In this document: positions 1 to 32,371 of the stretch, one piece after another
Numbering within the stretch: position 1 is the stretch's first letter
How the letters are laid out: each line of letters begins with the position of its first letter
The notes under the pieces: generated by a model
Told to the model about the DNA's origin: nothing
Seen by the model: the letters and a program-made list of their open reading frames with translations, nothing else
Database searches by the model: none
Origin: Promethearchaeota archaeon
Lineage (GTDB): Archaea > Asgardarchaeota > Lokiarchaeia > Sigyniarchaeales > SOKP01
Assembly: GCA_014730165.1 (NCBI GenBank)
Contig: WJIS01000185.1
Location: 1-32,371 of the forward strand
Reading direction: 5' to 3'
DNA length: 32,371 bases
Position numbers and translations under genes: made by a program

Positions 1-134
1 TACATTTATTCTGGAATACTTCTTTTGAATTAATAACTATCAAATGAACTGGTTTTGATATTGATGTATTCTCGCATATATAATCTAAAAAAAGTTTAAG
101 AAAAAAAAGTAAAATAAAAACAATAAAATTTCAG

Positions 135-1994
135 TTAAATTTCTAGCTCTTCCAACTTTTTTTCAGTTGGACAGCCTGTTTCCCAGTCCCAGCCCGCTTC
201 ATTGTAGAACTTTTCCAAATTATCTCCGAGATCCAGATTTACATTCATAGCTCCTCCACTGCTTAGTACATTTGTCACAATTTTAGGTAATTTATCATCT
301 TCACGTGAAATTCCAAGCATACAATTTATCAATCTTTTTAATTGGTTCCCTCTTTCACCAGCTTTTAGAGCTTTTCTTTTGTTTCCTAATTCCTTAAATC
401 CAGTCGCAGCTTCCAATAATCTTGCAAGATGAGTTTGTTGAATGTGTGAAAAATTACAAATAACTGAAGAATCCCATAGATTTGTTAAATTCCAATAAAG
501 GACCAACCCTTTTTCTTTTCCATCAGGATTGAAACGATCGCCAGTCTTTACTCTAGGAATTATTGCGGTATCGCCTTCAATATTGAAGATATCTGGTTTT
601 TCATGGCTCGCACCTACATTGCAGATCATATACGCTAAAGCCTGGATCGCATATGCTCTGGGATCATGCATAGGGACTTCTAATCCCTTAACGTGTGCAG
701 CCAATTCTGGATCCACTTCTAGTTTTTCTGCCATATGTTTAACTCCTTCAGCAAGAAGATCTCCGATTCCTTCACGATTTTTGATCTGATTAAGTAATTT
801 TATCATAACATCGGAATTCCCGAATTTTAAATCTTTATAAGACATATCCTTCAATAAGGGAGAGATTTTGTCTTTTGCAAGACCCTCCTCTCCAAGATAA
901 AGGAGAAAAGCTATACTCACTCCTGCGGAGATCGTGTCCATTCCTTCCAAATTACATATATGATTACATTCTAAAATTGGTTCCCATTCTAAGACACCGC
1001 ATAATGGACCAAATGACGCGGTTGTTTCGTATTCGGGTCCGTCAATTTCAATTTCTTTCCCATCTTTTTCTAAGATAGTAGTTCTACCGCAAGCTACGGT
1101 ACATCCTGCGCAATTATAGTTTAACACAGGATAACGCTCTTTTAAAGCACGTCCGGTTAATTTTTCGGCTTTAAAATCTGTGGAAGTAAAGTATTTATGA
1201 GGAACATCACCTAAAACCATCCCCATATCCATATAGCATAAAGTACCATAATGATTGAAGAAATTCAAGCCAAAATTCTGGTCCATTGCCATTCTAATAG
1301 GTTTTACGGTTTTCTTTATTTTATCCACATCTGCGTATTCAATTTTATTCGAACCTCTAATAGCGAGTGCTTTTAAATTCTTGTCTCCCATTAATGCTCC
1401 AAGTCCACACCTTCCCGCAGCTCTTCCTTCATCATTTATGATGCAACTATATCTTATACGGTTTTCTCCCGCTTTTCCTATACATGCGATTCTTAATTTC
1501 TCATCATCTAATTTATCCCTAATATCTTTAATGGTTTTCCTTGTATTGGATCCCCAGATTTGCTGTGCATCTTCGATGTTAATTTCTCCATTTTTAATTA
1601 CGATTAATTTGGGAGTCTTTGCTTTACCTACAATAACTATAGCATCGAAACCACTTTTCCGTAAAGCTACGGGAAAAAATCCACCTGATGTTGATTCACC
1701 CCAAATACCAGTAAGTGGAGAAATCCCAGTCACGCAATATCTACTACTTGAAGGAACTATAGATGCTGTAAGAGGACCCGTAGAAAAGATTAAGGGATTC
1801 TGTGAATCATAGGGATCTTGTTTCAATCGTTCAAAATCATCCTCTGAAAGTAAATCAAACGTAAGTTTTGCCGATAAACTTGCACCACCAACATAACCTT
1901 TTGCTATTTCTTCCTCTAGATTTTTTATCTCAATTTCGTTATTCGACAAATCAATATATCCAATTTTTCCATTATATCCAAACATATTATTCAC
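135..1994 (-). CDS. aor: Tungsten-containing aldehyde:ferredoxin oxidoreductase (AOR family)
   Basis: 619 aa; N-terminal FGYNGKIGYIDLSNNEIEI, GENGxxxxxYSCIINDEGRAAGRCGLGALMGDKNLKALAIRG, and NCAGCTVACGR 4Fe-4S motif typical of AOR. GTG start directly abuts the TAG stop of the upstream gene. Confidence 0.95.
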   Translation of the reverse strand: MNNMFGYNGKIGYIDLSNNEIEIKNLEEEIAKGYVGGASLSAKLTFDLLSEDDFERLKQDPYDSQNPLIFSTGPLTASIVPSSSRYCVTGISPLTGIWGESTSGGFFPVALRKSGFDAIVIVGKAKTPKLIVIKNGEINIEDAQQIWGSNTRKTIKDIRDKLDDEKLRIACIGKAGENRIRYSCIINDEGRAAGRCGLGALMGDKNLKALAIRGSNKIEYADVDKIKKTVKPIRMAMDQNFGLNFFNHYGTLCYMDMGMVLGDVPHKYFTSTDFKAEKLTGRALKERYPVLNYNCAGCTVACGRTTILEKDGKEIEIDGPEYETTASFGPLCGVLEWEPILECNHICNLEGMDTISAGVSIAFLLYLGEEGLAKDKISPLLKDMSYKDLKFGNSDVMIKLLNQIKNREGIGDLLAEGVKHMAEKLEVDPELAAHVKGLEVPMHDPRAYAIQALAYMICNVGASHEKPDIFNIEGDTAIIPRVKTGDRFNPDGKEKGLVLYWNLTNLWDSSVICNFSHIQQTHLARLLEAATGFKELGNKRKALKAGERGNQLKRLINCMLGISREDDKLPKIVTNVLSSGGAMNVNLDLGDNLEKFYNEAGWDWETGCPTEKKLEELEI

Positions 1995-3356
1995 CTATTT
2001 TTTATATAAATCAATCAAATCTTCAATCTTATTGTCCCATGCTACTTTTATGACTCTTTTTACATTTTCCGGAGTAAAAGGGCGACTGGAATATAAACTT
2101 GTATTATCAATCCATGCTAATTCCGATAAATGATCTAATTTTGACTCAAATTCGGACTTTTCGATTTTTGGCATCTCAAGTTCCGAGATTGATTTTGGAG
2201 CACCTACCATATCCATAAACTTTCGAAGGTTTGATAATAAACTGTGCAATGCTTCTTCATTGCTCATATGAGCAAGTTCTGTTATTACCTCATGTCTTGG
2301 TTTTTCACTTAATTCTACTGCGAAAATTTCAGCAAGTTTTAAGAACCGGTCGGTTACTTTAGCTTGATATGCGATTGATGGTGCTAAAAATATCCCTACC
2401 GTTATCCCATGATGAATATGGAATACTGCTCCAAGAGAATGACCCATTGCATGTTCGATGCCGGCAGCACTAGTATTTATAAATCCTATTCCAGCTAAAT
2501 ATGAAGCCATCTGCATCTTCTCTCTTGCTTCCATATCATTCCCACGTTTGACAGCTCTTGGGAGATATTGTAAAATCATCTCAATCCCCGCGATATTCAT
2601 CGCATCAGTAAAGGGTGAACTGCCGATTAACACATAAGCACCTGCCGCATGAGCTAAGGCATCCATTCCTGTGCCCATTGTTAACCATTGAGGCATTGTT
2701 TTTACGAAATCTGAGTGTAATATTACATAATCGGGACAGAATTCATAAAGTGCCACAGCTACTTTCGAATGGGGTTCTCTTGTATCATCTAAGATCATCG
2801 CATTGAAAGATCCCTCTGCTCCTGTTCCACTAGTTGTAGGGATTGCTGCAAGAATATGAACTTTTTTCCGCAAACCGACATACGATGGTGGCATCATTTG
2901 ATTTACGTTAATTTCGGGTTTTTCATAATAAAGGAGAATCAGTTTCGACATATCAATTGCCGACCCTCCACCAATAGCTAAAAATACTTTTGGGTCAAAT
3001 TCTTTACATAGATCAATAGCTTTATTTATTTTACTTTTTGGAACTTCAGGTAATACCTCATCAAATATTCTACTATCAATATCCCGTTTTTCCTTTAGAA
3101 ATTTTGCGACGCGATCACCGAATTTTCTCAAATCTTTATCAACGATAATTAATACTCTTTTTTCGTCCTCGTTAAGGTAAGCTCCTAAATGCATAGTAAA
3201 ATCTGTGAGCGAATTAGTCCCCGTAAATACAGTCTTCGGAGTAGTTATCGGTAAATGATACCCCTTCATGGCATTTGACGCAGACTTTACATAGAGATTT
3301 CTAAGATTAGGATCTTCATACCATACTTTTTCTCGTTTTGACATATTAAGACTCAC
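1995..3356 (-). CDS. Iron-containing alcohol dehydrogenase (group III Fe-ADH)
   Basis: GGGSAIDMSK NAD-binding motif, PTTSGTGAE, GIEHAMGHSLGAVFHIHHGITVG metal-binding His motif. True start may be ATG at about 3344 (MSKREK). Confidence 0.93.
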   Translation of the reverse strand: MSLNMSKREKVWYEDPNLRNLYVKSASNAMKGYHLPITTPKTVFTGTNSLTDFTMHLGAYLNEDEKRVLIIVDKDLRKFGDRVAKFLKEKRDIDSRIFDEVLPEVPKSKINKAIDLCKEFDPKVFLAIGGGSAIDMSKLILLYYEKPEINVNQMMPPSYVGLRKKVHILAAIPTTSGTGAEGSFNAMILDDTREPHSKVAVALYEFCPDYVILHSDFVKTMPQWLTMGTGMDALAHAAGAYVLIGSSPFTDAMNIAGIEMILQYLPRAVKRGNDMEAREKMQMASYLAGIGFINTSAAGIEHAMGHSLGAVFHIHHGITVGIFLAPSIAYQAKVTDRFLKLAEIFAVELSEKPRHEVITELAHMSNEEALHSLLSNLRKFMDMVGAPKSISELEMPKIEKSEFESKLDHLSELAWIDNTSLYSSRPFTPENVKRVIKVAWDNKIEDLIDLYKK

Positions 3357-3482
3357 TTGTGATTAATTACATTTTGCTAAGTAAATAGTTATTTTTTTAA
3401 ATATTTAAATGTCAAACATTTGATATCCCTTTTAAATAATCAAAGGTTATTTGAATATCTAAATATAGTAAGAAAGGAATTT

Positions 3483-4310
3483 ATGAGTATAATGATTGTA
3501 GAGCCATTCTTTCCATTAGTTATAAATATCATTAAACATAAGTTTAATATTATGGTTGTATTTGAATGGTATGAAATTACCTTATTTCTCTTTTTAGTGA
3601 TCTATCTAATAGTTACTCTCACACTGGCAATGCTTTTTTTGAAAAAGTATCTTGAAGTCAAGAAAATTGAATTCCTCTATATAGGATTGTTAGTTTTTAT
3701 ATTTTCTTTAGCAAACACAATACAATGGATAAGTTCATTTTTCTTGGTTGCATTTACAGGTCAACCTTTAAATCCTACTTTAATGTATTCAATACAAGGA
3801 TTTTCCGTATTATCATTAATCTTTGGATTTCTATTTTTTCACAAATTAATCTTAATATCCAAGTTTAAAAAGAACATAGCAACAACCTTGTTAATCATGA
3901 TTGTACTTTTTATTTCTGTAATTTACTATATAGCACTTTTTATTGATTATTCATTAATTGGAACATTGGATGCAAAGGGGTGGACTGCACTTACATGGAC
4001 ATCATTATCGAATATCTTGTTTACAATTGCGAATATATTGTTCTTTGTTACATTCTTGCTTTTTATATTACAAGCTTTGAGAACACCAGAAAAGAGAATT
4101 AAGCTGAAGGGAAAATTACTCCTAATTGCGAGCATGTTATTAGCAATTTCAGTTTCTTCAGCATTTGCTCTCGATTTCTTTCATGGGGCTGTTTATTGGT
4201 TGATGACATTTCTCTTAATTCATACACCAAGAATCGTTGGATTTATATTCTTTTATATTGGATTTACTTTGCCAAGTTCAATTGAAAGGATATTTCTAAA
4301 AGAGAATTAA
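3483..4310 (+). CDS. Multi-pass integral membrane protein, lineage-specific family
   Basis: About 7 hydrophobic helices. Shares the ISLIGxL...WxSLSxI...GKLLLIA segment with the ORF at 16704-17432. The track start (3420, TTG) is probably too early; ATG at 3483 or 3552 is more plausible. Confidence 0.7.
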   Translation: MSIMIVEPFFPLVINIIKHKFNIMVVFEWYEITLFLFLVIYLIVTLTLAMLFLKKYLEVKKIEFLYIGLLVFIFSLANTIQWISSFFLVAFTGQPLNPTLMYSIQGFSVLSLIFGFLFFHKLILISKFKKNIATTLLIMIVLFISVIYYIALFIDYSLIGTLDAKGWTALTWTSLSNILFTIANILFFVTFLLFILQALRTPEKRIKLKGKLLLIASMLLAISVSSAFALDFFHGAVYWLMTFLLIHTPRIVGFIFFYIGFTLPSSIERIFLKEN

Positions 4311-4405
4311 AAATTTCCTCTTTCTTTATTACCTATCAAGTTTTTCAAATCAACTATAATTGTGATCGAAGATCCTAATGTAGATATGAATTCAAATTTA
4401 AATTC

Positions 4406-4424
4406 ATTAAAAAAAGTATAACAT
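4406..4424 (+). promoter_or_regulatory. Putative archaeal BRE/TATA element
   Basis: aaaaaaagtataacattta about 25-30 nt upstream of the ATG at 4442. Confidence 0.4.
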
Positions 4425-4441
4425 TTATTTAAAATTTAAAT

Positions 4442-5050
4442 ATGTGTATAACATATATAGTTCTATACAATTTAAAGAAAATGAAACACAGAAAAGATCA
4501 TTTTATCGGAACTCGAATCAGCAGGAGTTTGTTTAAACCCTTAAATGAAGTGATTAAAAAGAAAAATTTAACCATAAGCAAATTACTTCGCAATGGAATC
4601 TTTCGGTATCTTATGTTTTTTCAACGAGAAGAAATGCAAAATAATCCTATGTTGATTATATCCAAAAATGAATTTGCATTTCTCCTTGGAAAAGTAAAAG
4701 AAGATGATTTGAAAGAATTAGCAGAATTAATGTTTGCAAATGGTGTGATAACACATAAATACCAGGTTGAGTTACTGTTTAAATCATCACAAGAAATTGG
4801 GATAACTGCGCGTGCTCAAATGGCATTATTGTCTAGAATCGTATTTTCAGGTGAAGGACAAAGATGGTTCAGAGAATTTTATTATAATTTTCAAAGAAGC
4901 AGAGTGACTATTGCCGGGAAACACTCTTTGAATCGAAATTTTTCAATTTTCTTTAAATATTATATTATTAAGTACTTAGAAAAATTTGGTTATAATCTAA
5001 TAGAAGAGAACCTTGAAGAAGAAAAGGTAAGGTTAGTACTTGATAATTAA
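4442..5050 (+). CDS. Hypothetical protein with possible N-terminal ribbon-helix-helix-like segment
   Basis: 202 aa; KHRKDHFIGTRISRSLFKPLNEVIKKKNLTISKLLRNGIFRYL resembles an RHH/CopG-like beta-alpha-alpha unit. Start may instead be ATG at 4481. Confidence 0.55.
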   Translation: MCITYIVLYNLKKMKHRKDHFIGTRISRSLFKPLNEVIKKKNLTISKLLRNGIFRYLMFFQREEMQNNPMLIISKNEFAFLLGKVKEDDLKELAELMFANGVITHKYQVELLFKSSQEIGITARAQMALLSRIVFSGEGQRWFREFYYNFQRSRVTIAGKHSLNRNFSIFFKYYIIKYLEKFGYNLIEENLEEEKVRLVLDN

Positions 5051-5097
5051 TAGAAAAATCTTAATTAATACAAATTTATCAAATAGGTGAGAAAAAT

Positions 5098-6405
5098 ATT
5101 TCAAAAAACCAAAAAATAACCATAATAGGTGCTGGATCTCTTACATTTGGAATGGGAACGGTGGGAACAATAATCTCCAGTGAAATATTAGAAGGATCCA
5201 CAATAACTCTTCATGATATAAATGAAAAAAATCTTGAATTGGTACGCCAAGCTTGCGAGTCAGCAATTAATAAAAAGAAATCAAATTTTACTTTAGAAGC
5301 AACGACAAACCGTACCAATGCGATAAAAGATGCGAATTTTATTATCAACTCTATTGAAGTTGCACCTAGATTTGACTTATTGGATCAAGATTATAAAATT
5401 CCTTTAAATCAAGGATGTATGCAATTATCGGGAGAAAATGGAGGACCAGGAGCATTATTTCATTCATTAAGAGTGATACCTCCAATTCTTGATATTTGTG
5501 AGGATATAATGAAAATATGTCCAAATGCATTATTTATCAATTATTCTAATCCAATGACAAGAGTTTGTTCAGCTATTAATAGAAAATTTCCTTCTCTTAA
5601 ATTTGTAGGGCTTTGTCATGAGTTCTATCACTTTTTACCTTCTCTTTCCAGGATTCTTGATATTCCTATAAATCAATTAGATGTAGAAGGCTATGGATTG
5701 AATCATTTCGGTGTGATAACGAAGTGCAGAGATAAAACTAATAATGAAGATCTCTATCCGATAATTCGTGAAAAAGGACCAGAATTTTTTTATAATGTCA
5801 ATCTTTATGATGGGTTTAAGTTTATAGGATTCTTCTTAGAAAAATATGGATATCTTCCTTATACAACTGACAGCCATTACGGAGAGTATATTCCTTGGGC
5901 TTGGGATAAGGCAGACGTGCCGGCAATCCGTCAATTTTGGAAAGGTTATGAGGGAATGATGGGACAACAGTACCTTAAGTTGAAGAAGCTTATTCAAAAA
6001 GGAAAAGGTGCAAGATTGGTAAAACCTGAAAATGAGCCCGCAATCCCTATTATCGAAGGTATTTTAACAGATTCAAATTATGTTGAACCATCAGTTAATA
6101 TCCCAAATGATAATATAATTACAAACATACCGGAAAATATTGTTGTAGAATGCCCAGCATTAATAAATAGGGAAGGATTAAATGGGATTCCATTTGGAGA
6201 TTATCCTTTAGAGCTTATTGGTTACATAAGAGCTCAAGTTTCTGTTATAGACTTAGTTTTAGAAAGCATATTTCAAGAATCTAAAGATTTAGCATTAAAA
6301 GCGATCCTCATAGATCCGCTTGTATCATCATATAATCAAGCAGAAAGGATTTTAAATCAACTCCTCCGTTTACAAGAGAAGTATATACAAATAAAACTGG
6401 AGTAA
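5098..6405 (+). CDS. Glycoside hydrolase family 4 (NAD/Mn-dependent alpha-glycosidase family)
   Basis: GENGGPGALFHSLR, INYSNPM, VGLCHEF, GLNHFG and HYGEYIPW motifs. The in-frame upstream reading SKNQKITIIGAGSLTFG supplies the Rossmann motif, so the start is extended to ATT 5098 behind AGGTGAG (track start: 5152). Confidence 0.88.
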   Translation: MSKNQKITIIGAGSLTFGMGTVGTIISSEILEGSTITLHDINEKNLELVRQACESAINKKKSNFTLEATTNRTNAIKDANFIINSIEVAPRFDLLDQDYKIPLNQGCMQLSGENGGPGALFHSLRVIPPILDICEDIMKICPNALFINYSNPMTRVCSAINRKFPSLKFVGLCHEFYHFLPSLSRILDIPINQLDVEGYGLNHFGVITKCRDKTNNEDLYPIIREKGPEFFYNVNLYDGFKFIGFFLEKYGYLPYTTDSHYGEYIPWAWDKADVPAIRQFWKGYEGMMGQQYLKLKKLIQKGKGARLVKPENEPAIPIIEGILTDSNYVEPSVNIPNDNIITNIPENIVVECPALINREGLNGIPFGDYPLELIGYIRAQVSVIDLVLESIFQESKDLALKAILIDPLVSSYNQAERILNQLLRLQEKYIQIKLE

Positions 6406-6489
6406 ATTACAAATAAAAAAATATACAAAATATCTTCATATTTTTTCTAAATTTACTATTTTAGTAGGTAAAAATTATAATTAACTATT

Positions 6490-7206
6490 CTAATCTTTAT
6501 CAAAGACCTTAAAGAAACGAATAAATTTCGTTGTTTCTGGATCAAATTGCAAGATTTCTTCTAATGGTATTAACGAGTTTACCATGAAATATGGTCTTGC
6601 TGGATTTTTATCATTATTTTCTCTTGCATCAAGCACATTTTTCATATCCTCTCTAAATTTTACCCATAAATCTTCATATTTTTTCTTACTATTCTCATCT
6701 AAAAAGAGAAGATCACACTTTGGTAGATTCTCCATATAATTCTTCTTAAATACGTCAAAATTAGTAATCTTGAATTTGAGAAAATCCTCGATTAATCCCT
6801 CGTAATATAAACTAGATAATTGGAATACATTTCTTAGGATCTCGAATAACCACTTATCCCTTATAACCAAAAAAGTCAGAACTTCTTTTTGCTCTTTTGC
6901 AGATAGTAATTTAATATCTTCCATATCCAAGGAAATCAGATTTTTAAAATCAGGTATGATTTCGTAAGCTTTTGCATCAATAGAACCCCTTGCATCCATA
7001 CGAGAAGTTTTGATAATACCCAAATCCTCAAACTTCTTCATATGGTGCGTTATTGTGGCTTTAGATCGCCCAATTTTCTCTTTCAATTGAGCAAGGCTTT
7101 GTTTACCGTAAACTAAGAGAATCAACATAATTCTCAGACAACTTACAGTATTTAAAAGCTTCATTACTTCGACTTTCAATCTCAACTTTTTTGCTACGTC
7201 ATTCAT
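6490..7206 (-). CDS. ArsR-like winged-helix transcriptional regulator
   Basis: LAQLKEKIGRSKATITHHMKKFEDLGIIKTSR: classic wHTH with a basic wing. Confidence 0.8.
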   Translation of the reverse strand: MNDVAKKLRLKVEVMKLLNTVSCLRIMLILLVYGKQSLAQLKEKIGRSKATITHHMKKFEDLGIIKTSRMDARGSIDAKAYEIIPDFKNLISLDMEDIKLLSAKEQKEVLTFLVIRDKWLFEILRNVFQLSSLYYEGLIEDFLKFKITNFDVFKKNYMENLPKCDLLFLDENSKKKYEDLWVKFREDMKNVLDARENNDKNPARPYFMVNSLIPLEEILQFDPETTKFIRFFKVFDKD

Positions 7207-7418
7207 GTTTGATCCGGGTTAAAAATTAAATCCTAATTATAGAACTAGAAAAATGATTTATTAAACATTCGTTTATTTAAATAATCAATCTTACATAAAT
7301 CAATCCAATCCAATACTAAAAACCATATAGAATTCAAAAAAATTTGGAATTTGATTTTATGAATTTTTCTTCTAAGAACATATGAATTTTATTTATTTCA
7401 AGGCCTTAAAGGATTAGC

Positions 7419-9011
7419 TTATTGTGAATTATTTGGTAGAACAACGGAAAAAGTACTTCCTTTCCCATATTTACTCTTTACAAATATAGCACCCCCATGA
7501 GATTGAACCAATTCTTTTGAAATGGACAGTCCTAAACCGCTTCCTTCTTGCTTTTTTGCAGTTTTTGATCGATAGAATTTATGAAAGATTTTCGATAACT
7601 CATCTTCTTTTATACCCATACCTTGGTCAATTATCTCTACAATTACTCCGTTAAGTTCACTTGTTTTTATTTTCTTGGTTGATTCTCTTATATTTATATA
7701 GATAGCCGAATTTTCATTTGAATATTTAATCGCATTATCGACTAATATTCTAAATACTTGTTCTATCCTTTTCAAATCAGCAAAAATCTCATAGTTTTCG
7801 TCATTACTCCAGTGAATATTAATTTTTTTTGATTTCCATTTAGGATTTAATTGATTTATAACATTATCAATAATATCTGTGAGGTTTACCTTTTCAAATT
7901 CCAATTCAATTTTGCCGAGATTAGCTTTGGTATATAGGAGTAAATCATCGATTAAATCTTTTAAAACATTGGTGTTTACCGCCACTATATTCCATAGATC
8001 TTCTTTCTGTTTTTCCGTTAATTGATCTTTATACATATTATAGGATTCGACGGATAAATTGATACTTGAGAGGGGATTTTTTAATTCATGCGAAACTATA
8101 GATGTAAACTGAGTTCTTAGCCTTTCAAATTTCACGAATTCCGATATATCCCTAATTTCGATGATTAAGGCATAGGGTTCAATCTTATGATCAAGATTTA
8201 TAAACTTAGGATGGATTTCTAACCATAATTCTTCCTTAATAGGTTCGACCACGATTTTCTGTTCAGTTTGTGTTTTCAATATATTCTGAATTGTTGAAAA
8301 TAGAATATTTTCATCACCTAATGAGTTGAAATTAACTGAGGGGATTAAGTTTAAACCTGTTAAATCATTGAATAAAGATTTAGCTTTACTATTGATTAAA
8401 AACACATTTCCATCTAACTCAATCACCAAAATTCCATCGGGGATAGATTCAACGAATGATTCTAACTGTTTTTTCGCTTTTCTCTGTTGAACCATTGATT
8501 TTTTTAAAGCTACATTTTTTTTAGATAAATCCCTCTGTAGATTTACTAACTCATTATTTAAACAAGTTAAATCTTCATACCAATCAGTTTCATCATTGGT
8601 TTGTTTACTTGTTATGAAACTGTTATCATTATAATATTTTCTCAATTCACTTATCTGTTCACTCAGTATCCCAATTAAATCTTTGAAAAACTCTTGATAA
8701 GTTAAATCAGATGAGAGAGTTCCCACAAAAATAATTTGTTCATCAATTAAACTACCTGCTAAATTGAGGGGAATTTTTTTATCATATGAATTAAAGAATT
8801 CTATTTCAAGGTTGAATTCAGCTCCATTCTCTTGAATTTTTAGGAGAAAATCTAGAAATTTTAAGAACCCATCAGAAGTAAAGACTTCCCGCATTGAAGA
8901 AATAGTTGAAGGATTACCAAAAACGTTGAAGTAATCATAAATTACCTCAGTAAGATTTCCGTCCAAATCAGAAATAAAAGAGATGCCTTTGGTTTTTTCT
9001 TTCGGATTCAT
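7419..9011 (-). CDS. PAS-domain sensor histidine kinase
   Basis: H-box FTSIVSHELKNPLSSINLS; N-box VDNAIKYS; G-boxes DQGMGIKEDEL and GSGLGLSISKELVQSHGG; PAS-like ESIPDGILVIELDGNVFLIN. Confidence 0.93.
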   Translation of the reverse strand: MNPKEKTKGISFISDLDGNLTEVIYDYFNVFGNPSTISSMREVFTSDGFLKFLDFLLKIQENGAEFNLEIEFFNSYDKKIPLNLAGSLIDEQIIFVGTLSSDLTYQEFFKDLIGILSEQISELRKYYNDNSFITSKQTNDETDWYEDLTCLNNELVNLQRDLSKKNVALKKSMVQQRKAKKQLESFVESIPDGILVIELDGNVFLINSKAKSLFNDLTGLNLIPSVNFNSLGDENILFSTIQNILKTQTEQKIVVEPIKEELWLEIHPKFINLDHKIEPYALIIEIRDISEFVKFERLRTQFTSIVSHELKNPLSSINLSVESYNMYKDQLTEKQKEDLWNIVAVNTNVLKDLIDDLLLYTKANLGKIELEFEKVNLTDIIDNVINQLNPKWKSKKINIHWSNDENYEIFADLKRIEQVFRILVDNAIKYSNENSAIYINIRESTKKIKTSELNGVIVEIIDQGMGIKEDELSKIFHKFYRSKTAKKQEGSGLGLSISKELVQSHGGAIFVKSKYGKGSTFSVVLPNNSQ

Positions 9012-9021
9012 ATAGATTAAC

Positions 9022-10092
9022 TCATCTTAATAATTTACTTGCAGTCTTTATTGCGGATTGAGCATCTGTGGCAAAAGCATCTGCTCCTATTATTTCCCAT
9101 AGGTTTGGAACTATGTTAAAAGGGTAGCCTCCAACCATAATTTTTACGTTTTTCGCTTCGGTTTTTCTAATTTGAATAATCATTTCTTCCACTGTCGACA
9201 CATGGATCATAATTGTTGCCGAAACCGCGAGAAGATCCGCATTATTATTAATAATTGATGAAATAATACTATCTATGGGAGTATTCGCACCTAAGTAATA
9301 CGTATCCCAACCTTCCATCTCAAAAAAATCAGCAATCATTCTTATACCTAATTCATGTAGCTCCCCTCCTATACATGTAGCTATCAGTGTATTTCCTATT
9401 TTTTCCGATGAGAAGATCTTATCATATAATCTTGAAATTATAAGTTGTGTGACTGCCGTAGAATAATGCTCTTGTGCTACATTTATTTGATTGGTTTCCC
9501 ATAATCGTCCTATTTCCTGTTGTACCGGTTGAAAAATATCAATATAAATATCTTTAATATCAATATCTTGAGAGATTAAATTTCTAATGAGTGTATCAGC
9601 TTCACGTTTTTTCCCATTTAATACATAATCTAGATATTTTAAAGCAACTTCTTTATGATCGTTTGTATCATTTATATAGCTAAAATCCCTTCGCTTCTCA
9701 TCCTTGATAATCGATATAGCATTATCTAAATAAAGATTTACAATTTTTTTTTCAGTTGGAAATTTTTCTTCTAATATCTCTTTCATTGATTCGAATGTTA
9801 TAACCAGGCTTTTTCTTGAAAGGTTTCGAGAGAGTAAAAGGGATTTTGTCCATCTAATATATTCATTAAATAAAGCTTCCTGGGTATAATGAATTGAATG
9901 TGATAAATAATTCAAATGGTATTGAATATCTTCATATGATCTCCTTTTATCTGTATTGGAATACTGAGAATTCAAATGAGGTAATTTATCAAAAATTCTC
10001 TTGTATATTTTTTTTGATAATTTTTCAATATCTTGACTAATATTTCTTACGATTGAACTATAGACCTTGCGATCAGTAACCTTAGACGACAT
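9022..10092 (-). CDS. Cobalamin (B12)-binding sensor protein, CarH/LitR-like photosensory module
   Basis: Helical domain with WETNQINVAQEH (W-x9-EH) followed by IATCIGGELHELGIRMIADFFEMEGWDTYYLGANTP (ExHxxG B12-binding Rossmann domain). Separated by 10 nt from the downstream histidine kinase gene. Confidence 0.88.
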   Translation of the reverse strand: MSSKVTDRKVYSSIVRNISQDIEKLSKKIYKRIFDKLPHLNSQYSNTDKRRSYEDIQYHLNYLSHSIHYTQEALFNEYIRWTKSLLLSRNLSRKSLVITFESMKEILEEKFPTEKKIVNLYLDNAISIIKDEKRRDFSYINDTNDHKEVALKYLDYVLNGKKREADTLIRNLISQDIDIKDIYIDIFQPVQQEIGRLWETNQINVAQEHYSTAVTQLIISRLYDKIFSSEKIGNTLIATCIGGELHELGIRMIADFFEMEGWDTYYLGANTPIDSIISSIINNNADLLAVSATIMIHVSTVEEMIIQIRKTEAKNVKIMVGGYPFNIVPNLWEIIGADAFATDAQSAIKTASKLLR

Positions 10093-10255
10093 AATAGTAT
10101 TCAGTGATAATAAATTTTTAGATAATTATAGTAGTAATAAAAAAATTTAGTAAAAAAGAATTGTATTATGATAAAAAAGTGTAATTATTACAAAAAAGTT
10201 TTAAATTAAATATAACCTTCTAATAAAAATAGCGAGGATTTTTAAAAATATTCTA

Positions 10256-11740
10256 TTATTTTTTCAGTTTGGGTAGCAATACTATGAATTTTGAGCCCAT
10301 TTTATAGTTGCCTTCAATTCTATCTTCCACCCATATTTTTCCTTGATATTTTTCAATTATCACCTTTACTAATGAAAGACCAATTCCCATACCCTTAGAA
10401 CCTTTTAGATCTTTTTTACCTTTATGAAAAATGATTTCTTTTTTTTCATCCTTTATTCCCAGACCATTATCTATGAATTGTAATTTGATGTATTCTCTAT
10501 CGTCGACTATTTCCATTGATACTTTAATAATAATCTCTATTTTAGAATTATTATTATATTTTATACTATTTGTTAAGATATTACGAAATACCTCACCAAG
10601 GAAACGGTTAGCTAAAATGACATATTGATTGATTTCATTATTTCTTTCGATTAAAATTTCCTTCTCCTTATACATCTTTTTTATATATTCTAATTGCCTA
10701 TCTAATATTCCAATAAGTTCAATAGGTTCTAATTCAATATCCTTTTCTTCTAATTCTGATAATCGATGGATACTATTAATTAGAGCAGCTCCTTGTTGAG
10801 CTTGATTCTTAATGATTTCAAGATAGGATTCTATTTTATCATCAATATCGTTTTTATCATAACTTATTAATTCGGAGGAGGATATTATGACTTGTAAAAT
10901 GTTATTCATATCATGAGTAAATAAATCCCTGTATAGATTCGCTTGTTCATATGCATCTCGATATCTTTTTTCTGATTTTTTGAGTTTTTCTTCAGCTTTT
11001 TTTTTGTCAGTTATGTCTGAAATTAGAGCAACCGCTCCGATATACTTCTCTTTTTCTGTAAATAGAGGAGAAGCACTAAGCAGTACCGAAATTCTTTTTC
11101 TATCTTTCCCAACAAATACAAATTCATGTTGTTCCCTAATCCCTTGCTTCCCGCGTTTTAGGTTTTTTTTAGCTATTTTTTTATATTCTTCATCCATGTA
11201 ATTAAATAGATGAGCATCCAACATCTCCTCTCTTCTATATCCTAATATTTCTGCCATTCTGTCATTTACAAAACTTGTGTAACCATGTTCATCGATCATC
11301 CAAATTCCTTCATGTGCATTCTCTACTATTAAACGGTATTTTTCTTTGGATAATTTTAATTTATCTTCGATTTTTCTAGTTTTAGTTTTATTTTGATTGA
11401 TCGCTACTATTTCAGTTGGATTTCCATTTTTATCCTTTATCAATGAAACCGATGAAAAGATATGGATTTCCTCGCCATTTTTAGTATACTGTACGACGTC
11501 TCCTTTCCATTTGCCTTCTTTTTCAAACTCCATTAAAACTTTATCTTGTTCTTGATTAATATATTCAATTCTAATCGTATTCATTATATTTTTTCCAATT
11601 ATTTCTTCTGCTTTCCAACCATATGTGAGTTCCGCTGCTCTGTTCCATGCTTTAATATTAAATTCCAAATCTGTAATGATAATTGCATCAGAAATTTTAT
11701 TAAAAAATTGAAGACTCGGTTCCTGTTTATCTGGTAACAT
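10256..11740 (-). CDS. Multi-PAS sensor histidine kinase
   Basis: Two PAS domains (ISDAIIITDLEFNIKAWNRAAELTYGW; VENAHEGIWMIDEHGYTSFVNDRMAEILGY), H-box FTHDMNNILQVIISS, HATPase N-box NILTNSIKYN, G-box GSKGMGIGLSLVKVIIEKYQG. Confidence 0.93.
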   Translation of the reverse strand: MLPDKQEPSLQFFNKISDAIIITDLEFNIKAWNRAAELTYGWKAEEIIGKNIMNTIRIEYINQEQDKVLMEFEKEGKWKGDVVQYTKNGEEIHIFSSVSLIKDKNGNPTEIVAINQNKTKTRKIEDKLKLSKEKYRLIVENAHEGIWMIDEHGYTSFVNDRMAEILGYRREEMLDAHLFNYMDEEYKKIAKKNLKRGKQGIREQHEFVFVGKDRKRISVLLSASPLFTEKEKYIGAVALISDITDKKKAEEKLKKSEKRYRDAYEQANLYRDLFTHDMNNILQVIISSSELISYDKNDIDDKIESYLEIIKNQAQQGAALINSIHRLSELEEKDIELEPIELIGILDRQLEYIKKMYKEKEILIERNNEINQYVILANRFLGEVFRNILTNSIKYNNNSKIEIIIKVSMEIVDDREYIKLQFIDNGLGIKDEKKEIIFHKGKKDLKGSKGMGIGLSLVKVIIEKYQGKIWVEDRIEGNYKMGSKFIVLLPKLKK

Positions 11741-11924
11741 AAAATAATATAGCTTAGTAATTTATTTCTTTAATATATAGTTCAATATCGAATTTTGCTA
11801 TTCAAACGTATAAAGGCGTAATAGATCTAAGTTTACTTAGTTAAAACAATGAATAAGAGTGAAGTTTGAAATTAACGAATATAAGGTTTAATTTATTTAA
11901 TTTAAATCTTTAGATTTTACTATA

Positions 11925-11942
11925 AAAAAAAGTTAAATAAAC
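11925..11942 (+). promoter_or_regulatory. Putative archaeal BRE/TATA element
   Basis: aaaaaaagttaaataaac about 25 nt upstream of the GH4 ATG at 11960. Confidence 0.4.
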
Positions 11943-11959
11943 ACTTAAAGAATTCAAGT

Positions 11960-13285
11960 ATGAATCAAAAAATAGTATTAATAGGAGCGGGCTCAGCCGC
12001 ATTCGGTCCTCCTACTTTAACGGATCTTTATTTATCTAAAGATTTAGAAGGGTCAAGAATCATTTTCCATGATATTGATGAAGAAAAATTGAATATGGTT
12101 TATGAGGTGATCACTAAGGAGAACGAGAGATTAGGTAATAAATATATCATTGAAAAAACTCTGGATAGAAAAGTTGCGCTTCAAGATGCCGATTTTGTAA
12201 TATGTTCAATAGAGCACGGCGATAGATTTGAATTACGATGGCAAGATAACACCATTCCAAGAAGATATGGCACTACAGAAATGATGGGAGAAAATGGTGG
12301 ACCAGGTGGTTTTTTTCACAGTGCGAGACAAATCCCGGAGATCTTAAGAATTGCTGAAGATGTGAATAATATTTGTCCTGAAGCATTTTTTATTAATTAT
12401 TCAAATCCTATGAGTAGGATTTGCTTAGCATTACACCGAGTTTATCCAAATCTGAAAATGTTCGGTCTCTGTCATCAAATAGAGTTATTAACAAATCAAC
12501 ATTTACCCAATATGTTAAATAAAGAGCTGAGCGATTTGGAGCTAGTAGTTGGGGGTTTAAATCATTTTGCTTTTTTATTAGGGCTTAAAGAAGTCTCTAC
12601 GGGAAAAGACATACTCCCAGAGTTCCATAAAAAATGCTTTGATTACTTTGAAGGGAAATGGGATAGATTCCATTATGCGGATCTTACATTCGAAGTCTAT
12701 AAAAGATTTAATATGTTTCCATACGTAGGCGATAATCATTTGTGTGAATATGTTCAATTTGGGTCAGAATTTACCAAAGTCATTGATCTAGTAGATTGGA
12801 TTACTATGATGGAACAAGGAAAAATCGGTACTAACAAGAGATTAGAGAGATATTATAAAAGATTACTAAAAGAAAAATACCCAAGAAAAGGTTTACTAAG
12901 TGCTCAGCCATCGGGAGAAAGAGCAATAGCGATTATTGAAGCAATAGTAAAGGATAAAAATTCATACGAGTATGCTGTGAATATTCCTAATGATGGAATT
13001 ATTGAGAATTTACCAAATGACTTAGTCGTTGAATGTTCAGCGAGAGTTAATAAGCAAGGACTGCGTGGAGTTAAATTAGGAAAACTTCCAAAAGATCTCG
13101 CTGTTCTTTTAGGAAGAGAAGCTGCGATTCAAGACTTATGCATTGAAGCTATTCTGAAGGAATCAAAAGAGTTAGCAATCAATTGTCTCGCAATGGATGT
13201 AAATTGCGGAAGTTTTAAGATTGCAGAAAAAGTATTTGATGAAATGATGGCACTTCAAAAAAAATATTTACCAAATTTTAGATAA
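11960..13285 (+). CDS. Glycoside hydrolase family 4 (second paralog)
   Basis: KIVLIGAGSAAFGPPTLTDLY, GENGGPGGFFHSAR, INYSNPMSR, FGLCHQI, GGLNHFAF; clearly paralogous to 5098-6405. Confidence 0.93.
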   Translation: MNQKIVLIGAGSAAFGPPTLTDLYLSKDLEGSRIIFHDIDEEKLNMVYEVITKENERLGNKYIIEKTLDRKVALQDADFVICSIEHGDRFELRWQDNTIPRRYGTTEMMGENGGPGGFFHSARQIPEILRIAEDVNNICPEAFFINYSNPMSRICLALHRVYPNLKMFGLCHQIELLTNQHLPNMLNKELSDLELVVGGLNHFAFLLGLKEVSTGKDILPEFHKKCFDYFEGKWDRFHYADLTFEVYKRFNMFPYVGDNHLCEYVQFGSEFTKVIDLVDWITMMEQGKIGTNKRLERYYKRLLKEKYPRKGLLSAQPSGERAIAIIEAIVKDKNSYEYAVNIPNDGIIENLPNDLVVECSARVNKQGLRGVKLGKLPKDLAVLLGREAAIQDLCIEAILKESKELAINCLAMDVNCGSFKIAEKVFDEMMALQKKYLPNFR

Positions 13286-13376
13286 AAAATGCATAACTAT
13301 TCCAATTCTGATTTAAATTGATAGAGAGAATAAAAAAGGGTGAAATGTAAAATAGAAATAAAAAAATATTTTATTT

Positions 13377-14612
13377 TTAAAGTTTTGAAGCAATAAGATC
13401 AATTAAATCAATTACCTTTATCTTATTTTTTAACTCCTCATCCATAGATTCATACGCATCTTTTAAATTACCAATACAAAATGGACAACTCGTTGTTAAG
13501 ATTTCTGCTCCGCTTTCAGTTGCTTCCTCGATTCTTTCTATCGAAATATTTAACGCTAAATCAGCGAACTGACTTTTAACACCCCCACCAGCACCGCAAC
13601 ACCAAGCATTTTTACGATTTCGTTTCATCTCGATAATTTCTACTCCAGGTAAAGAAGCAATTAATTCTCTTGGAATTTCATATAAATCCATATGTCTCCC
13701 TAAATGACATGGATCGTGATAAGTGATCTTTTGAGGCTTAATTTCTTGCTGGTTAAACGGTATTTGATTGTTATTTAGTAAATCGATTAGTACTTCTGTG
13801 ATATGCTTTACTTCAAAAGGAAGTTCTTCGCCTAAAAGTTCAGGATAATCCTTTTTTAACGTTCTATAACAGCCAGCACACGCTGTAAATACTGTTTGAG
13901 CTCCTTTCGCAACAAATTGTTCAATATTATGTTTAATACTATTTAATACAGCCTTTTCATCACCAATTCTTAATGCAATCGAACCACAGCACCATTCGTC
14001 ATCTGCAATCGCTATTTCTAATCCTGATTGTTCCAGAATTTTCATTAAATTCTTCAAAGTATCTAATTGCCTTAAGGGCATAGTACATCCTCCAAAGAAT
14101 ACTAAATCTGATTTTTCCTTGATATTTGAAAACTCTGATACCCAATCGGACTTTTTAATTTTCGGTTCTCCATAGGGATTTCTCATCTCTGGAGTATTCA
14201 TATATTCAATCAGAATAGCATGTCGTTCTAAGGGAGCAAAACCCGCTTCTACTAGATCCTTTCTCAAAGCATTCCAAACTTCAACATGATCAATCCATTT
14301 TGAAGTATTTAATACGATATTTTCATTTTGAGTTTGATGACATACTTCTGTACAATTACCGCATTCTGAACATTGATACACAAATTCAGCTAATTCTTTA
14401 TTTAAAGGTAATTTTTCTTCCAAAATACTTTTCAGCACATTCATGCGCCCGCGAGAAAACCAAATTTCAAAACCTTCCTCTCCTTTTGCCTCTTTAATTG
14501 GGCACGTTAAAAATCTCCCAACAGCAGGTCGAATGGCATACCCGCAATCTCCGCATCCCATGCAGGACATTACAGACTCCCACTGCTTTTTTAAATTCTC
14601 AAATTTACTCAT
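13377..14612 (-). CDS. (Fe-S)-binding protein, HdrD/GlpC/GlcF-like with CCG domains
   Basis: Two N-terminal ferredoxin-like Cys clusters (CMGCGDCGYAI; CSECGNCTEVCHQ) and two CCG domains (EWCCGSIALR; DPCHLGRHMD...AWCCGAGGGVKSQF). Confidence 0.9.
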   Translation of the reverse strand: MSKFENLKKQWESVMSCMGCGDCGYAIRPAVGRFLTCPIKEAKGEEGFEIWFSRGRMNVLKSILEEKLPLNKELAEFVYQCSECGNCTEVCHQTQNENIVLNTSKWIDHVEVWNALRKDLVEAGFAPLERHAILIEYMNTPEMRNPYGEPKIKKSDWVSEFSNIKEKSDLVFFGGCTMPLRQLDTLKNLMKILEQSGLEIAIADDEWCCGSIALRIGDEKAVLNSIKHNIEQFVAKGAQTVFTACAGCYRTLKKDYPELLGEELPFEVKHITEVLIDLLNNNQIPFNQQEIKPQKITYHDPCHLGRHMDLYEIPRELIASLPGVEIIEMKRNRKNAWCCGAGGGVKSQFADLALNISIERIEEATESGAEILTTSCPFCIGNLKDAYESMDEELKNKIKVIDLIDLIASKL

Positions 14613-14640
14613 TTCTTTTAATCACTCTATATTTAATATA

Positions 14641-14958
14641 TTATTGATTTTCAATACACTTCCATGAATTTGCAATTATATGATATTCAGCGTAGTCTTC
14701 AGATACCTTGGATCTTGGATCTGGACTTCCTGTGACTTCAATAACTATTCCTTTTATCTTGATTGCACCCTCACAATTAATTTCATCTTTAGTGTATGTT
14801 ATAGTCTGATAACCGTCCTCTAAATCAATATATTGCGAATATGAATGAGTTTCTTTATGAATCTGAATATGCTGGCGCATGATATTTGATACTGTTCCTT
14901 CAATTTCTACAATTTTCCCTTGATTCTCGGCGAGAAATTCTCTTGTATTTTTGGACAT
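14641..14958 (-). CDS. Small OB-fold-like protein
   Basis: 105 aa, GKIVEIEGTVSNIMRQ...GAIKIKGIVIEVTG beta-rich pattern; sits between the FAD oxidase and CCG protein genes with gaps of 2 and 28 nt. Confidence 0.6.
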   Translation of the reverse strand: MSKNTREFLAENQGKIVEIEGTVSNIMRQHIQIHKETHSYSQYIDLEDGYQTITYTKDEINCEGAIKIKGIVIEVTGSPDPRSKVSEDYAEYHIIANSWKCIENQ

Positions 14959-14960
14959 TT

Positions 14961-16478
14961 TTAGCTTCCTCCAAAATGAAATTTCCCTCTACCGAGAATA
15001 GAATTGGGATCTAAGGTTTTCTTAATTGATTTCATAAATTCATAGAAGTTTTCAGGGTAAGCTCCAATTTCAACCATCATTCTTGACATCATATCCCCCA
15101 TCATATACCATTGTACCCCATGCTTAGTTACACGTTCCAAGACCGATTTCCATAGTTTTAAATTGATTTCTTCTATAATTTCATGATATTCCCCATTATA
15201 ATATGGACCAAAGCTAGTAAATCCACATGTAAGTTCCACATTACTTCCATCTATTAACAAAATTGGTCCGCTTCCAGTTATAGGTCGTACACCCGTGATT
15301 TCTGTAATTTTTTGAATATCTTCATTATTCTCTATGTCCCACTGATCTAAGTCTGCTAAAATGGAGGGATAAGTATTAATTGGTGTGAAACATTCCGCGG
15401 TTAACGGTTCAAGCGCGGGATAAAGACCCCATAAATTGTGATAGGTTTGCCAGTGCCCTTGTTCTACATAGTGCCATTTAGCAAAATTTCCTTCTGAGAT
15501 CTCTGTTCCTAATTCCTCTACTTTCTTCTTATTTAAGATTATTTCATCTAATTGTTTAGTTTTTTCCTCTAATTCGTTTTCTGTATTCGCCTGGACTGTA
15601 TAAAAAAATATACCTCTCTTTCGTTTAAGTGAGTCCCACATTGGAAAAAGCCCTTGTTGGCATCCCACATTTACCAGGAGATCCATAATATACATAGCAT
15701 CATAGACTTCGATTCCTCTATATCTGATATCTGAAAATATTTCTGAACTAACTTCCGCTGATTTACGCCCTAATAGAAAAGTTTTATAATTCGCAAACTT
15801 TGGTTTAGGAAAAATTTGTAAAGATATTTTTGTTTTAACTCCCAATATCCCATTATCTCCACAAAATAATCCTGCAAGATCTGGTCCATTACCAAATCTA
15901 TTAAATGGGTTCTTTGAGAATTTATTCGCTTGAGAACCAGTTTCAATAATATCACCTTTCGGAAGAACAACTTCCAAGGATACTAATTGATTTGTACATG
16001 CTCCATATTTTGCGCATCCTCCCCCTCCAACGCTATGATGGCTGATTCCTCCTCCAATTGACGCAGTCATCCCCGAGCCAGGGCCCATACATCCCGTGTA
16101 TAAACCAAAATCCGCCAAATAGTCGTTAACTTTTCCCCAAGAAATCCCCGCTTCAACGGTTATTATAAGGTTATCTCGGTCTAAATTCAAGATATTATTC
16201 ATCCTCTTCATATCTAACAAAATTCCATTATCCCCGATTGGTTTACTTCCTCCAAACTCGCAATCACCTCCTCCCCGAATATAAACGGGTTGATTGTTTT
16301 CATTCGCAATTTTAAGGACTTCTGAGATTTCATTTGCATCTTTCGGTCGCACTATAATATCCGGGATTCCTTGCAGTATTGGATCTACATTTCGAGAATA
16401 AGCGTGTCTTACATTAAGATCTTCTGATATGTATTTGCTAGATAGTACTTTTTCTATTTTCTGATATAGTTCCGACAT
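14961..16478 (-). CDS. FAD-binding oxidoreductase (GlcD/D-lactate dehydrogenase type)
   Basis: IIVRPKDANEISEVLKIANENNQPVYIRGGGDCEFGG PCMH-type FAD domain; GPGSGMTASIGGGISHHSVGGGGCAKYG; GlcD-like C-terminus. Confidence 0.92.
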   Translation of the reverse strand: MSELYQKIEKVLSSKYISEDLNVRHAYSRNVDPILQGIPDIIVRPKDANEISEVLKIANENNQPVYIRGGGDCEFGGSKPIGDNGILLDMKRMNNILNLDRDNLIITVEAGISWGKVNDYLADFGLYTGCMGPGSGMTASIGGGISHHSVGGGGCAKYGACTNQLVSLEVVLPKGDIIETGSQANKFSKNPFNRFGNGPDLAGLFCGDNGILGVKTKISLQIFPKPKFANYKTFLLGRKSAEVSSEIFSDIRYRGIEVYDAMYIMDLLVNVGCQQGLFPMWDSLKRKRGIFFYTVQANTENELEEKTKQLDEIILNKKKVEELGTEISEGNFAKWHYVEQGHWQTYHNLWGLYPALEPLTAECFTPINTYPSILADLDQWDIENNEDIQKITEITGVRPITGSGPILLIDGSNVELTCGFTSFGPYYNGEYHEIIEEINLKLWKSVLERVTKHGVQWYMMGDMMSRMMVEIGAYPENFYEFMKSIKKTLDPNSILGRGKFHFGGS

Positions 16479-16635
16479 CGTTCATTAAAATTTTTTTAAA
16501 TCAATTGATATTATAATAATAGTAGATCAAATCTTATTTATAAATAAACTAGTAAAATAAAAGGAAGGTAGTTTAAATTTTCACACTATATTAAGAAGAT
16601 AAGAAATAAACTGCAAAAAACTCCTTTCAATTACT

Positions 16636-16653
16636 AAAAAAAGTATAAATATT
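16636..16653 (+). promoter_or_regulatory. Putative archaeal BRE/TATA element
   Basis: aaaaaagtataaatattt about 55 nt upstream of the ATG at 16704. Confidence 0.45.
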
Positions 16654-16703
16654 TTGAAACACCATATTATTATACTAATTTGTAAAAATTTGATTTGGAA
16701 ATT

Positions 16704-17432
16704 ATGGATATATTTGAGATTATTTCGGGAATTATAACAATAGCATTCGTTATTGTCAATTTTATTTTGGGCTTTAAAATAGCGTTAACTTTTAGAAAGA
16801 GAAATGATATAGAATTTATTTTTGTGGGAATATCATGGTTTGGAATTGCGTTTCCCTTAATTCCGGATGTGCTTGTGTTTGTATTCAATCTAACAACCCC
16901 CAATATCCCTGGAAATGCCTTGATTATATTATATGCGGTTTTTAATATTATTCTAATTCCTGCTATCGTCTTATTATGGTTAATTGCTCTTACTAATCTT
17001 TTACAAGTTCAGTTTAAGCTAAGGAGAGTTATATTGATAATCTATTGTATTCTCTCTGGGATTCTAGAAATATTATTCTTTTATTTCCTAATAACTGATA
17101 TAAGTATAATTGGAAATCTAGGATCTAATCCTTATCAAGTAATCTGGTCAAGCCTAAGTGATATCATCTTAGTATCGAATTTAATAATAGTATTATTAAC
17201 AGGAATTCTCTTCGCTCGTGTACTATTGCAATCTACAGAAAAAGAAATGATTTTAAGGGGAAAATTATTAATGATTGCTTTTATCACATTCGTAATTGGT
17301 TCATTAATAGATATGGTATTAACCACTGCTATTTCTAATGTAATCGCGAGATCGATACTAATCCTCAGTTCAATAGAATTTTATTTAGGTTTTATTTTTC
17401 CTAAAATCGCGCAAAATATATTGATGAAATAA
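16704..17432 (+). CDS. Multi-pass integral membrane protein, paralog of the 3483-4310 protein
   Basis: Hydrophobic helices; DISIIGNLGSNPYQVIWSSLSDIILVSN...LRGKLLMIAFITF aligns to DYSLIGTLDAKGWTALTWTSLSNILFTIAN...LKGKLLLIASMLL. ATG start preferred over TTG at 16695. Confidence 0.72.
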   Translation: MDIFEIISGIITIAFVIVNFILGFKIALTFRKRNDIEFIFVGISWFGIAFPLIPDVLVFVFNLTTPNIPGNALIILYAVFNIILIPAIVLLWLIALTNLLQVQFKLRRVILIIYCILSGILEILFFYFLITDISIIGNLGSNPYQVIWSSLSDIILVSNLIIVLLTGILFARVLLQSTEKEMILRGKLLMIAFITFVIGSLIDMVLTTAISNVIARSILILSSIEFYLGFIFPKIAQNILMK

Positions 17433-17506
17433 GCCAGAATAACCTTCTCAATCAAGAAAACTATTTTTATCAGATCTTATTATTAAATTGATGATCTTGG
17501 AAATCG

Positions 17507-17637
17507 CTATCTATCTGAGTCTTTATGTTTAAGATAGAGGATAACCAATGTCATAAGTTCCACAAATCCCTGTCCATGTTTACTCAATTTATATAAAACA
17601 CTTGGAGGTCTTTTCGGGAAGGTCTCCCTCCGATCCG
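17507..17637 (-). pseudogene. C-terminal remnant of a winged-helix (HxlR/MarR-like) regulator
   Basis: Minus-strand reading DRRETFPKRPPSVLYKLSKHGQGFVELMTLVILYLKHKDSDR*; looks like the wing and C-terminal helix of a wHTH protein with no N-terminal half present. Confidence 0.5.
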
Positions 17638-17840
17638 AAAATCCTACTGTTCAAGCCCAAGGTAAATTCTTAATTATCGCATTTATTACCTTTGCGGTTG
17701 GAGCGATTTTAGATTCAATTATCCCCCTCAATCCTTTAACGCTTCCAATAACACGGGGAGTTTTGATTTCTAGCTCACTATCTTTTTATTGCGGGTTTAT
17801 TCTCCCTGGATGGCTAAAAAAGTTGATTAACGCACATTAA
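17622..17840 (+). pseudogene. C-terminal remnant of a third membrane-protein paralog
   Basis: Reading SLRSENPTVQAQGKFLIIAFITFAVGAILDSIIPLNPLTLPITRGVLISSSLSFYCGFILPGWLKKLINAH* matches the C-terminus of the 16704-17432 protein (LRGKLLMIAFITFVIGSLIDM...RSILILSSIEFYLGFIFP). Confidence 0.75.
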
Positions 17841-17956
17841 TCTATATAATTTGGACTAACAACTTCCTTTTTACTCAATTTTTAAATAATTGTTTCATTT
17901 TCACTAATAGAATTAACCGTGATAAAAATTCTAAAACAAGAGGTTAAACTTAACAT

Positions 17957-18259
17957 ATGTGTGAATTTAAAGTAAAGGATTTATCGGATGGAGCTCAGTT
18001 AGCCGAAGAGATTGTAGTGTTGTCCTATTCGGAGGATCACGAACTTCTCTTGAAGGATATTCTAGGAGTTTCGGAGAAGATGGATTCGGCGTTAATATAT
18101 GACGTTGATACCTTGGACCAGACGTGTTCCCTTATTCAACATCCGCTGGTAAACCCGTTTCTTACTCTAATAAAAAAGATTACCCAAAACCAAGTTGAGA
18201 AGTCTGATATTAAAGCTCTACAAGAAGGATTAGAAGAGCTTAAAAAAGAATTAGAATAA
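17957..18259 (+). CDS. CooT-like small protein with C-terminal helical extension
   Basis: MCEFKVKD...VVLSYSEDHELLLKDILGVSEKMDSALIYDVDTLDQTCSLIQ follows the CooT pattern (Met-Cys N-terminus, beta strands, xLLLxDIxG). Confidence 0.6.
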   Translation: MCEFKVKDLSDGAQLAEEIVVLSYSEDHELLLKDILGVSEKMDSALIYDVDTLDQTCSLIQHPLVNPFLTLIKKITQNQVEKSDIKALQEGLEELKKELE

Positions 18260-18314
18260 AAAGATAAAAAGAAAAAAATATACTTGTTATTGATAAGCTA
18301 TACGAATAACATCT
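18051..18314 (+). repeat. Direct repeat copy 1 (CooT-like 3' portion plus downstream flank)
   Basis: Near-identical to 20801-21064, including an exact ~50-nt run (gttgataccttggaccagacgtgttcccttattcaacatccgctggtaaa) and the 3' flank atacttgttattgataagcta. Confidence 0.92.
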
Positions 18315-18319
18315 TTTAA

Positions 18320-18481
18320 TTTTCTTTATTCTTCTATGGATTCGTTATGCAATTTGAAAATGGCACCGAGGCATGGATTCCTAAATCCACCATCCACAGC
18401 CAATTTTCAGCAAAGAATAAGGGATTACAACCATTCTTCATCCAATTGTGGGGATTGGATAAAAATAATGCTGCAACCTAG
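18320..18481 (+). pseudogene. Short gene fragment encoding an FENGTEAWIPKSTIHS-type domain
   Basis: Reading FYGFVMQFENGTEAWIPKSTIHSQFSAKNKGLQPFFIQLWGLDKNNAAT* looks like a conserved C-terminal domain truncated at its 5' side. Could alternatively be a 44-aa ORF from ATG 18347. Confidence 0.45.
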
Positions 18482-18699
18482 ACTTTAATCTTTTTTTTCT
18501 CTAAAAGTATACTTTAAGGTTTATCCCTTCACCCAGCAAACTAAAAAGGACATATTAAACTTCACTTGAAGGACCGCCCACTTAAAAAAAATCTCCTTTG
18601 ATTTGAATATTAAGAACCATATTGTCAAATCGGTAATCGAAGGCTAAATATAAAGGTATTAAATAACATTTAAATTCATTCCATACTTTCAATATTACT

Positions 18700-19410
18700 A
18701 TGAATTTTATCCTATACTGGACTTATATTGATACCATTTCGATCCTAATTATTGCGATTATCCTTATACTTTTTATTTGGAATGGTTATTTCCCTCGCCG
18801 AATTTTGTATATGGTATTATTATTGTTTATAAGTTTGGTTGTGGGGCTAATTTTCTTATTTTTAGCGGAATTAATAGCTCCTTATAATTCACATTTTTAT
18901 TTAAATCCTATTTTATATATGATTTTTTTCGCCTTATTAGCTTGTACGCTATTTGCGGAGTATATGATTGCAGTGGAAGTATTTTTTAATCATATTCGAG
19001 TATTGTTTATTGTTGGGATTTTAAGTTTCATCGGAATAGAATTCTTATATATAATTAGTGTCATTAGTTATTTTATTATTCATTTTCAAACTTATCCTCT
19101 TATTGTATATATCTCTTTTGAAAGCAGTTATTATCTTGGAATAGCTGCGTGTATTATGTTTATTGTTGGGTGTTTTAAGATGGGGTTTTCTAACCGTTTA
19201 GAAGATAAATCGCGTCGAAATATGATCATTATAGGTATCTTATGGGGAGTTAATGCATTTTATCATACATGGCTAGCTTGGGGTATATTTTTTGTGAATT
19301 TTGCCGTCCAATTTAATCTATATTTATCTATCTTAATGCTGGGATGGATTGCTGGAGAGACTCTTACTTATATATTAATTATTTATAACTTTATCAAATA
19401 TTTACATTAA
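18700..19410 (+). CDS. Integral membrane protein, about 7 TM helices
   Basis: 236 aa, almost entirely hydrophobic helices; stop is 14 nt before the radical SAM ATG. Confidence 0.72.
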   Translation: MNFILYWTYIDTISILIIAIILILFIWNGYFPRRILYMVLLLFISLVVGLIFLFLAELIAPYNSHFYLNPILYMIFFALLACTLFAEYMIAVEVFFNHIRVLFIVGILSFIGIEFLYIISVISYFIIHFQTYPLIVYISFESSYYLGIAACIMFIVGCFKMGFSNRLEDKSRRNMIIIGILWGVNAFYHTWLAWGIFFVNFAVQFNLYLSILMLGWIAGETLTYILIIYNFIKYLH

Positions 19411-19424
19411 AGAATTTTCAAAAA

Positions 19425-20501
19425 ATGTTTATTAAAAAACACAATGATAGAAGCAACCCACCTATAGATCTTTTCCTTAGGAAAGATATTGTCACATCTA
19501 TGAATAAGGGAAATTTTGTAAGTGTCGCTGTTGAAATTAATGAGCGGTGTGCGGGCGGATGCTTATATTGCTATGCTAGCTCAGCGGAGGATGAAAGCCT
19601 TAGAGCTGATAACATTTCCTTAGAAAAACTAAAAGAGATTTTGGAGTTAAAGAAACTAGGATTAAAAGTTGTGCATTTCTATGGTGGCGACCAACTCATC
19701 CATCCTCAAATTAAGAAGATGCTCTTTTACACCATAAATGAAGGATTTGATATTCTTTTACCTCTTGCAGGCTTAATTCCTGAGTCAAAAGTGGACTGGT
19801 TAGTCGAGGCGCAAAATTTAGCCCGTTCAAAAAAACAAGAATTCCTTATTGGGATCCACATTGATAGCTTAGATCAAGAGATATATAACAAAACAAACGC
19901 CTATCCTAAGAGTTTACAATCAAAAATTGAAAGTTATCAAGCCCTATTGGATGCTGGCTTCCCCTCCGATAAAATTTATGGATGTACTACGCTAACCAAA
20001 CAAACGGGAGAGAAGATGATCGAATTATTAGATTGGTTTTATTCTAAGGGCACAAAGCACGTAGCCATTAATACTTTCAAACCTTTGGGACTTTCAAGGG
20101 ATCAAGGCGCTAAATGGGAACCCACTTTAGCTCAAATTGAAAAAGTATTCCGTCATCTTGGTAAAATTGAAGGGAAACATATGTTAATGGTGGGAAATAC
20201 CGATGGAAAGTATGCTTGCCAATCTCATATTGCTATTACGACCAATGGGAATGTTGTTCCATGTCTTTTTTTACGTGATTTCTCCGAAGGAAACATTTTT
20301 GAGGAAAATATAGTAGATATCGTAAAGAAGGGGAAAAAAAAGCTCAAACTTGATATAAAAGTTAAGGGAAAATGCGCGTCGTGTATCTCTAAAATGGTCT
20401 GTTATGGATGTAGGGCAAGTGCTTATCTTTATGCGGGTGATATTTCTGCGTCTGATCCTAAATGCTTTTTTAATCCCGATGCCCCTGAGAGATGCTTTTA
20501 A
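19425..20501 (+). CDS. Radical SAM protein with SPASM-like C-terminal domain
   Basis: CAGGCLYC (CX3CX2C) radical SAM motif; NGNVVPCLFLRDFSEGNI and CASCISKMVCYGCRASAYLYAGDISASDPKC SPASM-like cysteines. Confidence 0.92.
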   Translation: MFIKKHNDRSNPPIDLFLRKDIVTSMNKGNFVSVAVEINERCAGGCLYCYASSAEDESLRADNISLEKLKEILELKKLGLKVVHFYGGDQLIHPQIKKMLFYTINEGFDILLPLAGLIPESKVDWLVEAQNLARSKKQEFLIGIHIDSLDQEIYNKTNAYPKSLQSKIESYQALLDAGFPSDKIYGCTTLTKQTGEKMIELLDWFYSKGTKHVAINTFKPLGLSRDQGAKWEPTLAQIEKVFRHLGKIEGKHMLMVGNTDGKYACQSHIAITTNGNVVPCLFLRDFSEGNIFEENIVDIVKKGKKKLKLDIKVKGKCASCISKMVCYGCRASAYLYAGDISASDPKCFFNPDAPERCF

Positions 20502-20543
20502 TAACCCGCTTTTGTTTCAAATCTTTAAGCGTGAGGGGAACTT

Positions 20544-20621
20544 ATGAACCATTTTATAGACAAGGATTCATTTCTTTTTGATTTATACATAATATTAATA
20601 TCACTTCTGGGTATTAAATAA
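20544..20621 (+). CDS. Possible 25-aa small ORF
   Basis: MNHFIDKDSFLFDLYIILISLLGIK*, preceded by gtgagggg purine-rich RBS-like sequence. Confidence 0.2.
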   Translation: MNHFIDKDSFLFDLYIILISLLGIK

Positions 20622-20650
20622 TAAGTAGAAGAAACCAAAAGCCTGAATAA

Positions 20651-20780
20651 TTAAATCCTGAAAAAATTGATCATAACGGAGATCTTGAAATTTTTGTCTC
20701 AGGAACGGATAATAAGTTATTTGCTCTTGAGGGAAAAACCGGGACTCAAATATGGAATTCTACCATTGGTCCGATGCTAT
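20651..20780 (+). pseudogene. PQQ-like beta-propeller blade remnant
   Basis: Reading LNPEKIDHNGDLEIFVSGTDNKLFALEGKTGTQIWNSTIGP: canonical D-NGD-EIFV-S-DNKLFALxGKTGxxxW blade; no start codon, cut off at the CooT-like repeat. Confidence 0.65.
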
Positions 20781-21009
20781 ATATCTCACCCAACTTTTTT
20801 TGAAGGACATTTTAGGTGTTTCAGAGAAAGCGGATTCTGCGTTAATATATGATGTTGATACCTTGGACCAGACGTGTTCCCTTATTCAACATCCGCTGGT
20901 AAATCCGTTTCTTACTCTAATAAAAAAGATTACCCAAAACCAAGTTGAGGAGTCTGATATTGAGGCTCTACAAGAAAGATTAGAAGAGCTTAAAAAAGAT
21001 TTCGAATAA
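20752..21009 (+). pseudogene. 5'-truncated second copy of the CooT-like gene
   Basis: FLKDILGVSEKADSALIYDVDTLDQTCSLIQHPLVNPFLTLIKKITQNQVEESDIEALQERLEELKKDFE nearly identical to 17957-18259. The N-terminal 16 residues come from unrelated upstream sequence and lack the MCE start. Confidence 0.75.
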
Positions 21010-21064
21010 AAAGAAAAAAAGAAAAAAAATATACTTGTTATTGATAAGCTAAACGAAATTATCT
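20801..21064 (+). repeat. Direct repeat copy 2
   Basis: See 18051-18314. Confidence 0.92.
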
Positions 21065-21078
21065 TCCCTTTTAAAATT

Positions 21079-21228
21079 TTACTCGGGAGGGATAATTTCG
21101 ATTTCTATCGCTGAGACATTGCTTTCGGTACCATCTTTATTTGTCAGCTTCTCGGTTTCGATGGTAATATCGCCGTAGCTAGCTCCTTTGGCGAATCTTA
21201 TTGGGTAACCTTCTCGGATCTTGTGAGA
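21079..21228 (-). pseudogene. C-terminal remnant of an unidentified minus-strand gene
   Basis: Minus-strand reading RWSHKIREGYPIRFAKGASYGDITIETEKLTNKDGTESNVSAIEIEIIPPE*; protein-like composition, no start, interrupted at the MoxR junction by an in-frame stop. Confidence 0.45.
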
Positions 21229-21885
21229 CCAGCGACTTTAATTGGTTCTTTTGACCCCACTCTAGTTTTTAAATATGGATTTTCTCCAGAATCATATATT
21301 CCCGGTCCATTCACGTTAGCTGGATTAAAAGGTGGTGTATTTTTAGCAAATGAGTTTAATAGAGGTGATGAATACGTTTTGAATAGTATGCTCGATGCTA
21401 TGGAAGAGAGACGACTTTATATTCCACAACTTAAGACATGGTTAAAAGTTCATAATGATTTCTATGTAATTGCGGCGATGAATCCCGCAGAATTAAAAGG
21501 AACTAGAAAATTGCCATCCGCAATAAAAGACCGAATAAAGGTTTGGATCCATTTAGATTATCCCCCTAAATCTCTCGAACAGAAAATTATGATCGGAAAT
21601 TGTCCCGAATACAAATTATCAGCACTAACTCAAGAGAAGATAATAGAATTAATAATTCAATGTAGAAATCATCCATTAGTAGAGAAACCGCCTAGTCTTA
21701 GAACAAGTATTGGGATTGCTAGATTTGTATCTGAAAGAGCGCAAAGATTAGGTAAAAAGGTTGATAATAAATTAATAGCTGAATCCGCTAAACTAATATT
21801 ACCTGATTCTACTGAATTAAAACCCGGAAAAAACATAAATAAGTTTTTGAAAGATATATTGGTCAAAGTTGTCGGAGTATATTAA
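21223..21885 (+). pseudogene. MoxR-type AAA+ ATPase lacking its N-terminus (no Walker A)
   Basis: TLIGSFDPTLVFKYGFSPESYIPGPFTLAGLKGGVFLANEFNRGDE (Walker B) ... AMEERRLYIPQL ... FYVIAAMNPAELKGTRKLPSAIKDRIKV are MoxR; no GxxGxGKT upstream. The GTG start lies in unrelated sequence. Confidence 0.75.
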
Positions 21886-21904
21886 TACTTATTGATGAAA
21901 GGAT

Positions 21905-24463
21905 GTGAGTCAAATAAAGATTGATAAAGGTAATATCGGTGATTATTCAAATAATCGTGTACTTGAATGGAAACCAATCTTTTTTGCAATTGAATTTATT
22001 TATCGTATGAGACGAAGGAAACATAAATTATTAAACATCCCAAGCACAAGACAGGCAATTGCTATTCCAAAATTGATTAGTGCAATTTATCATCGAAAAT
22101 ACAATTTAATTCCAGATGATTTTATAAAAGCTGCTGTAATAACTACGCCTATTGAAGATCAAGAGATTGCTCGAAAAATTGCGTTTGACATAATTTTTTC
22201 TGATAAGAAAAAGTCAAAATTAATCAATTCATCAACACTAGACAATAACTTAATGCAAATTGACGAAGAGAATGATGACGATGATTTGATGGAAAATTTA
22301 ATCGGTGACATTTTCGATTCTAAAATAGATTTAGAAAATTTTGATACAGAGGAAGAGATCAATCAAACTCTAAATGATTTGGAGAGTTTGGGAGATTTTG
22401 TAAATAATTTCTTTGATAAAGCAGCTCTCTCTGAAGAACCCTTCTTTAGTTTGTTAAGTTTTTTGCAATCGAGAGGAGGTTATAGCGAAATGTTGAAGAA
22501 AGGTCTTACTGAATTAGAAAAAGTCCAGAAATTTACCCACAAATCATTTATTCGAGACATTAATAATTTATCACCTACAGATGTAAGTTCTGTAGTTAAT
22601 TTGGGGTGGGGAGATGATTTGATGGATCAATCAAAAATTCCGTGGATAAGAATAGCAGCACAATATTGTATGGAATCAAAAGATTTTCAGTCAAAATTAT
22701 CTAAAACTTTAAAAAACGATGAAATTGGTATATGTGCTAATACTCTGGGATATCTTGAAAAAGTTGGAATGGATAAATCTAAAGTTGAAAAACTAGCTAA
22801 TCAGCTAATTGAAAGATCAGAAAATCTTATGGAAATTATGGAAATTTCGGGTGTTTTAAACTATATACCTGATTTTAATATTGATAAGATTTTAGATAAT
22901 AGCTTGGATAAGGATTTAGCTACATCATTTCATATAAGTCGGCAATTAGATAAACAATTTAATTCGAAATTAACAAAAGAGTTATTTACTAAATGGGTTA
23001 GTAAAAATTCTTCTCCAAAATTATCCGAATTATTTCAAGCTCAAACAAATATTTCAAGATGGAAAGAAACAGTAGAAAAAAAAATAAATCAAATAATTGA
23101 TGATTTTCTTTCTCATAACGGTCATGCTTCGTACGATTTAGAGGATCTTTCCCATAAATTAATGCACTATGCAGATAAAGCAGATCTTGAATTCTGCAGG
23201 GAAGTATTTGCTGGGATGGCCTCTAAAGTTGGAATGCAATCACTAAAAGCAGCTCATAATCAAAAAAGACTTGAAGATGCACTTAAATCCTTGATAGAAA
23301 ATCAAATTACCATAGATAAAGTAGAAGTGATTGATTATGCCAAAACACTAAAAATTCCGGAAGAAAAGATTCTAGAGATATTGGGTGGTAGTTTTGAGAT
23401 TTTGAAATCTCTTTTTTTGAAAAACATATCCAATTTCGAAAGGTATAATAGAATTCTAAAAAATCTAAAATCTCTGACAATGTCTCAAATAGAGGATATT
23501 AGCCGGATAGCTATAAATAACGAGAATTTTGCAGGATTAGCCGCAATAGGACATTATGATCTTGGAAAGTCTTTTAAATCAGTTTCAAAAATTGGAAAAT
23601 CCGCTCAGAAACTCCTAGCGGAATCATTATCCGCTGGACCTGGTGATAATTTATTAATACAATGGTTTATGCACCGTCGTCAAGTTCCTCAGCATCTCAA
23701 AGATTTTGTACAAAATCTTGTTAAGGATGCTCTTATAAAAATTGCTCTAAGTTTCATATCAAATCAGAGAGGTAGTGGAGAGAAGGGATTGATTCCTACC
23801 AATCAATTGCGCATGTTTATTGAAGGAGATGATATGGATCTAATTGATATTGATGCATCAATAGAAAATATTATTATGCAAGGTAAATCATTAAATATGA
23901 TAACTATTGATGACCTAATGGTCAGAAAAACAGAAAAAGGTAGGGTTTCCATATGTTTTCTATTAGATATCTCTGGTTCTATGAGCGGAATGAAATTAGC
24001 AGCATGCTCTATAGCCGTTATGGTGTTAATCGGGTCTTTACAAGCAGAAGAGGTAGCTATTTGCTTCTTTGAATCGAATACACATATTGTAAAAGAATTT
24101 GGTGATAAAAAGACTTTAGAAGAAGTTGCTGATGAATTATTAGTCTTATCAGCACGAGGAGGTACTCAAGTTCAAGCAGCTTTAAAATGGGGGGCGCAAC
24201 AGTTAGAAGAGACATTGACTGAAACAAAGTTTTGTTTTCTTTTAACCGATTGTCAATTTTCTGAATCAAAAGACCAGATTGTGAAAGAAATGGAAGAGTA
24301 TCTCAATCAAAAGGTAAAATTCATTTTAGGTGTTAATACAAAATCTTATAGTAAAAATTACGCTGATTGGATTTTAGACACAACTAAAGGTGAAATAGTT
24401 CATATTTTAAATATTATGGATATTCCAAAGATCCTAACGGATCTTCTTGATAATATTGGCTAA
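21905..24463 (+). CDS. Large von Willebrand factor A (VWA) domain protein, MoxR-associated
   Basis: C-terminal MIDAS FLLDISGSMSGMKLAACSIAVMVLIG, ARGGTQVQAALKWG, CFLLTDCQFSESKDQI; immediately downstream of MoxR. Long helical N-terminus. Confidence 0.87.
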   Translation: MSQIKIDKGNIGDYSNNRVLEWKPIFFAIEFIYRMRRRKHKLLNIPSTRQAIAIPKLISAIYHRKYNLIPDDFIKAAVITTPIEDQEIARKIAFDIIFSDKKKSKLINSSTLDNNLMQIDEENDDDDLMENLIGDIFDSKIDLENFDTEEEINQTLNDLESLGDFVNNFFDKAALSEEPFFSLLSFLQSRGGYSEMLKKGLTELEKVQKFTHKSFIRDINNLSPTDVSSVVNLGWGDDLMDQSKIPWIRIAAQYCMESKDFQSKLSKTLKNDEIGICANTLGYLEKVGMDKSKVEKLANQLIERSENLMEIMEISGVLNYIPDFNIDKILDNSLDKDLATSFHISRQLDKQFNSKLTKELFTKWVSKNSSPKLSELFQAQTNISRWKETVEKKINQIIDDFLSHNGHASYDLEDLSHKLMHYADKADLEFCREVFAGMASKVGMQSLKAAHNQKRLEDALKSLIENQITIDKVEVIDYAKTLKIPEEKILEILGGSFEILKSLFLKNISNFERYNRILKNLKSLTMSQIEDISRIAINNENFAGLAAIGHYDLGKSFKSVSKIGKSAQKLLAESLSAGPGDNLLIQWFMHRRQVPQHLKDFVQNLVKDALIKIALSFISNQRGSGEKGLIPTNQLRMFIEGDDMDLIDIDASIENIIMQGKSLNMITIDDLMVRKTEKGRVSICFLLDISGSMSGMKLAACSIAVMVLIGSLQAEEVAICFFESNTHIVKEFGDKKTLEEVADELLVLSARGGTQVQAALKWGAQQLEETLTETKFCFLLTDCQFSESKDQIVKEMEEYLNQKVKFILGVNTKSYSKNYADWILDTTKGEIVHILNIMDIPKILTDLLDNIG

Positions 24464-24507
24464 AAAGTATGAGTTATTAAGTATCAAAAAATTGAACTTG
24501 TATTTAA

Positions 24508-26016
24508 TTACCAGAAGTTGAACTTTCCACGACTAAGAACATGATTAGGATCAAGAGAGTTTTTGATATTTTTCATAAAATTAAGGTATGATTCATCAAA
24601 AGCACTCATATCGATAAGCAATCTACTTAGAATATCACCACACATATACCAAGAGACGCCGTGTTTTGTAAGTCTTTTTAACATTGATTTCCATAATTTC
24701 ATATTAATTTCTTTAATTTCATCGTATACTTTGTCTTTATGATAACTTTCGAAACTTGTAAACCCCGCTGTTAATTCTACAGTATTATCTTCAATTAAAA
24801 TTATAGGACCTGCACCTGAAATGGGTCTCATTCCAGTAATATCTAATATTTTCTTCATCTCATCTGAATTTTCCATATCCCATAATTCTAAATCCTTCAA
24901 TATTTTTGGATAATTATTAATAGAAGTTTTACATTCGGCATCTAATGGCATAAAACCAGGTACTAAACCCCATAAGTTATGAGCAATTAACCAGTGACCT
25001 TGTTCTTCATAATGCCATTTTCCGATGTTACCATCTGAAATTTCAGGTCCAAGATCTTGGGCTTTATTTTCAAGAAAGATTTTATCTAACTCTTTTACAC
25101 TCTCAGCAAGCTCCACTTCCGAATTTGCTTCAATTGTATAAAACATAATACCGCGCTTTCTCTTTAAATCCTCCCATAATGGAAAAATACCTTGCTGTAC
25201 CCCTACACTCACTAAGAGATCCATAAAATACATTGAATCATATACCTCTATTCCTTTATGTCTAATTTTATTAAAAATCATAGAGGATAATTCTAATGAT
25301 TTTCTTGGAAGTAAATAAGTTTTATACGCTACGTAAGGAGGTTTTGGATAGACTTTAAGTGAGACTTTAGTTTTCACACCCATAATTCCGTTATCTCCCA
25401 TAAAGATACTAGCAAGATCGGGACCATTTCCATAACGATTGAATGGTTTTGTGGAGAATTTATTTGCTTGAGACCCAGTTTCAATTATTTCACCTTGGGG
25501 GAGAACAACTTCCATCGAAACTACATGTTTTGTACAAGGACCGTATTTAGCACCACCTCCTCCGCCAACCGAATGATGGGATATTCCCCCACCAACAGAG
25601 GCAGTAAGACCGCTACCAGGTCCAAGACAGCCAGTATAAAGTCCATAATTTGAGAGATATTCATTCAATTTAGCCCATGAAATCCCAGCCTCCATAGTAA
25701 CGATGAGATTATCCGTATCTAAATTTAGAATGTTTTCCATTCGTTTCATATCTAACACAATTCCACTATCTTCTAATGGTTTACTTCCTCCAAATTCGCA
25801 ACACCCTCCTCCACGAGGTATTACTGGGACATTAGATTCGTTTGCAATTTTAAGGATTTCAGATATCTCATTGGCGTCTTTAGGTCTGATGACATATTCA
25901 GGAATTCCTTGCTGTATGGAATCTACTACTCTTGAATATGCATGTCGAATATTGATATCATTTGAAATGAATTTTGTTGACACAACATCTTTTAATTTAT
26001 TGAAAACATCAACCAT
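24508..26016 (-). CDS. FAD-binding oxidoreductase (GlcD type), paralog of 14961-16478
   Basis: VIRPKDANEISEILKIANESNVPVIPRGGGCCEFGGSKP; GPGSGLTASVGGGISHHSVGGGGGAKYG; colinear with the other copy over its full length. Confidence 0.92.
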   Translation of the reverse strand: MVDVFNKLKDVVSTKFISNDINIRHAYSRVVDSIQQGIPEYVIRPKDANEISEILKIANESNVPVIPRGGGCCEFGGSKPLEDSGIVLDMKRMENILNLDTDNLIVTMEAGISWAKLNEYLSNYGLYTGCLGPGSGLTASVGGGISHHSVGGGGGAKYGPCTKHVVSMEVVLPQGEIIETGSQANKFSTKPFNRYGNGPDLASIFMGDNGIMGVKTKVSLKVYPKPPYVAYKTYLLPRKSLELSSMIFNKIRHKGIEVYDSMYFMDLLVSVGVQQGIFPLWEDLKRKRGIMFYTIEANSEVELAESVKELDKIFLENKAQDLGPEISDGNIGKWHYEEQGHWLIAHNLWGLVPGFMPLDAECKTSINNYPKILKDLELWDMENSDEMKKILDITGMRPISGAGPIILIEDNTVELTAGFTSFESYHKDKVYDEIKEINMKLWKSMLKRLTKHGVSWYMCGDILSRLLIDMSAFDESYLNFMKNIKNSLDPNHVLSRGKFNFW

Positions 26017-26100
26017 TTTTTCATTCTCACTACTGAATACTCTTTTTAATAGATACTAGGAAGAATGATATATTTAAAAATATTTAAATAATCATAGAAA

Positions 26101-26715
26101 ATGGATCGAAATTCTATTAATATAATTTCAAAAATTGTATTGACATGTGTTGTAATCATCCTTATAATAATTCAATATGATCTCCAGTATGTATTACTGA
26201 TTAATATCAACATAAATAATTTTTTTATAGTTATCATTTCGTTTCTTATTCTTTTATTCATAGGGTTGTTGATTGTATACTTTGGTTTTTCAAGAGAATG
26301 CTTGGAAATAATGGAAAATCATGAAGTAGTCAATGGGCTATTAAGAGGTCAGTTTAATGTTCTGTATCTTTCATTTCTGATAACAATGATAATGGAAGAG
26401 TTAATTTTTAGATATCTTATTATCAAAATTCTTAAATACGTTTTTTTAGAGGAATTTATTGTAATTCTGATTTCAGCCGTAATTTTCTCATTATATCATA
26501 TTCATATCTGGTTTGAATTTAAGAAATTTCGTATAACGCTATCATATATTTCTTTCTCTTTTTTGGTGGGGCTATTTCTAAATAACGTATTCTATAGATT
26601 AGGCCTACTGTTCTGCATTATTCTACATTACGTAATAGCATTATTTGTCTATTTTCTACTTTCAAGAAGAATTGAAAAATATCGTGATAACTCAAAAATC
26701 ATAAGACAAGTTTAA
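26101..26715 (+). CDS. CPBP-family intramembrane metalloprotease
   Basis: Multi-TM with MEELIFRYLII (EExxFR motif), SLYHIHIWF and later IILHYVIAL histidines. Confidence 0.82.
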   Translation: MDRNSINIISKIVLTCVVIILIIIQYDLQYVLLINININNFFIVIISFLILLFIGLLIVYFGFSRECLEIMENHEVVNGLLRGQFNVLYLSFLITMIMEELIFRYLIIKILKYVFLEEFIVILISAVIFSLYHIHIWFEFKKFRITLSYISFSFLVGLFLNNVFYRLGLLFCIILHYVIALFVYFLLSRRIEKYRDNSKIIRQV

Positions 26716-26753
26716 TTAATCATAAATAATCAAAATAAAGAAGGTAACAAGCC

Positions 26754-27635
26754 ATGAAATTCTTTTTTAGAGAGTTAAAAGAGCAAGACATTCCCCAAAT
26801 CAATGAGATCTCTAAAAATATTTGGGAAGGTGAAGATTATGTGCCTTATATTATAGATGATTGGTTAAATGATGAGCAGTCATTTAACTATGGTGTGTTT
26901 TCAGATAAAGAAAAAACTATTCTGATTGCATTTGGTAGAATTAAATTTTTATCCGAATCTCTTTATTGGTTAGAAGGCGGAAGAGTTCGAAAAGACTTTC
27001 AAGGAAAAGGTATTGGAACTCAAATGATGGAATTTTCTTTAAACTATTGTAAGAAGAATGATATTGGAATAATACAATATGATACAGCATCAACCAATGA
27101 AGCTTCGGTAGCACTTGCAGAAAAATATGGTTTTCAAAAAAAACTTAGTATGTATGTTCTTGAAGCATCTCCAAAATTAAATTCATTAATTAATACTGAT
27201 AGTAGTGATTATAAGTTAGTTAAAAAATTGGATCTCGAAACTGCTCTTTCCAAATATAGAGAAATCCTTCCAGAAAAACAATCCGAAATTTGTATTGGTT
27301 GGTCTTATATCCCTCTTAGATTAAAGCATTTGAAAAGCAATGAATGGCGTTGGATATCCATGAATGATGGTATATTACATGAAATCTCAAAAAAGAGAAA
27401 AAATCACATAGAAGGAACAGAAAAAAGTGAAATATGGTTTATTACATATGGAAATGTAAGTTCTGTCGAGAAATTGGTTAAATTTGCTATTAATGATGTT
27501 AAAAATAGAGAAATAATAAATGAATTGGATATTTTCTGTGAAGAGAAACATTTAAGTAGTGTAAAGAAACTTGGATTTAAATTCTGGGAAGATACTCGGG
27601 TAAAAGTCGTTCTTTTTGAGAAGAATGTTAAGTGA
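26754..27635 (+). CDS. GNAT-family N-acetyltransferase
   Basis: FRELKEQDIPQINEISKNIWEGED... EGGRVRKDFQGKGIGTQMMEFSLNYCKKN (motif A) ... NEASVALAEKYGFQKK. Confidence 0.88.
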   Translation: MKFFFRELKEQDIPQINEISKNIWEGEDYVPYIIDDWLNDEQSFNYGVFSDKEKTILIAFGRIKFLSESLYWLEGGRVRKDFQGKGIGTQMMEFSLNYCKKNDIGIIQYDTASTNEASVALAEKYGFQKKLSMYVLEASPKLNSLINTDSSDYKLVKKLDLETALSKYREILPEKQSEICIGWSYIPLRLKHLKSNEWRWISMNDGILHEISKKRKNHIEGTEKSEIWFITYGNVSSVEKLVKFAINDVKNREIINELDIFCEEKHLSSVKKLGFKFWEDTRVKVVLFEKNVK

Positions 27636-27639
27636 ATTA

Positions 27640-27930
27640 CGCACCCCCTAAAGGGGGTGGTTTCAACCATTCGGCTATGTCTTTACGACACTAACTTCAT
27701 TCGGTTGTTCGGGGCATTCACTTGTCCCCCATTCCATTGAACTCATTATCCAATGGACTAATGTGTTGTTCCTCCCTTCGTCATTTATTCCCGACTCGGG
27801 AATAGTTTTCTCCACTTTGGGGAACTCCCACTATATGATAGTAGTGCTGTATCTAAAAATGAGAGGGTGTGCCGAATTAATAACTTACCAATACGATTCC
27901 TCTCCCCCTTGAAGGGGTGAGTTTTCTCGC
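27640..27930 (-). mobile_element. IS200/IS605-type relic (non-autonomous, TnpB tail plus omega-RNA-like right end)
   Basis: On the minus strand: left hairpin ACTCACCCCTTCAAGGGGGAGAG; right end CCCCGAACAACCGAATGAAGTTAGTGTCGTAAAGACATAGCCGAATGGTTGAAACCACCCCCTTTAGGGGGTG. Palindromes at both ends and locally higher GC than the flanks. Confidence 0.72.
27675..27830 (-). pseudogene. TnpB C-terminal-tail-like remnant
   Basis: Minus-strand reading WEFPKVEKTIPESGINDEGRNNTLVHWIMSSMEWGTSECPEQPNEVSVVKT*, positioned as TnpB tails are relative to the right end. Confidence 0.5.
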
Positions 27931-27955
27931 ATTATCAATGATAAAATCAAAAAAA

Positions 27956-28312
27956 CTATTTCGTGGATAGATTAAATTTCTCTAAAACATCTAATATCTC
28001 TCTTTCGGACAGAATGGAATCATTTTTAAATAAAGTAGCATATATAATAGCTTTCATTCCTAAATCTGCTTTTCTTATTCTTTGAAGGAGATATAACACT
28101 CCATCTCTCATTATATTAATATCGTCAATGTTTTGGGCATTTTGCTTAATTTCAGCGTCAAAATAGTTGTTCACTATAGTATTTATTAATTTTTTATTAG
28201 TCGAACTAAAAATCATCATATCAATATCTGGATACTTAGAATCATTAAATATATCTGATATTAAAATTCGAAAACTATCTATAATCCTCTTGATCCGTTT
28301 TTTGTCGTCCAT
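27956..28312 (-). CDS. Hypothetical protein
   Basis: MDDKKRIKRIIDSFRILISDIFND..., about 118 aa, soluble helical; the track start at 28348 adds a short hydrophobic leader that may be spurious. Confidence 0.55.
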   Translation of the reverse strand: MDDKKRIKRIIDSFRILISDIFNDSKYPDIDMMIFSSTNKKLINTIVNNYFDAEIKQNAQNIDDINIMRDGVLYLLQRIRKADLGMKAIIYATLFKNDSILSEREILDVLEKFNLSTK

Positions 28313-28456
28313 ATATAATAAGTAAAGATAATAAAACAAAAAAATCAAATTTTTATGATTCGTAACAAATAGAAATTTATATCTGAATTATTTGAATCTA
28401 ATTATATTACACACGATTCTTATAGAAATATAGTAAAATAAGTAAAAAGGAATGAA

Positions 28457-30187
28457 TTACTTTTTTCTCAGTACTTTCTTATCTACCTTTCCCACGCTCG
28501 TTAATGGTAGTTGTTCCAACATTTCAATTTCCCGAGGGATCTTATATTTCGCCAGGTTTTTTTGTGCAAATTTAAGAATCTCCTTTTTTGTGTCCTCAGA
28601 TGCTTCATATCCTTTTTTTAATTGACAATAAAGTTTAACATATTCGGAACCAGGACGTTCTTGATCTGGTACTCCAACACAAGCACATAATTCAATCGCT
28701 GGATGTTTGTTCATTTTATCATCTACTTCTACACTAAATACTTTGTATCCGCTAACATTTATCATATCCTTGGTTCTATCAACAATAGTAATATATCCAT
28801 CCTCGTCCATAATACCAACATCACCTGAATAAAACCATCCATCTACTAATGCATGTTTTGATTCTTCTTGTTTATTCCAGTACCCAGAAAATATCTGAGG
28901 CCCTTTTATAGCGATCTCTCCCGGTTCTCCTAATGAAACTTCTTTTTCTCGGTCGCTGACATCAACAATTTTGACATGTGTATTTGGAAACGGTACTCCG
29001 ACCGTTCCTATTTTTTTTTCTCCTAGAAAAGGATTCATAGAAACTCCAGGTGAAGCTTCAGTCATTCCATAGGCCTCTACAAGTTTACTTTTACCTACGA
29101 CCTCCTCAAATTCTTTAATATTCTTGGAAGGAAAAGGTGCTGCTCCAGAAATATATCCATCAACAGATGTTAAGTCTAACTTCTTAAATCTTCGGTTTTT
29201 TAACAACATCATATAAAGAGTTGGAACATTATACATCAAACCAATTTTTCCCTCATATTCTTTTAATTTAGATGTCATATAATTAGTATCCCTTGGATCT
29301 GGAACTAAAATTTGAGCGCATGCTTGAGCTACGGTTTGTAGACAAAACTGAAGCCCAGCTAAATGAAAAAAGGGAAATCCAGATACATAAACATTATTTC
29401 CCGGATTTAGAGAGGGTTCAAACCAATGATTAACGATTTGAATAAGAGATATTAGATTTCGGTGGGTTAATATAGCACCCTTTGGAGGTCCAGTAGTACC
29501 ACCAGTATACTGAAGTAAAAGAAGATCATCTGGTTCAATAAGCACATCAGGTGAGTAATCATCTGGATAATTCAGTAGTACATCGTTGTAAGTGAAAAAA
29601 TCTAATCCTTCAATGGGATCAACATTTCCTTGAGGTAATTTTCCGATTTTTATTAATTGTTCTTTCATCTTTGGGTCAAGATCTAATACATCTGCAACAT
29701 TAGTAGTAATAACCAGTTTTACATCAGTATCTCCATTTTTTAGAGCGTCTCTAACTTTTTCCTCGTAAAAGGAATCTAATGTAATTATCGCAACTGCTCC
29801 ACTATCTTTTAATTGATAGTTTATTTCTGAAGGTGAAAGTAAGAAATTCATACCAGAAGCACCGCAACCTGCAAAGAAAGTCCCAAATAATGAAATAATA
29901 AATTGAGGTAAATTTGGAAGATTGATAACCACTCGATCCCCCTTTTTTACTCCATTTTCATTCAAAAAATTAGCAAAACTATTAACATAGCCCAACATCT
30001 CTTTATAGGTCGCACAAGTTCCTTGGAAATCATAAGCTAGGCTTTCTGGATATCTTCTAACGCTTCTTTTTAACATCTCATCTAATGAAAACATTTCCAC
30101 ATCCAAATCAGGTTTAACATGATCATCGTATGCATCCAACCAAATTCGCTGAGAATATGGAGAGGATTGGATCATTTTTTCAGACAT
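28457..30187 (-). CDS. AMP-forming acyl-CoA synthetase (long-chain-fatty-acid--CoA ligase type)
   Basis: LLQYTGGTTGPPKGAILTHRN, EAYGMTEASPG, GWFYSGDVGIMDEDGYITIVDRTKDMINVSGYKVFSVEVDD, LTSVGKVDKKVLRKK. Confidence 0.95.
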   Translation of the reverse strand: MSEKMIQSSPYSQRIWLDAYDDHVKPDLDVEMFSLDEMLKRSVRRYPESLAYDFQGTCATYKEMLGYVNSFANFLNENGVKKGDRVVINLPNLPQFIISLFGTFFAGCGASGMNFLLSPSEINYQLKDSGAVAIITLDSFYEEKVRDALKNGDTDVKLVITTNVADVLDLDPKMKEQLIKIGKLPQGNVDPIEGLDFFTYNDVLLNYPDDYSPDVLIEPDDLLLLQYTGGTTGPPKGAILTHRNLISLIQIVNHWFEPSLNPGNNVYVSGFPFFHLAGLQFCLQTVAQACAQILVPDPRDTNYMTSKLKEYEGKIGLMYNVPTLYMMLLKNRRFKKLDLTSVDGYISGAAPFPSKNIKEFEEVVGKSKLVEAYGMTEASPGVSMNPFLGEKKIGTVGVPFPNTHVKIVDVSDREKEVSLGEPGEIAIKGPQIFSGYWNKQEESKHALVDGWFYSGDVGIMDEDGYITIVDRTKDMINVSGYKVFSVEVDDKMNKHPAIELCACVGVPDQERPGSEYVKLYCQLKKGYEASEDTKKEILKFAQKNLAKYKIPREIEMLEQLPLTSVGKVDKKVLRKK

Positions 30188-30421
30188 TTTCTATCAGATT
30201 TAATAATAATTTATTCGAGTTGTATTGAATTTGATAATAATTGCATTGATTATTATCTATTTAAAATTATCTATAAAGGATTCAAAATTTTATTACTAAT
30301 CAATAAAACAATAAGATAAAGAAATATCATTCCACGAGTTGATAATCAGATAAGAGTTATCTAAATTAAGGACTCAGTGCTTCCATATTAGATTTCCTTT
30401 TATGGAAATTTTTGTTTAATA

Positions 30422-31723
30422 TTACCTAGTTATTTTTTGCTTTATCTTTTTAAACACTTTAATAAAAGGATCTATCATTAAAAACCACAGATATTTTCCA
30501 TAATTCGTATAGTTCAAATATGGATTCTTTGGTAAATCAGTCTTATATGGAAGATATATCATTGCTTTCACATAATCAGGAGGACACCCTTGAAAAAAGG
30601 CACCATATTCACTAAATTCCTTAGCACAATCACCATAAACGATAGTACGCTTTTTTTTTAGTTTTTTTAGTTGATCATCAGTTATCTTAACATTTTCACC
30701 TGTGATAATAGTAAAATTGTCAAATATCTTCCAACCCAGACTTCTTCCGTATGAATCCAGAATTGATCTTAAAAATGGTTGACATCCAGATTTACATGTT
30801 GTTCCCTTGTAAATATTTAGGGTGGGGTAAACATTCAAATTTAAATCAGGTTTTACAAAGTCTAGCTTTTTAGTTTCTAAATACTCTCTATTGGTGATAT
30901 CGATTTCATTAATATCTATAGGACCTACATTTCTCCGATTTAGTAAACTTAAATGTTCAATTTCCTTGGGATTCTGCCCAATCAAATAACATGATGTCGT
31001 GTCCACTGCTAATGGATTATTTCCGGCAATAAGCATTCCTGTATTAATAGGATCCGTTTCAGCAGGACCATTACCCTCTCCGGCTACTATAGCATCAGCA
31101 ATAATTATATCTGGTTTCCGAATCAACATTAAATCCGCTAAATGTTGATGGAGATGATCGGCATGATATCTCAATCTTTCCTTTTTAGAGATCAATCCAA
31201 AATTGTTTTTTACGCTTAGAGTAACATCTGCATAATTATTTCCTTTCAATTTCGGTAATGAAATGAAGTAATCAATATTTCCATTTAGTAAGATTTTGGG
31301 GTAATTGATAATATGATTTGGTATAAATGGGTTCTCTAAGATTATTTCTTCCGTAGGTTCTTCATCTAAATAGAAATATTTTACATTATCAATATTCTTC
31401 GTGACTTTTTTAATCTTTAGCATAGAAAAGGCATATCTGCCTGTTCCTATCGTTCTATTCTCAGCTATTAAAATCTCAGAAGCCCCTCTCTCTGAAAGAC
31501 ATCTCGCAACTCCAGCAACAACATTAATATGTGTATTTACGCCTATAGTCCGTTCTTGATCACTAATTGGAAATACAAATGAGGGTTTTAGTAAAACTGA
31601 CTTATTTTTGAAATCAAAATGCATATCATCGAAGAAATTACCCACCTTACTTTTAATCTCTTCCTCATCGTAGGTTTCTTGAGGAATAATCGAAACTTCA
31701 TATGTAGGCATGTTTTTCATCAT
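30422..31723 (-). CDS. DUF362-domain protein
   Basis: VLLKPSFVFP...THINVVAGVARCLSERGASEILIAENRTIGTGRYAF...ISLPKLKGNNYADVTLSVKNNFGLI...IIADAIVAGEGNGPAETDPINTGMLIAGNNPLAVDTTSCYLIG. Confidence 0.88.
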   Translation of the reverse strand: MMKNMPTYEVSIIPQETYDEEEIKSKVGNFFDDMHFDFKNKSVLLKPSFVFPISDQERTIGVNTHINVVAGVARCLSERGASEILIAENRTIGTGRYAFSMLKIKKVTKNIDNVKYFYLDEEPTEEIILENPFIPNHIINYPKILLNGNIDYFISLPKLKGNNYADVTLSVKNNFGLISKKERLRYHADHLHQHLADLMLIRKPDIIIADAIVAGEGNGPAETDPINTGMLIAGNNPLAVDTTSCYLIGQNPKEIEHLSLLNRRNVGPIDINEIDITNREYLETKKLDFVKPDLNLNVYPTLNIYKGTTCKSGCQPFLRSILDSYGRSLGWKIFDNFTIITGENVKITDDQLKKLKKKRTIVYGDCAKEFSEYGAFFQGCPPDYVKAMIYLPYKTDLPKNPYLNYTNYGKYLWFLMIDPFIKVFKKIKQKITR

Positions 31724-31921
31724 TTAATAGAGAAAATAATTATATAATTCTTGAGATCATATTTAAGTATTTAATAGTTTTTGTGAAAATCTATTTCTCA
31801 AATAATAACTATTATAAAATCCTTTAACCAAATTTTATTCTTTAGAAGAATTTTATTAGTACTTAATGAGAAATTCAATTTTAAATTGATTATTAAATAA
31901 AAAAATAGAAAAGAAAGATAT

Positions 31922-32371
31922 TTATGAATTTGCATGGATTTCTGTACCACAATATACGCAAAACACTCTTTTTAAACCTTCCAACTTCGTTATCATTTTG
32001 CTTGTTGTTTCATTTCCACATTCAGGACAATACTTAAGTTCTAAAGAATATTTAGTGTTGGGTACTTTAGATTCAGAATAAGAAGTAGGGTTTCCATTAT
32101 GATTAGCACTTGAATTTACCGGTGGAATATATGCATTTTCCCCCGGTTTAGTCTTACCAGATATAGCCCAATACAATTCTTTGAACAATTTAGATATTCC
32201 TTTAAAGATATGCTTCAGAAGAAGATATATCCCTTTAAATATGTAATATATAAGAACTAACGTCGCAGCTATTAATAGAAAGGTACCAATTACTACTAAT
32301 ATTTGGAAATGAATTGGTAACGCAATAAACCATTCAACTAATTCCCCCCACGTAGGGAGACTTACCCAAAA
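31922..32371 (-). CDS. Membrane-anchored zinc-ribbon protein (partial, runs off the window)
   Basis: C-terminal CPECG...CVYCG zinc ribbon. The minus-strand frame stays open past the track start: FWVSLPTWGELVEWFIALPIHFQILVVIGTFLLIAATLVLIYYIFKGIYLLLKHIFKGISKLFKELYW, containing a TM helix. Confidence 0.7.
   Translation of the reverse strand, partial: FWVSLPTWGELVEWFIALPIHFQILVVIGTFLLIAATLVLIYYIFKGIYLLLKHIFKGISKLFKELYWAISGKTKPGENAYIPPVNSSANHNGNPTSYSESKVPNTKYSLELKYCPECGNETTSKMITKLEGLKRVFCVYCGTEIHANS

Follow-up and report, generated by a model that had tools for sequence, protein, structure and literature searches.

Photoglobins, introduced by Schneider et al. in 2022 and taken up in PMC10151467 and PMC10979010, are said to be non-heme globins that are related to phycobiliproteins and work together with signalling partners and domains for B12 binding, and a CXQD motif has reportedly been found in them. 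Photoreceptors that employ both B12 and biliverdin were described in 2024 as photocobilins (PMC10979010). In SasPcob, Asp270 holds the A-C rings of the bilin and Trp296 touches the D ring and the corrin; in AbDPcob, the bilin-contact Asp is replaced by His and biliverdin is bound weakly (PMC10979010). A light signature of GxxW, EH, GxxH and GxxxP selected 1,561 of 128,000 sequences (PMC11796333). CarH sits in carotenoid clusters, which sometimes include isoprenoid genes such as HMGR (PMC9304148).

The window, i.e. the complete stretch of 32,371 nucleotides that was analysed, carries on its minus strand a gene for a protein of 356 aa (9022..10092) with an N-terminal photoglobin and a C-terminal CarH-type cobalamin-binding domain. 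Based on Pfam, phmmer, AlphaFold2 and Foldseek, the protein almost certainly belongs to the photocobilin family. The Phycobilisome, B12-binding_2 and B12-binding matches were all above the Pfam cut-offs, and the top three PDB sequence matches were the photocobilins 8j2w, 8j2x and 8j2y (E 1e-25 to 5e-19). With 8j2w and 8j2x, phmmer also aligned query residues 52-110 to the C-terminal globin, i.e. in permuted order. The full-length AlphaFold2 model (pLDDT 95.0, pTM 0.90) was matched to 8jbs, 8j2y and 8j2w using Foldseek. The gene is followed after 10 nt by that of a histidine kinase of 530 aa with PAS, HisKA and HATPase_c domains (7419..9011, minus strand; ORF list and Pfam). Very probably, this is a photocobilin that stands alone, its globin preceding the CarH-type domain, and that acts as an AdoCbl light switch signalling to this kinase. 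The globin-first order represents a known group and no new architecture, because photocobilin groups with the B12 domain at either end have already been reported (PMC10979010).

The cobalamin domain is composed of a four-helix bundle (PF02607, B12-binding_2; residues 152-222, 9427..9639, minus strand; Pfam, 59 bits) and a Rossmann-fold B12-binding domain (PF02310; residues 236-346, 9055..9387, minus strand; Pfam, 82 bits), the latter including GELHELG with the lower-ligand H246 as well as GANTP. By motif reading, W-x9-EH was located from W198 to H209 (WETNQINVAQEH; 9466..9501, minus strand), with ETNQINVAQ between W198 and E208; the corresponding residues lie on the adenosyl side in CarH and photocobilins (PMC10979010). 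All four elements of the light signature are present, namely GRLW195 (GxxW), EH208 (W-x9-EH), GELH243 (GxxH) and GANTP268 (GxxxP), and the cobalamin part of the model fitted 8j2w and 8j2y at 1.8-2.1 A (Foldseek). An earlier note on this DNA had described a 356-aa reading frame with W-x9-EH and GELHELG, and both motifs are there (W198-x9-E208-H209 and G243-ELHELG). The CarH-type photosensor core proposed in that note is borne out by the four signature elements and the PF02607 and PF02310 matches, and its statement that a MerR DNA-binding domain is missing agrees with the Pfam scan, in which no MerR match was obtained; the N-terminus is a globin. Membership in CarH/LitR was ruled out by the lack of the MerR domain and by the score against the NCBIfam CarH equivalog (51 bits vs. 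a cut-off of 400). Of the CarH-like module, the cobalamin photosensor core therefore stands, but the protein is not simply CarH on an unknown domain; it is a photocobilin, a B12 plus bilin type of receptor.

The N-terminus, regarded earlier as an uncharacterised all-helical domain, was instead recognised as a photoglobin, i.e. a globin of the bilin-binding type (residues 13-130, 9703..10056, minus strand). This is based on a PF00502 (Phycobilisome) match covering residues 13-127 with 23.8 bits (cut-off 22.2) and on an allophycocyanin-like predicted fold. The AlphaFold2 model of the isolated domain reached a pLDDT of 92.9, and its best Foldseek matches were allophycocyanin (TM 0.83) and other bilin proteins (TM 0.71-0.83 overall). 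A heme-binding globin sensor was ruled out, as the top fold matches were phycobiliproteins and not heme globins. Residue mapping identified D55 (9928-9930, minus strand) and W81 (9850-9852, minus strand) as the equivalents of Asp270 and Trp296 of SasPcob, using a numbering offset of 6 residues (Trp61 has position 55 in the printed chain). A CXRD motif with a chromophore-linking Cys was not found, residues 52-55 being SYED, and the sole Cys of the protein, C240, lies inside the B12 domain.

Homologues were collected in one genome scan yielding 80 loci; Bacteroidota, Chloroflexota, Acidobacteriota and Bacillota were represented along with further lineages, Asgard archaea and a Methanolobus among them. 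Together with the second copy of the host, 81 relatives were aligned. W198, E208, H209 and H246 were invariant across these 81, and W198, E208 and H209 in the 55 relatives aligned with the window protein, but the scan was seeded with exact peptides (DFFEMEGW and others), by which conservation within the seeds is inflated by construction. D55 was kept in 71 of 74 relatives and W81 in 72 of 72. Three plasmid-borne homologues from Azospirillaceae, retrieved by plain tblastn without motif seeding, had retained W198, E208, H209, W81 and D55, so that the conservation of W-x9-EH, whose absence the earlier note had named as a refutation, was found in unseeded homologues as well. The ten Asgard copies obtained by whole-genome search all possess W198, E208, H209 and W81, and D55 is present in all but one (Glu). 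A quick tree, drawn with regard to horizontal transfer, scattered the Asgard copies and had long branches and many open forks. Its longest branch is that of a very divergent Asgard copy (L131, G162:C453, 1347-2414) with Glu at the position of the bilin-contact Asp.

The pairing with a histidine kinase 10 nt away, pointed out in the earlier note, is genuine and widely conserved. Of the 80 loci of other genomes, bacterial and archaeal, 72 have a homologue of the window kinase as the first or second downstream gene on the same strand, most often with a 4-nt overlap or a few nt apart. Photocobilin and kinase are therefore considered a conserved two-gene unit and not chance neighbours. The kinase (all features on the minus strand) consists of a PAS-like N-terminal domain (residues 1-110, 8682..9011; weak hhalign match to PAS, probability 73%), a coiled-coil-like linker conserved in the partner genes (residues 105-182, 8466..8699; consensus LNNELxNxQRELxKKN), a HisKA phospho-acceptor domain with SHELKNP (7920..8117; Pfam, 42.8 bits) and a HATPase_c kinase domain (7431..7778; Pfam, 97 bits). 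Residues N152, N153, R160, L162 and L169 of the linker are nearly invariant. Over 73 loci, the window included, linker and kinase core were each shared with the window kinase in 67 cases, and the N-terminal domain was common to 26 partner kinases in a single-sequence search. Pfam analysis of the 73 downstream genes gave HATPase_c in 63, HisKA in 61 and receiver domains in 14; in the window, the response regulator lies outside the photocobilin-kinase unit. It is likely that the photocobilin signals to the paired kinase. Four Hymenobacteraceae have, next after the photocobilin, a gene for 164-200 aa that keeps the partner linker without the kinase core (L032:7014-7508, L034:7073-7594, L041:6944-7513 and L071:6960-7562). 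This gives the impression that the linker protein became detached from, or was fitted to, a different output.

A second histidine kinase of PAS-PAS type (10256..11740, minus strand; Pfam) adjoins the photocobilin gene at a distance of 163 nt upstream, and the gene order HK / photocobilin / HK recurs in the sister species G155. For the photocobilin, a binning artefact was ruled out by a 65% identical copy in a genome of the same genus, in which the order HK-photocobilin-HK is kept; this copy adjoins a family 4 glycoside hydrolase of the same type as that of the window. The archaeal host assumed for the sensor is supported. Two similar proteins are encoded on either side of the kinase/photocobilin group, at 5152-6405 (+) and 11960-13285 (+). 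The latter is the family 4 glycoside hydrolase, a type found beside the group in G155 also, and the former resembles it as a relative when judged by eye. At 21223-24463 (+), the gene of an AAA (MoxR-like) ATPase precedes that of a large protein with a VWA domain, the two forming an ATPase/VWA pair. Carotenoid, rhodopsin and photolyase genes were not detected among the window ORFs examined; such genes are located elsewhere in the genome.

A whole-genome search of the phylum revealed photocobilins in 9 of 228 Asgard genomes and 5 of 62 genera. Genes of the phytoene synthase family above the cut-off occurred in 30 of the 228 genomes and in 8 of the 9 photocobilin carriers, and rhodopsin above the cut-off in 15 and 5, respectively. 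One-sided Fisher tests gave p = 3e-7 for phytoene synthase and 7e-5 for rhodopsin by genome, which is too strong due to shared ancestry, and p = 0.010 and 0.005 by genus, the fairer level although with few events. The second photocobilin of the host (L132, G000:C257, 4660-5718) is situated in a carotenoid/isoprenoid cluster with HMG-CoA synthase-like reading frames, phytoene synthase, CrtI-type phytoene desaturase, type 2 IPP isomerase and a small membrane hydroxylase; no kinase adjoins the photocobilin at that locus. Photocobilin, phytoene synthase, phytoene desaturase, photolyase and rhodopsin are combined on one contig in L125 (G067:C17) and L129 (G068:C38). The names of photolyase and desaturase come from Pfam/NCBIfam for G067 and from the matching sequence for G068, and a 166-aa protein beside the photocobilin at these loci had no NCBIfam match. 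One copy of G162 (L131) adjoins a kinase, a glycosyltransferase and a phytoene synthase that is truncated where the contig stops. This Asgard pattern resembles the placement of CarH in carotenoid clusters (PMC9304148). The host also encodes a microbial rhodopsin of 202 aa (L152, G000:C226, 1468-2076, minus strand; PF01036, 80 bits). Some Asgard archaea might switch a light programme of carotenoids, rhodopsin and photolyase by means of photocobilins, with one host copy acting via its dedicated kinase and the other in the carotenoid cluster, and with a bilin that is either not heme-oxygenase biliverdin or acquired from outside; taken as a whole, this scenario is possible but rather doubtful.

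AdoCbl is plausible in the host, since two copies of a CobA-type adenosyltransferase are encoded; a PduO-type enzyme is absent from the genome. An AdoCbl-based light response of the window photocobilin is highly probable, and the chances that bilin is used in vivo are about even. Somewhat below this ranks the explanation that the protein is a green-light sensor working with B12 only, the photoglobin covering the corrin as a structural lid that stays empty and bilin being unused in the archaeon. A biliverdin source in the host is a requirement for function and does not define the family. It would agree with the lack of canonical heme oxygenase (PF01126) in all nine photocobilin-bearing Asgard genomes, host included, with the light response of AbDPcob at only ~20% biliverdin occupancy (PMC10979010), and with the single ABM-family protein of the host, which lacks the Trp and His of IsdG-type enzymes and was ruled out as an IsdG-like bilin source on these grounds. 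However, the bilin-contact Asp that is lost in AbDPcob is kept here as D55, both D55 and W81 are nearly invariant in the family, and bilin could be supplied by the environment or by another enzyme. At 24 bacterial loci (range L032-L080), a small ABM-family gene of one subfamily was present, almost always directly upstream of the photocobilin (e.g. L036:5673-5972 and L041:5641-5940). The encoded proteins of ~99 aa are related to the heme-degrading IsdI, IsdG and HmoB; they keep the Trp and His of IsdI but have Ser in place of its Asn, so that heme degradation, and with it a possible bilin source in these bacteria, is a suggestion.

An adenosylcobalamin or corrinoid-status sensor that reports to the kinase independently of light is unlikely. 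In darkness, free AdoCbl could decide on the dimer state, and the 32 PF02310 matches of the host genome indicate a heavy corrinoid metabolism; yet W-x9-EH marks characterised photoreceptors and is missing in the other inspected corrinoid proteins of the genome except the C257 paralogue (GxxW-x9-EH was found in the B12 protein at 2 of 30 inspected PF02310 loci, namely in the window protein and this paralogue). The motif thus goes beyond chance. Light has better support than B12 status as the signal sensed, given that photocobilins in Asgard archaea are accompanied by carotenoid, rhodopsin and photolyase genes. Very improbable is a role as corrinoid carrier in a methyltransferase system (MtaC/MtbC/MtgC type) with the kinase as an incidental neighbour. 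The fold is common to 3ezx, and the NCBIfam matches include the MtgC_2 and MtbC models, but their scores stayed far below the cut-offs (66 of 370, 51 of 350 and 50 of 215 bits), no methyltransferase was found among the window genes scanned with Pfam, and the kinase partner is kept in most loci, as given above. The extra globin domain and the presence of W-x9-EH also stand against a methyl carrier, which was ruled out on the NCBIfam cut-offs, the motif and the globin.

For the preferred reading as a light-responsive photocobilin, the following course is proposed. In the dark, AdoCbl would be held between the four-helix bundle, with W198, E208 and H209 towards the adenosyl group, and the Rossmann fold, with H246 serving as the lower ligand, and the AdoCbl-bound protein would probably be dimeric; a linear tetrapyrrole could occupy the pocket of the globin (D55, W81) next to the corrin. 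By green light, or by red light if bilin is bound, the Co-C bond would be broken, the adenosyl group released and the dimer changed. We infer this cofactor occupancy and photochemistry, and also a contact between photocobilin and kinase, through which the kinase would read the dimer change by its PAS-like N-terminal domain and the conserved linker. The signal would then pass by phosphotransfer to an unlinked response regulator, with photoprotection or light-linked physiology as likely outputs. Dimer change, phosphorelay and target genes are modelled on SasPcob, AbDPcob and CarH.

Asgard archaea are the closest known relatives of eukaryotes, and rhodopsins are already known from Asgard lineages. 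The kind of receptor is known as well, through the photoglobins of 2022 and the photocobilins of 2024, and the family is widespread in bacteria (PMC10979010). Apparently new are the photocobilin in Asgard archaea, its rarity there and the link to carotenoid, rhodopsin and photolyase genes. A literature search with the 2022 photoglobin paper outside it yielded no report of Asgard archaea with a B12 photoreceptor or a photocobilin, of the Asgard linkage to carotenoid, rhodopsin or photolyase genes, or of the IsdG-like upstream gene; neighbouring kinases or members from archaea may already be given in the 2022 paper. If the reading is true, visible light governs the physiology of some Asgard lineages by way of a two-pigment receptor plus phosphorelay, beside the known rhodopsins. 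With its placement near light genes, the photocobilin opens light control in Asgard archaea to testing. The tight and conserved photocobilin-kinase pair lends itself directly to green/red optogenetics as a system of two parts, and the IsdG-like gene upstream of many bacterial copies suggests a possible origin of the bilin in those bacteria.

In comparison with the described systems, the window protein is most similar to SasPcob (8J2W, 8J2X) and AbDPcob (8J2Y), with which it shares the CarH-type cobalamin domain, W-x9-EH, ExH and the five-helix bilin-binding globin (Zhang et al. 2024, PMC10979010). With SasPcob it has the Asp270/Trp296 equivalents in common, and like the photocobilins it has no bilin-linking Cys. 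Unlike in the two crystal structures, the globin is N-terminal, i.e. the domain order is reversed; the bilin-propionate contact His137 of SasPcob is replaced by Ser274, the host is an Asgard archaeon, and a separate partner kinase takes the place of the fused cyclase or the partners from stress pathways. The phycobiliprotein-related globin coupled to a B12 domain and a signalling partner conforms to the photoglobin family, but SYED without Cys stands in place of CXQD. The N-terminal fold is that of the bilin domains of allophycocyanin and ApcE (9i1r, 4xxi; TM 0.71-0.83), although it is part of a putative sensor and not of an antenna and is devoid of the chromophore-linking Cys. CtMerR (8JBS), the closest match of the cobalamin-domain fold by E-value, is light responsive; it is a MerR-fused regulator without the globin that the window protein possesses. 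CarH and LitR (5C8A-5C8F) have the cobalamin photosensor core with its signature residues in common with the window protein, and the carotenoid neighbourhood of the C257 copy resembles the usual CarH target genes. In contrast to these regulators, the window protein carries a photoglobin instead of a MerR DNA-binding domain, and its putative output is a kinase and not direct repression.

Follow-up and report, generated by a model that had tools for sequence, protein, structure and literature searches.

The IS200/IS605 element ISDra2 is excised and inserted by TnpA as a single strand, 3' of TTGAT, and the complex of TnpB and reRNA cuts DNA at TTGAT followed by the target; the authors of that work proposed that TnpB cuts the donor joint, favouring restoration of the element (PMC8612924). 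In the ISDra2 omegaRNA, UUC at -5 to -3 pairs with GAA at -105 to -103, and a UUUA loop lies at -20 to -17 (PMC10097598). The closest precedents for the element described here are PATEs from Haloquadratum and Halanaerobium. Those of Haloquadratum walsbyi are short, transposase-free IS605 derivatives with near-terminal palindromes (PMC3119063). A PATE-like element of 271 nt from Halanaerobium hydrogeniformans is composed of a left-end hairpin, the last 58 nt of tnpB and a complete right end (PMC7290912). The haloarchaeal sotRNAs (RF02656, RF02657) are archaeal RNAs that overlap the 3' end of tnpB; they lie within tnpB genes and are now named omegaRNAs (PMC12558985).

The window analyzed in this work is contig WJIS01000185.1 of a Promethearchaeota archaeon (assembly GCA_014730165.1), 32,371 nucleotides in length. 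It carries a block which is very probably a non-autonomous, palindrome-ended derivative of a Lokiarchaeal tnpB-only IS200/IS605 (IS1341-type) element, amplified and with the omegaRNA scaffold retained. Like the ISDra2 omegaRNA or reRNA, the scaffold joins the 3' end of tnpB to the right end, would take its guide from the flank and goes with a likely 5-nt T-rich TAM (PMC8612924, PMC10097598); stem 1, a pseudoknot to UUC at -5 to -3, stems 2 and 3 and a terminal hairpin with a UUUA loop are also common to both. In contrast to ISDra2, our element has lost the TnpB gene and follows TTTAT instead of TTGAT. With the H. walsbyi PATEs the family shares the absence of target duplication and its occurrence as homogeneous amplified types; some PATEs (HqIRS71) retain a portion of the C-terminal coding region of a transposase, comparable to the TnpB tail found here, and the transposases of the parent families are mostly disrupted, as are the tnpB copies here (PMC3119063). 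Differences are the archaeal phylum, the sequence, and the TATA-like box and unique middle segment of our element; the omegaRNA scaffold described below is not treated in the part of the PATE account drawn on here (PMC3119063). The anatomy of the H. hydrogeniformans element is nearly the same as that of ours (PMC7290912), but it is a single bacterial copy, whereas here there are 13 complete copies with a leader and TATA-like box and an added segment. As with the sotRNAs (PMC12558985), an archaeal RNA would overlap the 3' end of tnpB, yet the window has no Rfam match. Elements of this type are already on record for other prokaryotes, and the 309-bp family is a new, Asgard-archaeal case. What this case adds is a PATE-like family in an Asgard archaeon, at high copy number, with an omegaRNA supported by covariation and a TAM that is likely, while the cognate TnpB is intact in a sister genome.

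Extent, Copies and Composition of the Element

A first, sequence-only reading of this DNA had singled out a compact, GC-richer block at 27640-27930 with two subterminal palindromes, and had taken it for a solo IS605 relic with an omegaRNA-like right end and a TnpB tail. The block itself was correctly placed, but its true ends, 27632 and 27940, lie about 8-10 nt further out on each side. The block, read on the minus strand, is a whole element of 309 bp which has lost its protein gene. The features of the locus are as follows.

26754-27635, plus strand: ORF for a GNAT-family acetyltransferase (Pfam PF00583, 1.4e-13)
27616-27631, minus strand: would-be 16-nt guide in the flank, antisense to the last GNAT codons and adjoining the right end; guide role by analogy with ISDra2 (PMC8612924)
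27632-27940, minus strand: complete non-autonomous IS200/IS605-derived (PATE-like) element, 309 bp, delimited by the ends common to 13 complete copies
27632-27771, minus strand: right end (RE) with omegaRNA-like scaffold, from covariance model R1 and covariation
27642-27659, minus strand: RE subterminal hairpin CACCCCCTTTAGGGGGTG with TTTA loop, from structure analysis
27675-27758, minus strand: tnpB 3' coding remnant, VHWIMSSMEWGTSECPEQPNEVSVVKT and stop, matching the tails of TnpB copies
27711-27730, minus strand: stem 1 hairpin GGGG...CCCC, its loop containing GTGAAT, from structure analysis
27716-27721, minus strand: pseudoknot strand GTGAAT, partner of the terminal ATTCAC at 27632-27637 (98% paired in 43 copies)
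27763-27849, minus strand: segment found only in short elements, with the strong hairpin TATTCCCGAGTCGGGAATA, from copy comparison
27850-27861, minus strand: TATA-like box CATTTTTAGATA, matching in position CTTTTAAATA of tnpB leaders
27889-27940, minus strand: left end (LE), common to tnpB-bearing elements (BLASTN, 82-93% identity to the LE of the ~1370-bp elements)
27902-27921, minus strand: LE subterminal hairpin CTCACCCCTTCAAGGGGGAG, read from the sequence and conserved among copies
27941-27945, minus strand: TTTAT, target or TAM-like pentanucleotide beside the left end, preceding 25 of 28 mapped elements

Both palindromes and the compositional contrast were borne out. The GC content of the block is 45.7% against 31.7% for the window, and the highest GC content among 3208 sliding 291-nt windows within it is 45.4%. 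Searching the organism's own genome at the DNA level (4.65 Mb in 392 contigs, the window being C68; genome-wide statistics were computed on loci fetched from it) returned 45 matches. Thirteen copies are complete, at 307-309 bp and with different flanks each time (C68, C29, C93, C246, C362, C354, C271, C304, C339, C228, C115 and two on C39), the other 12 being 86-97% identical to the window copy. Three more are partial, those on C85 and C32 being cut by contig ends and that on C255 being a fragment. The presence of 13 full-length copies and truncated ones in the same genome means that the block is not a product of chance; the word solo suits the window copy, but that copy belongs to an amplified family.

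In sense orientation the elements start with CATTGATAATGCGAG directly after TTTAT and finish with GTAATTCAC, each with slight variants. There are near-terminal palindromes on both sides, and the termini, CATTGATAATGC and GTAATTCAC, form no terminal inverted repeats. At 309 bp the element is below transposase-coding size, and both of its ends are common to tnpB elements, which upholds its assignment as an IS605 relic. The middle segment of ~87 bp is without a match among tnpB elements or same-genus elements and is as conserved among copies as the ends are. Other short forms measure 170, 361, 547 and 646 bp in the own genome and 243 and 293 bp in G063, a genome of the same genus, and from these varied lengths it follows that deletions of the core arose repeatedly.

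Insertion Sites

The TAM-like motif expected on the 27930 side was found as TTTAT at 27945-27941. Where mapped elements are not preceded by TTTAT, the motif is TTTTT (two elements) or TTTGT (one). Elements are placed 3' of TTTAT, and duplication of the flanks is absent. The copy on C93 lies between two convergent genes, and the orthologous junction in G063, the genome used for empty-site comparison, is without insert. No GNAT orthologue was found in the other four genomes of the genus, and identity within the wider family is ~42%; since these are too distant or absent, an empty site is demonstrable only for the sibling copy on C93. At the window locus the element end supplies the GNAT stop codon, the present ...AAG TGA standing against ...AAA TAA in the joined flanks, and the protein is the same with or without the insert, ending in ...EKNVK.

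This location, antisense at the 3' end of the GNAT gene, where a transcript of the element would enter the gene, would fit an antisense RNA or riboregulator of that gene in place of a transposon. We regard this explanation as highly improbable, given that 12 further sites, whose flanks are unrelated, hold the same sequence in full and that the orthologous site of a sibling is without the element.

Placement antisense at a gene 3' end, with the junction at most 12 nt from the stop codon, was seen for eight of 26 testable elements (window 27632-27635, C29, C93, C339, C115t, C311t, G062 and G063_C52), against a background of 9 of the 285 TTTAT sites in the window. The gene product is the same in seven of these eight and two residues shorter in the other. 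ATAAA, the reverse complement of TTTAT, often overlaps TAA stops, with the element end providing TGA or TAG, and selection against insertion inside genes also adds to this placement.

The Parent tnpB Elements

The parents are tnpB-only IS200/IS605 (IS1341-type) elements of ~1370 bp, and their ends, whose absence the first reading had named as refuting, are abundant in the own genome and in relatives. Parents and short element have the first ~57 bp and the last ~125-130 bp in common; the left end, the leader with the TATA-like box, the C-terminal tail of TnpB and the right end were kept, and most of tnpB is gone. The suggested TnpB tail was recovered at 27758-27675, where VHWIMSSMEWGTSECPEQPNEVSVVKT and stop corresponds to AHRITSSLGWGARECPEQPNDVSVVKT and stop in the tnpB copies. 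The bases around CATTTTTAGATA align with AATTC..CGCACCCTTGCCTTTTAAAT of a G063 leader, and to judge by this alignment the short element probably still carries the promoter of tnpB.

None of the tnpB copies found with these ends in the own genome is complete; they are frameshifted, interrupted or cut by contig ends, and some of those cut have a frame that stays open between the contig edge and the stop codon. An intact TnpB of 398 aa with the same ends is encoded in G062, the same-genus Candidatus Lokiarchaeota archaeon isolate TEKIR_8 (L064:390-1583; contig SDNL01000014.1, 23,613 bp). It scores 165 bits against NF040570 guided_TnpB (cut-off 100) and 81.8 against PF07282 (cut-off 26.3), and carries the RuvC D-E-D residues in GIDRGEKN, ALEDLTHIR and YDRDLNAS together with a CxxC..CxxC zinc ribbon. 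The same protein scores 164.3 bits against a Cas12f2 model, which is far under that model's cut-off and near-equal to the guided_TnpB score; the parent TnpB lineage may be informative for the origins of Cas12f.

G076, from another family of the order, has two near-identical right ends (L161 and L165) whose TnpB tails share 90-95% identity with the G062 tail, and the genomes between G076 and G062 are mostly without such right ends. Their distribution may reflect recent horizontal transfer or contamination. In G063, two stubs of 39 nt (L087, L088) consist of the left end only, the rest of the element having been lost; these stubs led us to reject the notion that the omegaRNA end is invariably left intact by deletion.

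Secondary Structure and Covariation of the Right End

On the minus strand the right end folds into stem 1, the pseudoknot ATTCAC/GTGAAT, stems 2 and 3 and a terminal hairpin. Counting back from the guide, UUC at -5 to -3 pairs with GAA at -88 to -86, and the UUUA loop lies at -21 to -18; as read from its sequence, this layout is that of an omegaRNA. Testing 43 aligned right ends against a model made up of stem A, stem 1, the pseudoknot and stems 2 and 3 gave 93.2% paired cells, with 38 cells altered on both sides, compared with 15.9 +/- 3.3 in shuffles. Shifting the partner by one base lowered pairing to 40-51%. In a wider set including distant homologues, 28 cells were altered on both sides against 9.5 +/- 2.3 in shuffles, and none of 500 shuffles matched the observed value on any covariation measure, with the caveat that this alignment (A2) was fitted to the model, so that pair counts lean towards the structure used for reading the alignments. 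The pseudoknot helix, whose 3' strand was anchored on the last bases of the element, shows compensatory changes in distant homologues, from G-C to U-A and from U-A to C-G.

A covariance model built from these right ends, R1, matches the window copy, itself part of the training set, at 27771-27632 with 157.3 bits (E 6e-39); the match spans the TnpB tail and stops at the element boundary. R1 identified 50 right ends in the own genome, one in G062 and five in G063, two in G076, and, in the rest of the order, four that match weakly. Three of the four weak matches (L162, L164, L166) overlap tnpB genes, or follow them immediately downstream, whose identity to the G062 protein is only 25-41%. The omegaRNA-like right end of the first reading was hence recovered by our own model, while no Rfam family matched the window at the gathering threshold or up to E 10. 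Rfam need not cover the lineage of this element. A tRNA was also considered, and the search found none.

Candidate Guide and Targets

The first reading had placed the guide in the flank near 27639; the sequence there, GTAATTCAC, is the element's own terminus, and the guide would instead begin at 27631 and run downwards as TTAACATTCTTCTCAA.... The empty GNAT allele with joined flanks would read TTTATTTAACATTC. A search of the own genome turned up the guide as a single copy, its own site, together with three matches with three mismatches compared with two for a reversed-pattern control; TTTAT followed by the guide had no match beyond control level except the own empty site. A second genomic target was rejected on these counts. 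With no further match in the genome, nothing points to regulation of another locus, and the proposed trans-acting guide is left with the usual empty-site target.

Origin and Present Activity

We propose that internal deletion or replacement took out nearly all of tnpB. It spared the left end including the TATA-like box, 27 codons at the 3' end of tnpB and the complete right end, which encodes the omegaRNA scaffold. The resulting element multiplied to 13 or more complete copies, presumably through a Y1 TnpA supplied in trans that used the subterminal hairpins for single-strand peel-and-paste 3' of TTTAT. A transcript from the TATA-like box, bound by TnpB made elsewhere, would end in the flank TTAACATTCTTCTCAA..., and the complex would cleave TTTAT plus guide, i.e., the empty GNAT allele left after excision. 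The filled site, with TTCAC instead of TTTAT, would escape, and by analogy with ISDra2 cleavage of the empty allele would favour retention of the element.

Whether this proceeds today bears on two readings which are sub-cases of the amplified tnpB derivative and not alternatives to it. The only recognisable tnpA in the own genome (G000:C369:3273-3642; L061, L062) carries a frameshift, and its left end differs. No TnpA matching the ends of our element was found there, and the tnpA loci of the same-genus genomes have no copy of these ends nearby. Given this frameshifted tnpA with unrelated ends and the lack of a complete tnpB with these ends, the activity of the element may be extinct. We give an even chance to a dead relic, which spread in the past through TnpA in trans, is now decaying, retains its scaffold only because this lies inside the end that TnpA needed, and does no guiding. 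Substitutions per site in 14 aligned short copies amount to 0.073 at paired and 0.046 at unpaired positions; that paired sites change no less often than unpaired sites argues for drift, and ongoing selection on the RNA is not supported. Apart from these unprotected paired sites and the state of tnpA and tnpB, the left-end-only stubs of G063 also favour decay. Pairing per helix in the short copies is nevertheless 88-99%, with 83 of 84 pseudoknot pairs intact, 13 copies preserve both the TATA-like box and the defined form of 309 bp, and the contig ends at which several tnpB copies are cut may hide intact TnpB or TnpA genes.

A working trans-guide parasite, in which short elements would be transcribed, borrow the TnpB of a sibling and secure their retention by using it to cut their own empty sites, is a possibility which we entertain tentatively, as less likely than not. 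The complete scaffold, promoter-like box, TAM, terminal position of the guide and amplification are all consistent with it, as are the own-genome TnpB copies with a frame open between contig edge and stop codon; on the other side, no intact tnpB is proven in the own genome, and the short copies carry no signal of selection on the RNA. Rather unlikely, in our judgement, is an RNA-only selfish element which would have dropped tnpB, kept promoter and omegaRNA, and be reinstated at its own sites by sibling-supplied TnpB, that is, a guide-RNA parasite of TnpB homing in an Asgard archaeon.

The 13 complete short elements, the many decayed tnpB parents and the intact G062 relative constitute a natural set suited to asking whether TnpB in trans serves stand-alone omegaRNAs and so keeps non-autonomous elements in place. 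The set also yields a likely TAM (TTTAT) and a scaffold for a Lokiarchaeal TnpB with an identified intact gene; apart from the TAM, the scaffold and the question of TnpB in trans, this is ordinary transposon biology.

Elsewhere in the window, two paralogous ORFs of ~500 aa each (14961-16478 and 24508-26016) have near-identical starts and motifs and, by eye, look like FAD-linked oxidases. An ORF at 13377-14612 with Cys-rich motifs adjoins the first of them.
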